A stretch of 64,000 nucleotides of DNA from Kordiimonas marina. GTDB taxonomy: Bacteria > Pseudomonadota > Alphaproteobacteria > Sphingomonadales > Kordiimonadaceae. Every line of letters begins with the position of its first letter. Position 1 is the stretch's first letter. Made by a program: the position numbers and the translations under genes. The notes beneath the pieces were generated by a model. The model saw nothing but the letters and a program-made list of their open reading frames with translations. It ran no database searches and had not been told where the DNA came from. The stretch lies in assembly GCF_023006325.1 (NCBI RefSeq), contig NZ_JAINDF010000002.1, positions 62,001 through 126,000 on the forward strand, written 5' to 3'. Positions 1 to 64,000 of the stretch are shown here, one piece after another.

Positions 1-19
1 CCGCCAGGTCGCTTCAGGC

Positions 20-47
20 ACCGGGGCGTTCCACCCCGGTACGGGTT
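20..47 (+). terminator. Terminator-like hairpin at window edge
   Basis: Perfect 7-bp stem ACCGGGG/CCCCGGT (20-26 with 34-40) with a 7-nt loop, followed shortly by a weak TTTAT run. It would end a gene that lies upstream of the window. Because it sits in front of the first gene, it argues that the frame open to the window edge is not coding all the way. Confidence 0.4.
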
Positions 48-51
48 TATC

Positions 52-693
52 TTGGCGCGGCTTATACGCTTCACGAAAGCTCTTGTAAAGCTGCTCGCCA
101 TAGGGGAAGGATGGGACAACCTATCAGGGAGTATTGATGCCGTGGATACTATCCTCAAAAAGAAGCTGGCCTTTGCGCTTATCCAGCTCGCCGCCGGGAT
201 CGCTCTTTTAGTCGGTGATTCCCTCGGTTGGTTTTCGGCCACTGTTTTTCCGTTTGTGATCATCAGCAGCGGTCTTTACCAGACCGTACGGTTCTATGAT
301 CTTCTGAAGGAGAGGAAACAGAAGGGTACTGACCGCTTCATCAAGGATCAGGCTCGCCAGTTGACCTATGCGGGTCTCCTGTTCAGCGCTGGCCGGAAAG
401 CTGGTGCAGGGAAGGCCGAGATCGAAAAGCTCCAGCAGCTGATGGAGGAACGCTTTGGGTCCGCGCCCCTCTATCCGATGGTGGCCAGGGGTATCGAGGA
501 GGCGGACGGCTTGGAAGGCAGGAAGTCTCTTTTTGAAGATCTGCGGCTGTTTTCCCGCAGCTTTGGCGCCGATACCGTGCAGGAGCTTTTGCAGCTGTTC
601 CAAGGGTTCGCTCATGATCCGGTACTGAGGTCGCCGATGACTGAGCAAGCTTATAGCGAGCTGGAGGCTGTGCTGGAGAGCGCACGGGCCTGA
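52..693 (+). CDS. Unrecognised membrane-anchored protein
   Basis: I do not recognise this 213-aa protein. Two hydrophobic segments at about residues 40-56 and 62-78 form a hairpin in the membrane, flanked by basic residues. The rest (about 96-210) is a soluble, helix-rich domain. Residues 95-135, with a basic stretch followed by alternating acidic and hydrophobic positions, faintly recall the TerB/DjlA-type helical domain, but I would not name it. The proposed start is a TTG at 52. The frame is open to the window edge, so the true start is uncertain, although a terminator-like hairpin at 20-47 favours a start near 52. It converges on the acyltransferase gene, with about 20 bp between the stops. 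Confidence 0.6.
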   Translation: MARLIRFTKALVKLLAIGEGWDNLSGSIDAVDTILKKKLAFALIQLAAGIALLVGDSLGWFSATVFPFVIISSGLYQTVRFYDLLKERKQKGTDRFIKDQARQLTYAGLLFSAGRKAGAGKAEIEKLQQLMEERFGSAPLYPMVARGIEEADGLEGRKSLFEDLRLFSRSFGADTVQELLQLFQGFAHDPVLRSPMTEQAYSELEAVLESARA

Positions 694-714
694 GCCCGCG
701 CGCCATTTTTTCCT

Positions 715-1908
715 TTATTCCGCCATCACAGGCACAGCCTTGGCTTTCAGCGCCTTCAGGCTGGGCGCATCCCCGAACACGCCGAACAGGGGCCGGAGCC
801 ACGAAAGCGGCCGGATGACATATTCATAAAGCCCGAAGCAGCCGAGCGTGGTGAGCCCCACGAGGGCCACGAACTCGGGCACGGCGCCAAGGTGGAAGCC
901 GGACAGCCATACCCCGAACAGGATAATCAGCGTCTGGTGCAGGATATAATAAGGGAAGATCGCCCGGGTGAAATAGGTCAGCAGCGGGCTCGGCCGGTTG
1001 AGATATTCCTGGGCCGCGCCCAGAAGGCTCAGGATAACCGCCCAAGCATAGAGCACCTTGGACACCTGCGCGATCACGGTCAGCACCGGGTGGCCGTGCA
1101 TCCACTGGGCCCAATGGCTCCAGACCGGGGTGAGGATGATGCCGAGGCCCACCGCCACGGTCAGGCACAGCCGCCACTGGCTTGCGACCACCCGCCAGAA
1201 GGCACCGCTTTTCGCAAGGAGCAGGCCATAGAGGAAGATGGTGAAAAAGTTGGCGTGGGCGTTCCAGTCGTCAATGAGCGCATGGGTCATCGGGAACCAC
1301 ATGTCGGTGGTGAAGCGGAACAGGATGAAGGGCAGGATCGGGATGATGAGGATACGCCCGCCTGACAGCAGGCGTTCGACTCGGTCATTATCGAGTCGTG
1401 CCGCCAGCCGGCGGAGCAGCGGCATCAGCGCCATGGCGACGAGCGTGTAAGCGATCAGGTACGCGACATACCAAAGATGGTTCCAGGTCGGCACGATGAT
1501 GCTGAAGCTGTCATGGCTCAGGTAGCGCGGCCAGAAGGCGAGGATGCCGGGCTCGATCTCATGAAGCCGGAGCAGCTGGAAGTAGGATTGCGGCATCACG
1601 ATCACCGCCATGCCGAACGCGAGCGGCACGAAAAGCTTGTAGAAACGGCTCCAGGTGAACTGAAGCGCCGGCGCTTTGTCGGCGGCGAAGCGGATGGCAA
1701 CGCCCGATATGAAGAACAGAAGTGACAGGCGCCACGGACTGAGGAGCATCATCGGGGCTTCGGGAGCCGTGTTCATATAGGGGCTTTTGACGTGCCAGTC
1801 CCACGGCACATAATACATGCCGATGTGATAGAAGATCAGAAGCCCGAAGGCGATGACGCGTAACCAGTCAAGGTCATAGCGCCTGCGGCTGAGGGTGGGT
1901 GCTGTCAT
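715..1908 (-). CDS. Acyltransferase family 3 membrane protein (MdoC/OatA-like)
   Basis: A 397-aa integral membrane protein with about ten hydrophobic segments, matching acyltransferase family 3. These enzymes move acyl groups (acetyl, succinyl) onto periplasmic glucans, LPS or peptidoglycan. The N-terminus has the family hallmark: YDLDWLR followed by a first membrane helix containing FYH (His28), the likely catalytic histidine. No SGNH domain is attached. The start ATG at 1908 has a GGGAGA ribosome site about 9 nt upstream. It is divergent from a membrane-bound LytTR regulator (224 bp apart), so the regulator may control it, which is inference. The substrate cannot be told from sequence. Confidence 0.85.
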   Translation of the reverse strand: MTAPTLSRRRYDLDWLRVIAFGLLIFYHIGMYYVPWDWHVKSPYMNTAPEAPMMLLSPWRLSLLFFISGVAIRFAADKAPALQFTWSRFYKLFVPLAFGMAVIVMPQSYFQLLRLHEIEPGILAFWPRYLSHDSFSIIVPTWNHLWYVAYLIAYTLVAMALMPLLRRLAARLDNDRVERLLSGGRILIIPILPFILFRFTTDMWFPMTHALIDDWNAHANFFTIFLYGLLLAKSGAFWRVVASQWRLCLTVAVGLGIILTPVWSHWAQWMHGHPVLTVIAQVSKVLYAWAVILSLLGAAQEYLNRPSPLLTYFTRAIFPYYILHQTLIILFGVWLSGFHLGAVPEFVALVGLTTLGCFGLYEYVIRPLSWLRPLFGVFGDAPSLKALKAKAVPVMAE

Positions 1909-2099
1909 GACTCGGGTCTCCCGAAATTTTTGCGATGTTTTTTGATGTCAGGAAACCTGCCTGAGATGCCTGTCTGCCGCCAGCGCGTGGGGGCGAATTA
2001 TGCGCCCGGCGGGATAAGCGGCAGGCGTAATTCGGGCCGCTGGGATGAGCGGAAAGTGGGCAGGGACAAGCGGTAAAAGCCCTGATTTAAAAGGCCTTT

Positions 2100-2112
2100 G
2101 CGGAAATTCCGC
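2100..2112. promoter_or_regulatory. 13-bp palindrome upstream of LytTR gene
   Basis: GCGGAAATTCCGC is a perfect palindrome (6-bp arms around one central base) 20 bp before the ATG of the LytTR regulator. It may be an operator, possibly for autoregulation. No known consensus is matched. Confidence 0.3.
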
Positions 2113-2132
2113 GCCGTAATAGACTGCCGTGC

Positions 2133-2954
2133 ATGATTGGACGTGCGCTTAAAGCTTATATCGGCACCTACCGGCGGCATGTGGCCTTTGTCGTGGCGAC
2201 AGTGGCGATAACGGCCGTCTTTACCGCCGTCAACAGCGCCTCCGTTATCAGCGATTACGCCCGGCTCGGCCAGCCCATCGCCTGGGGCAAGCCGGTGATG
2301 TTTGAGACCACGAGCGCGCTCGCGATCCTGATCATGCTGCCGCTCATCATCCGGGTGGGGGAGGTCTGGCCGCCCACCCGCGCCACGTGGCTCCGGCAGG
2401 TGCCGCGCTATATTTTGGCCAGTCTCATCTTTTCCGCCGGGCACGTCACGCTCATGGTCATCATGCGGCAGTTGCTTTATACGCCGCTCTTTGGGGGCAG
2501 CTATGACTTTTTCCGCGGTGGCTATGGCGCCATCCCTTACGAATATTGGAAGGACCTCCGCACCTTCGTGCTGCTGACAGGGGCTTTTTTCCTGCTTAAG
2601 GATGCTATGGCCGGGCGGGCGGCCAAAAAAGGAATGGCCCCAATCGAGCTCAGGAGCGGCGCTACGCGCATCTTGCTGGACCCGGCCGAGTTTCTTTACG
2701 CCAAGGCGGCGGCCAACTATGCCGAGATCATCACGCTCACCGGCGAAAGCCTCGCCCGCATCACGCTGAAGGAGCTTGAGGAAAAGCTGAAAGAAGGCGG
2801 GGTTCAGGCCGTGCGGGTGCACCGTTCGATGCTGGTGAACCGCGCCATGATCCAGACAATCGACCCGCTACCGGGCGGCGATATGAAGCTGGCCCTCAAG
2901 GGCGGCCACACGCTCCGCGCCAGCCGCCGCTATAAGGCGGGGCTTGATCAGTAA
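2133..2954 (+). CDS. Membrane-anchored LytTR-family transcription regulator
   Basis: A 273-aa protein with an N-terminal half of about four membrane segments (residues 17-40, 50-70, 90-112, 145-160) and a C-terminal LytTR DNA-binding domain (about 172-270). The LytTR signature is visible: FLYAKAAANYAEI near the domain start, ITLKELEEKL, then VHRSMLVNRAMI and a final RRYKAGLD. LytTR domains bind imperfect direct repeats. Membrane-tethered versions without a receiver domain occur in many alphaproteobacteria, where the signal is usually unknown. The gene is divergent from the acyltransferase, a likely target by position. The ATG at 2133 lacks a strong Shine-Dalgarno. Confidence 0.88.
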   Translation: MIGRALKAYIGTYRRHVAFVVATVAITAVFTAVNSASVISDYARLGQPIAWGKPVMFETTSALAILIMLPLIIRVGEVWPPTRATWLRQVPRYILASLIFSAGHVTLMVIMRQLLYTPLFGGSYDFFRGGYGAIPYEYWKDLRTFVLLTGAFFLLKDAMAGRAAKKGMAPIELRSGATRILLDPAEFLYAKAAANYAEIITLTGESLARITLKELEEKLKEGGVQAVRVHRSMLVNRAMIQTIDPLPGGDMKLALKGGHTLRASRRYKAGLDQ

Positions 2955-2993
2955 AGTTGCGTTTTAGGTGCCTTCCCAACCCAAGTCCTCATA

Positions 2994-3117
2994 GTGTCAC
3001 CCCGGGGTCGTAAAGCGGGCGCTTGCGCCACCTGATCCCGGAGTCCATACGATGCTTGAACTCGCACGGAAGGCGGCCGGTTGAGTTGTGGATAGCGGGA
3101 TCAAGTCCCGCTATGAC
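2994..3117. repeat. REP-like palindromic intergenic repeat
   Basis: This 124-bp intergenic element begins GTGTCACCCCGGGGTC and ends with a perfect hairpin TAGCGGGA-TCAAG-TCCCGCTA (3093-3113) followed by TGAC. Its ends (GTGTCA... and ...TGAC) with an internal 'gatcaagtcccg' motif resemble the interspersed palindromic repeats common between genes in alphaproteobacterial genomes. Only one copy was seen here, so its repeat status rests on resemblance. Confidence 0.5.
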
Positions 3118-3154
3118 TCAAGGAAAGAAATGGCGCAGAGTAAGATACTTCGCC

Positions 3155-3673
3155 TTAGTTGCATGCCTTCGTAATGGCGTTATAGGCGGCGGTGAAGCCC
3201 GAAAGGCTGTAGGTGTCGGTCGTCTTCGTGCCGCGCTGGCTGACGCCGTAGGCGACAAGGTGGCTGCCGGCCCTCATGGCGTTCACCATGGCGGTGTCAT
3301 CCTTGGGGTCATAGGCCCAGGCGCCCTCGCCTTCGGTGAACAGCTCGAATTGGTGGCGGCCGTCGACGCGCACCTTCATGGTGCTGCCTTCCTTGAGCGG
3401 ATAGCCGACGATGACATTCACTTCGTTTTTCACGTGCGCGGCCGGGCGGTGGCTGATGGTGATATAGATATCGCCGCGGCTGGCCCCGCTGCGGCTGGCG
3501 ACTGATTTTTTCGGCATCGAGATCATGTAGCAGACCTTGGTGTTGCCATGTTTGGAAACGATGGCGTCCCAGTCCCGGTAACTGCCCAATAGTTCGCGCC
3601 CCGCTGCGGCGCTGGCCGGCAGGCTAAGCCCGAGGATAAGGGCGGCGAACAGGGTAACGGTTCTGGTCTGCAT
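3155..3673 (-). CDS. IalB-like (invasion-associated locus B) periplasmic protein
   Basis: A 172-aa exported protein with a clear signal peptide (residues 1-24, ending ASAAAG). The body matches the invasion-associated locus B family of alphaproteobacteria: a short domain starting from a W-x-A-I region, KVCYMISMPKK, a middle RGDIYITIS strand and a C-terminal YNAITKAC. Two cysteines (KVC and KAC) may form a disulfide. I chose the ATG at 3673 because AGGAGG lies 9 nt upstream; an upstream ATG would only add a non-signal N-terminus. It is the last gene of a run with the TrmH-like methyltransferase (4-bp gap). The role in non-pathogens is unknown. Confidence 0.82.
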   Translation of the reverse strand: MQTRTVTLFAALILGLSLPASAAAGRELLGSYRDWDAIVSKHGNTKVCYMISMPKKSVASRSGASRGDIYITISHRPAAHVKNEVNVIVGYPLKEGSTMKVRVDGRHQFELFTEGEGAWAYDPKDDTAMVNAMRAGSHLVAYGVSQRGTKTTDTYSLSGFTAAYNAITKACN

Positions 3674-3677
3674 GAAA

Positions 3678-4265
3678 TCAGTCCTCCTTGGTGTCTCGTT
3701 GTGTTTTAGCGCGTTTCTCTCTGCGTTCGAGGCGGCTGAAGCTGCCGCCGTGCACATGCTCAGCGCGCGGCTTTACCTCCTGGCCTGCCATAACCGGGCG
3801 TTCCGGGTAGCCCCCCAGAAGCCGGTGGCGATCATAGAGGACTATAGCACCCGCAGTCGCCACGTTAAGGCTGAACTTTGTCGGGATTTTGATCATATGG
3901 TCGCACCTGGCGGCCATGGACGGGCTCAGGCTCTTGCGTTCACCGCCGAGCACATAGATGGCGTTTAAAGGGTGGCGGAAACTCGGCAGGTCGACGGCAT
4001 CGTCGGTTATCTCAATGCCGACAAGCTGGCAGCCCTCAGGGATCGGCACCTCATCCGCGCTCGCGTAGGTGAAAAAGGGCATTTGCCCCGCGCTCTTGCT
4101 GGTGTCGGTGACAGGTTTGGTCACCAGTTCGCCGGAGTGGGCAATGACCTTGGGGTTCACCGCGAAGGCGAAGCTGGCGCCAAAGGCATGGGCGGTGCGC
4201 ACCAGGTTGCCGATGTTGCCGGTCTTCGAAACACCGTCAATCCCGATTGCGAAATAGCCGCGCAA
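3678..4265 (-). CDS. TrmH/SpoU-family RNA 2'-O-methyltransferase
   Basis: A 195-aa SPOUT-fold methyltransferase that transfers methyl from S-adenosylmethionine to a ribose 2'-OH in tRNA or rRNA. The three family motifs are present: GNIGNLVRTAHAFG near the N-terminus, YVLGGERKSLS (usually LGxExxGL) in the middle, and IPTKFSLNVATAGAIVLYD near the C-terminus. It lacks the N-terminal substrate-binding extension seen in RlmB, so the target nucleotide cannot be assigned. A basic tail (RLERREKRAKTQR) may bind RNA. It lies 3 bp after the MFS gene and 4 bp before the IalB-like gene on the minus strand, so the three are probably cotranscribed. Confidence 0.88.
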   Translation of the reverse strand: MRGYFAIGIDGVSKTGNIGNLVRTAHAFGASFAFAVNPKVIAHSGELVTKPVTDTSKSAGQMPFFTYASADEVPIPEGCQLVGIEITDDAVDLPSFRHPLNAIYVLGGERKSLSPSMAARCDHMIKIPTKFSLNVATAGAIVLYDRHRLLGGYPERPVMAGQEVKPRAEHVHGGSFSRLERREKRAKTQRDTKED

Positions 4266-4268
4266 GGC

Positions 4269-5591
4269 TCAGTCCTCCACTGTGGCGTTGGGGGCTTGCG
4301 GGTCCGGTCTGCGGTCACGGGGCCTTCTGGCGTCCGGGTGCAGCGCGGCGGTGACCATGAGCACAACCATGATCGCCGAGGTTATCAGGAGCGAGCCCTC
4401 CAGGTTAATCTCGAAGGCTAAACCCATAACGGCATTGGCGATGGGAAGCAACCCGATGGCCATAACCATGAAGATGCTCATCACCCGGCCGAGCATCCGC
4501 TCCGGTGTGATGCGCTGCAGCCAGGTGGTGAAATTGACCCACATGAAACTGTCGCCCAGCCCGGCGACGAAGAAGAAGCCCATGGCATATTCGTAAGGGT
4601 GAAAGAGCACCAGAAGCCCGAGCGAGGCGCCCGAATAGGCGAACACCCAGAACATGATGCGGAGGAGCATCCGCTCCGGCACGCTTTTCATGGTGCCGCC
4701 CGCGAGCGAGCCAATGAGCGCGCCGGTGCCGTAAGCCGCGAGCTCGAGGCCGTAGACCAGCGCGCCTTCCTCGAAACGCTGTTTGGCCAGCACGGGCAGG
4801 CCGACGAAGATCGGCGCCTGATAGAGGAATTCGAGCGCGGCGACCCCGATGAAGCCGAGGCGGATGCTCGGGTGGGCCCACACCCATCTGAGCGCCTCCA
4901 TCACGTCGCGGACAAGCGAGGGACCGCTTTCCGCTTCGTCCTTCTTGAGCGAGCGCGCCCGTACGAACAGGAGCGTGACGAAGGAGGTCGCGAACACGAT
5001 GCTGTTGAAGCCGAAGGCGCGGGCGAGGCCCAGCCGGTCGGTGGCATAAGTGCTGCCGCCCATGCCTGCCTCATGCCCGGCCATGCTGACGTGCCCCGCG
5101 ATCACCAGGCCCGCGATCAGCGGCCCGAGGATGACGGAGAGATAGATGGTCATCTGAATCACGGCATTGCCCGCCTGCAGCTGCTCCTTGCTCACCAGGC
5201 TCGGCAGGATGGCGTTCTGCGCCGGGTAGAAGAAGGCGTCCACCAGCCCGAAGGCGAGCGCCATGATGAACACCAGCGTGATGTCGGCGCGGTCCATGGT
5301 GATGAGCCAGGCGAGCGCGAGCACGAGCATCGCGCGCAACAGGTTGCTGACCAGCATCACCGCGCGGGGGCTGGTACGGTCAACCACGGCACCGCCCGCG
5401 AGCAAGAGCACCGCCCGTGGCAGGCCCTGGACGGCATAGACGAGGCCGGTCATCGCCGGGCTGCCCGTCAGCTGCAGCGTCAGCCACGGGAAGGCGATCA
5501 GGCTGACATGGTCCCCGACCACAGACACAAATTGCCCGATCCAGAAGACGAGAAAGTTGCGATTGCGGAAAAGCTCAAGCATAAAAGGCAT
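4269..5591 (-). CDS. Major facilitator superfamily transporter
   Basis: A 440-aa MFS permease, probably an exporter, with about twelve membrane segments. It starts FRNRNFLVFWIGQFVSVVGD, typical of the MFS_3 (enterobactin exporter-like) group, and carries a cytoplasmic-loop motif near VVDRTSPRAVMLVSN. A long central loop follows the sixth helix. I placed the start at the ATG at 5591, just before the conserved LFRNRNFLVFW; the frame stays open a further 26 codons, but those residues look unrelated and no ribosome site precedes them. It heads the run with the TrmH-like and IalB-like genes. The substrate is not predictable. It is divergent from yciB. Confidence 0.85.
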   Translation of the reverse strand: MPFMLELFRNRNFLVFWIGQFVSVVGDHVSLIAFPWLTLQLTGSPAMTGLVYAVQGLPRAVLLLAGGAVVDRTSPRAVMLVSNLLRAMLVLALAWLITMDRADITLVFIMALAFGLVDAFFYPAQNAILPSLVSKEQLQAGNAVIQMTIYLSVILGPLIAGLVIAGHVSMAGHEAGMGGSTYATDRLGLARAFGFNSIVFATSFVTLLFVRARSLKKDEAESGPSLVRDVMEALRWVWAHPSIRLGFIGVAALEFLYQAPIFVGLPVLAKQRFEEGALVYGLELAAYGTGALIGSLAGGTMKSVPERMLLRIMFWVFAYSGASLGLLVLFHPYEYAMGFFFVAGLGDSFMWVNFTTWLQRITPERMLGRVMSIFMVMAIGLLPIANAVMGLAFEINLEGSLLITSAIMVVLMVTAALHPDARRPRDRRPDPQAPNATVED

Positions 5592-5688
5592 CCGTTTCAA
5601 AGCGTGGGCGCCACTCTGGGGCCGGGAAACGCTGGCGGGCAAGCCGTAACGGCCCCGTGGGTCACACATTCAGGGTTTTGAGGACAAG

Positions 5689-6312
5689 ATGGCTGACAAA
5701 AAAGCAACAGATATGACAGAAGCCACATCCCAATCGGAAAAGAAGGCGCCGTCCGCGCTGACCCGGATCGCGATCGACTTCGGCCCGCTGATCGCCTTTT
5801 TCCTCAGCTTCAAGTTCGGCGGCATCTATACCGCCACCGCCACCTTCATGGTTGCGTCCGCGATCGCGATGGTCGTCTCACGTGTTCTGACAGGCCATGT
5901 CGCCACCACGCTCAAATTCACCTTTGTTGTCGTGATGGTGATGGGTGGCCTCACGCTGTGGCTGAAGGATGAGACCTTCGTCAAGATGAAGCTGACGGTC
6001 ATCAACACCATCTTCGCGCTTATCCTGTTCTTCGGGCTCAAGACCGGTCGGCTCTATATCAAGATGCTGATGGGCACGGCGATGGAGATGGAAGAGGCCG
6101 GCTGGCGCCTCCTCACCCGTAACTATGCCATCTTCCTGGCGGTGATGGCGGGGGTGAACGAGCTGATCTGGCGCACGCAGTCCACCGACCTGTGGGTTGA
6201 TTTCAAGACCTTCGGCTATATGGGCATCATGATCATCTTCCTGTTCGCGCAGGCGCCTGTCCTCGCCAAATATATGCCACAGGAAGAAAAGTCCGACAAA
6301 GACGAAGGCTGA
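5689..6312 (+). CDS. yciB: Inner membrane septation protein A (YciB/IspZ family)
   Basis: A 207-aa integral membrane protein of the YciB/IspZ family, linked to cell envelope integrity and intracellular septation. After a short charged cytoplasmic N-terminus (residues 1-24), five hydrophobic helices follow the family pattern. Landmarks include IDFGPLIAFFLSFKFGGIYTA, a W-L-KDETFVKMKLT loop, NTIFALILFFGL, and WRLLTRNYAIFLAVMAGVNE. Length matches the usual 180-210 aa. The ATG at 5689 has GAGGA about 6 nt upstream. It is divergent from the MFS gene (about 100 bp) and convergent with the NUDIX gene, with 9 bp between stops. Confidence 0.93.
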   Translation: MADKKATDMTEATSQSEKKAPSALTRIAIDFGPLIAFFLSFKFGGIYTATATFMVASAIAMVVSRVLTGHVATTLKFTFVVVMVMGGLTLWLKDETFVKMKLTVINTIFALILFFGLKTGRLYIKMLMGTAMEMEEAGWRLLTRNYAIFLAVMAGVNELIWRTQSTDLWVDFKTFGYMGIMIIFLFAQAPVLAKYMPQEEKSDKDEG

Positions 6313-6321
6313 GGGCGTCCG

Positions 6322-6861
6322 TCAGGCCTGTTCCCAGCCTTCGGGGTTGGTGAAGGGGACGATGCTGTCCTGGTCCATCACCGCCCGGTAATGGTTCAAG
6401 ACCCAATGGACGCTCGGGAAGGCGAGCTCGTCCCACGGGATGTCCTCCCACGCGAACAGGCCGACCTCGAGGCTTTCATAGCCCGGCGCGAACTCAGGGC
6501 TCGCCAGCCGGGCGCGGTACATCATTTGCACCTGGCTGATGCGGCGGACCGAATAAACCGCCAGCAGGTCGCGGATTTCGATGCGGGCTGTCGCTTCTTC
6601 ATAAGCCTCACGCACCGCGCCTTCGGCCGGGGCTTCGCCGAGCTCCAGAAAGCCTGCCGGGATGGTCCATTTACCATGCTGGGGGTTGATCGCGCGCCTG
6701 CACAGCATGATCTTGCCGTCATGCTCGACCACCGAACCGGTGATGATGCGCGGGTTCTCGTAAGCGATAAAACCGCAGTCCTTGCAGACGAGCCGTTCGC
6801 GCTCGTCGCCTTCAGGCACGGTTTCGTGGAAGTTCGCGGGTCTGTTTAAGGGGTCAGCCAT
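6322..6861 (-). CDS. NUDIX hydrolase with N-terminal zinc-ribbon remnant
   Basis: A 179-aa NUDIX pyrophosphohydrolase. The Nudix box is visible as GFLELGEAPAEGAVREAYEE: G-x5-E-x7-REAYEE is intact, but the consensus Gly after EE-x is Thr (EEATA). A CKDCG pair at about residues 26-30 resembles half of the NudC-type zinc ribbon; the second Cys pair is absent. Family members hydrolyse ADP-ribose or related nucleotides; the exact substrate is unknown. Start ATG at 6861 is the only good candidate. The gene is convergent with yciB and 70 bp upstream of nothing on the same strand that suggests a shared pathway. Confidence 0.88.
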   Translation of the reverse strand: MADPLNRPANFHETVPEGDERERLVCKDCGFIAYENPRIITGSVVEHDGKIMLCRRAINPQHGKWTIPAGFLELGEAPAEGAVREAYEEATARIEIRDLLAVYSVRRISQVQMMYRARLASPEFAPGYESLEVGLFAWEDIPWDELAFPSVHWVLNHYRAVMDQDSIVPFTNPEGWEQA

Positions 6862-6930
6862 AAAGCATGATGGTAAAGCGCATTTGGCCGCCGTCCAGCG
6901 GAAATGAAAAAGGCTGACCTGAAGGCTGGC

Positions 6931-7260
6931 TTAAACCCGGATGTCGATGATCTGGCCGAGCGGCACATTGCGGCCGTTCGCGGCCTGAGTCGAAATCCGG
7001 CCGATGGGTGCTTCACGCTGGCCCGCGCCGAAACTTGTGGCGCGTTCGGTCGCGGCTTCGATTTCCGCGTCGGTTGAAAGTCCGCCGGTGCGCGGGTTCG
7101 CGCTTTTGATCAGCTGGCGGCCGGTGCCGGTTTCCGATCCCTTTTCAAAGGGGCTTTGCACGCGTGCGACAGGTTTGGCCGGGCCTTTGCCTGCCCGTGC
7201 CTGAAGCTGTGCCTGCAACTGGGTCTGCAGCCCGGATGCGTTTGGATTGATATCGACCAT
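6931..7260 (-). CDS. Small protein of unknown function
   Basis: A 109-aa protein that I do not recognise. It is rich in Gln, Ala, Gly and Arg, with a Q-rich N-terminus (LQTQLQAQLQAR) and no membrane segment or signal peptide. The low-complexity make-up suggests disorder. It may be a lineage-specific protein. It lies between the NUDIX gene and ccmI on the same strand, 124 bp after ccmI, so it could be read from its own promoter. Coding status is supported mainly by length, the strand context and lack of any competing frame. Confidence 0.6.
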   Translation of the reverse strand: MVDINPNASGLQTQLQAQLQARAGKGPAKPVARVQSPFEKGSETGTGRQLIKSANPRTGGLSTDAEIEAATERATSFGAGQREAPIGRISTQAANGRNVPLGQIIDIRV

Positions 7261-7310
7261 GGTCGTCGGACCCTGTCCAAAACGGTTAAAGCTCTTTTAG
7301 CATGGATGTC

Positions 7311-7332
7311 GGTGCGGACTTCTTACCGCACC
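7311..7332. promoter_or_regulatory. Inverted repeat between ccmI and the small unknown gene
   Basis: GGTGCGG-N8-CCGCACC, a perfect 7-bp inverted repeat about 50 bp before the start of the small unknown gene. On the minus strand no T-run follows, so it is not a good terminator for the ccm operon. It may be an operator. Confidence 0.25.
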
Positions 7333-7384
7333 AAGGGACACCTGGCTCTAACGCGCAGAATAAGACGCATTCCTCACCAGAATG

Positions 7385-8491
7385 TTAAGGATCGGATTTT
7401 GAGGCGATCTTGTCAAGAAACGCCTGCATTTCCGCCTTTTTATCCGCGTCGGTAACCGAGGCAAGCCCGCGCTTGAGCGCCGCGGCAGCAGCGTCCTTGT
7501 CGCCCATCGTCAGGTGGGAGCGCGCCAGCATCATCCAGCCCTCGGCATCGTCAGGATTGGCTTCCAGCTTGGCGGACAGCCGGTCCATCATCGAATGGAT
7601 GAAGGCCTTGCGGTCCTTTTCGTTCATGCCGGCAACCGCCGCCATCTGGCCCTGGCTGAGTGCGGGCGGGGCACTGTCGCCATCCAATTTGGCGATCTGG
7701 GCCTTGAGCCCCGGCATCCAGGGCGCATCGGGCGCGGAGCGATTCGCAAGCGCGGTCCAGACCGCCTTGGCCTGGTCCGTCTTGCCCGCCTGCAGATAGG
7801 CGAGGCCGAGATAATATTGCCCGGCCGGGTGGTTCGGTTCCCGCTGGATAATATCAGCCAGCAACATCCTTGAGGCCGGGGTCATCTGCCCGTTGGCGAG
7901 CGCGAGGAAGGCTTCGAAGCGATCGATCCGCCAGCGGATGTTGTCGGGCTCCAGCTCAACCAGTTTGCCGTAGGCATCGGCGGAGACATGAAATTCCTGC
8001 ACCGTGCGTGCGGCTTTCGCGAGCACGAGCCAGCCTTTTTTGTCCTTGGGGTCCTTTTTCAGGTGGGCTTCGACCGCCTTGATCGCGGCGTCATAGGTCG
8101 GCCCACCGGGTTTGACCGGTGCCTCGCGCGCGACCATGACGGCGGCTGGCGCTGACGGCAGGTCCGGGCGGCCGAGGAACATATAAAAGGCGAAGGCACC
8201 GGCGACGGCGGCGATGGCGAGCAAGAGCGGCAGCGGTGTCTTGCCGGACGTATCCACGGGTGCCGCTTCAGCCTTATTGTCAGCCGCTTTCAGGATGCGG
8301 CGCTCTATCTCCAGCCGGGCGGCCTTGGCCTCATCGGCACCGATCACGCCGCGGGCTTCGTCTTCTTCAAGCTCATTCAGCTGCGCGCGGAAATGGGCGA
8401 GCGCATCGGTCGGCTTGACCTTGGGCGCGCGCACGGTGGCGAGCAGCAGCAAAACGACGAGGGCGACAAGGGCGAAACCAAGCCAGATCAT
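7385..8491 (-). CDS. ccmI: Cytochrome c biogenesis protein CcmI
   Basis: A 368-aa CcmI (CycH) protein, the apocytochrome c chaperone that holds apoprotein at the CcmFH heme ligation complex. The N-terminus is one membrane helix followed by a cytoplasmic acidic coiled stretch (AHFRAQLNELEEDEARG), then a second helix at about residues 88-108. The periplasmic part holds TPR-like repeats, for example DPKDKKGWLVLAKAARTV and NPDDAEGWMMLARSHLTMGD. Its start overlaps the stop of ccmH by 4 bp (ATGA), so the two are translationally coupled. It is the last ccm gene of the cluster. Confidence 0.92.
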   Translation of the reverse strand: MIWLGFALVALVVLLLLATVRAPKVKPTDALAHFRAQLNELEEDEARGVIGADEAKAARLEIERRILKAADNKAEAAPVDTSGKTPLPLLLAIAAVAGAFAFYMFLGRPDLPSAPAAVMVAREAPVKPGGPTYDAAIKAVEAHLKKDPKDKKGWLVLAKAARTVQEFHVSADAYGKLVELEPDNIRWRIDRFEAFLALANGQMTPASRMLLADIIQREPNHPAGQYYLGLAYLQAGKTDQAKAVWTALANRSAPDAPWMPGLKAQIAKLDGDSAPPALSQGQMAAVAGMNEKDRKAFIHSMMDRLSAKLEANPDDAEGWMMLARSHLTMGDKDAAAAALKRGLASVTDADKKAEMQAFLDKIASKSDP

Positions 8492-8946
8492 GCCTTGTCT
8501 CCTTTGCTGCGCAGCAGCTTCTTCAGCTTGGCTTCTTCTTCCGCGCTCAAGGGCTCAGGCGCGTTCGCGCGCACCCGGCGGCGCATCACGGCGATCCCGC
8601 CGAGGATGAGAAACAGGAAGGGTGAGCCCCACAGAAGGTAGGTGCTGGGTTGGACCGGCGGCTTGAGGAGCACCCAGTCGCCGTAACGGTCGACCAGGAA
8701 CTGACGTATCTGTTTCGGACTGTCGCCCTTGGCGACATGCTCGCGGATAAGACCGCGCAGGTCCTTGGCGAGGTCGGCGTCCGACTCGTCGATCGACTCG
8801 TTCTGGCAGACCAGGCAGCGGATTTCCTTCATCAGGCTGCGGGCGACCGCTTCCTTGGCCGGGTCAGCAAGCGGCTTGTCCGCCACCACAGCAAATGCGG
8901 GTGCAGAAAACGCGAGGCACAGGATGAAGACCATCAATCGTTTCAT
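8488..8946 (-). CDS. ccmH: Cytochrome c maturation thiol reductase CcmH
   Basis: A 152-aa CcmH (CcmL/CycL) protein that keeps apocytochrome c thiols reduced for heme attachment. It has a signal peptide (residues 1-20), then the redox motif RCLVCQNESI (the family LRCxxCQ) in a three-helix domain with RDRLRGLI-like helix AKDLRGLIREHVAKG and FLVDRYGDWVLLKPP. One membrane helix follows at about 103-123, and a short cytoplasmic basic tail. This is the short alphaproteobacterial form; the TPR part is the separate ccmI. It overlaps both neighbours by 4 bp. Confidence 0.95.
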   Translation of the reverse strand: MKRLMVFILCLAFSAPAFAVVADKPLADPAKEAVARSLMKEIRCLVCQNESIDESDADLAKDLRGLIREHVAKGDSPKQIRQFLVDRYGDWVLLKPPVQPSTYLLWGSPFLFLILGGIAVMRRRVRANAPEPLSAEEEAKLKKLLRSKGDKA

Positions 8947-9470
8947 TTGATCGCCTCGATTTCCGGCAGGATTTTCTTCTCGATGCTATCCACCACCACA
9001 GGCCCCCACAGACGGTCCCGGATTTTGCCGTTGCCGTCGACGATGAAGGTTTCCGGCACGCCGGTCACACCCCAGTCGATACCGGTGCGGCCATGCAGGT
9101 CGGCGGCGATGGTGACATAGGGGTCACCCAGTTCAGCCAGATAGGCCCGTGCCTTGGCCGGGTCATCCTTATAATTGATGCCGATGATCGGGATATGGTG
9201 TTCTTTCGCAAGTTTCATCAGGTTGGCGTGTTCGGCCCGGCAGGGCACGCACCAGCTGGCGAAGAAATTGACCAGAACCGGGTGCCCGGTCCGGAGCACG
9301 TCATCGGTTACCTGCTTGTCCGCTTCCAGAAGCGCGGGCAGCGTGAAGGCGGGCGATTCCTTACCCATCATCACGCTCTTGATCTCATGCGGGTTCCGGT
9401 CCCGGAGCAGCATGGACAGGAACAGGGCGGCAAGCGCCGCGACCACAATCAGGGGCAGGAAACGCTGCAT
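8943..9470 (-). CDS. ccmG: Periplasmic thioredoxin CcmG/DsbE
   Basis: A 175-aa membrane-anchored thioredoxin-like protein. Residues 5-22 form the anchor. The active site WCVPC sits in FFASWCVPCRAEH at about residues 70-80, followed by the CcmG-typical GINYKDDPAKARAYLAELG and the cis-Pro strand GVTGVPETFIVDGNGKI. It passes reducing power from CcdA/DsbD to CcmH and apocytochrome c. It starts 4 bp after ccmF stops and overlaps ccmH by 4 bp. A CcdA or DsbD partner is not in the window. Confidence 0.95.
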   Translation of the reverse strand: MQRFLPLIVVAALAALFLSMLLRDRNPHEIKSVMMGKESPAFTLPALLEADKQVTDDVLRTGHPVLVNFFASWCVPCRAEHANLMKLAKEHHIPIIGINYKDDPAKARAYLAELGDPYVTIAADLHGRTGIDWGVTGVPETFIVDGNGKIRDRLWGPVVVDSIEKKILPEIEAIK

Positions 9471-9474
9471 CGGC

Positions 9475-11463
9475 TCAGGCCTCCTTCAGCTTCGTGGACG
9501 GCTTTTTGGCCTTGCTGCCCGTCGGCGCCCCGATACGGCGGCGGCGGTCGCTCAAGGACAGCAGGCCGCCCAGCATCATCATCAGCGCGCCGGTCCACAG
9601 GCCGGAAATGAAGGGTTTGAAATAAAGCCGTACGGACCATTTACCGCCGCCTGCGGCCTGGCCGATCACGGCATAAAGGTCCCCGGTCAGAAGCGGGCGG
9701 ATCGCGGCTTCGGTCGTCTCCATCATCGGATGGGCATAGACCCGGTCCTCAGGCGCCAGCTTGGCGATCTTTTTGCCATTTTTGGTCACGTCAAAGAAAG
9801 CGCGCACGGCGGTATAGTTCGGGCCTGCCACGGGGGCGACGCCGTTGAAGCGGAAGTCATAGGCGCCGACCTTGACCGTGTCACCGGGGCTTACCAGCTT
9901 CAGCTCTTCCTTGGTCCAGGCGGTGCTGATGGTGATGCCGAGGACGATGACGGCCAGCCCGGCGTGTGCGAGGCTCATGCCCCAGCTTGCGCGCGGGATC
10001 GCCTTCGCCCGGGCCCAGAAACGGCCGGGTTTCTTGAACAGCTGGGTGCGTTCGGCAACTTCAAGGAAGACCGAGGCGATGAGCCAGGCGGCGAGCGCGA
10101 GGCCGACAGCGGTCATGATCAGCTGGCCGGACGAATGCCACAGCACCGCAAGCGCTGCCACAAGCGCGACACCCAGCGCCGGGAGCATGATCTGCGCGGC
10201 GCGGCTCAACCGGCCCCGCTTCCAGGCCAGCAGGGGCCCGATACCGAGCGCGACGATCAGCGGGCTCATCAGCACGGTGGCGCCATAGTTGAAGAAGGGC
10301 GCGCCGACGCTGATCTGGCCAGCGTTGAAGGCTTCCATAACCAAGGGATACAGCGTGCCCACCAGCACCACGGCGGCGAAGCAGGACAGCAGGATGTTAT
10401 TGAGGACCAGCGCGCTTTCGCGGCTGACCATGCCGAATAGGCCACCGGGTACCAGCTTGGGCGCGCGCCAGGCATAGAGGGTCAGCGAGCTGCCAATGGC
10501 GATTGCCAGGAAAATCAGGATGAAGATGCCGCGGGCCGGGTCAACCGCGAAGGCGTGCACGCTCGTCAGCACGCCGGAGCGCACAAGGAAGGTGCCGAGG
10601 AGGCTGAAGGAAAAGGCGACGATCGCCAGAAGGATCGTCCAGCTTTTAAGCGCGTCGCGTTTCTCGACCACGATGGCGGAATGGAGGAGCGCGGCTGCCG
10701 CCAGCCACGGCATGAAGCTGGCATTCTCGACCGGGTCCCAGAACCACCAGCCGCCCCAGCCGAGCTCGTAATAGGACCACCAGCTGCCAAGCGCGATGCC
10801 GCCGGTCAGGAAAATCCAGGCCATCAGCGTCCATGGGCGGACCCAGCGGGCCCAGAGGGGCGTCACTTCGCCGTCAATCAGCGCTGCGACCGCGAAGGAG
10901 AAGGAGACCGAAAGCCCGACATAGCCGAGGTACAGCATCGGCGGATGGAAGGCGAGGCCGGGGTCCTGCAATAGCGGGTTCAGGCCGTTGCCTTCAGCGG
11001 GCGCGGGATTGAGGCGCAGGAACGGGTTGCTGGTGAGCAATATGAACAAGAGGAAACCGACCGCGAGCAGGCATTGGACCGACAGCACACGCGCGCGAAA
11101 ATGCAGCGGCAGCTTGCGCCCGGCCAGCGAAACCGCGGCGGCGAAGACGGTCAGGATCAGGATCCACAGCATCAGGCTGCCTTCGTGGTTCCCCCACACG
11201 CCGGAAATTTTATAGAGCATCGGCTTGGCGGTATGGCTGTTCGCGGCGACCAGCAGGACCGAAAAGTCCGAGGTCACGAAACTATACATCAGGCAGCCGA
11301 AGGAAATGGCGACCATCAGGAACAGGCCGACGGCGACACGGTCGGCCAGCGCCATCAGGCGGCGGTTGCCAAGGTGGATGCCGATATGCGGCACGCTCGC
11401 GCCCAAAAGCGCCAGCATGAGCGCCATGACGAGCGCGAAATGTCCGATCTCAGGTGCCATCAA
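9475..11463 (-). CDS. ccmF: Heme lyase subunit CcmF
   Basis: A 662-aa polytopic membrane protein with about fifteen helices. CcmF is the core of the heme ligation complex and carries the WWD domain: WGGWWFWDPVENASFMPWL is visible at about residues 235-255. Other landmarks are WGNHEGSLMLWI near residue 90 and GLLLPAPAEGNGLNPLLQDP-like text as NPAPAEGNGLNPLLQDPG. The large periplasmic C-terminal domain precedes the last helix (LWTGALMMMLGGLLSL). Length agrees with typical CcmF (about 650 aa). Its start overlaps the stop of ccmE by 4 bp. Confidence 0.96.
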   Translation of the reverse strand: MMAPEIGHFALVMALMLALLGASVPHIGIHLGNRRLMALADRVAVGLFLMVAISFGCLMYSFVTSDFSVLLVAANSHTAKPMLYKISGVWGNHEGSLMLWILILTVFAAAVSLAGRKLPLHFRARVLSVQCLLAVGFLLFILLTSNPFLRLNPAPAEGNGLNPLLQDPGLAFHPPMLYLGYVGLSVSFSFAVAALIDGEVTPLWARWVRPWTLMAWIFLTGGIALGSWWSYYELGWGGWWFWDPVENASFMPWLAAAALLHSAIVVEKRDALKSWTILLAIVAFSFSLLGTFLVRSGVLTSVHAFAVDPARGIFILIFLAIAIGSSLTLYAWRAPKLVPGGLFGMVSRESALVLNNILLSCFAAVVLVGTLYPLVMEAFNAGQISVGAPFFNYGATVLMSPLIVALGIGPLLAWKRGRLSRAAQIMLPALGVALVAALAVLWHSSGQLIMTAVGLALAAWLIASVFLEVAERTQLFKKPGRFWARAKAIPRASWGMSLAHAGLAVIVLGITISTAWTKEELKLVSPGDTVKVGAYDFRFNGVAPVAGPNYTAVRAFFDVTKNGKKIAKLAPEDRVYAHPMMETTEAAIRPLLTGDLYAVIGQAAGGGKWSVRLYFKPFISGLWTGALMMMLGGLLSLSDRRRRIGAPTGSKAKKPSTKLKEA

Positions 11464-11957
11464 CGGCCGCCTTTCTTGAGGGCCGACAGCGCTTCCGGGT
11501 GGCTGCAGGCTTCGGCGTTCTTGGGGGCGGTGCCCGGCGGCGTGTAATTCTCGTCGTGCTTCGCGAGCACGGTTTCGGCGACGAAGACACCCTGCTTGTT
11601 GAGGCGGCCTTCGGTCACGACACCCTGGCCCTCACGGAACAGGTCCGGCAGCAGGCCCTTGAACTTGACCGGAATATCGACTGCACAGTCGGTCACCGTG
11701 AACAGGTAGGTCAGGCCGTCGGTGTCCCGGTGGAAGGAGCCGGTGGCGACAAGGCCGCCCAGGCGGAAGCGCTTGCCTGCGGGCACCTGTTTTTCCATCA
11801 CCGCGCTTGGCTGCAGATACAGGTTCAGGCTGTCGCCGCCGAGCGCGAAAGTGATCAGGATGATCGCACCGACAATGGCGATGAGCGCGGCCGAGACAAT
11901 GACAAGACGCTGGCGCTTGCGCGTTTTCAGCCCCTTGGATTTTTTCGGTGCGGCCAT
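11460..11957 (-). CDS. ccmE: Heme chaperone CcmE
   Basis: A 165-aa periplasmic heme chaperone. A basic N-terminus and one anchor helix (residues 18-40) lead into the OB-fold. The heme-binding histidine sits in LAKHDENYTPPG at about residue 133, and the strand FRLGGLVATGSF is typical of the family. CcmE binds heme covalently on the outer face of the inner membrane and hands it to CcmF. It starts 3 bp after ccmD and overlaps ccmF by 4 bp. Confidence 0.96.
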   Translation of the reverse strand: MAAPKKSKGLKTRKRQRLVIVSAALIAIVGAIILITFALGGDSLNLYLQPSAVMEKQVPAGKRFRLGGLVATGSFHRDTDGLTYLFTVTDCAVDIPVKFKGLLPDLFREGQGVVTEGRLNKQGVFVAETVLAKHDENYTPPGTAPKNAEACSHPEALSALKKGGR

Positions 11958-11960
11958 GGC

Positions 11961-12125
11961 TTATCCTTCCTTGCGGCGACGCGCGCGCAGGGCTTCAACG
12001 CGCTTGCGGGTCGTCCTGCTCGCCCTGAGGCTGGAGACGGCAAGCCAGACAAGCGCCACGGTGCTGATGCCGTACGCCGACCAGACGAAAACGGCATAGC
12101 CGCCCATATGGAAAAAATTTGCCAT
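11961..12125 (-). CDS. ccmD: Small heme export protein CcmD
   Basis: A 54-aa gene too short for many gene finders. It reads MANFFHMGGYAVFVWSAYGI, then a hydrophobic stretch to about residue 33, then a strongly basic tail (SSLRASRTTRKRVEALRARR). This is the standard CcmD form: the family motif F-x-M-G-G-Y-A-x-Y/F-V-W-x-A-Y is present, followed by one membrane helix and a positively charged cytoplasmic end. CcmD is needed to release holo-CcmE from the CcmABC complex. The ATG shares its A with the ccmC stop (TGATG), so translation is coupled. It stops 3 bp before ccmE. Confidence 0.95.
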   Translation of the reverse strand: MANFFHMGGYAVFVWSAYGISTVALVWLAVSSLRASRTTRKRVEALRARRRKEG

Positions 12126-12844
12126 CAGCCGTAAACCTCGGCTCTGTTCATCACGCTGAGTTTGCGCTGATTGATCTCAAGCTTCATGCGCCACAGGAAC
12201 ACGACGACAAAATACGCCTGGAAAGCTGTCGCCATGATGAACAAGGGCCAAAGCATGGAATCGGCGATCGTCGGTCCGCCCATGCGGAAGACGCTGGCAG
12301 GCTGGTGCAGCGTGTTCCACCAGTCGACCGAGAATTTGATGATCGGGATATTGGCGACGCCGACAAGCGCGAGGATCGCGGCGGCGCGGCCGGCCTTTTC
12401 CTCATCGTCGAACCCGTGCCAGATCGCCATATAGCCGAGATAGAGGAAAAACAGCACGAGGACGGAGGTCATGCGGCCGTCCCACTGCCAGTAGGTGCCC
12501 CACATGGGCTTGCCCCACAGGCTGCCGGTGATGAGCGCCAGCGCGGTGAAGGTGGCGCCGATGGGTGCGGCCGCCTTGCCCGCCAGTTCGGCCAGCGGGT
12601 GGCGCCAGACGATGGCGACGAAGCTTGCGCCAGCCATCACCATATAGGTGAACATCGCCATCCAGGCGGCGGGCACATGGATATACATGATGCGCACGCT
12701 TTCGCCCTGCTGATAGTCGGGCGGGCTGCCGATCAGCGCCAGATACAGGCCGGCGACGAGGCTGATCGCCATAACGGCGATAGCCCAGGGTAATATCCGG
12801 TCTGCCAGACGATTGAACTCGGCGGGATTGGCGAATCTATGCAT
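12125..12844 (-). CDS. ccmC: Heme handling protein CcmC
   Basis: A 239-aa membrane protein with six helices and the WWD motif WGTYWQWDGRMTSVLVLF at about residues 113-130. Flanking histidines include MYIHVPAAWMAMF (periplasmic loop 1) and the second in the LHQPAS segment. CcmC presents heme to CcmE. Length matches the family (about 240 aa). It is separated from ccmB by 72 bp, in which I saw no hairpin, and overlaps ccmD by one base. Confidence 0.96.
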   Translation of the reverse strand: MHRFANPAEFNRLADRILPWAIAVMAISLVAGLYLALIGSPPDYQQGESVRIMYIHVPAAWMAMFTYMVMAGASFVAIVWRHPLAELAGKAAAPIGATFTALALITGSLWGKPMWGTYWQWDGRMTSVLVLFFLYLGYMAIWHGFDDEEKAGRAAAILALVGVANIPIIKFSVDWWNTLHQPASVFRMGGPTIADSMLWPLFIMATAFQAYFVVVFLWRMKLEINQRKLSVMNRAEVYG

Positions 12845-12916
12845 GGACTTTTCCTATCGCTATCCGGGCGTTACAGCAAGTGCGACGTGATGCCTCACGG
12901 TATGTTTACGGGCAGC

Positions 12917-13597
12917 CTATTCAAGCGCGAGACGGAGCGCCGCGGCGGACGCGAAAGGCCCGATCGCCAGCGCCACCAGCGTCACTGCGCCCAGAAGCGC
13001 CAGGTTCGCGCTGGAGCCGACCATGCCCATGGCGGCATCGACCGCGCCGACCCCGAAGATCAGGGTCGGAATATAAAGTGGCAGCACCAGAAGCGCCATC
13101 AGAACCCCGCCGCGTCTGACCGAGACGGTGAGCGCTGCGCCGATCGATCCGATCAGGCTGAGGGCCGGTGTGCCGACAAGCAAGCTCAGGAGCAGGATGC
13201 CGTAGCCTTCCGGGGCCAAGTTCATGAACATGCCGAGGAGCGGCGCGATCAGGATCAGCGGCACGACGGTCGCCAGCCAGTGCGCGAGAATTTTCGCCGC
13301 CGCGACACCGGTGAGGCCAAGCGGGCTAAGCGCAAGATCGTCAAGGCTGCCGTCCTCATAATCGGCCTGATAAAGCCGGTCGAGGCTGAGAAGGCACGCC
13401 AGAAGCGCCACCACCCAGATCACCCCGGCGGCGATGCGCGCGAGCACTTGGGGTTCCGGTCCAACCCCGAACGCGAACAGCGTGACCGCAATCATGAAGA
13501 AGCTCAAAGCCATGGTGCCGGTGCCACCCTGCGACCAGGCGAGGCGGATATCGCGCATCAAAATGGCACGGAAAGTGGCGGACAAGGGCGTGCTCAT
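12917..13597 (-). CDS. ccmB: Heme exporter membrane subunit CcmB
   Basis: A 226-aa membrane protein with six helices, the permease subunit of the CcmAB transporter that powers release of heme-loaded CcmE. Family features include an N-terminal FRAILMRDIRLAWSQGG, the loop LLSLDRLYQADYEDGSLDDL, and PLLILVLPLYIPTLIFG-like text as LLVLPLYIPTLIFGVGAVD. It overlaps ccmA by 4 bp, indicating coupled translation of the two ABC subunits. Length fits the family (about 220 aa). Confidence 0.95.
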   Translation of the reverse strand: MSTPLSATFRAILMRDIRLAWSQGGTGTMALSFFMIAVTLFAFGVGPEPQVLARIAAGVIWVVALLACLLSLDRLYQADYEDGSLDDLALSPLGLTGVAAAKILAHWLATVVPLILIAPLLGMFMNLAPEGYGILLLSLLVGTPALSLIGSIGAALTVSVRRGGVLMALLVLPLYIPTLIFGVGAVDAAMGMVGSSANLALLGAVTLVALAIGPFASAAALRLALE

Positions 13598-14274
13598 AGC
13601 CAGCCCTCCTGAACTGTTGCACGTGCAGCATATTGGGAGACGTCAACTGTTGCCCCTGCAACACCGATCGGATCGTGGGTCGCCGCCAGGATAAGGCCGC
13701 CGCGCGCCAGGTGCCGGGTCATCAGACCGGCCAGTTTTTCGCGGTTGTCAGCATCGAGCCCGACCGTTGGCTCGTCCATCAGCCATACCGGCCGGTCCGC
13801 GAGCAGAAACCGCATCAAACTGGCCCGGTGGCGTTGCCCGCTTGAGAAAAACCGCACGGCTTGGTCGAGGAGCCGGTCGAGCGCGAAGGTCTCGGCGGCG
13901 TCATAAAGTACGTTTTCCGACAAGGACTTACCGGTCATGATGCGCGCGTAGGTCTGACAGTTTTCCCGTAAGGTAAGCGCGGGTTTGAGGCCATGGTCAT
14001 GGCCGACATACACCACCGCTTCCGATAGCGCGGCATCGCCCGTGCCCCAGGCGTCGTCACCGTACATCAGCTCGCCATCCGCGGCAGGAACAAATCCTGC
14101 GATCAGGCGGAGGAGAGTCGACTTGCCGCTGCCGTTGGCGCCGCGCAGATAAAGAAGCGCGCCCGGCTCCACCGAAAAATCGAGCCCTTCGAACACCATG
14201 CGGCCGCCGCGGCGGCAGGCAAGGCCGTGCGCCGACAGGGCTTTGGCATCGAATGAGGGTTCGGGTGTGTCCAT
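13594..14274 (-). CDS. ccmA: Heme exporter ATP-binding subunit CcmA
   Basis: A 226-aa ABC ATPase. Walker A is GANGSGKSTLLR, the signature region is FSSGQRHRASL (FSSGQ replaces the usual LSGGQ, as is normal in CcmA) and Walker B is VWLMDEPTVGLD. With CcmB it drives holo-CcmE release. I chose the ATG at 14274, which gives the usual length; the frame extends 27 codons upstream, but that part is not CcmA-like. It heads the ccmABCDEFGHI run, in which almost every junction overlaps or is under 10 bp. The cardiolipin synthase-like gene is divergent 158 bp away. Confidence 0.95.
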   Translation of the reverse strand: MDTPEPSFDAKALSAHGLACRRGGRMVFEGLDFSVEPGALLYLRGANGSGKSTLLRLIAGFVPAADGELMYGDDAWGTGDAALSEAVVYVGHDHGLKPALTLRENCQTYARIMTGKSLSENVLYDAAETFALDRLLDQAVRFFSSGQRHRASLMRFLLADRPVWLMDEPTVGLDADNREKLAGLMTRHLARGGLILAATHDPIGVAGATVDVSQYAARATVQEGWL

Positions 14275-14432
14275 GGCGGTCACGCTACCCAAGCCGCCGC
14301 GCGCGAACAAGCAAAGAATGACGCCCCAGCTCCGCTTTGTGCTCGATTTACTCAAGTCTCTGTTTTTCTGGGCCTTTCCGATGGGCCCCTCATGCCCTAT
14401 ATGGAATAGGAAGCGTGTAAGCGGGGAGGCTT

Positions 14433-15890
14433 ATGAGCCTGGACATCACCACATGGTCTAATGGCCTGTTGATCGCAGCCTTTGTGTTCTGCGTGCAGTT
14501 TCTGGCGAGCAGCCATATCCTGAGGACCAAGACCCAGGTCAGGTCCGCGGTGGCGTGGCTCGGCCTCGTCTGGCTTGCGCCCGGTTTCGGCATTATCTTT
14601 TACGTCCTTTTCGGCATGAACCGTATCCGCCGCCGCGCGCGCATGACCCGGATCAAGCGCGGCCTCGCGCCCCGGACCGGGGTGCTGACCGATCCGGCGG
14701 GCCCGTCGCTTCTGGAGGCTGGCACGAAGGCGCCGACGCGCTGGCGCGCCCATGCCAAGCTGGCCGGCAGGGTGACGCGGACCCCGCTTACCCTCGGCAA
14801 CCGCATCACGCCGCTCATGGGTGGGCGCGAGGCCTATGACGCGATGATCGAGGCAATCGATAACGCGTCCTACACAGTCGCGCTCACCACCTATATTTTT
14901 CAGGCCGACCAGGCGGGGCGGCGCTTCATCGGCGCGCTCGCCCGCGCGCACGAACGCGGTGTGAAAGTGCGGGTGCTGGTTGATGCGGTTGGCAACCTGT
15001 ATGGTCTCAAGCCGGTCTCCAACCTGCTTCGCCGCCGGGGCATCGAGGTTGCGACCTTCAACCCCGCCCGCCTCAGCTGGCGGCTGGCCTTCTTCAATCT
15101 GCGCACCCACCGCAAGCTCCTGATCGTCGATGGTGTCACCGGCTTCGCGGGTGGCATGAATATCCGCCGCCACCATCTGGAAGATGAAAACGGCAAACCA
15201 CGCGTGCAGGACACGCACTTCCGCCTTGAAGGCCCGGTGGTGAGCCAGATGATGGATGCCTTCGCCGACGACTGGGCCTTTTCCTGCGGGGAAGAGCTGG
15301 ATGAAAATATCTGGATGCCGGTGGTCGAACCCATAAGCGACGGCGTCGCTGCCCGTGCGATTGCCGATGGCCCGGATGAACCCAATGACAAGACGGCGAT
15401 GATCATCGAAAGCGCGCTGGCGTCCGCACGCCGGAGGGTTAGCATTGTCACGCCTTATTTCCTGCCGGAGGAAGCGCTCACCGCTGCGCTCAAGCAGGCG
15501 TCGCTACGGGGCGTGCAGGTGGATATCCTGATACCCGAAAAGAACAACTTGCCGCTTTTCGGTATCACCAGCCTGGCCGGGGTGCGCCAGCTGATTGAGG
15601 CCGGGTGTCGGTTCCATCTGTCCCCACCGCCGTTCGACCATTCGAAGCTGATGGTGGTCGATGACGCCTGGGTATTGTTCGGCTCCTCCAATTGGGACGC
15701 GCGCTCGCTGAAGCTGAATTTCGAATTCAATGTCGAATGCTATGACCGCGGCTTTGCCAAGACGATGTCCGACTGGGTCAAGGCGCGGTTCGAAAGTGCC
15801 AGCCCGCTCGGCCTGCAGGAGCTGGATGGCCGTCCGCGCCTCTCCCGCGCGCTCGGCCGGGTGCTGTGGCTCGCCAGTCCTTATCTATAA
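14433..15890 (+). CDS. Cardiolipin synthase-like phospholipase D protein
   Basis: A 485-aa protein with two N-terminal membrane helices (about residues 8-24 and 36-60) and two PLD domains. Both HKD motifs are intact: HRKLLIVDG in the first domain and HSKLMVVDDAWVLFGSSNWD in the second. This is the layout of bacterial ClsA-type cardiolipin synthases, which condense two phosphatidylglycerols at the inner membrane. The ATG at 14433 has GGGGAGG close upstream. The P-type ATPase gene follows on the same strand after 85 bp, with its own ribosome site. Assignment as the main cardiolipin synthase is likely but not certain. Confidence 0.88.
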   Translation: MSLDITTWSNGLLIAAFVFCVQFLASSHILRTKTQVRSAVAWLGLVWLAPGFGIIFYVLFGMNRIRRRARMTRIKRGLAPRTGVLTDPAGPSLLEAGTKAPTRWRAHAKLAGRVTRTPLTLGNRITPLMGGREAYDAMIEAIDNASYTVALTTYIFQADQAGRRFIGALARAHERGVKVRVLVDAVGNLYGLKPVSNLLRRRGIEVATFNPARLSWRLAFFNLRTHRKLLIVDGVTGFAGGMNIRRHHLEDENGKPRVQDTHFRLEGPVVSQMMDAFADDWAFSCGEELDENIWMPVVEPISDGVAARAIADGPDEPNDKTAMIIESALASARRRVSIVTPYFLPEEALTAALKQASLRGVQVDILIPEKNNLPLFGITSLAGVRQLIEAGCRFHLSPPPFDHSKLMVVDDAWVLFGSSNWDARSLKLNFEFNVECYDRGFAKTMSDWVKARFESASPLGLQELDGRPRLSRALGRVLWLASPYL

Positions 15891-15975
15891 AGCCTGACAC
15901 CGGCTTGCCGCTGTGGTCGCACCGTGGCAGGCTCACACTTCTGGCTATTGCCTGTGTGAAGGAGAGCGCTTCCGG

Positions 15976-18474
15976 ATGCCGAGCCATCCCATACCGCCGG
16001 ACCGTTTGGCCGATTTTCAGGAAACCGGCAAGGGGCTGACGACGGCTGAAGCAGCCGCCCGCCAGGCGCGCCTGGGCTATAACGATATCGTCGTCTCCCC
16101 GCCGTCTTCGTGGCGGGACCTTGTCCGCAACACTGCCCTTGACCCCATGATCTGGTTTCTGGTCGTGGTCAGCCTCCTGTTCGCTTTCATGGGGGAGCGC
16201 ACTGAAGCGCTGGTACTGATGGTGGCGATGGTTCCGCTTGTCGGGATGGATGCCTACCTGCACCGGCGCACCCAGGCGTCGACCCAGGGCCTGGCGAGCC
16301 GGTTGGCCGCGCAGGCGAAAGTGCTGCGGGATGGCGACTGGGCCATGATGCCCGCACGGATGATCGTGCCGGGCGATCTGCTGGAGATCGCGGCGGGGGA
16401 ACTTGTCCCGGCCGATGGCATCATCGTTGCGGGGGAAGGCCTTCAGGCTGATGAATCTTCGCTGACGGGCGAAGCGTTCCCGGTTCGCAAACAGCCAATG
16501 GCCGGGATTACGGCCCATACGCGCGCAGCTGACGGGGCACATTGGGTTTTTGCCGGCACCCGCTTGCTGACCGGGCGGGCACAGATGTGGACCATCAATA
16601 CCGGCGGGGCCACGCTTTATGGTGAAATCAGCCGTTCGGCGCTCGCGGGCAGCAAGGGGCGCACGCCGCTCCAGAAAGCTGTGGGCAGGCTGGTCATGGT
16701 TATGCTGGCGGCAGCCTTGTTCCTGTGCGCGCTCTTGGCCGCGATCCGGCTTGCGCAGGGCTATGGCCTCGTTGACGCGTTTCTAAGCGCCGCGACCCTG
16801 GCGGTCGCCGCCTTGCCGGAGGAATTTCCAGTCGTCTTTACCTTCTTTCTCGGCGTCGGGGTCTACAGGCTCGCGCGCAGGCAGGCACTGGTCCGGCGGG
16901 CGGTGGTGGTTGAGAATATCGGCCGGCTGAGCTGCATCTGCTCCGACAAGACCGGGACGCTGACGGAAGGGACGCTGGTCCTGATGCATCAGCTTCCGGC
17001 GGAAGGCATGACCGGGCACGAAAATCAGGGAGACCTGGCCGCCTGGGCGGCACTGGCCGCGCGGGAAGAAAGCGGCGATCCGCTCGATATCGCGCTTCTG
17101 AAGGAGGCGACGGCCATCGAAGCCACACCGCTTACCGTCTTCGCCTTCACCGAGGACAGGCGGCGCGAAACAGCGCTTGTGCGCCTTCCGGACGGCTGTA
17201 TCGCTGCCGTCGCCAAAGGCGCGCCGGAGACCATCTTCGGCGTGTGCGGGCTTGAAGGTGGCGTCCTTGAAGACTGGCGTGCCCAGGTCACCCGCTTTGC
17301 CTCCACCGGTCATAAGGTGATCGCCGTTGCCGCCCGTTTTATGGAAGCGGCAGACGCGGACAGCGCCGAGCCTGGTGACGGGTTTGAGTTTCTGGGGCTT
17401 CTGGCCTTTGAGGACCCGCTTCGGGATGGGGTGGAAGAGGCCATTGCCGCCTGCAGGCAGGCGGGAATCCGCGTTATCATGGTCACAGGCGACCATCCTG
17501 CGACGGCAGAGGCCATCGCCCGCGCGATCGGGCTTGGCGGGGAGAACCCGCATATCATGCTCGCTGACGCGCTTGAGCTTGAGGATGTATCCCCGGACGC
17601 CCTGGCCGATGTGGATGTGATCGCCCGCGCGACACCCGAACAGAAGCTTGAGCTTGTCCGCGCGCTCCGGCGTTCCGGCGAAATCGTTGCCGTGACCGGC
17701 GATGGCGTTAATGATGTGCCCGCGCTCCAAAGCGCCGACATCGGGATCGCGATGGGCGAACGCGGTACCCAAAGCGCCCGTGAGGTGGCATCCATCGTCC
17801 TGCTGGACGACAATTTCCGCACCATTGTCGGTGCGATCGCCGAGGGGCGGCAGCTTTTCCTCAATCTGCAACTGGCGTTCGCCTATCTCCTGCTCATCCA
17901 TATCCCGTTCGTGTTGAGCGCGGCGGTGGTGCCGCTTGTCGGGCACCCGCTTCTCTATCTGCCGGTCCATGTCGTGTGGCTGGAACTGGTTATCCACCCG
18001 ACCGCGCTTCTGGTGTTCCAGGATCTGCCGTCCAGCGGCACCTTGCTGCCGACGGTGCGGGACGGCGCGCCCCGTTTCTTCGCCCCGAAAGCGTGGGGCC
18101 TGATTATTGTTGCGGGTCTTCTGCTGGCAGGCCTGGTCTCAGCCGGGTTCGAGCTGGCGCTGGGCCCTGCGGGGAATGCCCTGGGGAATGTGGTTCATGC
18201 CCGGTCGATGGCGCTTGGCGCGCTGGTGTGCGCAAGCGCGGGCATGACCGCGGCGCTCAGCCGTCTCCGGGGGCGGGTGTCGCGGCTGATCGTGGCCGCT
18301 GAACTTGCCAGCCTGGTTGCTTTTGTGCAGATGCCCTGGCTTGCCGCGCGTCTGCATCTGGAGCCGCTGCATCTCGCGGACTGGGGCCTTGTGGCCCTGG
18401 CCGGCCTTCTGGCGGGCGCCCTGGCAATGGCGGTGCGCGCCGCGATCCGGCCTGTGCGGATGCGTGGGGGTTGA
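15976..18474 (+). CDS. Cation-transporting P-type ATPase, substrate unclear
   Basis: An 832-aa P-type ATPase. The N-terminal cation-ATPase segment (GLTTAEAAARQARLGYN) is followed by M1-M2, an actuator domain with TGEA at residues 164-167 (usually TGES), the M4 motif PEEFP at 281-285 (Glu282 matches the ion-binding Glu of PEGLP), the phosphorylation site DKTGT (Asp324), the nucleotide domain (KGAPE), TGDHPATA, and GDGVND at 575-580. It resembles type II pumps, but the M6 sequence is WLELVIHPTALLVFQ (from Trp668) instead of the Ca-pump N-x-x-T-D pattern, so the ion is open. I chose the ATG at 15976, preceded by AAGGAGA; the frame is open 21 codons further upstream. Confidence 0.88.
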   Translation: MPSHPIPPDRLADFQETGKGLTTAEAAARQARLGYNDIVVSPPSSWRDLVRNTALDPMIWFLVVVSLLFAFMGERTEALVLMVAMVPLVGMDAYLHRRTQASTQGLASRLAAQAKVLRDGDWAMMPARMIVPGDLLEIAAGELVPADGIIVAGEGLQADESSLTGEAFPVRKQPMAGITAHTRAADGAHWVFAGTRLLTGRAQMWTINTGGATLYGEISRSALAGSKGRTPLQKAVGRLVMVMLAAALFLCALLAAIRLAQGYGLVDAFLSAATLAVAALPEEFPVVFTFFLGVGVYRLARRQALVRRAVVVENIGRLSCICSDKTGTLTEGTLVLMHQLPAEGMTGHENQGDLAAWAALAAREESGDPLDIALLKEATAIEATPLTVFAFTEDRRRETALVRLPDGCIAAVAKGAPETIFGVCGLEGGVLEDWRAQVTRFASTGHKVIAVAARFMEAADADSAEPGDGFEFLGLLAFEDPLRDGVEEAIAACRQAGIRVIMVTGDHPATAEAIARAIGLGGENPHIMLADALELEDVSPDALADVDVIARATPEQKLELVRALRRSGEIVAVTGDGVNDVPALQSADIGIAMGERGTQSAREVASIVLLDDNFRTIVGAIAEGRQLFLNLQLAFAYLLLIHIPFVLSAAVVPLVGHPLLYLPVHVVWLELVIHPTALLVFQDLPSSGTLLPTVRDGAPRFFAPKAWGLIIVAGLLLAGLVSAGFELALGPAGNALGNVVHARSMALGALVCASAGMTAALSRLRGRVSRLIVAAELASLVAFVQMPWLAARLHLEPLHLADWGLVALAGLLAGALAMAVRAAIRPVRMRGG

Positions 18475-18498
18475 CCCACCTCAAAAGACGGTCAGGTC

Positions 18499-19065
18499 TC
18501 AGGTGTCTCGGTTCGCCGCCCTTTTGGTTGGGGTCATGAACAGCATGAACCGGGCCATTGGTAGTTTGAACAGCAGGACATAGCCAATGTGGGCGGCGAC
18601 CAGGAACATGAGGGCATTGCCGAAGGTTTCGTGGATTTCCTCAACCGCGCCTTCTTCATGATCCCGCTCATGACGGTGCTCACGCGGGGGCTGATGGCCT
18701 TCCGTTTCCGCATAGGCTGTTTGTATGGTTTCCTGCCCACTGATGCCGAGGGCGTGGCCTTTATCCATCAGGATGCCCGTCGCGGTAACACCAACAAGGC
18801 AGAGGGCAATCCCGAACAGAAGGCTGCGGCCCACTGCCGGATGTGTATGGAGATTACCGGGCCTGAGCCCCTTAAAGCGCGGGTAGAATTTAGCGAGGCC
18901 AAGTACCGGTTTTTGCGACAGGGCCATCAGAAGCCGGATCACAATGACGGTAACGACACCGTAGCCGAGCCAGGCGTGGATTATACCGGCTTCACTGGTC
19001 AGATAGGCCGCGAAGGCAAGAAGCGCGAGCGCGGCATGATAGGCCCTCAGTCCGTGCATAAGCAT
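18499..19065 (-). CDS. Cytochrome b561-type membrane protein
   Basis: A 188-aa membrane protein of the bacterial b561 / Ni,Fe-hydrogenase b-type superfamily, with four to five helices. The N-terminal MHGLRAYHAALALLAF and IIHAWLGYGVVTVIVIRL place histidines in helices 1 and 2; more lie in ETFGNALMFLVAAHIGYVLL near the C-terminus, so two b hemes are plausible. A loop at about residues 125-142 is unusually rich in His, Arg and Glu (HQPPREHRHERDHEE) and may bind metal. A second in-frame ATG two codons later (19059) is equally possible; AGGTGG precedes both. It converges on the P-type ATPase gene, 24 bp between stops. Confidence 0.8.
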   Translation of the reverse strand: MLMHGLRAYHAALALLAFAAYLTSEAGIIHAWLGYGVVTVIVIRLLMALSQKPVLGLAKFYPRFKGLRPGNLHTHPAVGRSLLFGIALCLVGVTATGILMDKGHALGISGQETIQTAYAETEGHQPPREHRHERDHEEGAVEEIHETFGNALMFLVAAHIGYVLLFKLPMARFMLFMTPTKRAANRDT

Positions 19066-19078
19066 GGGACCACCTTTC

Positions 19079-19105
19079 TTCTTTCGGGACCCTTAGCCGA
19101 AAGAA
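19079..19105. promoter_or_regulatory. Inverted repeat upstream of the b561-type gene
   Basis: TTCTTTCGG-N9-CCGAAAGAA, a perfect 9-bp inverted repeat 14 bp before the start codon. Its position in the presumed leader makes it either an operator or an mRNA hairpin near the ribosome site. No consensus is recognised. Confidence 0.4.
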
Positions 19106-19141
19106 ACTATAGCGCAGACAAGCTGTCTGGACGCTGACAGG

Positions 19142-19180
19142 AAAACGTCCCTACGCGCAGGTGGTTATGCGTGAGGGGAC
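19142..19180 (-). terminator. Probable terminator after the DUF962 gene
   Basis: On the minus strand a stem formed by CCCTCACGC and GCGTAGGG (one bulge) lies directly after the stop of the DUF962 gene and is followed by CGTTTTCC. Confidence 0.5.
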
Positions 19181-19692
19181 TAGCCCGCCTTGGGCAGGTA
19201 GGTGTCGATGCGTTTGCCAATCTCGGCCTTGAGGCCCTGTTCCAGCCCGGCCATGAACAAAAGCTCGGCTATCAGGAACGACGGCGCCATGAAAATCTGC
19301 AGCAGATTATTGAAAAGCGCCGGGCGGCGGCCTTCGAAGCCGTGGCCGATGAACTGGATGATCCAGCCGACGACGAACAGGATGGCGAAGATGCCGGTGG
19401 CGTTGCCCTGGGCCGCGACCATGGCGGCGACATAGGTGAGGGCGCCGTATATCAGCACGGCGATCAGCCCGACCAGCGGCGCCACCAGAATATAGAAAAA
19501 CACAAGCGCGGCCATCAGCACTTCCGCCAGTGTCACGCTCACACCGCTGATCGTGGTAAGCGGGACGGTGGCGGCGATCACCAACAGCGAGAAAACGATC
19601 ATCGGCACGCCCAGATGGTGGGTGGCCTGGTTGCGGCCGTCGCGGTGGTAGGCCGAATACATGGCCATCTGCTCATAGAACCAGTTTTTCAT
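19180..19692 (-). CDS. Mpo1/DUF962 family membrane protein
   Basis: A 170-aa membrane protein of the DUF962 family, related to yeast Mpo1 (YGL010w), an iron-dependent dioxygenase acting on 2-hydroxy fatty acids. The conserved N-terminus is visible: MKNWFYEQMAMYSAYHRDGR, then THHLGVPMIVFSL, giving the histidines expected for metal binding. A further conserved segment is WIIQFIGHGFEGRRPALFNN with another His, followed by FMAPSFLIAELLF. About four helices. The ATG at 19692 is preceded by AGGGGAGC. The bacterial substrate is not established. It appears to be a single-gene unit. Confidence 0.87.
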   Translation of the reverse strand: MKNWFYEQMAMYSAYHRDGRNQATHHLGVPMIVFSLLVIAATVPLTTISGVSVTLAEVLMAALVFFYILVAPLVGLIAVLIYGALTYVAAMVAAQGNATGIFAILFVVGWIIQFIGHGFEGRRPALFNNLLQIFMAPSFLIAELLFMAGLEQGLKAEIGKRIDTYLPKAG

Positions 19693-19789
19693 TGGAAGCT
19701 CCCCTTTCTTCCCCATTCCCTAGGGTAAGAATGGGTCCAGGCGTGCCGGAAGGCAAGCGAGACGGTGGGGGGCAGGGCTGGAGGGCATA

Positions 19790-19828
19790 ATAAAACACCG
19801 CCCCATGCGGCAATCGCGGGGGCGGTGT
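19790..19828 (-). terminator. Rho-independent terminator after ptsN
   Basis: Perfect 10-bp stem ACACCGCCCC/GGGGCGGTGT (19795-19804 with 19819-19828) followed on the minus strand by TTTTATTA. It lies 22 bp after the ptsN stop. Confidence 0.8.
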
Positions 19829-19850
19829 CCTGAAACTTGGGGCCGGCCGT

Positions 19851-20312
19851 TTAGGCGGCGTTGCTGGCCGGCTGCGCAAGCATGGCAAACAGCGCGCTGG
19901 CATCCGATGTCTGGCGCAGCTTGTCGCAGGTGCGGTCGTCGCGCAAGAGGCGCGAAACTTTGGCCAGGGCCTTCAGGTGGTCGGCACCGGCATCTTCCGG
20001 GGCCAGCAGCATGAAGACAAGGTCCACCGGCTGGTCGTCGACCGAATCGAAATCGATCGGCGCGGCAAGCCGGGCGAACAGGCCGGTGATTTCAGTGATG
20101 CCTTCGATCCGGGCATGGGGAATAGCCACGCCCTTGCCAACGCCGGTGCTGCCCAGGCGTTCGCGATCAAGAAGTTTGTCAAACACCAGACGTGGATCGA
20201 GACCTAAATGCGCGGCCAGTTTACGCGACAGGGCCTGGATCGTCTGTTTTTTACTCGAAGCTTTAAAGTCAGCAACGACATTGTCTGCTGAAAGCAGGTC
20301 TTCGATTTCCAT
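19851..20312 (-). CDS. ptsN: PTS IIA-like nitrogen regulatory protein PtsN
   Basis: A 153-aa EIIA-Ntr protein, the end point of the PTS-Ntr phosphorelay (PtsP-NPr-PtsN). The phosphorylated histidine is His66 in GVGKGVAIPHARIEG. Other family stretches are DLLSADNVVADFKASSKKQ at the N-terminus and VDLVFMLLAPEDAGADHLK. It regulates K+ uptake and other functions by protein contacts in its unphosphorylated form. It is the last gene of the lptB-rpoN-hpf-ptsN order that is conserved across proteobacteria, which supports the call. The next upstream gene, hpf, is 99 bp away with a hairpin in the gap. Confidence 0.96.
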   Translation of the reverse strand: MEIEDLLSADNVVADFKASSKKQTIQALSRKLAAHLGLDPRLVFDKLLDRERLGSTGVGKGVAIPHARIEGITEITGLFARLAAPIDFDSVDDQPVDLVFMLLAPEDAGADHLKALAKVSRLLRDDRTCDKLRQTSDASALFAMLAQPASNAA

Positions 20313-20327
20313 TGCACTTCTCTTTAA

Positions 20328-20371
20328 CCGGGCCCGACTGCTGCGGGTTTCCTATGCAGCCTCAGGCCCGG
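20328..20371. repeat. Hairpin in the hpf-ptsN gap
   Basis: Two nested stems, CCGGGCC/GGCCCGG (20328-20334 with 20365-20371) and GCTGC/GCAGC (20340-20344 with 20356-20360). On the minus strand only a weak T-rich stretch follows, so it is either an inefficient terminator after hpf or an mRNA processing or stability element before ptsN. Confidence 0.45.
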
Positions 20372-20411
20372 TGCACCTCTTAACGGTGTTTCCTACCTGT
20401 ATGGCGCCTGC

Positions 20412-20999
20412 CTAGTTGGCGCCCGGGCTGATCCAGCCGATATTGCCATCGGTACGGCGGTAAACCACCTCAAGCAGATCGCTCTTCTTATTGCGGAACA
20501 TGAAGGCATTGGCATCCGCCAGGTCCATCAACATGACCGCATCCCCGACCGTAACGTTCGGGATCGCTTTCTTGCTCTCGGCGATAATGATCGGCTGTTC
20601 ATCTTCGCCTGCCCCTTCTGGGGCAACATTCACTTCTTCACCGTCGATACGCTGGATAACGGAATAGCTCGAAAGCTCCATTTCCGCTTCTCGTTGCGGC
20701 AAAGCGTGGTGGTTCTTAAGGCGTCGCTTGTACCGACGCAACTGTTTTTCGACTTTTTCTGCTGCCAGGTCGAAGGCGACATAGGGATCATTCGCCTCGG
20801 CACGGCCCTGCATATTGATCCCTTGATTGGCGTGTAACGATATGTCCGTTCTGTAAAGGTGCCCCTCTTTCGCGAATGTCGCGGATGCATCAACGGCGCG
20901 GGTGAAATATTTGTCCGCTATGGTAACGAGGCCGGCTTCCGCATGGCTTGTAAGTGCTTCGCCGACATTCATTTTCCGTCCAGTTACATTGATTTCCAT
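20412..20999 (-). CDS. hpf: Ribosome hibernation promoting factor, long form
   Basis: A 195-aa long-form HPF. The N-terminal S30AE domain (about residues 1-100) starts MEINVTGRKMNVGEALTSHA and includes the basic LRRYKRRLKNHH helix. A linker is followed by the C-terminal dimerisation domain (about 135-193) with the typical MDLADANAFMFRNKKS and VVYRRTDGNIGWISP. Long HPF alone forms 100S ribosome dimers and protects idle ribosomes. I chose the ATG at 20999, with AAAGGAAG upstream; the frame is open 27 codons further but those residues are not S30AE. A FNR/FixK-type box lies about 190 bp upstream. Confidence 0.96.
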   Translation of the reverse strand: MEINVTGRKMNVGEALTSHAEAGLVTIADKYFTRAVDASATFAKEGHLYRTDISLHANQGINMQGRAEANDPYVAFDLAAEKVEKQLRRYKRRLKNHHALPQREAEMELSSYSVIQRIDGEEVNVAPEGAGEDEQPIIIAESKKAIPNVTVGDAVMLMDLADANAFMFRNKKSDLLEVVYRRTDGNIGWISPGAN

Positions 21000-21189
21000 A
21001 GGTGCCAATCTTCCTTTCTCAGGCTGTGGGAGGCACAGCCTTACTGGTACGACGGATCGTGGCGATCCGTTCGGCGGCAAGCTTTTCGGTTATGGTGTTT
21101 TTCACGCTTTCCTCCGCCGCCTGTTCCGGCCCTTGCGACCGGTTTAAAAAGCTTAGCACAAAAGCTGGTATAAGGGAGGTTAATCGGCG

Positions 21190-21203
21190 TTGATCTAAGT
21201 CAA
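21190..21203 (-). promoter_or_regulatory. FNR/FixK-type box upstream of hpf
   Basis: TTGATCTAAGTCAA matches the TTGA-N6-TCAA consensus of FNR/FixK/FnrL regulators (one base off the E. coli TTGAT-N4-ATCAA). It lies in the 388-bp rpoN-hpf gap, where no gene is seen. Reading toward hpf, a TTATAC -10-like hexamer begins 17 nt after the box, a plausible activator arrangement giving a leader of about 160 nt. The rest of the gap (21204-21387) holds GC-rich imperfect repeats without a clear role. Confidence 0.6.
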
Positions 21204-21387
21204 ATTTCTGAAAATAAAGCTCTTTTGAAAAGGCGTTTTCGGGCGTTTTTCAGGGGACGGGCGTTTCGGGCTGGACGACTCAGGCGGCCGGGCAGCGTGT
21301 GACTGGTTATCCTGTTTGCGGTGTGGCTTCCGGGCCTGATCCCGGCCCTCACAGAACCGCCTGGCCGAACCCCGATTTTCCCTTGCG

Positions 21388-22977
21388 TCAGCCCATGTTT
21401 TTCTGGCGGCGGCGCTCGACCGAGGACGGGATCCGGAGCGCCTCCCGGTATTTGGCAACCGTGCGCCGGGCGATATCGATGCCTTCGGCTTTCATCAGCG
21501 TGACCAGCTTGTCGTCGGACAGGATTTTCTTCGGATCTTCGGCGTCGATCAGTTCCTTCAGGCGGTATTTGACCGATTCGGCCGAATGGGCGTCGCCGCC
21601 GTCGGCCGCCGAGATCGACGAGGTGAAGAAATATTTCAGCTCGAACATGCCGCGCGGGCACGACATGAACTTGTTGTTGGTGACGCGCGAAACGGTCGAT
21701 TCGTGCATCCCGATTTCATCGGCGATGTCCTTGAGCGTCAGCGGCTTGAGGAAGCGAACGCCATGCTCGAAGAAAGCGCTTTGGGTTTTCACAAGCGCGG
21801 TCGCCACCTTGAGGATGGTGCGCGCGCGCTGGTCCAGCGCCTTCACCAGCCAGTTGGCGTTCGAGACGCACTCAGACACGAAAGCCCTGGCTTCCTTGCT
21901 GCCGCCGATGTCGCTGAGTTCGGCGACATATTGGCTGTTGATCAGCACCTTAGGCAGCGTGTCGCTGTTGAGCTCCACCACCCAGGTGCCGGCGCGGTTC
22001 TTCTGCACGAAAATGTCGGGCACCACCGGCTGGACCGCGACACCCCCGAAGGCGAGGCCGGGTTTGGGGTTGAGCGCGCGGAGCTCATGGACCATGTCGG
22101 TCAGGTCTTCCTGGTCGATCCCGCACAGGCGTTTGAGCGCGGTCATGTCGCGCTTGGCCAGCAGGTCGAGATTCTCGACAAGCGCCTGCATCGCCGGGTC
22201 GTAGCGGTCCTGTTCCTTCAACTGGATCGCCAAGCATTCGCTCAGCGACCGCGCGAACACGCCAGACGGTTCGAGATTCTGCAGCGACAAAAGCACCCGC
22301 TCCACATCCTCGGGCTCGGCGCCCAGGCGCGGGGCCACGTCCGCGACATCCGCGGCATTCACATAGCCGGCTTCGTCGACAAGATCGATGAGGTGGGTGG
22401 CGATCAGCCGGTCGGACGCCTCATGGACCGCAACCATCATCTGGCGGGTCAGGAAATCATGGAGATTTTCCTCGCCTTCGAGCGTCTGGTCGAGCCCGCG
22501 GTCGTCGCCGATGCCGCCGCCCTTGATGCTGCCGCCGCCTTCGTAGCTGAGGCTGCCGGATGCCGGGCCTTCGACCCGGTCGGAATCGCCGTCGCTGTTA
22601 TAGATGTTTTCGCCATAGTCGGTGTCGAGCGCGGCGCCTGACGTGTCCGACGTGTCGACCGCGCTTTCCAGGCTGCGGTCCGCGGCGATCAGCTCGCCGT
22701 CGCCGCTGTCACCGCCTTCGCCGCCATCGCCGCCGCTTTCGCCGCCTTCGCGCAGATAGTCATCCGACGCGGTACCGCCGTGTTCGCCGCCTTCTTCCGC
22801 GCCGCCCTGGTCCGAAGGGTCGCCGACCTCAAGGATCGGGTTGCGTTCGACTTCCTCGGCGACATAGTCGGCGAGTTCGAGGTTGTTGAGCTGCAAAAGC
22901 TTGATCGCCTGCTGCAGCTGCGGTGTCATCACCAGCTGTTGGCTTTGCCTTAGATCCAGACGTGGCGCCAGTGCCAT
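21388..22977 (-). CDS. rpoN: RNA polymerase sigma-54 factor RpoN
   Basis: A 529-aa sigma-54. Region I (LDLRQSQQLVMTPQLQQAIKL) needed for enhancer response is at residues 7-30. Region II is acidic and unusually Gly/Ser/Asp-rich here (about 55-150). The core-binding domain follows. The helix-turn-helix lies in TLKDIADEIGMHESTVSRV, and the RpoN box ARRTVAKYREALRIPSS at about 503-519 recognises the -24 element. It starts 12 bp after lptB and is very likely cotranscribed with it. No bacterial enhancer-binding protein is in the window. Confidence 0.97.
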   Translation of the reverse strand: MALAPRLDLRQSQQLVMTPQLQQAIKLLQLNNLELADYVAEEVERNPILEVGDPSDQGGAEEGGEHGGTASDDYLREGGESGGDGGEGGDSGDGELIAADRSLESAVDTSDTSGAALDTDYGENIYNSDGDSDRVEGPASGSLSYEGGGSIKGGGIGDDRGLDQTLEGEENLHDFLTRQMMVAVHEASDRLIATHLIDLVDEAGYVNAADVADVAPRLGAEPEDVERVLLSLQNLEPSGVFARSLSECLAIQLKEQDRYDPAMQALVENLDLLAKRDMTALKRLCGIDQEDLTDMVHELRALNPKPGLAFGGVAVQPVVPDIFVQKNRAGTWVVELNSDTLPKVLINSQYVAELSDIGGSKEARAFVSECVSNANWLVKALDQRARTILKVATALVKTQSAFFEHGVRFLKPLTLKDIADEIGMHESTVSRVTNNKFMSCPRGMFELKYFFTSSISAADGGDAHSAESVKYRLKELIDAEDPKKILSDDKLVTLMKAEGIDIARRTVAKYREALRIPSSVERRRQKNMG

Positions 22978-22989
22978 GGTGGGACCCCC

Positions 22990-23757
22990 TTAAAGGCTGA
23001 AGCTTTCGCCCAGGTAAACCCGGCGGACGTCCGGGTCCTTGAGCACGGCGTCGGCTGTGCCCTCAAACAGGACATGGCCGTCATAAATAATATAGGCACG
23101 GTCGATGATATCGAGCGTCTCGCGCACATTGTGGTCGGTGATCAGCACGCCGATGCCGCGGTCCTTCAGGTGCGCGGTCAGGTCGCGGATATCGGCGATG
23201 GCGATCGGGTCGATACCGGCGAACGGTTCATCCAAGAGCACGAAGCTCGGGCGGGCCGCCAGCGCACGGGCGATCTCGCAGCGGCGGCGTTCCCCGCCGG
23301 ACAGCGCGAGCGCGGGCGTGTTCCTCAGGTGCGTGATCGAGAATTCTTCCAGAAGCTCGTTGAGCATGGCGTCACGGAGCGCGCGGTCGCTTTCCACCAC
23401 TTCGAGGACGGCGCGGATATTTTCCTCCACCGTCATGCCGCGGAAGATCGAGGTCTCCTGCGGCAGGTAGCCGATGCCGAGACGCGCGCGCCTATACATG
23501 GGCAGGTGGGTCAGGTCGGCGCCGTCCAGTTCGACGCGGCCATGGTCGGGCGTGATAAGCCCGGTGATCGAATAGAAGCAGGTGGTCTTGCCGGCGCCGT
23601 TCGGGCCCAGAAGGCCGACGACCTCACCGCGGTGAACGCTTAAGGACACGTCCCGAAGCACGGGGCGGCCGCTATAGGCCTTGCCGATTTCGATGACATG
23701 CAGGCCCTCGTTTGCGCCCTGGCGCGCTGCGTCCTTATGGTGACCGTTCAGACTCAT
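22990..23757 (-). CDS. lptB: LPS export ABC ATPase LptB
   Basis: A 255-aa ABC ATPase powering LPS transport from the inner to the outer membrane with LptFG. Walker A is [11 protein letters not shown] (about residue 51), the Q-loop region [18 protein letters not shown] is the LptB hallmark, the signature is [15 protein letters not shown], and Walker B is [13 protein letters not shown]. Length fits the family with a short N-terminal extension. A terminator separates it from lptA (23881-23910); a possible promoter TTGTTC-N18-TTATGC (minus strand, 23848-23877) lies in the 194-bp gap. Confidence 0.97.
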
Positions 23758-23880
23758 ACCTTGCCTCGTTACAACCGGGTCGTCCTTTGCCTCAGGCTCA
23801 GCCTTTAGGGCGGAGGAAACGCCGGGTTTTGTGTTGGCTCATTTTATGCATAAGCTTTCTCAATAAACCATGAACAAATA

Positions 23881-23910
23881 AAAACCGCCAGAGAATTCCG
23901 GCGGTTTTTT
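23881..23910 (-). terminator. Bidirectional terminator between lptA and lptB
   Basis: AAAACCGCC-N10-GGCGGTTTT stem with T-runs on both strands, 41 bp after the lptA stop. It should end most lptC-lptA transcripts before lptB. Confidence 0.8.
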
Positions 23911-23951
23911 CATCAAGAAAATCTAATGGATGGCGGGGGTTCCGCCTGGCC

Positions 23952-24530
23952 TTACTGGCCCTTGGGCGTGTCTTTTTTCTCGTCTTCATCCTTGGTGGGG
24001 ACGCTGAAACGCCCGCGCACCTGGCCGCCCGACGCGTCATTGCCGTCCAGCTTGGCAAGGCCGGTCACCAGGTTGAATTCGAGTCGGTCACCCTTCAGGG
24101 TCGATTCGCCCTGGGTGAAGACAACATGGCCACCCAGGGTGACCATGCGGCGGTCGACATCATAGATGCCCCAGTCGCCCGACAGTGTCTCGGTGGAGGA
24201 GATGAGCTTGACGTCACCTTCGGCATTCAGGCGCGAAACGGCCGGGTTGGCGGCGCCTTCCTTGGTCTTGTAGAAGACGGTCAGGCTGTCGGCGGTCAGC
24301 GTCAGCTCGCCCTGCTTGACCTTGACGGCACCCTTGAAGATGGCGCGGCCTTCCTTCTGCTTCATCTCCAGCCGTTCGGCGGTGATGTCGAGCGCTTGGT
24401 AGGTGTCATGATTCTTGAGGGCGGACTGGGCGTATGCGGCGCCCGCAAGTCCGGTGCCCGGAATGCCCGTTGCCAGAAGGCCTGTCGCCACAAGGGCCGC
24501 CATCATCGTGTGTGAAACTTTTCTGGTCAT
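23952..24530 (-). CDS. lptA: Periplasmic LPS transport protein LptA
   Basis: A 192-aa LptA (OstA-like) protein. A signal peptide at residues 1-34 ends near GAAYAQS. The jellyroll repeats are visible as DITAERLEMKQKEGRAIFKGAVKVKQGELTL-type strands; short landmarks are AIFKGAVKVKQGELTLTADS and VTLGGHVVFTQGESTLKGD. LptA forms the periplasmic bridge for LPS between LptC and LptDE. The last 20 residues are charged and probably disordered. It overlaps the lptC stop by 4 bp. Confidence 0.94.
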   Translation of the reverse strand: MTRKVSHTMMAALVATGLLATGIPGTGLAGAAYAQSALKNHDTYQALDITAERLEMKQKEGRAIFKGAVKVKQGELTLTADSLTVFYKTKEGAANPAVSRLNAEGDVKLISSTETLSGDWGIYDVDRRMVTLGGHVVFTQGESTLKGDRLEFNLVTGLAKLDGNDASGGQVRGRFSVPTKDEDEKKDTPKGQ

Positions 24531-25252
24531 TTCCCTGTTCCATCCCTGTTGGCAGCCTTGGCCGGGCTTCCCGGCCGTTCCGGTGTGATATGAATATCAA
24601 TACCGCCCGAAAAGGTGCCTTCTTCTTTATCCGCGATTATTTCCATATGGCCAGCCCGGATGGTGCCGAGCTTCGACTGACCGTTGATTTCACCCTGGCC
24701 GGTGGCCGTATGGGCCTTGAGGTCCACTTCGGCGCCCGCCATATCCAGCCGGTAGCCGTTGCCGGTTTCCACATGTACTCCGCCCACCAGCGACAGCGTG
24801 CTTTCTTTCATCCGATAGATGCCGGTGCGGGCGCTGACGTGCGCCTTCACCCCGGGTTCCACTTCCATCTCGGCGCGGATGTCGCTCAGGCGGATGCGCG
24901 GCGAGGACGGCGTGTCCTGGATGCCCGCGGCGGCTTCCACCTTGAAAAGCCGGTTGACGGAATCGGTGCCGGTGTAGCGCATCTTGGTCATGCGGATCTG
25001 GCCGTCGCTTTTGGCGACATCGTCCTTCGAGAGCGTGAAGCTCACCTCGGTGTCATTCAGGAACGGCCACAAAACCGTGACAGCGCCGAGAATGGCGGCC
25101 GAGGCCGGCAAAGTCACGCGCATCAGCCGGATGAAGCGGTCCCACGCCGGGCTTTCGGCGCTGGCATGCGGCACCGGCATCAGCGCCGCGCGGGCTTCCG
25201 TGCGGGCCGCGCGTTCGCTGGTAAAATGCTCCGGTGTCTGCTGGCGCGCCAT
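24527..25252 (-). CDS. lptC: LPS export protein LptC
   Basis: A 241-aa LptC, an inner-membrane bitopic protein that takes LPS from LptB2FG and passes it to LptA. A basic cytoplasmic N-terminus (about residues 1-45) precedes one membrane helix (RLMRVTLPASAAILGAVTVLWPFL). The periplasmic part has the LptC beta-jellyroll, for example MTKMRYTGTDSVNRLFKV and STLSLVGGVHVETGNGYRLD. The C-terminal tail is Pro/Gly-rich. It follows the RNase D-like gene by 15 bp and overlaps lptA by 4 bp. Confidence 0.93.
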   Translation of the reverse strand: MARQQTPEHFTSERAARTEARAALMPVPHASAESPAWDRFIRLMRVTLPASAAILGAVTVLWPFLNDTEVSFTLSKDDVAKSDGQIRMTKMRYTGTDSVNRLFKVEAAAGIQDTPSSPRIRLSDIRAEMEVEPGVKAHVSARTGIYRMKESTLSLVGGVHVETGNGYRLDMAGAEVDLKAHTATGQGEINGQSKLGTIRAGHMEIIADKEEGTFSGGIDIHITPERPGSPAKAANRDGTGK

Positions 25253-25267
25253 TGAGGTCTGTTCCGT

Positions 25268-25882
25268 TTACGAGTGCGCGAAAATATCCATCGGCTCGAA
25301 GCCTGCGAGGTCAAGCTCGGCCCGGACCGGCAGGAAGCGGAACGCGGCTTCGGCCAGTTCGGTACGGCCTTCGCGCGCGAGCATCATATCGAGCTTTTCC
25401 TTCGCCGCGTGCAGGTAAAGCACGTCGGAGGCGGCATAGTCGCGCTGGGCGTCGGAAATCACATCGGCGCCCCAGTCGCTGGACTGCTGCTGCTTGTTGA
25501 GGTCGACACCCGCCAGTTCCCGCACCAGGTCCTTGAGGCCATGGCGGTCGGTATAGGTGCGCACCAGCTTGGACGCGATCTTGGTGCAATAGATGGGCGT
25601 GGTATCCACACCCAGATACTTTTTGATCACCGCGACATCGAAGCGGGCATAATGGAAAATCTTGGTGACATCCGGGTTGGCCATCAGCGCCTTCAGGTTC
25701 GGGGCGTTGTATTCGCCCTTCCCAAAACGCACCAGATGGGCATTGCCGTCGCCTGCGGACAATTGCACCACGCACAGCCTGTCCCGGTGCGGGTTGAGGC
25801 CCATGGTTTCGCTGTCGACCGCGACCGAGGCCCCGAAATCGAGCCCGTCCGGCAGGTCGCCTTCATGAAGGTGGATTGCCAT
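25268..25882 (-). CDS. rnd: RNase D-like 3'-5' exonuclease
   Basis: A 204-aa DEDDy exonuclease of the RNase D type, shorter than E. coli RNase D because the HRDC domains are missing, as is common in alphaproteobacteria. The catalytic motifs are visible: VAVDSETMGL (DxE, Exo I), IFHYARFDVAVI (Exo II Asp) and YAASDVLYLH (Exo III, Y-x3-D). It trims 3' ends of structured RNAs. I chose the ATG at 25882, as the 23 codons further upstream are Cys-rich and not part of the fold. It is the first gene before lptC on the minus strand. Confidence 0.9.
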   Translation of the reverse strand: MAIHLHEGDLPDGLDFGASVAVDSETMGLNPHRDRLCVVQLSAGDGNAHLVRFGKGEYNAPNLKALMANPDVTKIFHYARFDVAVIKKYLGVDTTPIYCTKIASKLVRTYTDRHGLKDLVRELAGVDLNKQQQSSDWGADVISDAQRDYAASDVLYLHAAKEKLDMMLAREGRTELAEAAFRFLPVRAELDLAGFEPMDIFAHS

Positions 25883-26100
25883 TGTCTTTCCGTTCGTCCC
25901 TAATTCTTCGTCACAACAGTATAGGCAGCCTTGTGGCAGAAAAAAGGACAATAAGCGAGCCTTAAGGCCGCGCCAAGGCGAAGTTTCAGCGAAGTTTTTG
26001 GCCCGTATGGACCTGTGCAGGTGTCGTGTTTGGGCTTGCCCCCGGCCGTCTCAGGGCTACCTCTAGGAAGAAAGCAGGATATGAGGCAAAGGAAGCCGAT

Positions 26101-26901
26101 ATGACGACAGAGCTGAGTATGGCGGACATTCTGGCACGGCTGCAGGCAAGCGGCGGCAAGCTGACTGAGGTCAGCGCCAGCTGGATGCAGGGCCGCGCGG
26201 CTTTCGGCGGGCTTGCTGCAGCCCTGGCCGTGACCGGGATGCGCGAAGTGCTGCCCGAGGAAAAGACCATCCGTTCACTGATGGTGTCCTTCGTCGGGCC
26301 GGTTCCGGCCGGTCCCGTCACGGTGGATGCCCGGCTCGCGCGCGCGGGCCGCAACGTCAGCCAGGCCTCGGCCGAGGTGCGGGACGGAGACGCCGTCTGT
26401 GTGCAGGCTCTGGCGGCCTTCGGTCAGGCGCGGGACACCGAAAGTGCCGCAGCCACCGCCGTCTTCAAGCCGGAGCCGCGGGACAGCGTCCCGGCCGTGG
26501 CCATGGGGCCGATGCGCCCGCCGTTCCTGCAGTATTTTGATGTCCACTGGACCGGGGGCGGCATTCCGCTTTCGGGCAGCAAGGACAGGCGCCTCGGCAA
26601 ATGGGTGCGCCATAAGGAGGACCTGAGCGCCTGGCCGGTGGAACGCATCGTCGCCATCGCCGACATCCCGCCGCCGGTGATGATGTCGCATTACACCAAG
26701 CCGGTAGTCAGCAGCTCGCTCAGCTGGTCGCTTGAATTCGTGCGCGACCCGCACGAGGTGACGGCCGAATGGTTCTATCTGGATTATGTGCTCGAACACG
26801 CCGCGGACGGCTACAGCCAGCAGTCCGGCACCATCTTTACCGAAGACGGCGAGCTCGTCGCGCTCTCACGCCAGTGCATGGTCTATTTCGAGCGGGGGTG
26901 A
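26101..26901 (+). CDS. Acyl-CoA thioesterase (TesB-like double hotdog)
   Basis: A 266-aa thioesterase with two hotdog domains. The N-terminal half (about residues 1-115) has the W-MQGRAAFGGLAAALAV helix and the MVSFVGPVPAGPVTVDARLAR strands. The C-terminal half starts near PPFLQYFDVHW and ends with the typical FTEDGELVALSRQCMVYFE. The family hydrolyses medium- or long-chain acyl-CoA; the exact chain length is unknown. The ATG at 26101 is preceded by AAGGAAG. A bidirectional terminator follows 20 bp after the stop. Confidence 0.87.
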   Translation: MTTELSMADILARLQASGGKLTEVSASWMQGRAAFGGLAAALAVTGMREVLPEEKTIRSLMVSFVGPVPAGPVTVDARLARAGRNVSQASAEVRDGDAVCVQALAAFGQARDTESAAATAVFKPEPRDSVPAVAMGPMRPPFLQYFDVHWTGGGIPLSGSKDRRLGKWVRHKEDLSAWPVERIVAIADIPPPVMMSHYTKPVVSSSLSWSLEFVRDPHEVTAEWFYLDYVLEHAADGYSQQSGTIFTEDGELVALSRQCMVYFERG

Positions 26902-26920
26902 GTTGGCCCAGAAAACACAA

Positions 26921-26945
26921 AACCCGCTCGGGTGAGCGGGTTTTT
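26921..26945. terminator. Bidirectional terminator (thioesterase / tRNA-Leu)
   Basis: Stem AACCCGCTC-GGGT-GAGCGGGTT with TTTTT after it on the plus strand and an A-rich 5' side that serves the minus strand. It ends the thioesterase gene on one strand and tRNA-Leu on the other. Confidence 0.85.
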
Positions 26946-26949
26946 GAAT

Positions 26950-27036
26950 TGGTGCCCAGAAGAGGACTCGAACCTCCACGTCCATACGGACACTAGCACC
27001 TGAAGCTAGCGCGTCTACCAATTCCGCCATCTGGGC
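26950..27036 (-). tRNA. tRNA-Leu (anticodon CAG)
   Basis: An 87-nt class II tRNA. The 7-bp acceptor stem is GCCCAGA/TCTGGGC, followed by a discriminator A and an encoded CCA. The anticodon stem CTAGC/GCTAG holds the loop TTCAGGT, giving anticodon CAG (27000-27002), which reads CUG. A long variable arm (GTGTCCGTATGGACGT) and the T-loop GGTTCGAGTCC are visible. No duplicated 3' end that would mark an integrated element was seen nearby. Confidence 0.97.
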
Positions 27037-27056
27037 ACCGTAGAATTAGTGGCGCG

Positions 27057-27086
27057 GATTTAGCGTGCCTTCATCCCTGCTGTCAA
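27057..27086 (-). promoter_or_regulatory. Promoter of tRNA-Leu
   Basis: Minus strand TTGACA (27081-27086, perfect -35), an 18-bp spacer and TAAATC (27057-27062) as -10, 21 bp before the tRNA 5' end. Confidence 0.6.
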
Positions 27087-27243
27087 GCGTCCACGCGCAA
27101 AAATACCAAACTTTGTGAATTTATTTTGACGGGGGCCGGAAACCCTTGGGTGATCCGCCCATTGCCGTCGTCCGTATTTGGTCATGACCCCCGGTTCGGG
27201 GTAGACTGTTTTGTGCTCTTGTTATCGGCAAGGAGAGAATCAC

Positions 27244-28200
27244 ATGTCCCGGCGATTGGTGACTGTTTTTGGCGGCTCCGGTTTCATCGGCCGCTATGTG
27301 GTGGAACGGTTGGCCGACCGTGGCGATGCGGTGCGTGTCGCCGTACGGCACCCCAATGAAGCCCTGTTCCTGAAGCCCTTGGGGGATGTCGGCCAAATCC
27401 AGCTGATGGCGGCGAACCTCAGGGATGAGGCCTCGGTGCGGCGCGCGGCCAGTGGGGCGGATGCGGTGATCAATCTGGTCGGGGTGCTCTATAACAGCGG
27501 CAAGCAGACCTTCAGCGCGCTTCAGGCTGAGGGCGCGGGGCGTCTGGCGGTGGCCGCCGCCGAAGCCGGGGTGCAAACTTTCGTGCAGATGTCCGCGCTT
27601 GGGGCTGACCCGGCCTCAAAGTCCGAATACGCCCGCACCAAGGCGGCGGGGGAGGCTGCCGTGCGCGCGGCCTTTCCGGATGCCACCATCCTGCGGCCGA
27701 GCCTGGTGATCGGCCCGGAGGACGGCTTCTTCAACCGTTTCGCGGCGCTTGCCCACAAGCTGCCGTTCCTGCCGCTTCCGGGCACCGAAACCAAATTCCA
27801 GCCGGTGACGGTGAATGATGTGGCTGCGGCGGTGGTGCGCGCGAGCCTGGGCGGGGACGGTGTCGCAGGCGAAACGTTCGAGCTTGGCGGGCCGGAGGTG
27901 ATGACGCTCCGTGAGCTTCTCACCCTGATGATGGACAGGATCGGCCTGCACCGGAGCATCTACCGCCTGCCGTGGGGGCTTGCCATGCTGCAGGCGACCT
28001 TCCTTGGGCTTCTGCCCGCCCCGCCGCTCACGCGGGACCAGGTCCGGCTTCTGAGAAGTGACAATGTGGTAAGCCCGGGGTCCAAGGGCTTCAAGGCGCT
28101 GGGCATCGCCCCGAACGGGTTCGAGGCGGTGCTGCCGCAGTATCTGACCCAGTACCGGGTCGGCGGACAGTTCGGTCCGGCGTCAGGGCGTGGTTCTTAA
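27244..28200 (+). CDS. NDUFA9-like NAD(P)-binding protein
   Basis: A 318-aa atypical short-chain dehydrogenase of the complex I NDUFA9-like group. The nucleotide-binding motif is TVFGGSGFIGRYVVERL at the N-terminus, followed by VRRAASGADAVINLVGVLY and FVQMSALGADPASKSEYARTK (Y-x3-K). Later landmarks are ATILRPSLVIGPEDGFFNRF and KFQPVTVNDVAAAVV. In alphaproteobacteria these proteins are thought to be linked to complex I or quinone metabolism; enzymatic activity is not proven. The ATG at 27244 has AAGGAGAG upstream. Its stop overlaps that of the convergent uppP by 4 bp. Confidence 0.88.
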   Translation: MSRRLVTVFGGSGFIGRYVVERLADRGDAVRVAVRHPNEALFLKPLGDVGQIQLMAANLRDEASVRRAASGADAVINLVGVLYNSGKQTFSALQAEGAGRLAVAAAEAGVQTFVQMSALGADPASKSEYARTKAAGEAAVRAAFPDATILRPSLVIGPEDGFFNRFAALAHKLPFLPLPGTETKFQPVTVNDVAAAVVRASLGGDGVAGETFELGGPEVMTLRELLTLMMDRIGLHRSIYRLPWGLAMLQATFLGLLPAPPLTRDQVRLLRSDNVVSPGSKGFKALGIAPNGFEAVLPQYLTQYRVGGQFGPASGRGS

Positions 28201-29027
28201 ACCACACCCGTCCAGATAAGGTAGAAGAGCCCGAGGCCGAGCAGGACGCGGTAGGCCACGAAGATGGTCATGTTGGCGTGGCTCAGCCAGCGCATCATCA
28301 TATAGATGGCGGCCAGCGCGGCGAGGCAGGAGACGCCGGCGGCGAACGCCGCATGGACCCACACAAGCTCGTTCCCGGTCTTGACGAGGTCGATGGCCCC
28401 CAGGGTGCCTGCAGCCATGATGGTCGGGATCGACAGCAGCATGGAGAATCGCGCTGCTTCCTGACGCTGGAAGCCGAGCCAGCGGGCCGCGGTCATGGTG
28501 ATGCCGGAGCGGCTGGTGCCGGGGATCAGCGCCAGCACTTGCGCAAGGCCGACGATCAGCGCCGGTTTCATTTTCATGCTGTCCATCATCTTGTCGGTCG
28601 CGCCCTTATGGTCGGCGATGAACAGGAGGATGCCGAAGATGATCGAGGTCGCCGCGATGATGCTGGCGAGCCGCATGGCATCTTCAAGGCCGGTTACCTC
28701 GAAAATGCCGCCGACGATCACCACCGGGATGGTGGCGACGACCAGATACCAGAACATCTTGCCGTAGATGGTATTCTCGACCGCGCGCCTGGCCGGGGCG
28801 ACCCCGCAGGCGCCGAGAAAGGCGAGGAACAGGCCCTTGGTGTCTTCCCGGAAATAGAGAAGCACGGCGGCCAGCGTGCCGACATGGACCGACACGTCCA
28901 TCAGCAGGCCCTGGTCGGGCCAGCCGGTAAGGACGGGGATGAGGATCAGGTGGCCTGACGAGCTGATTGGCAGGAACTCAGTAATGCCCTGGACGATGGC
29001 CAGGAAAAAAAGGTGCAAGGCCGTCAT
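28197..29027 (-). CDS. uppP: Undecaprenyl-diphosphatase UppP (BacA)
   Basis: A 276-aa membrane phosphatase that converts undecaprenyl diphosphate to the monophosphate, recycling the carrier for peptidoglycan and O-antigen synthesis; overproduction gives bacitracin resistance. Both active-site motifs are present: QGITEFLPISSSGHLIL at about residues 14-30 and PGTSRSGITMTAA at about 168-180. About eight helices; length fits the family. It faces gltD across a 388-bp AT-rich gap that contains a perfect inverted repeat. Confidence 0.96.
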   Translation of the reverse strand: MTALHLFFLAIVQGITEFLPISSSGHLILIPVLTGWPDQGLLMDVSVHVGTLAAVLLYFREDTKGLFLAFLGACGVAPARRAVENTIYGKMFWYLVVATIPVVIVGGIFEVTGLEDAMRLASIIAATSIIFGILLFIADHKGATDKMMDSMKMKPALIVGLAQVLALIPGTSRSGITMTAARWLGFQRQEAARFSMLLSIPTIMAAGTLGAIDLVKTGNELVWVHAAFAAGVSCLAALAAIYMMMRWLSHANMTIFVAYRVLLGLGLFYLIWTGVV

Positions 29028-29125
29028 GGCGCTTTGTCCTCCCCCTTGTTTTCAGGGCCTCGAACGTGCCCCGGATTCTTATGCTGATTCTGTATAGCAG
29101 GGCCTTTCATTGCCCGCGATACTCT

Positions 29126-29150
29126 ATTTAGTACAATAATGGTACTAAAT
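29126..29150. promoter_or_regulatory. Perfect 9-bp inverted repeat upstream of uppP
   Basis: ATTTAGTAC-N7-GTACTAAAT lies 98 bp before the uppP start and 265 bp before gltD, in an AT-rich stretch. Its symmetry and spacing suggest a dimeric regulator's operator. I do not recognise the consensus. Between it and the gltD leader, TATAGT at 29262-29267 is a possible -10 element for gltD. Confidence 0.5.
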
Positions 29151-29310
29151 ATCCCGTGACAGGGGCCGGAAGATTCATTAAAAATAAAGGACTTACGAAA
29201 TATAAGTCAGCAATCATGACCTATCAGCTATTTTTTGCGTGAAATTCATGATTTTTGAATTTATAGTGCGCAACACCGAAACCAAGGTTACTAAAATTAC
29301 GTGTCAGGAT

Positions 29311-29398
29311 GGAGGCTTTGCCGACGACCCCCCAAGCGATCATCTGATCGATCATCAGGGGGACCGCCGCAGCCTCTGTTAGTGTCGGGAAAGCCGAC
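29311..29398 (+). ncRNA. Structured 5' leader of gltD (candidate)
   Basis: The leader holds nested pairings: GAGGCT/AGCCTC (29312-29317 with 29371-29376) enclosing CCCCC/GGGGG (around 29328-29333 with 29358-29362), whose loop contains the palindromic TGATCGATCA. A second hairpin GTCGG-GAAAG-CCGAC (29384-29398) follows and ends 16 bp before the ATG. No known riboswitch class was recognised. Confidence 0.35.
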
Positions 29399-29414
29399 GC
29401 CGAAAGGGTAAATT

Positions 29415-30860
29415 ATGGCAGACGATCTTCTTAAATTTGTCTCGATTGAGCAGAAAATGCCGTCCAAGCGTGCGGCAGAGGAGCGTCTGAAGGATTTTGA
29501 CGAGGTCTATGCCGAGTTCGACCCGAAAGGGGCGAAGGAGCAGGCCAGCCGCTGTTCGCAGTGCGGGGTGCCCTTCTGTCATATCCATTGCCCCTTGGGG
29601 AACAATATCCCGGACTGGCTGCGCCTGACCGCCGAAGGCCGGGTCGAGGAAGCCTATGATGTGGCGTCCAGCACCAACAATATGCCGGAAATCTGCGGCC
29701 GTATCTGCCCGCAGGACCGCTTGTGCGAAGGCAATTGCGTCATTGAAAAGGATTTCAACTCGGTCACCATCGGCAGCGTCGAGAAATATATCGGCGATAC
29801 CGCCTGGGAAAACGGCTGGGTGAAGCCGATCACCCCGGCGCGCGAACGCGAGCAGTCCATCGGCATCATTGGCGCGGGGCCTGCGGGGCTTGCCGCGGCC
29901 GAGGAGCTCCGCAAGCACGGCTATCAGGTTCATATCTATGACCGGCATGACCGCGCGGGCGGCCTCTTGATTTACGGTATCCCCGGCTTCAAGCTGGAGA
30001 AGGATGTGGTTGGCCGCCGGACCGGAAGGCTCGAACAGTCGGGCATCACTTTCCATCTGGATTTTGAGGTCGGCCGTGAGGCGGGGCTGGGCGAGCTCCG
30101 GGACAAGCATGACGCGCTCCTGATCGCGACCGGGGTTTACCGCGCGCGCGGGCTGAAGGTGCCGGGCGTCGGCCTTTCGAACATCCGTGAAGCGCTTGAT
30201 TATCTCATCGCCTCCAACCGCAAGGGCCTCGGCGACAAAGTGCCGGAGTTCGAAAACGGCACTTTGGATGCCAAAGGCAAGGACGTTGTCGTGATCGGCG
30301 GCGGCGATACCGCCATGGACTGCGTGCGCACCGCCGTGCGCCAGGGTGCCAAGTCGGTCAAATGTGTTTACCGCCGCGACCGGGACAATATGCCCGGTTC
30401 CGCGCGTGAGGTTAAAAACGCCGAGGAAGAAGGCGTTGAATTCGTATGGCTCGCGGGGCCGGAGGCTTTTGTCGGTGACGACAAGGTTGAAGGTGTCCGC
30501 GCCTATAAAATGCGTCTGGGTGCGCCCGACGCGACCGGGCGCCAGACGCCTGAGCCGGTGCCGGGGTCGAGCTTCACGCTCGACTGCGATCTCGCCGTGC
30601 TCGCGCTCGGTTTCGAACCCGAAGACCTGCCGGCCCTGTTTGGCGCCCCTGAACTCAGGGTCACGCGCTGGGGCACGGTCACGGTCGACCACACGTCCAT
30701 GATGACCAACCTCGATGGGGTGTTCGCCGCGGGCGATATCGTCCGCGGGGCCTCCCTGGTTGTCTGGGCCGTTCGCGATGGCCGCGATGCCGCAGGCGCC
30801 ATCCATCAATATCTGAGCGAAGAAGCCAAGGCCGGTGCCGACGCTTCCGCCGCCGCCTGA
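29415..30860 (+). CDS. gltD: Glutamate synthase (NADPH) small subunit GltD
   Basis: A 481-aa flavoprotein that feeds NADPH electrons to GltB for glutamate synthesis from glutamine and 2-oxoglutarate. The N-terminal iron-sulfur cysteines are in CSQCGVPFCHIHCPLGNNIP (about 45-64) and CGRICPQDRLCEGNC (about 94-108). FAD- and NADPH-binding motifs are GIIGAGPAGLAAAEEL and DVVVIGGGDTAMDCV. The ATG at 29415 has AAAGGG close upstream. gltB follows after 15 bp, so they form an operon in the order gltD-gltB. Confidence 0.97.
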   Translation: MADDLLKFVSIEQKMPSKRAAEERLKDFDEVYAEFDPKGAKEQASRCSQCGVPFCHIHCPLGNNIPDWLRLTAEGRVEEAYDVASSTNNMPEICGRICPQDRLCEGNCVIEKDFNSVTIGSVEKYIGDTAWENGWVKPITPAREREQSIGIIGAGPAGLAAAEELRKHGYQVHIYDRHDRAGGLLIYGIPGFKLEKDVVGRRTGRLEQSGITFHLDFEVGREAGLGELRDKHDALLIATGVYRARGLKVPGVGLSNIREALDYLIASNRKGLGDKVPEFENGTLDAKGKDVVVIGGGDTAMDCVRTAVRQGAKSVKCVYRRDRDNMPGSAREVKNAEEEGVEFVWLAGPEAFVGDDKVEGVRAYKMRLGAPDATGRQTPEPVPGSSFTLDCDLAVLALGFEPEDLPALFGAPELRVTRWGTVTVDHTSMMTNLDGVFAAGDIVRGASLVVWAVRDGRDAAGAIHQYLSEEAKAGADASAAA

Positions 30861-30875
30861 GTAAGGGGATACGAC

Positions 30876-33800
30876 ATGCAAACTTTCAACGATCATATTC
30901 CTGGACCTCAAGGCCTCTACGACCCGGCGGACGAACATGACGCCTGCGGTGTCGGCCTCGTCGCCGCGCTCGACGGCAAGCCCAGCCGCAAAGTCGTGCT
31001 GATGGGCATCGAAGCCCTCAAGGCCATCTGGCACCGGGGCGCGGTGGATGCCGACGGTAAGACCGGCGACGGCGCGGGCATCCATGTGGAGATCCCGCAG
31101 GAATTCTTCAAGGAACATGTGCGCGCGACCGGCCATGACATCCATGACGGCAAGCTTGCCGTCGGTATGGTGTTCCTGCCGCGTATCGACCTGTCCGCGC
31201 AGGAGACCTGCCGGACCATCGTCGAAACCGAAATCCTCAATTTCGGCTACACCATCTATGGCTGGCGTCAGGTGCCGGTCGACATCGATGTGATCGGCGA
31301 AAAAGCCGAGGCCACCCGGCCGGAAATCGAGCAGATCATGATCGCCAACGCCAAGGGCGTGGATGAGGAAACCTTCGAGCGCGAGCTTTACCTGATTCGC
31401 CGCCGGGTTGAACGGGCCGTGATCCAGGCGCAGGTGGGTGACTTCTATATCTGTTCGCTGTCGTGCCGCTCGGTCATCTATAAGGGCCTGTTCCTTGCCG
31501 AACAGCTTTCGACCTTCTACCCGGACCTGCTGGACAAGCGGTTCGTGTCGTCATTCGCCGTTTATCACCAGCGCTACAGCACCAACACATTCCCGCAGTG
31601 GTGGCTGGCGCAGCCGTTCCGGATGCTCGCCCATAACGGTGAGATCAACACCATCCGCGGCAACAAGAACTGGATGAAGAGCCACCAGATCCGCATGGCC
31701 GCCGTCGCCTTCGGTGAAAACTCCGAGGATATCAAGCCCGTGGTGCCGCATGGCGCGTCTGACAGCGCCGCGCTCGATGCTGTCTTCGAGGTGATGGTGC
31801 GCGCGGGCCGGTCGGCGCCGATGGTGAAGACGCTCCTGGTGCCGGAAGCCTGGACCAACAAGATGAGCATGCCGGAAGCGCACCGGTCCATGTATGCCTA
31901 CACCAACTCGGTGATGGAACCGTGGGACGGCCCGGCTGCCCTCGCCGCAACCGATGGCCGCTGGGTTATCGCCGGGCTCGACCGGAACGGTCTCCGCCCC
32001 ATGCGCTTCACGGTCACGGCGGACGGCTATCTGGTCGTCGGTTCCGAAGCCGGCATGGTGACGGTGGAGGACGAGGACGTCCGTGAAAAAGGCCGCCTCG
32101 GGCCGGGCCAGATGATCGCGCTCGACCTCAAGGAAGGCCGTTTCTACCACGACCGGGAAATCAAGGACCTCCTGGCCGCGTCGCAGCCGTTCGAGGAATG
32201 GGTCAAGGACCTGCTTGCCATCGACGACCTGCCCGGCTTCCGCGGGCCGGAAGAGCCGGACTTTAGCGGTGAGGAACTGCGCCGCCGTCAGGTCATGGCG
32301 GGCCTGAGCCATGAGGACCTGGAGCTTATCCTGCATCCGCAGGTGGCCACCGGCAAGGAAGCCATCGGCTCGATGGGTGATGACACGCCGCTTGCGGTGC
32401 TTTCCAGCAAATACCGCAACCTCAGCCATTATTTCCGGCAGAATTTCAGCCAGGTCACCAACCCGCCGATCGACAGTTTGCGCGAACACCGGGTGATGAC
32501 GCTTAAAACCCGTTTCGGCAACTTCGCCAACGTGCTCGATAGTGGCCACACCCAGGCCGGCGCGATCGTGCTCGACAGCCCGGTGATTTCGAACCGCGAA
32601 TGGAAGGTGCTCCTGAAGCATTTCGGCGACAGCGCGCAGGTGATCGACGCCACTTTTGACGTGCATGAAGGCCCTGGTGCGCTGAGGGCCGCCATCGACC
32701 GTATCCGCCGCGAAGCCGAGGACGCTGTGCGCGCGGGCCGTGGCCATATTTTCGTGACCGACGAAAACCTCGGCCCGAACCGGGCGCCGGTGCCGATGAT
32801 CCTGGCGACAGGCGGGCTCCATACCCACCTGATCCAGCAGGGTCTCCGGACCTTCACCAGTCTGAACGTCCGCGCCAGCGAATGCCTGGACCCGCATTAT
32901 TTCGCCGTGCTGATCGGCGCGGGGGCGACCACGGTCAACGCCTATATCGCGGAAGACTGCATCATCGATCGTCACAGCAAGGGCCTGTTTGGCGACATGG
33001 ACCTCAACACTGCGGTGACGCGCGCTTGCGATGCCATCGACCAGGGGCTTCTGAAGATCCTCTCCAAAATGGGGATTTCGGTGATCTCCTCCTACCGGGG
33101 CGGCAACAATTTCGAAGCGCTCGGCCTCTCGCGCTCGCTGGTGGCGGAATTCTTCCCCGGCATGCCGACCAAAATCTCCGGGATCGGCCTTGCCGGTATC
33201 GAACAGAAAATCCTCGAACAGCACGCCAAGGCCTATGGCGGTGAAAAACCGTCACTGCCGATCGGCGGCCTGTACCGTTTCCGCCGTGGTGAAGAAGTGC
33301 ACGCCTATGACGGCCAGCTGATTCACCTGCTGCAAAGCGCAGTCAGTGAAGACAATTACGCCAAATATCTGACCTATTCGAAGGGGCTGTCGAAGCTGCC
33401 GCCGGTGAACCTGCGCGACCTTCTCGGCTTCAAGAAACCTGCGAAGGGCGTGGCGCTTGAAGATGTCGAATCGATCACGCAGATCAGGAAGCGGTTCATC
33501 ACGCCGGGCATGTCCATGGGCGCGCTGTCGCCCGAAGCGCACGAGACGCTCGCCATCGCCATGAACCGGATCGGCGCCAAGTCGGTCTCCGGTGAGGGCG
33601 GCGAGGACAGCAAGCGCTACAAGCCTTATGAAAACGGCGACAATGCCAACAGCCCGATCAAGCAGGTGGCGTCCGGCCGTTTCGGCGTGACCGCGGAATA
33701 TCTGAACGCCTGTGAGGAGCTGGAAATCAAGATCGCCCAGGGTGCCAAGCCGGGCGAGGGCGGCCAGCTGCCGGGCTTCAAGGTGACGGAAATGATCGCC

Positions 33801-35384
33801 AAGCTCCGGCATTCCACGCCGGGTGTGATGCTGATCTCACCGCCGCCGCACCATGATATCTATTCGATCGAGGACCTGGCGCAGCTCATCTATGACCTGA
33901 AGCAGATCAACCCGCGCGCCAAGGTATGCGTGAAGCTGGTCTCGTCCGCCGGGATCGGCACCATCGCCGCCGGTGTCGCCAAGGCACACGCCGACGTGAT
34001 CCTGGTGTCCGGCCATTCGGGCGGCACGGGGGCAAGCCCGCAAACCAGCATCAAATATGCTGGTACGCCGTGGGAAATCGGCCTTGCTGAGGTCAACCAG
34101 GTGCTGACCCTCAATGGCCTCCGTCACCGCGTGAAGCTGCGGACCGATGGCGGCATCCGCACCGGCCGTGACGTGGTGATCGCCGCCATGCTCGGCGCCG
34201 AGGAATTCGGTGTCGGCACGTCGTCGCTCGTCGCCATGGGCTGTATCATGGTGCGCCAGTGCCATTCCAACACCTGCCCAGTGGGCGTGTGTACGCAGGA
34301 CGAAGCCTTGCGCGCCAAGTTCGAAGGCACCGCCGACAAGGTCGTGAACCTCTTCAGCTTCATCGCCGAAGAAACCCGCGAAATCCTGTCGGAGCTGGGC
34401 GTCAATCATCTGAATGACATCATCGGCCGTACCGATCTCCTGAACCAGGTCAGCCGCGGGGCCGAACATCTGGACGACCTCGACCTCAACCCGCTCCTCG
34501 TGCAGGTTGGCGGACGGGGCAACCGTTCCATCTGCACGCTCGAAGGCCGTAATGAGGTGCCGGATACGCTCGACGCCCAGATGCTGGATGACGCCAAGGC
34601 CGTGTTCAGCAAGGGTGAGAAGATGCAGCTGACCTATTCGGTGCAGAATACGCTGCGCGCCATCGGCACGCGTTTCTCGTCCGAGATTACCCGCACGTTT
34701 GGCATGACCGGCCTCAAGCCCGGCCACGTGACCGTGCGGCTTCGCGGGTCCGCAGGCCAGTCGCTCGGCGCTTTTGCCGTGCAGGGCCTGAAGCTTGAAG
34801 TGGCGGGCGACGCCAACGACTATGTCGGCAAGGGCTTGTCCGGCGGCACCATCGTCGTCCGGCCGTCGAACCGCTCCACCTTCACCGCGCGGGAGAATAC
34901 CATCATCGGCAACACCGTCCTTTATGGCGCTACAGCGGGCAAGCTGTTCGCGGCGGGCCAGGCCGGGGAACGCTTCGCGGTCCGCAACTCGGGCGCGGAT
35001 GTGGTGGTTGAAGGCTGTGGGGCCAACGGCTGCGAATATATGACCGGCGGCAACGCCGTTATTCTTGGCTCCGTCGGCGATAACTTCGGCGCCGGCATGA
35101 CTGGCGGCATGGCCTTCGTGCTCGATGAAGACGGCACGTTCGAGGAGCATGTGAACGACGAATCGGTCGTGTTCGCCCGGCTTGAAAGCGCCCATTGGGA
35201 AGCTGTCCTGAAGGCCCTGATTGAGGAGCATGTTCAGGAAACCCATTCGCGTTGGGGGGCGACCGTGCTCTCGAACTGGGAGGCGAAAAAAGGCACCTTC
35301 TGGCAGGTGGTTCCCAAGGAAATGCTAAGCCGTCTCGACCATCCGCTCAGCGATCAGGAACCGGCCCGGGCACTCAGTGCTTGA
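30876..35384 (+). CDS. gltB: Glutamate synthase large subunit GltB
   Basis: A 1502-aa glutamate synthase large chain. The N-terminal glutaminase nucleophile is Cys24 in EHDACGVGLVAALDG; the residues before it form a propeptide that is removed. The FMN-binding synthase domain lies about 830-1230, with the 3Fe-4S cysteines in CIMVRQCHSNTCPVGVCTQ. The C-terminal GXGXG beta-helix domain is visible in the Gly-rich GKGLSGGTIVV and VVVEGCGANGCEYMTGG stretches. It ends about 100 bp before the GST gene, with no strong terminator. Confidence 0.97.
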   Translation: MQTFNDHIPGPQGLYDPADEHDACGVGLVAALDGKPSRKVVLMGIEALKAIWHRGAVDADGKTGDGAGIHVEIPQEFFKEHVRATGHDIHDGKLAVGMVFLPRIDLSAQETCRTIVETEILNFGYTIYGWRQVPVDIDVIGEKAEATRPEIEQIMIANAKGVDEETFERELYLIRRRVERAVIQAQVGDFYICSLSCRSVIYKGLFLAEQLSTFYPDLLDKRFVSSFAVYHQRYSTNTFPQWWLAQPFRMLAHNGEINTIRGNKNWMKSHQIRMAAVAFGENSEDIKPVVPHGASDSAALDAVFEVMVRAGRSAPMVKTLLVPEAWTNKMSMPEAHRSMYAYTNSVMEPWDGPAALAATDGRWVIAGLDRNGLRPMRFTVTADGYLVVGSEAGMVTVEDEDVREKGRLGPGQMIALDLKEGRFYHDREIKDLLAASQPFEEWVKDLLAIDDLPGFRGPEEPDFSGEELRRRQVMAGLSHEDLELILHPQVATGKEAIGSMGDDTPLAVLSSKYRNLSHYFRQNFSQVTNPPIDSLREHRVMTLKTRFGNFANVLDSGHTQAGAIVLDSPVISNREWKVLLKHFGDSAQVIDATFDVHEGPGALRAAIDRIRREAEDAVRAGRGHIFVTDENLGPNRAPVPMILATGGLHTHLIQQGLRTFTSLNVRASECLDPHYFAVLIGAGATTVNAYIAEDCIIDRHSKGLFGDMDLNTAVTRACDAIDQGLLKILSKMGISVISSYRGGNNFEALGLSRSLVAEFFPGMPTKISGIGLAGIEQKILEQHAKAYGGEKPSLPIGGLYRFRRGEEVHAYDGQLIHLLQSAVSEDNYAKYLTYSKGLSKLPPVNLRDLLGFKKPAKGVALEDVESITQIRKRFITPGMSMGALSPEAHETLAIAMNRIGAKSVSGEGGEDSKRYKPYENGDNANSPIKQVASGRFGVTAEYLNACEELEIKIAQGAKPGEGGQLPGFKVTEMIAKLRHSTPGVMLISPPPHHDIYSIEDLAQLIYDLKQINPRAKVCVKLVSSAGIGTIAAGVAKAHADVILVSGHSGGTGASPQTSIKYAGTPWEIGLAEVNQVLTLNGLRHRVKLRTDGGIRTGRDVVIAAMLGAEEFGVGTSSLVAMGCIMVRQCHSNTCPVGVCTQDEALRAKFEGTADKVVNLFSFIAEETREILSELGVNHLNDIIGRTDLLNQVSRGAEHLDDLDLNPLLVQVGGRGNRSICTLEGRNEVPDTLDAQMLDDAKAVFSKGEKMQLTYSVQNTLRAIGTRFSSEITRTFGMTGLKPGHVTVRLRGSAGQSLGAFAVQGLKLEVAGDANDYVGKGLSGGTIVVRPSNRSTFTARENTIIGNTVLYGATAGKLFAAGQAGERFAVRNSGADVVVEGCGANGCEYMTGGNAVILGSVGDNFGAGMTGGMAFVLDEDGTFEEHVNDESVVFARLESAHWEAVLKALIEEHVQETHSRWGATVLSNWEAKKGTFWQVVPKEMLSRLDHPLSDQEPARALSA

Positions 35385-35456
35385 CCTGGGACCTGGGGTT
35401 GAACAAGGGCAATTTCAGAAAGCGACACAGGACTGTCGTTTGGTGATTGGCGGCCT

Positions 35457-35479
35457 CCCTTTCTTGCGTTAAGAAGGGG
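35457..35479 (+). promoter_or_regulatory. Hairpin masking the GST ribosome site
   Basis: CCCTTTCTT (35457-35465) pairs with AAGAAGGGG (35471-35479), nine pairs including one G-U, loop GCGTT. The right arm is the Shine-Dalgarno of the GST gene (ATG at 35486). No T-run follows, so it is not a terminator for gltB. Confidence 0.45.
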
Positions 35480-35485
35480 GCTGTC

Positions 35486-36154
35486 ATGCCAACTCTTTAT
35501 CATCACTGGCTCAGTCCTGCCGCTCGTTTTGTTCGCGTGCTTCTCGCCGAGAAGCGCGTCGATTTCGACTTGCGGCTGGAAAAAGAGTGGGAACGCCGCC
35601 CGGCGTTCCTGGCGCTCAATCCGGCCGGTGAAGTGCCGGTGCTGGTGATGGATGACGGCCATGCCTATTCGGGCGTGATGGCCATTGCCGAATATCTGGA
35701 AGAAGTGATCCCGGAGCCGCCGCTTTTGATCGGCGACGCCGATGAACGCTATGAAATCCGCCGCCTGATGGGCTGGTTCCACACCAAGCTCGGCACCGAG
35801 GTCACGCGTCATACCGTGCAGGAAAAGCTGTTCAAGCGCTTCCTCGGTATGGGCGAACCCGATTCGGAGGCGATTCGCTGCGCCGCGCATAACCTGCGTA
35901 CCCACCTGAAATACATCACCCACCTGGCCGAACGGCGGCATTATCTCGCCGGCCAGCAGTTCACCATGGCGGATGTCGCCGCGGCGGCGCACCTATCGGT
36001 GGTTGACTATTTCGGCGATATCGCGTGGGAAAACTGGCCCGTAGTGAAGGACTGGTATGTGCGGGTGAAATGCCGCCGTGCCGTGCGCGCGCTGCTTACC
36101 GACCGCATCACCGGGCTGACCCCGGCCAAACATTACGCCGAACTGGATTTCTAA
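35486..36154 (+). CDS. Glutathione S-transferase family protein
   Basis: A 222-aa GST. The thioredoxin-like N-terminal domain starts MPTLYHHWLSPAARFVRVLL and carries the cis-Pro loop NPAGEVPVLVMDDGHAYSGV, with the glutathione-binding E-S/G turn replaced by YSGVMAIAEYLEE. The helical C-terminal domain includes YLAGQQFTMADVAAAAHLSV, the usual N-capping box region with an Asp. The substrate is unknown. I chose the ATG at 35486, preceded by AAGGGGG. queG starts 1 bp after its stop, so the two are cotranscribed. Confidence 0.88.
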   Translation: MPTLYHHWLSPAARFVRVLLAEKRVDFDLRLEKEWERRPAFLALNPAGEVPVLVMDDGHAYSGVMAIAEYLEEVIPEPPLLIGDADERYEIRRLMGWFHTKLGTEVTRHTVQEKLFKRFLGMGEPDSEAIRCAAHNLRTHLKYITHLAERRHYLAGQQFTMADVAAAAHLSVVDYFGDIAWENWPVVKDWYVRVKCRRAVRALLTDRITGLTPAKHYAELDF

Positions 36155-36155
36155 G

Positions 36156-37217
36156 ATGCCTGCGCCCGGCGATATCCGCGCCGCGCTTGAGTTGAAGGCC
36201 AAGGAGCTGGGTTTCGACCAGATCGGCTTTACCGGGGCGGAAACCAGTGAGGCTTTTGTGGCTGCCTTGCGCACCTTCGTGGCCGAAGGCCGCCACGCCA
36301 GCATGGACTGGATGGCCGATCGCCTGTTTCACCGCGAAAACCCCAAGAACCTGTGGCCCGAGGCCAAAACCGCCATCATGCTCGGCGTCAACTATGGCCC
36401 CAAGGACGACCCGCGTCCGCTGCTTGCGGCGCGGGATGTCGGCAATATCTCGGTCTATGCCCGGGGCAAGGACTATCACGACATCATCAAGAAGCGGCTG
36501 AAGGCGCTCGGCCGGTATATGGCGGAGACCTGGGGCTGCCAGCTCAAGGTGTTCGTAGACACCGCGCCGGTGGCTGAAAAACCGCTCGCGGCGCAGGCCG
36601 GGCTCGGCTGGCAGGGCAAACATACCAATCTGGTGTCGCGTGAGTATGGCAGTTGGCTGTTCCTGGGGGCTATCCTGACCGACATGGAGCTGCCCGTGGA
36701 CGCAGCGCACCGGGACCAGTGCGGCAGCTGCCAAGCCTGCCTTGATGCTTGCCCGACGAACGCTTTCCCGGCCCCGTACCAGATCGATGCCCGGCGCTGC
36801 ATCAGCTACCTGACCATCGAACACAAGGGTCCGGTGCCGGAAGAATTCAGGAAGGCGCTCGGCAACCGCATCTATGGCTGTGACGACTGCCTGGCCGCCT
36901 GCCCCTGGAACAAGTTCGCGGAGGTAAGCCGCGAAGCTGCCTTTCATGCCCGGGTGGAGCTGGGCGCCCCCGCGCTCGCCGACCTGGTCAGGCTCGATGA
37001 CGCGGCCTTCCGCACGGTCTTCTCCGGCAGTCCGATCAAACGCATCGGCCGGGACCGGTTTGTCCGCAACGTCCTCTATGCCATCGGCAACAGCCATGAC
37101 CCAAGCTACTTGCCAGCGGTCCGCGAATTGTGCAACGATACCAGCATAGTTGTCCGCGATGCCGCCTTATGGGCGCTCGCTGAGCTTGGGGGAGCAAATG
37201 GGGACACATATAGCTGA
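36156..37217 (+). CDS. queG: Epoxyqueuosine reductase QueG
   Basis: A 353-aa cobalamin- and iron-sulfur-dependent enzyme that reduces epoxyqueuosine to queuosine in tRNA, the last step of the pathway. Two 4Fe-4S motifs are visible: CGSCQACLDACPTNAF (about residue 189) and CDDCLAACPWNKFA (about 244). The cobalamin-binding region includes DTAPVAEKPLAAQAGLGWQG, and the C-terminal HEAT-like part ends LPAVRELCNDTSIVVRDAAL. Its stop overlaps the start of the next small gene by 20 bp. Other queuosine genes are not in the window. Confidence 0.96.
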   Translation: MPAPGDIRAALELKAKELGFDQIGFTGAETSEAFVAALRTFVAEGRHASMDWMADRLFHRENPKNLWPEAKTAIMLGVNYGPKDDPRPLLAARDVGNISVYARGKDYHDIIKKRLKALGRYMAETWGCQLKVFVDTAPVAEKPLAAQAGLGWQGKHTNLVSREYGSWLFLGAILTDMELPVDAAHRDQCGSCQACLDACPTNAFPAPYQIDARRCISYLTIEHKGPVPEEFRKALGNRIYGCDDCLAACPWNKFAEVSREAAFHARVELGAPALADLVRLDDAAFRTVFSGSPIKRIGRDRFVRNVLYAIGNSHDPSYLPAVRELCNDTSIVVRDAALWALAELGGANGDTYS

Positions 37218-37554
37218 CGGGGCCCGGCTGGGGGCCTATGAACGGCAGGAAGCTGGCAAGCGCAGTGCCTTTGGGCGCGTGATGGTTGCCTTGGTCCTGC
37301 TGCTTTCGGCGGTCTGGTATGTGGGCGGAAGGCCTGCATCACCGGCGCAGATTGTTGCGGCCAAAGTGGTCGCGCTCAAGGCCATGCCGGATGGCTGGCG
37401 GGTGGTAACGGTCCGCCTTCAGGACGGCAAAACCCGTGAGATCAGGACGCTGGCGCCCTTCTTCTTCAAACCCGGATACAAGGCCGAAGTGGGCATTTAC
37501 AAGCGCCCGCTGCTTGCCGACCAATATGACATTGTCGGTGAAAGCAAGTCCTGA
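37198..37554 (+). CDS. Small membrane-anchored protein, unknown function
   Basis: A 118-aa protein I do not recognise. One hydrophobic segment at about residues 27-43 (VMVALVLLLSAVWYVGG) follows a short cytoplasmic N-terminus. The C-terminal 70 residues look like a small beta domain (GWRVVTVRLQDGKTREIRTL). I chose the ATG at 37198 because GGGGGAG precedes it; this start lies inside the end of queG (20-bp overlap), which fits translational coupling. It is the last gene of the GST-queG run; a strong terminator follows. Confidence 0.7.
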   Translation: MGTHIADGARLGAYERQEAGKRSAFGRVMVALVLLLSAVWYVGGRPASPAQIVAAKVVALKAMPDGWRVVTVRLQDGKTREIRTLAPFFFKPGYKAEVGIYKRPLLADQYDIVGESKS

Positions 37555-37577
37555 GACTTTTCGCGCTGAAAAGAAAA

Positions 37578-37613
37578 CGGCCGGAGCATATCTGCCCCGG
37601 CCGCTATTATTTT
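37578..37613. terminator. Bidirectional terminator
   Basis: Stem CGGCCGG/CCGGCCG (37578-37584 with 37597-37603) followed by CTATTATTTT on the plus strand and TTTTCTTTTC on the minus strand. It separates the queG run from the convergent DEAD-box helicase gene. Confidence 0.7.
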
Positions 37614-37632
37614 AGGTTAAGCCTTAGCCCTT

Positions 37633-39486
37633 TCAGGCTGCGCGCTTTTTGAAAAACACTTTGTCGCCGCCAGCCTTTTTGCCGCCAGCTTTGGGGCCTT
37701 TACCGGTGGCTGTTTTCTTGCGCGGTGCACTGTCTTTGCCAGCCTTGAAAGGCTTTTTGCCCCGGCCTTCTTCGTTGCGCTTGCCTTTGAAGCCACCGGG
37801 CTTGCCGGCTTTGAAGTCATCCCGCTTTTCGCCATCGGCGTCGCGGCGCTTGGCACGGAATTCCTTGGGCTTGTCGCCATCGAATTCTTTGCGCTTGCCG
37901 CGGAACTCAGACGATTTCTCACCGTCGAATTCCTTACGCTTGCCCTGGAATTTACCAGCTTTGTCGCCGGTGAATTCCTTGCGCTTGCCGCGGAAATCGT
38001 TGGATTTGTCGCCATCAGCGTCCCGACGTTTAGCGCGGAAGTCGCTGGATTTTTCACCGTCGAAATCCCGGCGCTTGGCGCGGAATTCCTTGGGCTTGTC
38101 GCTATCGAATTCTTTGCGCTTACCGCGAAACTCGGACGGCTTCTCGCCGTCGAATTCCTTGCGCTTGCCCTGGAATTTGCCGGCCTTTTCGCCATCAAAC
38201 TCTTTGCGTTTACCGCGGAAACTGTCGCGCTTGTCGCCGGTTGCTTCACGGCGCTTGCCGCGGAACCCGTCGGCCTTGCCACGGTTGCCTTCGAAGCGCT
38301 TGCCACCACCACGGTGTTCGGGGCGGACATGCTCCCGGCGCTTGCCGATCGCCTGCGGGAACGGGTTGTCTTCGTCCACTTCGATCGGCTCTTTGATCAG
38401 CCGCTCGACTGCACGCAGAAGGCCGATCTCACCACGGCTACAGAAGGTGTAGGCGGTACCGGACTGACCGCCACGGGCGGTCCGGCCGATCCGGTGGACA
38501 TAGCTTTCCGCCTCAACCGGGACATCGGTGTTGAAGACGTGGGTGACGTCCTGAATGTCGATGCCGCGGGCGGCAACATCCGTGGCGACCAGGAAGTCGA
38601 TCCGGTCGTCGCGGAAATTCTGGATGATGCGCTGGCGCTGGCGCTGCTGCTTGTCGCCATGAATGGCGTCCGCTTTCAGGCCGTGCCCGATCAGCACGTC
38701 GCTCAGTTCATCGGCTTCCCGTTTGGTACGGGTGAAAATCAGCGCTTTGTAGACCTGCTTCTCCTCAAGCATATGCAGGAGAAGGTCGGTTTTGGTTTCG
38801 CGCGCCGTGAACATAACCTTGTGGGTCAGGTTGTCCGCGATCGTCGCCTGCGGCGTGATCTGGATATGCTCCGGCTCCTTGAGAAGCGTGTTCGCAAGGC
38901 CCTTGATCGCATGGTTCATGGTGGCCGAGAACATCACCGACTGGTGGCCCACAGGCAGCTTCGAAGAGACGATACGGACATCGTCGACAAAGCCCATGTC
39001 GAGCATGCGGTCAGCTTCGTCGAGAACGAAATAACCGGTCTCATCGAGATAGATGTTGCCCTGCTTCATATGGTCCATCAGGCGGCCAGGGGTGGCGACA
39101 AGAATGTCGACGCCGCGGCGCAGGATATGGATCTGGGTGCGGTAAGGCGCCCCGCCATAAATGGTGCAGCATTTAACTTGGGTAAAACGTGCCAGGTCCT
39201 GGATCGCGCGGGTGATCTGCATGGCAAGCTCACGCGTCGGCGCAAGGATAAGCGCACGCGGCATGCCCGGCTTCGGCTTGTCTTCAGCCAGGATCAGACG
39301 CTCCAGCATCGGCAGGACGAAGGCCGCGGTCTTGCCGCCGCCGGTTTGGGCAACGCCAATCACGTCGTTTCCGTTCATCAGCGCCGGAATGGTCGCTGAC
39401 TGGATCGCGGTCGGGGTGGTGAAATTTTGGTCGTCGAGTGCACGCAGCACCTGCGCGCTCAAGCCGAGCGCTGCAAAGTCAGTCAT
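37633..39486 (-). CDS. DEAD-box RNA helicase (RhlE-like) with repeat tail
   Basis: A 617-aa ATP-dependent RNA helicase. The RecA core (about residues 1-375) shows the Q motif (FTTPTAIQSATIPAL), Walker A AQTGGGKTAAF, DEADRMLDMGF, SATMNHAI, the motif TDVAARGID and HRIGRTARGG. The RhlE-like order and QTKVF-free core suit roles in rRNA assembly or mRNA decay. The tail is striking: after a short linker, residues 408-557 are ten 15-residue repeats of the form FRGKRKEFDGEKPSE, followed by a 60-residue Lys/Gly-rich end. The start ATG at 39486 directly precedes the conserved FAALGL motif. Confidence 0.93.
   Translation of the reverse strand: MTDFAALGLSAQVLRALDDQNFTTPTAIQSATIPALMNGNDVIGVAQTGGGKTAAFVLPMLERLILAEDKPKPGMPRALILAPTRELAMQITRAIQDLARFTQVKCCTIYGGAPYRTQIHILRRGVDILVATPGRLMDHMKQGNIYLDETGYFVLDEADRMLDMGFVDDVRIVSSKLPVGHQSVMFSATMNHAIKGLANTLLKEPEHIQITPQATIADNLTHKVMFTARETKTDLLLHMLEEKQVYKALIFTRTKREADELSDVLIGHGLKADAIHGDKQQRQRQRIIQNFRDDRIDFLVATDVAARGIDIQDVTHVFNTDVPVEAESYVHRIGRTARGGQSGTAYTFCSRGEIGLLRAVERLIKEPIEVDEDNPFPQAIGKRREHVRPEHRGGGKRFEGNRGKADGFRGKRREATGDKRDSFRGKRKEFDGEKAGKFQGKRKEFDGEKPSEFRGKRKEFDSDKPKEFRAKRRDFDGEKSSDFRAKRRDADGDKSNDFRGKRKEFTGDKAGKFQGKRKEFDGEKSSEFRGKRKEFDGDKPKEFRAKRRDADGEKRDDFKAGKPGGFKGKRNEEGRGKKPFKAGKDSAPRKKTATGKGPKAGGKKAGGDKVFFKKRAA
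37816..38265 (-). repeat. Ten in-frame 45-bp repeats in the helicase tail
   Basis: Ten uninterrupted units of 15 codons, consensus F-R-G/A-K-R-K/R-E/D-F/A-D-G-E/D-K-x-x-x. Units 2-5 match units 7-10 better than they match their neighbours (FQGKRKEFDGEK occurs only in units 3 and 8; FRGKRKEFD-x-DKPKE only in 4 and 9), so a five-unit, 225-bp block appears to have been duplicated. Confidence 0.9.
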
Positions 39487-39635
39487 TCTTGTGTCCTATC
39501 GGTTCCCGGCTTCGGCAATATGCTTCAGGCCGCCATTAAATTCAGGCGGGAACTCTATTTCCTAAACCGGACAGGAACACCGAACACTCTCGGACTGACT
39601 TGGGTCTGTGCGACATCGCACGGAAATTTCGTTCA

Positions 39636-39666
39636 ACAAAATAGCCCGGCTTATCAGACCGGGCCT
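39636..39666 (-). terminator. Probable terminator of the DUF1223 gene
   Basis: GCCCGG/CCGGGC stem (39644-39649 with 39659-39664), followed on the minus strand by CTATTTTGTT. It lies in the 324-bp gap 39487-39810, which otherwise would hold the helicase promoter and leader; I see no clear promoter hexamers or gene there. Confidence 0.5.
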
Positions 39667-39810
39667 CGCGCCCGGCAAACCGGGGCGTCGTTTTCGCCGC
39701 CGCGCTGATAACCTGCTTTTGAGGGAATTGTCAAGGAAAGCTTTTGCACCGCCCCACGGCAGGAACGGTGAAAATGTGTGGTTCAGCTGGATGATACAGG
39801 CAGAAAAGCC

Positions 39811-40617
39811 TTACGGCATACTTGCCTTGAAAACCTTCGGCGGCGTGTTGAGCGTCAGGCTGGCGGCGCCGACGATCGGACCATGGCGGTAGCCGCTTTG
39901 CAGCAGGATGGCGACATGATCAGCCCCTGCGGCTTCCCCGCGTTTGGCATCCAGGCTCAGGCTCACAGCCCGGCCGTCCCAATCCTTGAGGATGTCGGTC
40001 CGGCGCACGACATTGGTATAGTGCAAGAGACGGCCGCTGTTTTCGCCGCCGCCGACTTCAACCTCGGCGTCGCCCAGATACCAGACCACGCGGACAGTCG
40101 CATCTTTCTTGAGGGCGGTTTCCGGCAGGCTCACGCTGATGTGGCTGCCGGACTGCTTGATGACCGGGCTCACGAACAGCGACTTGATCGCCCGTTCTTT
40201 AGCGATTCCCATGCGGATTTCATCGGGTTTGGAGCCGACACACTGGAGGCGGCCATCGAACACCATCTGGGGCGTGAAGACGCCGCCACGGCCCAGGCGC
40301 TTGTTGTAAGCGGCCTGCCGCATGCCGTTGTTCGGTTTGGCGAACGTGTCTTCCCAGCCGAGCCTGTCCCAGTAATTGACCGGCCATGACAGGGTCAGGA
40401 TACCCGGGCGGTCACGGAGCGACCGCAGGGCGGCGTCGGCCGGAGGGCAGCTTGAACAGCCCTGGCTCGTGAACAGCTCGATGACGACAAGGCGCTGGTT
40501 GGCTGTGCCATTATCCGGCCCTGCGCCGTTTACCGGCTGTGCCGTTTGGGCAGGCGTCTGCGCATGGGCGAGGCCGCCAAACACCAATAGAAGCGCAACT
40601 GTTAACCACTTTCTCAT
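39811..40617 (-). CDS. DUF1223 thioredoxin-like secreted protein
   Basis: A 268-aa exported protein of the DUF1223 family. The signal peptide covers residues 1-19 (ends GLAHAQ). A low-complexity linker precedes the domain start VVIELFTSQGCSSCPPADA, whose C-x2-C in a thioredoxin-like setting suggests redox activity. Further family stretches are LSWPVNYWDRLGWEDTFAKP and YNKRLGRGGVFTPQMVFDGR. The function in the periplasm is unknown. It is divergent from a PAS_5-like gene with under 50 bp between starts. Confidence 0.87.
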   Translation of the reverse strand: MRKWLTVALLLVFGGLAHAQTPAQTAQPVNGAGPDNGTANQRLVVIELFTSQGCSSCPPADAALRSLRDRPGILTLSWPVNYWDRLGWEDTFAKPNNGMRQAAYNKRLGRGGVFTPQMVFDGRLQCVGSKPDEIRMGIAKERAIKSLFVSPVIKQSGSHISVSLPETALKKDATVRVVWYLGDAEVEVGGGENSGRLLHYTNVVRRTDILKDWDGRAVSLSLDAKRGEAAGADHVAILLQSGYRHGPIVGAASLTLNTPPKVFKASMP

Positions 40618-40663
40618 GTTTTTAACTTACTGATGAGGAGGGTCACTGACCAATCACCTGTGT

Positions 40664-41254
40664 GTGAGTATTGCGGTTGCTATAGCGAAAACCGCGCCGT
40701 GTTTGAACCTTTATCTTTGCAGGCTTGGGAATATAGTGACTGTATCTTTTATTTCTCTCGACAGTGCGGAACGGATCAAGCGCCCTTTTGGCGAGGTCTA
40801 TTATTTTCCGATCGCTGATGGGTTGCCTGATCTGCCGATCTTCTCTGAAGTGATCGACCTGTTTGCCTTCAGGCGCAGGAAGGCCCCCGTGCCTCAAAAA
40901 ACATCCTTCAATTTCAGGGATTTGAGAGGCTGGCACGCCCGCTTCAGCCTGACGAAGTTCAATGACGATTACAGCGACGGCCAGATCAGAATCCTTGGTG
41001 AGGACTATAAGATGCTGTTCGGCGGTGCGCTCAAGCAGGGCATGTCCATGTCCGATACAGACAATGAGAAACTGCCCGGCCTGGTCCAGTATTTTGGCCA
41101 GCTGCTGACCCGCCCGGCCATCGGCTACTTTACCGGCAGCTTGCCTGAAATGGGCCGTGAGCATGTCAAAGCGGATATTCTGGACTTCCCGGCAACGGAT
41201 GCGGAGGGCAGGAACCGTTTCATTCTCTCCTTTATCCGGGAAAGAGTCCGGTGA
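40664..41254 (+). CDS. PAS_5-like domain protein
   Basis: A protein of up to 196 aa similar to the single-domain PAS_5 (PF07310) proteins of alphaproteobacteria, of unknown function. The PAS core is suggested by FSLTKFNDDYSDGQIRILGEDYKMLFG followed in register by shorter strands; key residues are GEDYKMLFGGAL and the C-terminal GREHVKADILDFPA. The frame begins with a GTG at 40664 without a close ribosome site. A GTG at 40736 would give 172 aa and drop a Cys-rich stretch, so the start is uncertain. A second PAS protein of this kind lies at 54201-54752. A terminator shared with acnA follows. Confidence 0.7.
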   Translation: MSIAVAIAKTAPCLNLYLCRLGNIVTVSFISLDSAERIKRPFGEVYYFPIADGLPDLPIFSEVIDLFAFRRRKAPVPQKTSFNFRDLRGWHARFSLTKFNDDYSDGQIRILGEDYKMLFGGALKQGMSMSDTDNEKLPGLVQYFGQLLTRPAIGYFTGSLPEMGREHVKADILDFPATDAEGRNRFILSFIRERVR

Positions 41255-41301
41255 AGTACCGGGCTTCGTGAGGGGACCTCAGCTATCCGGATAGATATAA
41301 G

Positions 41302-41330
41302 AAAAGGGCGACCCGAGGGCCGCCCTTTCT
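41302..41330. terminator. Bidirectional terminator (PAS gene / acnA)
   Basis: Perfect 8-bp stem AAAGGGCG/CGCCCTTT (41303-41310 with 41321-41328) with short T-runs on both sides, between the convergent PAS_5-like gene and acnA. Confidence 0.75.
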
Positions 41331-41351
41331 GCATTTGGGGCTTACCGGGCC

Positions 41352-44027
41352 TTAGGCGGCGAGGCGGCGCAGCACATAGTGCAGGATGCCGCCGTTCCTA
41401 TAATATTCATACTCGTTCTCGGTATCGATCCGGCACAGGGCCTTGATGGCCTTGGTGCTGCCGTCGGCGAAGTGGATGGTGACATCCACATCCTGCTGCG
41501 GCTTGATCGACCCTTCGATACCGGTGATATCGAAGGTTTCGGTGCCTGTGAGGCCGAGGCTTTCGCGGCCCTGCCCGTCCTTGAACTGCAAGGGCAGCAC
41601 GCCCATGCCGACGAGGTTGGAGCGGTGGATACGCTCGAAGCTTTCGGCGATCACGGCTTTGACGCCCAGAAGGTTGGTGCCCTTGGCGGCCCAGTCACGG
41701 CTCGATCCCGTGCCATATTCCTTGCCGCCGATGACGACGAGCGGAATACCGGCTTCCTGATATTTCATCGAGGCGTCGTATATCGACATGATGTCACCGT
41801 CCGGCTGATAGGTGGTCCAGCCGCCTTCGGTGCCCGGCGCCATCAGGTTGCGCAGGCGAATGTTGGCGAATGTCCCGCGCATCATGACTTCGTGGTTGCC
41901 CCGGCGCGAGCCGTAGCTGTTGAAGTCGGCGACCTGAACACCCTTGCCCTGGAGGTATTTGCCGGCGGGGCTGTCCGGCTTGATGGCCCCGGCGGGCGAG
42001 ATATGGTCGGTGGTGATGCTGTCGCCCAGAAGCGCGAGCGGACGGGCACCCAGAACGTTGTGGGTGTCGTCAACATGCTGGGTCATGCCGACGAAGTAGG
42101 GCGGATGCTGGACGTAGGTGCTGTCCTTGTTCCAGTCATAGGTCTCACCCTCGGCAACCGGGATCGCCTGCCATTCGGGCGTGCCTTCGAAGACGTTGGC
42201 ATAGCGCTCGATGAACATGTCACGGGTCAGCGACTTGGCGATGGCCTGGTGGACTTCATGGTTGGTCGGCCAGATATCCTTGAGATAGACATCGTTGCCG
42301 TCTTTGTCCTGGCCGAGCGGCTCGGTGGTGATGTTGATACGCATGGAGCCTGCGATCGCGTAGGCGACCACAAGGGGCGGCGAAGCCAGATAGTTGGCCT
42401 TCAGGTCCTGGCTCACGCGGCCTTCGAAGTTCCGGTTACCCGAAAGGACGGAGGCACACACCATGTCGTTCGCGTTGATGGCCTTGGAGATCGGGGCGTC
42501 CAAGGGGCCCGAGTTACCGATACAGGTGGTGCAGCCATAGCCCACAAGGTTGAAGCCGAGCGCGTCCAGATGCTCGGTCAGACCGGCCTTCTCCAGATAG
42601 TCGGTCACAACCTGGGAGCCCGGCGCCAGCGAGGTTTTGACCCACGGCTTGCGCTCGAGGCCGAGCGCATGGGCCTTCTTGGCGACGAGGCCAGCAGCGA
42701 TCAGCACACCCGGGTTCGAGGTGTTGGTGCAGCTGGTGATCGCCGCGATGCAGACATCCCCGTTGGTGAGCTTATAGTCTTCGCCTTCAACATCGTAGGA
42801 GGCCGACGCGTCCTTGCCGAAGTCTTCGAGAACCTTGTCGAATTCGGCGGCCGCAGTCGCCAGTTCCACGCGGTCCTGCGGGCGTTTGGGGCCAGCAAGC
42901 GACGGCACGACGGTCGAGATATCCAGCTCAAGCGTGTCGGTGAACACCGGCTCGGGCGAGTCCGCGCCGCGCCACATGCCCTGTTCTTTGGCGTAGGCCT
43001 CGACCAGTTTCACACTTTCTGCGTCCCGGCCGGTGAAGGTCAGGTAATCCAGCGTCTGTTTGGAGATCGGGAAGAAGCCGCAGGTGGCGCCATATTCCGG
43101 CGCCATGTTGGCGATGGTCGCCTGGTCGGCCAGCGTCAGTTCATCAAGGCCTGAGCCGAAGAATTCGACGAATTTGCCGACAACGCCCTTCGCGCGCAGC
43201 ATCTGCACGACAGTGAGCACGAGGTCGGTGGCGGTGATGCCTTCCCGGAGCTTGCCGGTCAGCTTGAAGCCGACAACTTCCGGGATCAGCATGGAGACCG
43301 GCTGGCCGAGCATGGCGGCTTCGGCTTCGATACCACCGACACCCCAGCCGAGAACGGCGAGGCCGTTGACCATGGTGGTGTGGCTGTCGGTGCCGACGCA
43401 GGTATCCGGGTACGCCACCGTGCGGTCGCCGTCTTTATTGGTCCAGACCGTCTTGGCGAGATATTCCAGGTTCACCTGGTGGCAGATGCCGGTTCCCGGC
43501 GGAACGGCCGAGAAGTTATCCAGGCTGTTCTGGCCCCAACGCAGGAATTCATAGCGCTCGCGGTTGCGCTCCATCTCCAGGTGAACGTTTTCTTCAAACG
43601 CTTTCGGTGTGCCGAACTTGTCCACCATGACCGAGTGGTCGATCACCAGGTCGCATTTGGCGAGTGGGTTGATCTGCTTGGGGTCGCCGCCCATGGCCTT
43701 CATGGCGTCACGCATGGCGGCAAGGTCAACCACCGCGGGCACACCGGTGAAGTCCTGCATCAGAACCCGGGCCGGGCGGTAGGCGATCTCGTGGTTCATG
43801 CGTTGCTGTTTCTGCCAATCGGCCAGCGCCTGGATATCTTCCACTTTTACGGTGTCGCCATCTTCATAGCGGAGCAGGTTCTCGAGCAGAACCTTCAGCG
43901 TGTAGGGGAGGCGGGAGGTGTCGCCGATTTTGCCTTCTGCGGCCTTGAGACTAAAATAATCATATTCCTTGCCGTCCACCATAAGGGTGCGGCGGGTCTG
44001 CAAGGTATCTTGGGGTGCGGATGCCAT
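41352..44027 (-). CDS. acnA: Aconitate hydratase A
   Basis: An 891-aa aconitase of the AcnA/IRP1 type, converting citrate to isocitrate. The 4Fe-4S ligands are visible in [12 protein letters not shown] and [14 protein letters not shown]. Other landmarks are the N-terminal [35 protein letters not shown], the [15 protein letters not shown] loop, and the domain 4 swivel with [21 protein letters not shown] chose the ATG at 44027, preceded by GGAGGG; 17 further codons upstream are not aconitase-like. It is divergent from acnB, 216 bp apart. Confidence 0.97.
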
Positions 44028-44129
44028 AAGGTAAGGCCCTCCAGTCAAAGGGGTTTGAAATAGGCCGGCTTTCTGCACTGTAAAGCGCTAAAATTGGCCG
44101 AAAACCGTTGTTATTTGCGCCGAACCATC

Positions 44130-44158
44130 TTGCAAGCAGGGGACTGTTGAAATAGTAT
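44130..44158 (+). promoter_or_regulatory. Promoter of acnB (predicted)
   Basis: TTGCAA (44130-44135), a 17-bp spacer, and TAGTAT (44153-44158), giving a leader of about 80 nt to the acnB ATG. Confidence 0.5.
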
Positions 44159-44243
44159 GCGCTGCCCCGCTTCTCCCTTGCTTGGCAGACTCCTCTGCGG
44201 CCCGGGTTTCAAGCTTCCTCTAACACTTTTTGTCAGGACAGTC

Positions 44244-47033
44244 ATGGGTTTGTACACTGAATATTTGAAAGAGATCGAAACGCGCAAAAGCCAGGGCTTG
44301 CATCCTAAGCCCATCGAAGATGGCGCGCTGGTAAAAGAGATCATTTCCCAGATCAAAGACCTCGCGAACGAACACCGGAAAGAGTCGCTCGAGTTCTTTA
44401 TCTACAACACCTTGCCAGGCACCACGAGCGCGGCCGGTGAGAAGGCAAAGTTTCTGAAGGATATTATCCTCGGGGACGCTGCCGTTGCGGAAATCTCGCA
44501 GGATTTTGCCTTTGAGCTCTTGTCACATATGAAGGGTGGCCCGTCGGTTGAGGTTCTTCTCGACCTGGCGCTTGGGGATGATGCAGCGATTGCCGCGAAA
44601 GCAGCTGACGTCCTTAAGACGCAGGTTTTCCTGTATGAAGCGGATACGGACCGGCTGGCTAAGGCCTATGCTGACGGCAGTGCCGTCGCCAAGGACCTTC
44701 TGGAAAGCTACGCGAAGGCTGAGTTCTTCACCAAGCTGCCTGCCATTGACGAAGAGATCAAGGTTGTCACCTACGTTGCCGCGGAAGGCGATGTGTCCAC
44801 CGATCTTCTTTCGCCGGGCAACCAAGCGCACTCCCGCTCGGACCGTGAACTGCACGGCAAATGCATGATCTCGGAAGAGGCGCAGGCGGAAATCGTCGCG
44901 CTCCAGAAACAGCACCCGGACGCACGCGTGATGCTGGTTGCCGAAAAGGGCACCATGGGCGTGGGCTCGTCCCGCATGTCCGGCGTGAACAACGTGGCGC
45001 TTTGGACCGGCCGACCCGCCAGCCCCTATGTTCCTTTCGTGAACATCGCCCCCATCGTTGGCGGCACCAACGGTATCTCGCCGATCTTCCTGACAACGGT
45101 TGGCGTGACCGGCGGTATTGGCCTCGACCTCAAGAACTGGGTCAAGAAGCTGGACGCTGACGGCAAGCCGGTTCTGGACGAAAATGGCGATCCGGTTCTG
45201 GAGCAGGTCTATTCCGTAGACACCGGCACGGTTCTCACCATCAACACCAAGACCAAGAAGCTGTATAACGAAGCTGGCGACAAAGAACTTGTCGATATCT
45301 CGTCGGCGCTGACCTCGCCGAAGGTGGAATTCATCAAGGCGGGCGGTTCCTATGCGGTTGTCTTCGGCAAAAAGCTGCAAAGCTTCGCGGCTGAAACGCT
45401 GGGCATCAGTACGCCTGCCGTTTATGCGGCTTCCAAGGAAATCTCCCATGAGGGCCAGGGCCTGACGGCTGTTGAAAAAATCTTCAACAAGAACGCCGTG
45501 GGCGTGACGCCGGGCAAAGTGCTGCACGCCGGTTCCGACGTTCGCGTGAAAGTGAATATCGTTGGCTCGCAGGACACCACCGGCCTGATGACGGCCCAGG
45601 AACTGGAAGCCATGGCGGCGACGGTTATCTCGCCCACGGTTGACGGTGCTTACCAGTCCGGCTGTCACACCGCGTCTGTGTGGGACAAGAAAGCCCAGGC
45701 GAACATTCCGAAGCTGATGAGCTTCATGAACAAGTTCGGCCTGATCACCGCGCGCGATCCGAAGGGCGTTTATGCGCCGATGACCGACGTGATCCACAAG
45801 GTCCTCAACGACATCACCGTTGACGACTGGGCTGTGATCATCGGCGGCGACAGCCACACCCGCATGTCCAAGGGCGTTGCCTTCGGGGCCGACTCGGGCA
45901 CCGTGGCGCTGGCGCTGGCAACCGGTGAAGCCACCATGCCGATCCCGGAATCGGTCAAGGTGACCTTCAAGGGCACCCTGAAGGACCATATGGATTTCCG
46001 CGACGTGGTGCACGCAACCCAGGCACAGATGCTGAAGCAGTTCGGCGATAACGTCTTCCAGGGCCGCGTGATTGAAGTGCACATCGGCACCCTGATTTCC
46101 GACCAGGCCTTCACCTTCACCGACTGGACGGCAGAGATGAAGGCGAAAGCCTCCATCTGTATTTCCGAGGACGAGACGCTGATCAAGTCGCTCGAAATCT
46201 CCAAGAGCCGTATCCAGATCATGATCGACAAGGGCATGGAAAATGCTGCGGGCACGCTCCACGGCCTGATCAAGATTGCCGACAAGCGCATTGCCGAAAT
46301 CAAGTCGGGTGAGAAGCCGGCGCTGGCGCCTGACGACAATGCCAAATATGCCGCCGAGTTCGTAGTGGACCTGGACCAGATCGTCGAGCCGATGATCGCC
46401 GACCCGGATGTGAACAACGCCGACGTCTCCAAGCGCTATACCCACGACACGATCCGCCCGGTTTCCTTCTACAAGGGCGAGAAGCAGGTCGACTTGGGCT
46501 TTGTCGGCTCCTGCATGGTGCACAAAGGCGATATGAAAATTGTCGCCCAGATGCTCCGCAACATCGAGAAGCAGAACGGTACGGTGGAGTTCAAGGCACC
46601 GCTCGTGATCGCGCCGCCGACCTACAACATCGTTGATGAACTGAAGGCTGAAGGCGACTGGGCCGTTCTGCAGAAATATGCCGGCTTTGAGTTTGACGAT
46701 ACGGCGCCAAAACATACGGCCCGCACCCAGTATGAAAACACCCTGTATCTGGAACGCCCGGGCTGTAACCTCTGCATGGGTAACCAGGAAAAGGCTGAAA
46801 AGGGCGACACCGTCATGGCGACGTCCACGCGCCTGTTCCAGGGTCGGGTTGTTGAGGATTCGGCCAATAAAAAGGGTGAATCGCTCCTGGCTTCCACGCC
46901 TGTTGTCGTGCTCTCGACGATCCTCGGCCGGACGCCCAAGATCGAAGAGTATGAAGCCGCGGTTGAGGGTATCAACCTCACGCATTTTGCGCCGCCGCTC
47001 GGCAAACCGCCGGTGACTGCACTGCATCACTAA
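44244..47033 (+). CDS. acnB: Bifunctional aconitate hydratase 2 / 2-methylisocitrate dehydratase
   Basis: A 929-aa AcnB, longer than the 865-aa E. coli enzyme. The N-terminal HEAT-like domain (about 1-160) is specific to AcnB; the swivel domain (about 165-390) has GVGSSRMSGVNN. Catalytic region landmarks are VGSQDTTGLMTAQELEAMAA, SGCHTASVW, GGDSHTRMSKGVAFGADSG, FVGSCMVHKGDMKI and the cluster ligands in RPGCNLCMGNQEKA. The extra length sits mainly around residues 310-370 in an Asp/Lys-rich insertion. The ATG at 44244 has AGGA just upstream. A strong terminator follows. Confidence 0.95.
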   Translation: MGLYTEYLKEIETRKSQGLHPKPIEDGALVKEIISQIKDLANEHRKESLEFFIYNTLPGTTSAAGEKAKFLKDIILGDAAVAEISQDFAFELLSHMKGGPSVEVLLDLALGDDAAIAAKAADVLKTQVFLYEADTDRLAKAYADGSAVAKDLLESYAKAEFFTKLPAIDEEIKVVTYVAAEGDVSTDLLSPGNQAHSRSDRELHGKCMISEEAQAEIVALQKQHPDARVMLVAEKGTMGVGSSRMSGVNNVALWTGRPASPYVPFVNIAPIVGGTNGISPIFLTTVGVTGGIGLDLKNWVKKLDADGKPVLDENGDPVLEQVYSVDTGTVLTINTKTKKLYNEAGDKELVDISSALTSPKVEFIKAGGSYAVVFGKKLQSFAAETLGISTPAVYAASKEISHEGQGLTAVEKIFNKNAVGVTPGKVLHAGSDVRVKVNIVGSQDTTGLMTAQELEAMAATVISPTVDGAYQSGCHTASVWDKKAQANIPKLMSFMNKFGLITARDPKGVYAPMTDVIHKVLNDITVDDWAVIIGGDSHTRMSKGVAFGADSGTVALALATGEATMPIPESVKVTFKGTLKDHMDFRDVVHATQAQMLKQFGDNVFQGRVIEVHIGTLISDQAFTFTDWTAEMKAKASICISEDETLIKSLEISKSRIQIMIDKGMENAAGTLHGLIKIADKRIAEIKSGEKPALAPDDNAKYAAEFVVDLDQIVEPMIADPDVNNADVSKRYTHDTIRPVSFYKGEKQVDLGFVGSCMVHKGDMKIVAQMLRNIEKQNGTVEFKAPLVIAPPTYNIVDELKAEGDWAVLQKYAGFEFDDTAPKHTARTQYENTLYLERPGCNLCMGNQEKAEKGDTVMATSTRLFQGRVVEDSANKKGESLLASTPVVVLSTILGRTPKIEEYEAAVEGINLTHFAPPLGKPPVTALHH

Positions 47034-47087
47034 TCACGGGTTCGGGCATCCTCGGGCATCCCCGGGGTTACCTGACGACAAGACAAT

Positions 47088-47125
47088 CCGGCAGCGTGCC
47101 TCGTGTGCGCTGCCGGTTTCTTTTT
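47088..47125 (+). terminator. Rho-independent terminator of acnB
   Basis: Perfect 9-bp stem CCGGCAGCG/CGCTGCCGG (47088-47096 with 47108-47116) followed by TTTCTTTTT. Confidence 0.9.
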
Positions 47126-47299
47126 CTGCACAAATGGTCTCTGCTTCACGGTCGGGCCGGTCGCAGTCCTCTGTGTGCTACAAAAAGATGTGAACGAAGA
47201 AGCCCTTGTCCCCATGCCCCTTACGCGGCAATAAAGCTTACTTAACTCCCGGCCTCTGTATAAGGACGCTTGGGGGCTTTTGGCAGGGGGCGGAAGTCT

Positions 47300-48067
47300 G
47301 TGCGTGTATTGCTATCATTCATTCTGGGGGTCGTAGGCCTTGCCGTGCCAGCGGTTGCGGCCGACAGCCTGACGATTACCTATTATGATTATCCACCCAA
47401 GATGACGATCGTGGGTGGTAAGCCGGCAGGTGCGCGTATCGATCAGATGACGGAAATCGTCGAAGCCGCCGGTTTGAAGGTGCGTTGGCTCAAGGCATCC
47501 ATCAGCCAAGAAGCCGATATGCTGAATGCGGGAAAGCGAACTTTCTGTGCGACCGGGCGCAGTTATACGCCGGACCGCGCGAAGCGCTGGGTTTTCCTGC
47601 CTTATTATCTGGATGCTTTATCCGAACATGTGATTGTTGCCCGCACGGAAGATGCAGCTCGGATTCGTAAGTTAAAGACCGTTTCGGCTGTGTTGGCGGA
47701 CAAAAGTCTGACCGGTGTTCTGTTGCAGAACTATCTCTATGGACCGGTGGTGGACCCGATCCTGGCCAAAGGGCTTCCATGGGTCAGCCGTCAGGCGAAC
47801 ATGGTGGTGCAGGAAATTGACATGATCCGGTTGGGCCGCGCCCATTATACTATCGTGCCGGTTCAAAGCTGGCGGGCTTATCAGAAAGCGAACGATGGCG
47901 CGCGCGGGCTTGTCAGTATCGACACGTTTGGCGCCATGCCGCGGGACTCGCTCTATATCGCCTGTAGCCGGGCGCTTGATGCGGCTACGATCGCCGCGCT
48001 TGAAAATGCGATGGCGTCTCTCGGCTACCGTCCTGTTGACTTTGACAAGCTCCCTAAGGCACCCTGA
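47300..48067 (+). CDS. Periplasmic solute-binding protein family 3-like
   Basis: A 255-aa exported protein with a signal peptide (residues 1-20, VRVLLSFILGVVGLAVPAVA) and the fold pattern of family 3 extracellular solute-binding proteins: ITYYDYPPKMTIVGGKPAG, GARIDQMTEIVEAAGLKVRW and later LYIACSRALDAATIAALENA. No transporter genes adjoin it, so it may serve a sensor or an orphan role rather than an amino acid ABC importer. The start is most likely the GTG at 47300, with AGGGGG 9 nt upstream; a TTG at 47270 is also in frame but would spoil the signal peptide. Confidence 0.78.
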   Translation: MRVLLSFILGVVGLAVPAVAADSLTITYYDYPPKMTIVGGKPAGARIDQMTEIVEAAGLKVRWLKASISQEADMLNAGKRTFCATGRSYTPDRAKRWVFLPYYLDALSEHVIVARTEDAARIRKLKTVSAVLADKSLTGVLLQNYLYGPVVDPILAKGLPWVSRQANMVVQEIDMIRLGRAHYTIVPVQSWRAYQKANDGARGLVSIDTFGAMPRDSLYIACSRALDAATIAALENAMASLGYRPVDFDKLPKAP

Positions 48068-48185
48068 GGCTAGGTTTTACGCCTGACATCGTTTGGGGGG
48101 CTTGGAAATTTACCAAACCCTTACCATTTTAGGTATATGATGTCTGTGCGAGGCGCGGAACGCGCCATGTTTGGGAGTATATTGC

Positions 48186-48305
48186 ATGACCGCAGAAATT
48201 CTGGCCCTTGCTCTTCTGGCTTTGACGGCTGCCGCCGCTTTTAAAGTGGCCCGTCCGACGCCGCGCCGCGTGCCGGTGCGCGTGAAGAACCGCCGCCAGC
48301 CCTAA
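48186..48305 (+). CDS. 39-aa membrane peptide, unknown
   Basis: A very short gene: MTAEILALALLALTAAAAFK followed by a basic tail rich in Arg and Pro (VARPTPRRVPVRVKNRRQP). One membrane helix plus a positive C-terminus. It has GGGAG about 9 nt before the ATG, and a possible -10 (TATATGAT near 48133) upstream. No family is recognised. Coding is suggested by the ribosome site, the helix and lack of another explanation for the 300-bp stretch between the binding protein gene and bolA. Confidence 0.5.
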   Translation: MTAEILALALLALTAAAAFKVARPTPRRVPVRVKNRRQP

Positions 48306-48370
48306 ACTAGTTTTCAGCCTTGGACGAACCCTGTGGCATGGTGTCTCAGGGCCATGTTTTTAGGCAAACT

Positions 48371-48637
48371 TCAGGCAGGCAGGTCGGCTTTGACCGACAG
48401 GGCATGAACAGGTCCCGCAAGCTCTTCCTTCAAGACAGACATCACCATACGCTGACGCTCCAGCCGGCTTTTGCCTTCAAAGGCTTGGCTGGTGATTTCG
48501 ACCCGAAAATGGCTCTCGCCGCCTTCCCTGTAGCCGCCATGGCCCCGATGCCGTTCCGACTCGTCGATCACGGCGAGTTCAACAGGCGCGAGCGCCTCAG
48601 TGAGTTTTTTTTCGATAATTCTGGTGACTTCGCCCAT
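48371..48637 (-). CDS. bolA: BolA family protein
   Basis: An 88-aa BolA/IbaG-type protein. Family features are the N-terminal RIIEKKLTEALAPVELAVID, then ESERHRGHGGYREGGESHF with the conserved His of the metal-binding loop, and the helix-turn-helix-like SRLERQRMVMSVLKEEL. BolA proteins partner monothiol glutaredoxins in Fe-S handling and may bind DNA. It is divergent from cobS, an arrangement seen in other alphaproteobacteria. Confidence 0.95.
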   Translation of the reverse strand: MGEVTRIIEKKLTEALAPVELAVIDESERHRGHGGYREGGESHFRVEITSQAFEGKSRLERQRMVMSVLKEELAGPVHALSVKADLPA

Positions 48638-48779
48638 AACTGCCTTACTTTCACTCGATTGAAGCCGGAATTTTCATACGTTCCAAGTTGGCCCGGCCAC
48701 TGGTAAATGCTTATGGCATTCTTTAGACTGGTGATCAAAACCGATCTGACATGTGCCGAATTGACAAGAGGATGAGTAA

Positions 48780-49778
48780 ATGACCGCCATCGCGGCCGAG
48801 AAATTGCCGAGTTTGACCCTGCCTGAAGAGAAAGTGTCCGTTCGGGAGACCTTCGGGCTCGATTTCGATATGGAAGTTCCGGCCTTTGCCGAACGTACCG
48901 AACATGTGCCGGACATCGACCCGACCTATGTGTTCGATCCCGACACCACGCTCGCCATCCTTGCGGGTTTCGCCCATAACCGCCGGGTGATGATCCAGGG
49001 CTATCACGGTACGGGTAAATCGACTCACATCGAACAGGTTGCGGCGCGCCTCAACTGGCCGACCATCCGCGTCAACCTCGATAGCCACATCAGCCGGATC
49101 GACCTTGTCGGCAAGGACGCGATCGTGCTCCGGGACGGCAAGCAGGTTACCGAATTCCAGGAAGGCATCCTGCCGTGGGCGCTGCAGAACCCGACCGCGA
49201 TCGTGTTCGATGAATATGACGCCGGCCGCCCGGACGTGATGTTCGTGATCCAGCGTGTGTTGGAGGTTGAAGGCAAGCTCACGCTTCTCGATCAGAACCG
49301 CGTTATCCGCCCGCACCCGGCGTTCCGTATCTTCGCGACCTCGAACACCGTGGGCCTCGGCGATACCACCGGGCTTTATCACGGCACGCAGCAGATCAAC
49401 CAGGGCCAGATGGACCGCTGGAACATCGTGGCCACCCTCAACTATCTGCCGCATGACACGGAAACCAATATCATCCTCGCCAAGGAAACCGGCTACGACA
49501 CCGATGAAGGCCGCATGATCATCGGCAATATGGTGCGCGTCGCGGATCTCAGCCGCACCGGCTTCATGGCGGGCGATATTTCCACCGTCATGAGCCCGCG
49601 GACCGTGCTCACCTGGGCGCAGAACGCCCGCATCTTCGGTGATGTCGACTTCGCGTTCCGGGTCAGCTTCCTCAACAAGTGCGATGAAGCCGAGCGTCCG
49701 ATCGTGGCGGAATATTACCAGCGTTCTTTCGGTACCGAGCTTAAGGAATCGGCAGCTAACCTGGTTATCGGCGCTTAA
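48780..49778 (+). CDS. cobS: Cobaltochelatase subunit CobS
   Basis: A 332-aa AAA+ ATPase of the aerobic cobaltochelatase (CobNST), which inserts cobalt into hydrogenobyrinate diamide for cobalamin synthesis. Walker A is [18 protein letters not shown], Walker B is [13 protein letters not shown], and the sensor region [14 protein letters not shown] follows. The N-terminal [16 protein letters not shown] is typical. Length agrees with CobS. cobT follows after 20 bp. CobN and the rest of the pathway are not in the window. Confidence 0.96.
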
Positions 49779-49798
49779 GGGCGTTTTCGGAGCCCATC

Positions 49799-51658
49799 AT
49801 GGCTGACGGCAGTAACAATTCCAAAGAAGTGTTCGAGCAGGCGCTCGCGGCCGCCACCCGTGCGGTGGCGGAGGACAAGGCCATGGAGGTCAAGTTCACC
49901 GCAGACATGCCGGGCATGACGGGCGAGGAAGTCCGCGTGCCCTATCTGCCGCATAAGGTGAAGGCCCGCGATATCGCCGAAGTGCGCGGCCAGGCCGACT
50001 CGCTCGCGCTCAAGCACCGCTATCACGATGCCAAGCTCCACAGTAAACTGGCCCCTGGCGGCAGCCTTGCCCGCGCGGTGTTCGATGCGGTCGAAGACGC
50101 GCGCGTGGAAGCCATCGGCGCCCGCCAGATGCCGGGCATGAAAGCCAACCTTGGGGCCTTGGCCGAAAAGAAAGCGCTGGAGGCTGGCCTCGGCCGTCCG
50201 TCATCGGATGAAAGCGGCCGGCTTGCCCATGTTCTGGGCCTTCTCGTCCGGGAGAAACTGACCGGTGCGCCGCCGCCTGAATCCGCCGTGGTCGCGGTCG
50301 AAAGCCAGCGCAAATGGCTGGAAGAAAGCGTCGGGCATCTCCTGGGCCAGCTTGAAGGCAAGCTCGGTGACCAGAAGGGCTCCGCCATTCTCAGCCGCAC
50401 CATCATCGCCGAGCTGATCGGCGGTGAGGACGGGCAAAGCGAAAGCGAAGACCAGCCGGAACCCAACGCCGAGGATGACGGCACCTCGCCCGAAAGCCAG
50501 GACGGCGAACCGGGAACGGAAGAAGGTGACGAATCGCAAGGCGCTGAGTCGTCGGAGGATGGCGAGGGCGAAACCGCTGATGATGACGCGTCATCCGAAG
50601 CAGCGCTCGACGAAATGGACGATACCGAAGGGGAAGCCGGCGAAGGCAAGCATGAAGGCAGCATTCCGTGGCGGCCTAACCGCCCGCTCGACAGCCTGCC
50701 GGACATGCCGTTCTATAAGGTCTTCACCGAGGAGTTCGATGAGGTTGTGAAGGCTGAGGAGCTGTGCGACCTCGATGAGCTCGAACGCCTGAGGAAATAT
50801 CTCGACCAGCAGATGGCGCACTTGTCCGGTGCCGTCTCCAAGCTGGCGAACCGCTTGCAGCGGCGCCTGTTGGCACAACAGCGCCGCCATTGGCAGTTCG
50901 ACCTTGAGGAAGGCATCCTGGATGCCGGGCGCCTCGCGCGCGTGGTGTCCGCGCCCACCAAGCCGCTTTCCTACAAGCTGGAGTCTGACACCGAGTTCAA
51001 GGACACGGTGGTAACGCTGCTCCTGGATAACTCCGGCTCCATGCGGGGCCGGCCGATTTCCATCGCCGCCATTTCGGCGGATATTCTCGCGCGTACGCTG
51101 GAACGCTGCGGCGTGAAGGTGGAAATCCTCGGCTTCACCACCAAGGCCTGGAAGGGTGGGCAGAGCCGCGAGAAATGGCTGCAGGCCGACAGGCCCAAGG
51201 CGCCCGGCCGCCTCAATGACCTCCGCCATATCATCTACAAAACCGCTGACGCGCCGTGGCGGCGCTCGCGCCGGAACCTTGGCCTGATGATGCGCGAAGG
51301 GCTCCTCAAGGAAAACATCGATGGCGAAGCGCTGATGTGGGCGCACAACCGCCTGATGGCGCGGTCGGAAGAGCGCCGCATCCTGATGGTGATCTCGGAT
51401 GGCGCCCCGGTCGATGACAGCACCTTGAGCGTCAACACAGGCACCTATCTTGAACTCCACCTCCGGCAGGTGATCAAATGGATCGAGGACCGCTCGCCGG
51501 TTGAACTGATCGCCATCGGCATCGGGCATGATGTCACGCGCTACTATAAGCGCGCGGTGACCATATTGGACGCCGAACAGCTCGGCGGCGCCATGACAGA
51601 ACAGCTCGCGTCTCTCTTTGAGGAGACGCCGCCCACCCCGCGGAGGATTCGCGCGTGA
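49799..51658 (+). CDS. cobT: Cobaltochelatase subunit CobT
   Basis: A 619-aa CobT. The N-terminal helical domain (about 1-205) is followed by a long acidic, low-complexity linker (about 207-285, rich in Asp, Glu, Ser) and a C-terminal von Willebrand A domain with the MIDAS motif [15 protein letters not shown] (about 405-420) and [16 protein letters not shown]. CobT pairs with CobS as the ATPase motor of the chelatase. The next gene starts with a GTG that overlaps its stop by 4 bp. Confidence 0.96.
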
Positions 51659-52683
51659 AACGTTTGATGCAGCACAAAGGCAAGCTGGCGCTCCTTTTTC
51701 TGGCGGGGCTTGTGGCGGCTTATATCGTACTGCCGCACACGGGCCAGGCACAGACTGGTCTGGGCGAACGGCCGACGCATATCCAGGCGACCGCTATCCC
51801 GCTCAACACCGATGACCCTGCTGACCGCACGGTCGGCAAGCTGCAGTATGTCGCCGGCTGGGCCTTGAAGGCCGATGACCCGCGCTTCGGCGGCTGGTCC
51901 GGGCTCGTGGTGCGCCCGGGCGGCAAGAAGCTTGTGGCGATCAGCGATATCGGTGTCTGGCTGACGGCCGACCTGGACATGAGCGCGAAACAGCCGCTCA
52001 GCGACGCCAAGATCATTCCGTTTGAACCCGCGCAGGAACATGCGTCCAAATCGGCGTATGATTCCGAAAGCGTGATCGAGATGCCGAACGACACCTCGGC
52101 CGAGGGTCATTATATTGTCAGCTTCGAACAGAAGCACCGGCTGCATTATGCCGTGCCCGGTGGGCCTAACAGCCGCGCGCCTTATTCTGACGTGATCGAC
52201 TTTACCGGGGTTGAGAAAAACTCCGGCATGGAAGCCATCACCTGGATGCGCGGCGGCGCGGAAGACGGCAAGCTCTTGGTCTTCATCGAGGACCCGATCG
52301 ACGACAGTGGCAACATCCCCATGTGGCTTGCCGGGAAAACCCATGCCGACCGTCTATGGCTCGTCCCGCCCAAGGATTTTGCCGCCACCGATGCCGCGAC
52401 GCTTTCAAACGGCGATGTGCTTCTGCTCATGCGCTATTATTCACCGCTCAAGGGCAGTGCCGCCAAAATCCTCCGCATCAAGGCGGCGGACATCAAACCT
52501 GGTGCTGTGGTGCATGGCGAGCTGCTGGCGACCCTGCGGCCGCCCCTCAGCGTCGACAATATGGAAGGCCTGACGGTGATCGAACGGCCGAATGAGCCGC
52601 CGCTTCTCCTGATCATCTCGGACGATAATTTCCGCCTGACCCAGCGCACGCTTCTTATGGCCTTCACGCTGGGCGCCGGGTAA
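51655..52683 (+). CDS. Esterase-like activity of phytase family protein
   Basis: A 342-aa exported protein. A signal anchor or signal peptide lies at about residues 10-33. The body matches the 'esterase-like activity of phytase' family (PF13449), a beta-propeller: [22 protein letters not shown] at the first blade, the [20 protein letters not shown] region, [20 protein letters not shown], and [19 protein letters not shown]. The natural substrate is unknown. GTG start overlapping the cobT stop (GTGA) indicates translational coupling, as in related genomes where it follows cobT. Confidence 0.85.
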
Positions 52684-52692
52684 GAAGGCCCG

Positions 52693-53586
52693 ATGGACAA
52701 GGGACAGAATGAACAGGTCTCGGCGCTTGTCGAGCAGGCCCAGGCGCTTCTGTATGACGAGGCGGCCGAGGAAGCGCACGCGCTGATCCGGTCCGGCCTT
52801 GAGGTTCATGACCATGTGCGGCTGTGGCGTTTCCTGCGCCGGATACTCCTGATCCTCGGGGAGGAGGAAGAGGCCGCCGCCGTGATGAAGCGGGTGATCG
52901 ATCATATCCATGCGCCCACGCCGGGGGAGCTGGCGCTTGCGAGCTCACCCAAGTCGGCGTTCACGCGGCTTCAGAAGCACAAGATGCTGTTCCTGCATAT
53001 CCCGAAATGCGGCTCCACCACCATCAAGGACATGCTCTATTATTCGCTCACGGGTGCGCGTGGCGAAGGCCATGCCCATTCGCTTCTGGCGAAGGAAGCG
53101 CCCTATGCCTATGAGGATCGGCGCACGCTGGGCCGGGACTATGCCGACTGGTTCAAATTCCTGGTGGTCCGGGACCCCATAGCCCGGCTCAGGTCCTATT
53201 ACCGGTTCAACCTGGTCTTCACCAATGACCTGTCGAAGGAAGTGCCGGGACGGGAAACCTATTTCGGGCTCGACCTGCAGCCGGACTATGACACGTTCCT
53301 CAAACACCTGCCACGCTACCGGCAGATATTCCGGACCTTGCGGGCCCATACCAACCGGCTGTCTGACATTGCAGGCCATGACCCGGCCATTTTTGATTGG
53401 ATCGGCACCGTTCGGGCCATGGATGAGCTGCGCGCGCGGCTTAGCGCCCAGTCGGGGGTCGACATCCCGCCGATCCATAATTTCCGGTCACACGAAATGG
53501 CGACCATTGAGCCCAACCAAGCCCTTGAGGCTCAGGCGCGGGAGCAGTATGGCGCCGACTATGCGGCCTTCGGCCAGTATTTCTGA
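52693..53586 (+). CDS. Sulfotransferase family 2-like protein
   Basis: A 297-aa protein with a helical N-terminal extension (about 1-90, TPR-like) and a sulfotransferase domain. The PAPS-binding 5' phosphosulfate loop is MLFLHIPKCGSTTIKDMLYY (about 97-116), and the 3' phosphate-binding segment is KFLVVRDPIARLRSYYRF (about 155-172). Family 2 enzymes sulfate carbohydrates; here the acceptor is unknown, perhaps an exported or surface glycan. The ATG at 52693 has AAGAAGG upstream and lies 9 bp after the previous gene, so it belongs to the cobS-cobT transcript. A terminator shared with rpmB follows. Confidence 0.85.
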   Translation: MDKGQNEQVSALVEQAQALLYDEAAEEAHALIRSGLEVHDHVRLWRFLRRILLILGEEEEAAAVMKRVIDHIHAPTPGELALASSPKSAFTRLQKHKMLFLHIPKCGSTTIKDMLYYSLTGARGEGHAHSLLAKEAPYAYEDRRTLGRDYADWFKFLVVRDPIARLRSYYRFNLVFTNDLSKEVPGRETYFGLDLQPDYDTFLKHLPRYRQIFRTLRAHTNRLSDIAGHDPAIFDWIGTVRAMDELRARLSAQSGVDIPPIHNFRSHEMATIEPNQALEAQAREQYGADYAAFGQYF

Positions 53587-53609
53587 CGGCCCGCCCCGAC
53601 GTTCCCACA

Positions 53610-53646
53610 AATGAAAAGCGCCGCAGCCGGTGGGCCGCAGCGCTTC
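53610..53646. terminator. Terminator between sulfotransferase gene and rpmB
   Basis: A 13-bp stem (AAGCGC then a GC-rich arm with two G-U pairs, loop CACC on the minus strand) followed by TTTTCATTTG in the rpmB direction. Confidence 0.8.
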
Positions 53647-53671
53647 ATGGAATTCTTTGTAAGAAAGAAGC

Positions 53672-53959
53672 TTAAGCTGCAGCTTGCTTCTTCTTGATTT
53701 CCTTCTTCAGCTTCAGTGCAGCAGCCGACAGGTCTGCGTCACGGGCTTTGAGGAGGAAATTGTCGAGGCCGTTGTTGTGCTCAACGGAGCGCAGAGCGTG
53801 CGCGGAAACACGCAGGCTGACGGAGCGGCCGAGAATGTCTGAAAGCAGCGTGGTTTTCAGAAGGTTCGGCAGAAAACGGCGGCGGGTTTTGTTGTGAGCG
53901 TGGGATACGTTGTTACCCGTCATCACACGCTTACCGGTCAATTCACATACACGCGACAT
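53672..53959 (-). CDS. rpmB: Large ribosomal subunit protein bL28
   Basis: A 95-aa L28. The start [20 protein letters not shown] and the following [17 protein letters not shown] are highly characteristic. C-terminal part [20 protein letters not shown] with a lysine-rich tail. The alphaproteobacterial form is longer than the 78-aa E. coli protein. AAGGA precedes the ATG. Its promoter is predicted at 54055-54083. Genes for bL33 are not nearby. Confidence 0.97.
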
Positions 53960-54054
53960 GTTTCGTTATCCTTGTTTTTCTATCAGGGAACAGCCCCTGA
54001 GAATCTTTATGATCCATGTAGCCAGGGCGCTGACGTGCGCTATGACTGGCGGCG

Positions 54055-54083
54055 TGGATAGGCGATTCGCGGCGAGAGGTCAA
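54055..54083 (-). promoter_or_regulatory. Promoter of rpmB (predicted)
   Basis: Minus strand TTGACC (54078-54083), a 17-bp spacer, and TATCCA (54055-54060). Start of transcription near 54048 would give a leader of about 90 nt. Confidence 0.55.
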
Positions 54084-54200
54084 GCTTTATTGGCTTCTAA
54101 GGCCCAGAAAAGCGCCCTATTCGCCTATTTTACACCCCCGTTCAGGAGGGATTGACAGCGCTCCCACACCGGCGCAGGTTATGCCGTCGATGGGGGTTTT

Positions 54201-54752
54201 ATGAACCATAGTTTACTGCGCTCGGGTGAGAGTCACCAGTTCGAGAATTTCTGGCGGTCGGCCTGGCCGCGCCAGGGAATGCCGACAAGCGACCAGCTTG
54301 ATTTTGACCGGTTGGGGTCCCTCAGGGACTTTCTGATCATCGGCCGCTATACGCCGGGTATGACGCCCTCCATGGTTATCACCCATGTCGGCAAGGGCAT
54401 CACCGATATCCTGAATGCCGATGTCACAGGCTCCAATTATTTCGATACGCTGGGGGAAGCGGACCGTTCGGTCGTGATCCGCGTCTATGATGCCCTCATC
54501 GCCAACCCGTGCGGGCGCTGGCGGATCATGCGCTACGGCTACGAAAAAGGCATCCAGCTACCTGTCGACACCACCACCTTCCCGTTCCGGGATGCAGAAA
54601 CCGGGGCCATTTATATGGGGGCGCTGAACATTCCGCTTGATGATGCTGTCCCCGCGGGGCTTGCAGGCCGGGCGCTGACGACCGAAACCGGCAGCATGGC
54701 GGAATGGCTGAATATGGGCCAGGGTATGCCCCATGACCTGATGCTGGCTTAG
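54201..54752 (+). CDS. PAS_5-like domain protein
   Basis: A 183-aa protein resembling single-domain PAS_5 (PF07310) proteins. The order fits: an N-terminal [20 protein letters not shown], a PAS core ([26 protein letters not shown]) with key GKGI and NYFDTL, then [11 protein letters not shown] and [12 protein letters not shown]. The role is unknown; such proteins usually lack an effector domain. It is preceded by GGGGG before the ATG. Its stop overlaps that of the convergent macrodomain gene by 4 bp. A relative lies at 40664-41254. Confidence 0.78.
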
Positions 54753-55267
54753 GCTGTGGTGTTTACCGCACGCTGATATTGCCGTGTCGCGCTTGCCCCG
54801 AAACAGACGAACCGAATGTCCTGAAGGCTGGTTGCCGGATGCTCGGCCAGCCATGCCCGAACGGCTTTGGTGGCAACTTCGGCGGCCTGTCCGACAGGGT
54901 AGCCATAAGCCCCGGTGCTGATGGCAGGGAAGGCGATGGAGGTGAAGCCGTGGGCTTCAGCAATATCCAGGCTCGTGCGGTAACAGCTGGCCAGCAAATC
55001 GGCCTCGCCTGCATCTCCCCCACGCCAAATCGGACCTACGGTATGGATGACGAAGCGGGCGGGCAAAAGGTAGCCTTTGGTAATCTTGGCATCCCCCACC
55101 TCACAGCCACCGAGCGGGCGGCATTCTTCCTGAAGTTCAGGCCCAGCTGCGCGGTGGATCGCACCGTCGACACCGCCGCCACCCAGAAGCGAACGATTGG
55201 CTGCGTTGACGACAGCATCGACTGCTTGGGCTGCGATATTGCCCTCAATGACATTGAGTACGGTCAC
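54749..55267 (-). CDS. Macrodomain protein (ADP-ribose deacetylase-like)
   Basis: A 172-aa stand-alone macrodomain of the YmdB type, expected to bind ADP-ribose and hydrolyse O-acetyl-ADP-ribose or remove ADP-ribose from proteins or nucleic acid. Motifs: [20 protein letters not shown] (about 20-39), then [16 protein letters not shown], and [20 protein letters not shown], which is the second phosphate-binding loop. The gene starts 2 bp after the amidase stop, so the two are cotranscribed. Confidence 0.93.
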
Positions 55268-55269
55268 GG

Positions 55270-57012
55270 CTAAAGAGCCGGCCGGTTTTTCGCGAATCCG
55301 GCGGCGGCCTCAAGCTTGCGTCCGACCGCGAGAAGCTGGTCTTCGCGGAACAGGTTGCCCCACAGGGTAATCGCGTGCGGTACGCTCCTTATCGGGCGTG
55401 GGCCGTCGGCCTTGGTGCCGGTCAGCAGCTTGGTCTCACGCTTTTCCATGGCGGTTGGCAGCGTCAGGCTCGGGTAGCCGGTGTAGTTGCTGATCACCAG
55501 GATATCGTCGTTCCAGTTGGGGCAGACGATGACGTCCACATCCTTATAGATATCGGCCATCATTACCATCACCTGGCGGCGGAAGCGGTCCAGCTGCAGT
55601 GATTCGACCGCCGAATGGAAGCGCGCGGCGCGGAACAGCGTCGGCCAAGCGTTGGTCTGCTGGGACACAAGCAGGTCGTCCCGGTCGGAGAGCGTCAGCT
55701 CTTCGAACGCGGCGGCGGCTTCCACTTCCAGGTTGGTCAGCAGGGTTTTATAGGGCAGGTCCGGCAGGCTGATCTTCTTGAAGCGGAAACCGAGGCCCTT
55801 GAGCGTCTTGAGCGCGGCGCGGTCCGCGTCTGTTGCCTCCGCCTCGAACCAGGCCGGGTCGTAGCCGAGGGTGATGTCGGCGTCCTTCATGGCTGGGCCG
55901 TCGTAGGCGAAGCCCATGTCTATGGCATAGGGGTCCTTGCCGTCCGGGCCATTGAGCGCCGCAATCACCAGCGGCGTGTCCTCGACCCCGCGGCACAGGG
56001 TGCCGACCTTGTCGAGCGACCAGCATAGCGGCATCGCGCCGGTGCGCGGCACCCGGCCGAAGCTGGGCTTGAGCCCGGTCACGCCACAGCGCGAGGAGGG
56101 CGAAACGATGGAGCCGTATGTCTCCGTCCCGATCGAAAAGCCGCATAGCCCGGCGGCGGTGGCGGCGGCCGACCCGGCGCTGGAGCCCGATGAGCCTTCA
56201 TCCCGGTTCCAGGGGTTGCGGGTGACGCCGCCGAACCATTTGTCGCCCCACGCCAGCGCCCCCATGGTGCTTTTGCCCAGGAGGACGGCACCGGCCTCAC
56301 GCAGGCGGCTTGTGACAGCGGCGTCATCCTTCGGCACGCGGTCGCGGTAAGGGGCCGCGCCCCAGGTGGTCAGGATATCCTTGGTGTCGAACAGGTCCTT
56401 CAGCACATAGGGGATGCCGTGCAGCGGCCCCCGGTCATGGCTCGCCTTCAATTCCGCGTCTGCCTGTTTGGCCTGGGCGCGGGCGAGGTCGGCGGTCAGG
56501 GTGACGAAGCATTCCAGCTCCCCGGCGTATCGGTCGATCCGCTTCAGGTAAATCTCGGTCAGCCGCGCCGAAGTGATCTGCCCGGTATGGACCCAGTGGC
56601 TGAGCGCGGTCAGCGGCGCGAAGGCGATGTCTTCATCGCGCTTGGGCAGCGCACCCGGTTTTCCCCCGGCGAGCGTGACCTTATTCTCCTGCGCGGCATA
56701 GGTCCGGCCCGGCAGGCGCGGGTCGAAGATCAGCGCCGGAACGTCATGTTCTGTCAGTTTCACGTGGGCGCGGCGGAGGCGGATCCGGTCGACTGCTTCT
56801 TCGAGCGTGTCGAAAATCTGCGCGCGCTCAGCCGGGGTATAATGGACGTCCATCAGCTTTTCGGCGACGCTCAGCTCTTCCGGGCTTTTGATCGGAACAT
56901 CGGCTTTGGCGGGTGCCCCCGCGGCGACACTGCTGACGATTCCGGTGGCGGCCAAACCGCCGACGGCCCCCGCGCCTTTCAGGATCTGGCGCCGGTTCAA
57001 AAGATTGGACAT
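55270..57012 (-). CDS. Amidase signature family protein with Tat-like signal
   Basis: A 580-aa amidase with a twin-arginine type signal ([14 protein letters not shown], residues 6-19), so probably exported folded. The amidase triad is present: Lys205 in PYVLKDLFD, cis-Ser at about 277 in [18 protein letters not shown], and the nucleophile Ser301 in [13 protein letters not shown]. The C-terminal part resembles glutamyl-tRNA amidotransferase A-like hydrolases, but GatB and GatC are absent, so a hydrolytic role on an unknown amide is likely. It is divergent from the SUV3-like helicase (120 bp). Confidence 0.9.
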
Positions 57013-57132
57013 ATCGCGTCCCCCTTATTTTCTCCCACGAACGTTCCTAACTATAGGGTTTCCTTTTGGCGCCGGAAACCGCTATTAGGCGAAGAGGGCC
57101 ACACGAGTAACGGAATTTAGTACGAGCGTACC

Positions 57133-60100
57133 ATGGCGGGGATCATCAAGGCGGTATTGGGGCCGACCAACACGGGCAAGACCCACTATGCGGTTGAGCG
57201 GATGCTGGGCTACGCCTCGGGCGTCATGGGCTTCCCGCTAAGACTGCTCGCGCGCGAGGTCTATGACAAGGTCGTCGCCATCAAGGGCAAGCGCCAGGTC
57301 GCCCTCTTGACCGGTGAGGAGCGCATCGTGCCCGAAGGCGCGCGCTATTTCCTCTGCACCGCCGAAGCCATGCCGCGTCATACCATGGCCGACTTTGTCG
57401 CCATCGATGAAATCCAGATGGCGGCGGATACCCAGCGCGGCCATGTTTTCACCGACCATCTTCTCAATACCCGCGGCCGCCATGAAACCCTGTTCCTCGG
57501 CGCCAGCACCATGGCGGGCATCATCCGAAGGTTGGTGCCGGAAGTCGAAATTGTCGGGCGGGAGCGTTTTTCCAACCTGTCTTTCGCCAAGGCCACGAAG
57601 CTCACGCGCCTGCCGCGCCGGAGCGCGATCGTCGGGTTTTCGGCAAGCGATGTTTATGGCCTCGCCGAGCTGATGCGCCGGCAAAAGGGCGGTGCCGCCA
57701 TCGTCATGGGCGCTTTGTCCCCGCGCACGCGCAACGCGCAGGTGGAGATGTACCAGTCGGGCGAGGTGGAATATCTCGTCGCCACCGACGCCATCGGCAT
57801 GGGCCTCAATATGGATATCGCCCATGTGGGCTTCTCATCGCTGACCAAGTTCGACGGCCGTACATTCCGGGACCTGACCGCGGCTGAAGCCGCGCAGATC
57901 GCGGGCCGCGCCGGGCGTTACCAGAAGGACGGCACCTTCTCGACTCTGTCGGGCGGTGACCCGATGGACCCGATGATGGTGGCGCAGATTGAGGAGCATC
58001 AGTTCGATGCGGTGAAGCGGCTTTATTGGCGGAATCACCGGCTCGATTTCGGCACGCTTGCCCGGCTCGAACGCTCGCTGGAGATGCCCGCGACCATCGA
58101 TGGCCTTCACCGCGTGCGCGATACGGTCGACCTTCTGGCGCTCAAGGCGCTCAAGGCCGATCCGAAGATCGCTGAGCGCGCGACAGACCCGGCTGCGGTC
58201 GAAAGGCTTTGGAATATTTGCCAAATTCCGGATTTCCGCAAACTTTCCCGGGAAGATCACGTCGGCTTGCTTCGCCGTATTTTCGTTGACCTGATGGGTC
58301 CGGCGGGTGTGATCCCGCATGACTGGGTCGCGGCTCAGGTGAAGCGCCTTGACAACTGCCACGGTGACATAGATACCTTGGCCGGTCGAATTGCCAGCAT
58401 CCGCACCTGGACGTACGTCTCGCACCGGAAAGGCTGGCTTGAGGATGCCGCCCATTGGGCGCATGTAACACGCAGTGTCGAGGACAAACTGTCCGACGCG
58501 TTGCACGAAAGATTAACCCAGCGTTTTGTGGACAGGCGTACAGCTGTCCTCATGCGCTCGCTCAGGCAAAGGGGCCAACTCAGCGTGAGCATCGATGCTG
58601 AAACGAACCAGGTCTCGGTCGAAGGACACGAGATCGGCGAACTCCAAGGTTTTTCCTTCCGCGTAGACCCGGAAGCTGGCGGCGACGAACGGAAGACCCT
58701 GCAATCGGCTGCGGAAAGCGCCCTGCAGGTTGAACTGACCCGGCGCGCCAAACTGTTTGCCAATGTCGGCTTTAAGACGCTGGCCTTCGACTTTTCCGAA
58801 GGACTCGACAAGCCGAAGGTCTTGTGGGAAGGCGCGGCGATCGCGACCGTCCATGACACAGGCGCGTTGTTCGCACCCAGGGTGAAGCTGGTCGCTTCGA
58901 CCCTGCTGACCGGTGAAAACGCTGACCTCGTGCGCGAAAAGACCCAGGAATGGCTCGATACCCGCATCGCCGAGAAGATGGAGCCGCTGGTCAAGCTGGC
59001 CCAGGAACTCAACGGTGACATCGAAGCCCCCGAGGGTGCCGCGCCTTTGAGCGGGCTTGCACGTGGTGTTGCATACCGGCTTGTTGAAAATTACGGCGTC
59101 ATCAGCCGCGCGGCTGTGGCGGAAGACCTCAAGCAGCTCGACCAGGATGCGCGCAAGGGCCTGCGCCGCTTCGGCATCCGCATTGGGGCCTCCAGCCTTT
59201 ATATCCCGCTCATTCTGAAGCCGCACGCCAACGAACTGCGCCTGATGATGTGGGCGATGGCAGGCAAGCGCGAAGGCCTGCCGGCCCTGCCGACGCCGGG
59301 CATGGTCTGGGTCGACATCCAGGAGGGTGCACCCAAGGAATTCTATGAGCTTGCGGGCTTCCAGATCGCCGGTAAAAAGGCCGTGCGCGCGGACATGCTC
59401 GAGCGTCTCGCCGACGCCGTGCGCCCCTTGGGCCAGGGCGGCGAATGGTTCGAAGTCACTCCGGAAATCATGGGCCTCGTCGGCCTGTCGGGTGAGGATT
59501 TCGCCGACGTGATGCAGGCCGCGGGCTATAAGCACGAGGTCCGTCAGGTCCCCGCCGCCAAGAAGGCTGAGACGACTGAAAAGTCGTCTGAAGAGGGTGC
59601 AACTGTTGCAGAGGCGCCTGTTGCAGATGCAACAGAAGCGGCCGCAACTGTTGCAGAATCGTCGGCTGAGACGACTTCCGAAGCGCCTGCCGAGACCGCT
59701 GAACCGGCCGCTGAGGCACCCGCCGAAGCATCGGCAGAATCTCCGGCAGATGCATCGGCAGAAGCGCCGGCAGAAGCTCCGGTCGAGACGCCTGCTGAGA
59801 CTCCGGTAGATGCCTCCGCCGAAGCCTCCGAAGAAGCTGCCGCTGAGGTACCCGCCGAAGCAGGCGAGGGTGAGCTGGTTGACCGTTTTGTCTTCCAGTG
59901 GGCCCCGCGCCGCAAACCCCGCCCGGAAGGCGCTGGCCGTCCGCGCAAGGGTGGCCGGGACGCGAAGGGCGGTGCCCCGCGCGGTGACCGTGGCAAAGGC
60001 AAGCCGGGTGCCCGCAAGGGCGGCGACCGTGGCGACCGTGGCGGTGCCCGCCCCATGAGTGCGCGTCCGCCGAAGAAGGACAAGCCGGTCGACCCCGATT

Positions 60101-60153
60101 CGCCATTCGCGGCGCTGATGGGGCTCAAGGACCAGCTCGCCAAGAAGAAGTAA
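57133..60153 (+). CDS. SUV3-like DExH RNA helicase with long disordered tail
   Basis: A 1006-aa helicase of the mitochondrial/alphaproteobacterial SUV3 type. Walker A is GPTNTGKT at residues 10-17, and motif II is DEIQM at 92-96, both specific to SUV3. Motif VI is in AQIAGRAGRYQKDG. The SUV3 C-terminal and further helical domains reach about residue 800. The tail has two parts: about 810-914 is Ala/Glu/Pro-rich and acidic, and about 925-992 is Arg/Lys/Gly-rich and probably binds RNA. There is no clear Shine-Dalgarno; the ATG sits 10 nt from GTACGAGCGTAC. The S4 gene follows after 3 bp. Confidence 0.92.
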   Translation: MAGIIKAVLGPTNTGKTHYAVERMLGYASGVMGFPLRLLAREVYDKVVAIKGKRQVALLTGEERIVPEGARYFLCTAEAMPRHTMADFVAIDEIQMAADTQRGHVFTDHLLNTRGRHETLFLGASTMAGIIRRLVPEVEIVGRERFSNLSFAKATKLTRLPRRSAIVGFSASDVYGLAELMRRQKGGAAIVMGALSPRTRNAQVEMYQSGEVEYLVATDAIGMGLNMDIAHVGFSSLTKFDGRTFRDLTAAEAAQIAGRAGRYQKDGTFSTLSGGDPMDPMMVAQIEEHQFDAVKRLYWRNHRLDFGTLARLERSLEMPATIDGLHRVRDTVDLLALKALKADPKIAERATDPAAVERLWNICQIPDFRKLSREDHVGLLRRIFVDLMGPAGVIPHDWVAAQVKRLDNCHGDIDTLAGRIASIRTWTYVSHRKGWLEDAAHWAHVTRSVEDKLSDALHERLTQRFVDRRTAVLMRSLRQRGQLSVSIDAETNQVSVEGHEIGELQGFSFRVDPEAGGDERKTLQSAAESALQVELTRRAKLFANVGFKTLAFDFSEGLDKPKVLWEGAAIATVHDTGALFAPRVKLVASTLLTGENADLVREKTQEWLDTRIAEKMEPLVKLAQELNGDIEAPEGAAPLSGLARGVAYRLVENYGVISRAAVAEDLKQLDQDARKGLRRFGIRIGASSLYIPLILKPHANELRLMMWAMAGKREGLPALPTPGMVWVDIQEGAPKEFYELAGFQIAGKKAVRADMLERLADAVRPLGQGGEWFEVTPEIMGLVGLSGEDFADVMQAAGYKHEVRQVPAAKKAETTEKSSEEGATVAEAPVADATEAAATVAESSAETTSEAPAETAEPAAEAPAEASAESPADASAEAPAEAPVETPAETPVDASAEASEEAAAEVPAEAGEGELVDRFVFQWAPRRKPRPEGAGRPRKGGRDAKGGAPRGDRGKGKPGARKGGDRGDRGGARPMSARPPKKDKPVDPDSPFAALMGLKDQLAKKK

Positions 60154-60156
60154 GCC

Positions 60157-60612
60157 ATGCCGGGTAAGACCGGAAAAGGCAGCAAAAGTAGCGGGGCGGC
60201 AAGCCCCGCTGCGTCCTCCCCGCCATCAGACGCTAAAATCCGCCTCGACAAATGGCTGTGGCACGCGCGCTTTTTCAAGACCCGCACGCTGGCCGCCGGG
60301 GTGTGCCGCGCGCGCTCAATCCGCCTCAACGGTAGCCATGTCAGTAAGGCAAGCGTGAGCGTCGGCGCGGGCGACGTGCTGACCTTCCCGCAGGGCGACC
60401 GCATCCTCACCGTGCGCGTGCTGGCGTGCGGCGAGCGCCGGGGTCCCGCGCCCGAAGCGCAGGCGCTTTATGATGACCTGACGCCGCCGCCCCTGAAGCC
60501 GGATGACCCGGAAACGATGAAGACCGCGCCGGTCGCCACGCGTGACCGCGGCGCGGGCCGCCCGACCAAGGCCGAACGCCGCGCGACCGATAAACTGAAG
60601 GATTGGGACTGA
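60157..60612 (+). CDS. S4-domain RNA-binding protein (Hsp15-like)
   Basis: A 151-aa protein with an S4 RNA-binding domain at about residues 26-90: IRLDKWLWHARFFKTRTLAA is the first helix pair, RARSIRLNGSHVSKASVSV carries the RNA contact, and VGAGDVLTFPQGDRILTVRV ends the fold. Hsp15 (HslR) binds free 50S subunits with nascent chains. The C-terminus (about 115-151) is basic. It begins 3 bp after the helicase stop, so both are on one transcript, as in other alphaproteobacteria. Confidence 0.92.
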   Translation: MPGKTGKGSKSSGAASPAASSPPSDAKIRLDKWLWHARFFKTRTLAAGVCRARSIRLNGSHVSKASVSVGAGDVLTFPQGDRILTVRVLACGERRGPAPEAQALYDDLTPPPLKPDDPETMKTAPVATRDRGAGRPTKAERRATDKLKDWD

Positions 60613-60628
60613 GAGTCGAACCCGCTTT

Positions 60629-60994
60629 TCAGCTCTGGTTCCTGCGGAGCATCCGCCGATGGTTCATGGCACGCAGAAGCGCACGGTATTGGCGATAATA
60701 GGGCACAGAAACCGTGACAAGTATGGCGGAGATGCAAGCAATTGCGATCGCGCCACGGCCCAACGGTCCCGGCAGGGTATTTTCAATCAATATGCTGATC
60801 GTAGTTGGCAGGACCAGAACCGTGACCATTCCGATCAGAGCTGAAGCAATGCCCATGTACAGGACGTACCCTGCCGGCTGGTACTCCGACCTCAGGTGCC
60901 ATTTCCATAGCTGCACGAAAACAGGCAGGGCGATGCCCGCCGATACCGCCATGGCGGCGACCACCGCGAGAATATGGAGCAGGATATCTGCCAC
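60629..60994 (-). CDS. Small membrane protein, unknown function
   Basis: A 121-aa protein I do not recognise, with three hydrophobic segments (about residues 5-30, 42-68, 80-98) and a basic C-terminus (RQYRALLRAMNHRRMLRRN). It starts with GTG at 60994, with AAGGAGG 9 nt upstream, a strong site that supports it. It is on the opposite strand to its neighbours and lies between the S4 gene and fdxA, interrupting an otherwise co-oriented set. The stop is 16 bp from that of the S4 gene. Confidence 0.72.
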   Translation of the reverse strand: MADILLHILAVVAAMAVSAGIALPVFVQLWKWHLRSEYQPAGYVLYMGIASALIGMVTVLVLPTTISILIENTLPGPLGRGAIAIACISAILVTVSVPYYRQYRALLRAMNHRRMLRRNQS

Positions 60995-61224
60995 GGGGAT
61001 GTGCCTCCTTCAGGGTTGTCGGTAAAGCTGCGTTCTTGCCTCAGCCTATATTGGCCGTCCCCCCGCGCCCACGCAAGCCCGCCGCACAGTCCCAACCTTC
61101 GTTCACTTAAGAAACTCTTTGCCCGGCTGCGGCATAAAATCCATTGCCCCCACGCGCGCTTTTGGGCATAAAACCTTTCAAACATGCATGTATTTTGCCC
61201 ACGGAACGTTAAGGGAGACACCCG

Positions 61225-61560
61225 ATGACCTATATCGTCACGGAAGCCTGCATCAAATGCAAATATACCGACTGCGTTGAAGTCTGTCCGGTCGACTGCT
61301 TCTACGAAGGCGAGAATATGTTGGTCATCAACCCCAACGAATGCATTGACTGCGGCGTGTGTGAGCCCGAGTGCCCGGCCGAAGCCATCCTGCCGGATAC
61401 CGAGGACGGCCTGGAGGAATGGCTGGAAATCAACACCAAATATTCCGAAAGCTGGCCGAACATTACCGTCAAGCGCGACCCGCCGGCCGACGCCGACGAC
61501 TGGAAGGGCAAGGACGGTAAAGCCGACCTCTTCTCCGACAAGCCGGGCCAAGGCGACTAA
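61225..61560 (+). CDS. fdxA: Seven-iron ferredoxin FdxA
   Basis: A 111-aa ferredoxin carrying one 3Fe-4S and one 4Fe-4S cluster. The cluster cysteines are in [20 protein letters not shown] (8-27) and [20 protein letters not shown] (about 37-56). The rest is an acidic C-terminal extension typical of this type. The ATG at 61225 has AAGGGAGA upstream. In the 230-bp upstream gap, GGCATAAAA occurs twice (61131 and 61165), and the palindrome ACATGCATGT lies at 61182-61191; these may mark a promoter or operator. A terminator follows about 105 bp after the stop. Confidence 0.97.
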
Positions 61561-61666
61561 GATACCGACTAAGTCAGGCGCTTACCGCCCAAGCCGCTTG
61601 CGCGCACGGCTACAGCCTGTCCGTGCAGCACGCTTAGGCGTTGAAATACCGTCGAGAATCCGTCTG

Positions 61667-61692
61667 AACCGGGCCATGTGCCCGGTTTTTTC
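61667..61692 (+). terminator. Rho-independent terminator after fdxA
   Basis: Perfect 8-bp stem AACCGGGC/GCCCGGTT (61667-61674 with 61680-61687) with TTTTT following. The 106 bp between the fdxA stop and the stem hold no gene. Confidence 0.85.
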
Positions 61693-61778
61693 GTGGGGGC
61701 CGGGCGGCACCCCGAACCCGTGAAAAACCGTGAAACAAAGCAATAGAGCCAAAAACGCGCGGTTTATGCTGTAAAAAA

Positions 61779-61800
61779 CACAATTTTTGTGCTATATAAT
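61779..61800 (+). promoter_or_regulatory. TATAAT element with upstream inverted repeat
   Basis: A perfect TATAAT at 61795-61800 is preceded by CACAA-TTT-TTGTG (61779-61791), a perfect inverted repeat in the -35 to -10 spacer. No good -35 hexamer is seen, so an activator or an extended -10 may be used. It points toward carD, 298 bp ahead. Confidence 0.5.
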
Positions 61801-61806
61801 AGCCAT

Positions 61807-61914
61807 TGGCGTGGCCTGTGTGGCACGGGCCATGTGCGTGGGTGGCTGGCACCACCATAAAATCTTACGCGAAAAAAGCTCCCGATGTGTCCTGCGCGGC
61901 ATAGGGATTTTTTT
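61807..61914 (+). ncRNA. Candidate small RNA or leader upstream of carD
   Basis: From the predicted start after TATAAT, the sequence can pair TGGCC/GGCCA and GGTGG/CCACC, and ends in CCCGATG-N12-CATAGGG (one mismatch) followed by A and seven T's (61908-61914), a weak intrinsic terminator. The rest of the 539-bp gap has a second perfect hairpin, CAGGACAG/CTGTCCTG (61930-61937 with 61947-61954). This may be a separate RNA or an attenuated carD leader. Confidence 0.3.
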
Positions 61915-62098
61915 GGCGCACAAGAAACGCAGGACAGCGTGTTTCCCTGTCCTGACGGGTTTCGTGACGGACCGGGCCGGGAAGCTTGCCCTCAGTCCTC
62001 CCCGGCGGCGGAAGCGCCCCTGGGGTTTCGCGCAACCCGATGCCAAGGTCAGGCCCCTCCGGGGGTCCGTTAACAGTTAAGAAGGACAAAAGACCACC

Positions 62099-62599
62099 AT
62101 GGCAAAATCGAACAAGCATCCCTATGCCGTTGGCGATTACATCGTATACCCGAAGCATGGCGTCGGCCGGATCACCGAGCTGGAGACGCAGGAAATCGCC
62201 GGGCTGGCGCTGGAGCTTTACGTTATCCGGTTTGAAAAAGAACGCATGACCCTGCGTGTCCCGACCAACAAGGCGGAAGTCAGCGGTATGCGCCGCCTGT
62301 CGTCCGACGCGACGCTCAAGGAAGCCTTCACGACCCTCAAGGGCAAGGCCAAGATCAAGCGCACGATGTGGAGCCGCCGGGCCCAGGAATATGAAGCCAA
62401 GATCAACTCGGGGGACCTGGTCTCCATCGCCGAAGTGGTGCGGGACCTGCACCGCGGCGCCGACCAGCCTGAGCAGTCCTACAGCGAACGCCAGATCTAT
62501 GAGGCCGCCCTCGGCCGTCTGGCCCGCGAACTCGCCGCGGTCGAGGATATCGACGAAGCCGCCGCGATGGTGAAGCTGGAGAAGGAACTGGCCGCTTAA
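62099..62599 (+). CDS. carD: CarD family transcription regulator
   Basis: A 166-aa CarD/CdnL protein that binds the RNA polymerase beta subunit and stabilises open complexes, notably at rRNA and other growth promoters. The N-terminal Tudor-like RNAP-interaction domain starts YAVGDYIVYPKHGVGRITEL (about 8-27) and includes YVIRFEKERMTLRVPTN. The C-terminal helical DNA-binding domain runs from about 75 (WSRRAQEYEAKINSGDL). GAAGGA lies about 10 nt before the ATG. A strong terminator follows. Confidence 0.96.
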   Translation: MAKSNKHPYAVGDYIVYPKHGVGRITELETQEIAGLALELYVIRFEKERMTLRVPTNKAEVSGMRRLSSDATLKEAFTTLKGKAKIKRTMWSRRAQEYEAKINSGDLVSIAEVVRDLHRGADQPEQSYSERQIYEAALGRLARELAAVEDIDEAAAMVKLEKELAA

Positions 62600-62630
62600 T
62601 AAGCCGCGCCATTTTCTGAAGCGATCAAAG

Positions 62631-62659
62631 AACCCGTCTCACACCGAGGCGGGTTTTTT
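62631..62659 (+). terminator. Rho-independent terminator of carD
   Basis: Nine-pair stem AACCCGTCT/AGGCGGGTT (62631-62639 with 62647-62655, one G-U) followed by TTTTTT. A run of nine G's (62663-62671) comes just after. AT-rich DNA begins here. Confidence 0.85.
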
Positions 62660-62714
62660 GTTGGGGGGGGGAGCGGTCACTAACGGCTTTTTTCTTATAT
62701 TGGATCACGGCCAT

Positions 62715-62730
62715 TGACGCATGAGCGTCA
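62715..62730. promoter_or_regulatory. Inverted repeat in front of the AT-rich gene
   Basis: TGACGC-ATGA-GCGTCA, a perfect 6-bp inverted repeat overlapping a -35-like TTGACG (62714-62719), about 40 bp before the first in-frame ATG. A TATTAT-like stretch near 62740-62750 could serve as a -10. It may be an operator for the gene that follows. Confidence 0.35.
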
Positions 62731-62769
62731 CATTCAAGTCGGGCGTTATTATAAGAGAAAGTTGAAGTG

Positions 62770-64000
62770 ATGAAGTTTGAGATATCAGGCTCAATGTTTC
62801 CGGTTAATAAACTTAAAAATAGAGCTTCGGAGACAAGTGGGCACATTATCGCTCAGAATTTCATAACAACATTTCCAAGGGATTTCATAATTGGCTTTGC
62901 TTCTCGTTTGCCTGCGATACTATTATTAATATCCTCTGACACAGGTATTGGTAGTGAAGAAGGATTTGAGTCGTATATGAAGCTGAGAACGGCAGCTCAA
63001 AAAAAGCGGAATACTATTCGTGCCCAGAAGCTGCATCGGCGTGCGCAGGCATACAAACATTGGCGTCGTACGGAGAATATCCGCAAATATATAAATCCAA
63101 ATTATCGTGAGGGCTCACGATGGCGCTTACGTTATGAGAAATATGAACGGCAGTATTTGGCTTTACCAGCACAGCTGAGTCTTAGTCATAACTATGAAGA
63201 GACAGTTTCTTTTTTACATGATTTTAGGAAGTGCATCTTCGAGGATCGCTGTCCCCTTCAATTGGATTTTACAACGTTGAAACATGTCAGCCCTGGGGCG
63301 GCTCTTGTGTTAGTTGCGGAAATTGATCGATGGCGGAAACTATTCAAGTTTCGCCCTAAGGCTGTCGACCTTGAAAAATGGGACACAAAAATTCGCCACC
63401 TACTTAAACAAATGGGCTTTTTCAATGTATTAAATGTGTCCAACGCCCCGACGGATGAACTTTCAGAGGTTGATGCGGCCCCAGACGGCGTTATTTCGGA
63501 GTTCTTAGAATTTACATCTTCAGATAAAGTGGTAGGAGAACTGGCGATCTCCCTTAGGCAGAAGCTGGAAGAGCTCGCGGGAGAGGGTATGCCTGAACGT
63601 GGAGGACTATATCGTTCAATCTCTGAGGCTATGACGAACGTTTTAAAGCACGCCTACCCTGACGAAATTAGAAACAGCGTTTCATGCCTACCTGATCGGT
63701 GGTGGATGTCTGGGTCATTTCGTAGGGATCAGAGACGCATGACGGTTATGTTCTTTGATCAGGGTGTTGGGATTGCAAAAACGCTTCCACGTAGGTTTGG
63801 CTGGGAACAGATCCAAGGCTTCCTAGCGAAGCTAGGGCTTACTCAAGATGACGCGTCGATGATTCGAGCTGCTATGGAAATGGGAAGAAGCCAAACAGGA
63901 ATGCCGTATCGAGGTAAGGGGTTGCCTGATATCCGTGCCTTGATTGACAAACTTGGAGAGGGACGTTTGCGTATTGTCAGCGGTGCAGGTCACTACCAGT
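62770..64000 (+). CDS. STAS-like / GHKL ATPase protein, 3' end outside window
   Basis: An open frame of at least 410 codons that runs off the window. From the first ATG, residues 70-125 are basic, 155-220 look STAS-like (CPLQLDFTTLKHVSPGAALV), and the C-terminal part is a GHKL ATPase: N-box with Glu286, Asn290 and KHA to 295, G1 box FFDQGVGI (Asp330, Gly332, Gly334) and G2 box RGKGLPDI (Gly382, Gly384). No phospho-acceptor His or HisKA domain is seen, so it is not a standard sensor kinase; it resembles the ATP-binding partner found with STAS-like DUF4325 genes. Codon use is clearly AT-richer than elsewhere. A start at 62977 (residue 70, AGAAGGA upstream) is also possible. Confidence 0.75.
   Translation, partial: MKFEISGSMFPVNKLKNRASETSGHIIAQNFITTFPRDFIIGFASRLPAILLLISSDTGIGSEEGFESYMKLRTAAQKKRNTIRAQKLHRRAQAYKHWRRTENIRKYINPNYREGSRWRLRYEKYERQYLALPAQLSLSHNYEETVSFLHDFRKCIFEDRCPLQLDFTTLKHVSPGAALVLVAEIDRWRKLFKFRPKAVDLEKWDTKIRHLLKQMGFFNVLNVSNAPTDELSEVDAAPDGVISEFLEFTSSDKVVGELAISLRQKLEELAGEGMPERGGLYRSISEAMTNVLKHAYPDEIRNSVSCLPDRWWMSGSFRRDQRRMTVMFFDQGVGIAKTLPRRFGWEQIQGFLAKLGLTQDDASMIRAAMEMGRSQTGMPYRGKGLPDIRALIDKLGEGRLRIVSGAGHYQ

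Follow-up and report, generated by a model that had tools for sequence, protein, structure and literature searches.

The stretch of Kordiimonas marina DNA studied here (64,000 nucleotides, hereafter the window) ends inside a three-gene islet located between the core genes carD and rpoH. The islet encodes a GHKL ATPase (K), a small DUF4325 protein (S) and a membrane protein of an unnamed family (M), and the same trio recurs in bacterial genomes, plasmids and viral contigs. The parts of K-S-M, their order, near-contact and co-inheritance, and the insertion into an empty site, are well supported. K-S-M may be a membrane-effector module that is gated by phosphorylation and travels with temperate phages, plasmids and small chromosomal islets; we put the chances of this reading at about even. 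A more tentative extension of this proposal is that the trio represents an undescribed, widespread class of phage-carried abortive infection, in which phosphorylation of a DUF4325 serine unleashes a membrane effector with a single helix. No description of K-S-M was found in the open-licence literature searched.

The islet and its insertion site

The core gene carD (positions 62099 to 62599, forward strand; CarD_C 4.3e-25, CarD_TRCF_RID 7.4e-17) forms the left flank of the islet and is followed by a terminator-like hairpin with a T run, read by eye at positions 62631 to 62659 of the same strand. All the following genes are also on the forward strand. K (62767 to 64083) crosses the window edge at 64000 and ends at position 1584 of stretch L002, in which genes were read over the first 18 kb past the window of this 3.68-Mb genome. 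Its product (438 aa) combines a STAS-like segment with a GHKL ATPase of the RsbW/SpoIIAB type. Past the window edge, the end of K is followed by S (64107 to 64427; 1608 to 1928 in L002), which encodes a STAS-like protein of 106 aa with a DUF4325 domain (PF14213), by M (64436 to 64864; 1937 to 2365 in L002), which encodes a protein of 142 aa with one N-terminal transmembrane segment and no Pfam family, and by an rpoH-like sigma-32 gene (65080 to 65961; 2581 to 3462 in L002; sigma-32 1.1e-114). The gaps measure 23 bp between K and S, 8 bp between S and M and 215 bp between M and rpoH, and the islet spans about 2.1 kb, counted from the first, doubtful start of K to the end of M. This GTG start at 62767 is probably not the true one; in five of seven aligned relatives K begins near residue 71, corresponding to an ATG at 62977, and residues 1–5 and 7–66 were modelled below pLDDT 50. 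The open 70-codon stretch from 62767 to 62976, missing in five of the seven relatives, may be a leader rather than coding sequence.

The original prediction, made from the window only, described the edge of an AT-rich accessory island opening with a long gene that runs off the end, and much of this description held. The GC content is 0.472 in the bin from 63001 to 64000, against at least 0.543 in the other 63 one-kb bins of the window, and the predicted preference for codons ending in A or T is found in all three genes, with GC3 values of 0.426 (K), 0.374 (S) and 0.462 (M), each below the minimum of 0.589 (median 0.78) among 38 greedily chosen window ORFs of at least 200 aa. The frame opened at 62767 does continue, up to 438 aa, and a DUF4325 gene (PF14213, 2.9e-13) does adjoin it. 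By contrast, the "edge of an island" must be abandoned: the GC content exceeds 0.6 again from about 1 kb past the window end and returns to the genome level at rpoH, and core genes resume after M. Because the composition recovers and core genes follow M, a large island is ruled out.

The gene carD is present in all 29 genomes of the family, our genome included. In 15 of 18 same-genus relatives it is separated from rpoH by 159–373 bp, against about 2,480 bp here; two others have gaps of 3,107 bp (G014) and 2,910 bp (G010) that hold other genes, and in the eighteenth (G015) the sequence ends at a contig edge, leaving the site not decidable. The site is also empty in three of ten genomes from other genera of the family (169, 197 and 193 bp), and no rpoH match was found in the stretches examined for the other seven. 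Nine of these 18 empty sites contain short matches (12–39 bp) to the stretch around the carD hairpin, and the insert begins somewhere after this hairpin. K is absent from all 18 same-genus relatives and present in four of 296 genomes of the order, including our own, and M was found in our own genome only among 31 genomes. The DNA of the islet is foreign in composition and variable among relatives. Thus, the predicted accessory, variable DNA exists as an insertion absent from relatives, but as a three-gene islet of about 2 kb. Core genes downstream and general presence of the gene in relatives had both been named as observations that would count against an island; the former was found, whereas the relatives do without the cassette.

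Since the carD–rpoH gap is empty in most relatives and holds other inserts in G014 and G010, it is thus a small integration hotspot. In G010 (L041), the gap contains a 127-aa BlaI-like ORF and a 733-aa BlaR1/M56-like ORF with ankyrin-like repeats (by eye). The 3.1-kb gap of G014 (L040) contains ORFs of unknown kind, including two of 146 and 122 aa.

Recurrence and settings of the trio

In the three other K-bearing genomes of the order, S always adjoins K; M was recognisable by eye in two of them, and the third ORF of the last one (L050) matched the M profile. Scanning with S gave 148 genomic and 140 viral-contig relatives, the best 80 of each being kept (L055–L214). Together with seven loci brought in via K (L048–L054), they form a set of 167 loci, in which one locus appears twice, as L061 and as L050. 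Of the 160 S-found loci, 155 gave a K match (162/167 with the seven loci included); three of the five misses (L140, L160, L175) begin at S and two (L076, L207) do not. In 158 of the 167 loci, S directly follows K on the same strand.

A first M profile, built from six proteins, matched in 106/167 loci, always directly after S. After iteration on the same loci in which it was counted, the profile matched 162 of 165 third ORFs (156 of 158 without L048–L054), two loci without a usable third ORF (L063, L107) being left out. Among 25,975 ORFs it produced a single other match below 1e-3, a second copy of M in the viral contig L191. The three unmatched third ORFs (L054, L088, L125) likewise begin with a hydrophobic segment. 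This conserved third gene, which was beyond the view of the original prediction, strengthens its suggestion of a candidate undescribed system. In L191 (positions 447 to 3371), two S-M pairs face each other and one K was found.

The genes are tightly packed, with gaps within 60 bp for K-S in 137 and for S-M in 140 of 151 loci. In 107 loci (the set reduced by gene length), distance correlations reached 0.588 for K-S, 0.683 for K-M and 0.509 for S-M, each value being attained by none of 2,000 permutations in a test that ignores shared host descent.

The Pfam model provided another sample of 53 examined loci, 18 of which have a stand-alone S scoring strongly against the S profile. In 16 of these 18 loci the ORF after S matches the M profile; in the other two (L237, L262) it is small and has a hydrophobic stretch at its N-terminus. 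K matches were present in 16 of the 18 loci, the other two (L233, L237) lying in short stretches. The remaining loci of the sample encode fused GHKL–DUF4325 proteins, some opening with an HTH-like part (by eye), and short proteins of another type. Matches to both K and S were found on one ORF in seven cases, several of them weak, and such putative single-chain fusions are consistent with K and S acting together. Outside K-S-M, loci L216, L219, L221 and L228 encode single chains of about 350 aa with an HTH-like start (by eye) and DUF4325, which may be one-protein versions of the switch.

Among the taxa named in the titles of the genome loci are Alpha-, Beta- and Gammaproteobacteria, Mariprofundus, Desulfovibrio and relatives, Cytophagales, Luteolibacter and Latescibacteria. 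DUF4325 is not rare: among 385 genomes of the class, 22 have a PF14213 match, and among 398 of the phylum, 29; K, S and M were detected together by profile in nine and eight genomes, respectively, our own being counted in both.

For the analysis of neighbouring genes, the loci were reduced by K identity to 46 viral and 75 bacterial ones. A PHROGs scan covering 126 of the 170 listed neighbour ORFs of the viral contigs placed CI-type repressors first (phrog_4 with 15 members, phrog_6201 with 14). Ten ORFs chosen by size and orientation were checked singly and all ten were repressors; the repressor profile was built from them. This profile detected a CI-like repressor no more than 1.5 kb upstream of K, on the same strand, in 17 of the 46 viral loci, at a distance of up to 110 bp in 11 of these, and in four of the 75 bacterial ones. 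The other 29 viral and 71 bacterial loci gave no such match, K lying less than 700 bp from the start of the examined sequence in four of the 46 and seven of the 75. The position behind CI-like repressors suggests that the trio is likely expressed in lysogens. A phage search via K gave one record, Marinobacter phage AS1, in which the trio lies one gene away from a Cro/CI-type regulator on the other strand, and a search of E. coli genomes with two viral-contig versions gave no near match.

A plasmid search via K gave three records, in two of which K, S and M are all annotated. In L054, a Leptospira plasmid, the annotation places nucleotidyltransferase and HepT-like genes after K, S and a third gene. 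Depending on the scan, 136 of 137 or 130 of 133 neighbour ORFs of the bacterial loci were covered. They include type I restriction, MADS, Thoeris-like and DRT matches, in a descriptive listing without a control set, and also enolase, SHMT, tRNA synthetase and sigma-70 genes.

The three proteins and a candidate switch

The GHKL boxes of K are intact (E287/N291, D331-x-G333-x-G335, R382-G383-K-G385), as had been read from the sequence, and E287, N291, W312, D331, G333, G383 and G385 do not vary among 93 aligned K proteins, including our own. The Pfam scores, 19.2 bits for HATPase_c (cut-off 26.4) and 18.4 bits for HATPase_c_2 (cut-off 27.4), are both below the curated cut-offs. The predicted lack of a HisKA domain also proved correct, with no match at E values up to 10 for the part of K in the window and up to 1 for the whole protein. 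With no HisKA/DHp dimerisation domain match, K is not a histidine kinase. No HTH family of Pfam matched K. The best PDB profile matches are SpoIIAB and RsbW, both weak (E about 0.2), and Foldseek gave nothing at 0.001, the hits listed including the SpoIIAB complex (0.90), RsbW/RsbV (1.5) and a STAS protein. K contains an E-A-x-x-N motif; in SpoIIAB, the E/N pair corresponds to the general base and the metal ligand.

The STAS-like segment attributed to K from the start is more ambiguous: the predicted structure exhibits a strand/helix alternation and the motif register fits as judged by eye, but profile comparison with S revealed no significant similarity. In the serine-matching columns of this segment (by eye), the commonest residues are S (21%), A (36%), D (21%) and G (59%), so that the serine is not kept at the matching place.

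The S protein belongs to PF14213 by score (49.8 bits against a curated cut-off of 23), contains DUF4325 only and is the single match to this family in the genome. Its best PDB profile match is a STAS antagonist aligned over the GSSF motif, with a weak score (E 0.3), and its serine pair is located at the place matching that of SpoIIAA/RsbV. The S profile matched no PDB chain named VapS or CapS (if such entries are present there). Ser58 is present in 16 and Ser59 in 17 of the 18 stand-alone S of the Pfam-model sample, which were chosen by a profile built from the scanned loci; conservation of the serines in L055–L214 is no evidence, since the motif formed part of the scan patterns.

Our M has no Pfam match at E values up to 1 and matches the profile of the M family, of which it is not a row, at 2.7e-24. 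Its most hydrophobic 19-mer (2.33) starts at residue 7. Among 115 M proteins of at least 110 aa, our own included, an N-terminal 19-mer exceeds the hydrophobicity threshold of 1.3 in 94 and falls below it in 21, and K and R are more numerous after than before this 19-mer in 107. By the charge rule, M is therefore predicted to be an inner-membrane protein with an N-terminal helix and a cytoplasmic helical part. The M homologue of L097, modelled at pLDDT 95.3, starts with a long helix, after which come three shorter ones. Fold searches gave nothing significant (best E 0.12 in PDB and 0.027 in BFVD), with helical bundles of sensor kinases and chemoreceptors among the non-significant Foldseek hits. 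In a Pfam comparison of 110 M proteins, no family matched more than two members, and PIN was absent among the 25 of 100 families listed. As there is no significant fold match, the designation of M as an "effector" rests on its position, and its single helix could equally be an anchor or a sensor.

Placing M where VapC stands in VapKSC (compared below) yields a model that is a reasoned transfer from that system. One N-terminal helix would anchor M in the inner membrane, with the helical part in the cytoplasm, and in a healthy cell S would bind M and keep it inactive. The N-terminal part of K would sense an infection or DNA-damage signal and switch on the SpoIIAB/RsbW-type kinase domain, which would phosphorylate Ser58 or Ser59 of S. 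Phosphorylated S would release M, and the freed M would disturb the membrane and halt growth, aborting the infection. In this model we infer the kinase activity, the acceptor serine, the binding of S to M, the toxicity of M, the trigger and the anti-phage function. As a whole, the trio looks like an infection-triggered membrane alarm of an undescribed kind.

The main competitor of this model, to which we attribute a clearly lower probability, dispenses with a toxin: K and S would be a partner-switching regulator, as RsbW/RsbV are, of a target in the host or the phage, such as a sigma factor or repressor, with M as sensor or membrane anchor. The weak similarity of K and S to the respective partners in SpoIIAB-SpoIIAA and RsbW-RsbV, the sensor-type bundles listed for M and the proximity of rpoH in this genome all point in this direction. 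Yet rpoH occupies the same place in relatives without the cassette, and the conserved unit, with an S of about 106 aa consisting of DUF4325 only, contains neither a sigma factor nor a DNA-binding partner. Sigma-70 domains, of the RpoD type, were detected by Pfam in just two of the 136 nearest neighbours of the 75 bacterial loci.

Superinfection exclusion, with M blocking phage DNA entry or adsorption, K and S tuning M and the cell remaining unharmed, would agree with the repressor setting of the 17 viral contigs and with an inner-membrane location of M. We consider it rather improbable; blocking entry should scarcely call for a dedicated kinase and its substrate, and the trio is also found on plasmids and, in chromosomes, next to housekeeping genes. 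We regard it as very improbable that the islet has no function in this genome, whether as a decayed remnant or as a chance grouping of genes. Although the genome has a single DUF4325 match, the GC content is low and K is missing from the same-genus relatives, the three frames are open and closely spaced, the catalytic residues are conserved and M matches its family. Our preferred reading of K-S-M thus remains that of a phosphorylation-gated membrane-effector module, and, if it is true, some prophages carry a kinase-STAS switch behind their repressor.

Comparison with known systems

No known PADLOC defence family could be assigned to the trio: our S and M matched nothing and our K only PDC-M24A (E 0.052), and two of the 93 K proteins touch DrmA (best 4.1e-05). 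SpoIIAB-SpoIIAA and RsbW-RsbV are the closest solved relatives by profile, weakly, sharing E-A-x-x-N with K and the serine pair with S, but the cassette has no sigma factor (the neighbouring rpoH is a core gene) and K has an additional STAS-like segment. Although S is a member of PF14213, this family also comprises GHKL-DUF4325 fusions and short proteins with no M match next to them.

Phage lambda keeps rexAB behind its repressor, and RexB spans the membrane several times. M is not such a multi-span effector, a second hydrophobic segment being present in only seven of the 115 M proteins. Lambda RexAB and P. putida RexABpp are prophage genes near a CI-type repressor, with RexA as DNA-binding sensor and a membrane protein as growth-stopping effector that stays silent until triggered; RexBpp damaged membranes without measurable depolarisation (PMC12894663). 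The outcome proposed for K-S-M, a membrane effector stopping growth, would be similar, but no kinase-STAS pair is described in the parts of that source cited here (PMC12894663). WonAB and GHKL-Shedu, as presented in the cited part of PMC12137116, are different proteins from K, S and M. The HATPase-containing system predicted by DefensePredictor (Fig. 6F of PMC13092281) might, from what that figure presents, be related to K-S-M.

The CapK-CapS pair likewise associates a GHKL kinase with a STAS substrate, phosphorylation of a conserved serine being the switch, and Ser58 of SpoIIAA is the counterpart of the phosphorylated CapS serine (PMC13373217). CapK has an N-terminal HTH, and CapS, with a wHTH at its C-terminus, acts as repressor of an immune operon lying downstream (PMC13373217). 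By contrast, S has 106 aa with DUF4325 only and M next to it, and the trio is not directly upstream of an immune operon in this genome, where M and then rpoH follow. With no HTH family matching K and only DUF4325 matching S, the trio does not belong to CapKS.

The closest parallel is VapKSC, whose operon protected against one phage by about 2 logs (Chambers et al., EMBO J 2026, PMC13373217). In the parts of that paper drawn on here, VapS holds the toxin VapC, which is thought to be freed when VapK phosphorylates VapS; the phosphomimic VapS S48E neither bound nor restrained VapC. Triggering by single-stranded DNA is a prediction, and 103 of 289 VapKSC cases have another defence gene no more than 10 kb away (PMC13373217). 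Both systems have the same gene order, a STAS-GHKL kinase followed by a small STAS protein with a conserved Ser/Thr and a third gene (PMC13373217). As to the STAS and GHKL domains of the kinase, the GHKL motifs of K are intact but its Pfam scores lie below the cut-offs, and its STAS-like fold is predicted but was not significant in profile comparison; the DUF4325 protein S shares the trait of the conserved serine (Ser58, Ser59). The name DUF4325 is absent from the main text of PMC13373217, and the third gene encodes there a VapC-like PIN nuclease, and here a membrane protein of an unnamed family. K-S-M is thus not a member of VapKSC, because its third gene differs (M by profile in nearly all loci, not a PIN nuclease), nor of CapKS, because the HTH parts are missing; the kinase-STAS type of switch is itself already known. 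If our proposal is true, DUF4325, which Pfam lists as a domain of unknown function, and the M family would receive a first function, and the kinase-STAS pair would be a plug-and-play switch of the anti-sigma type, driving an RNase in VapKSC and a membrane protein in K-S-M.
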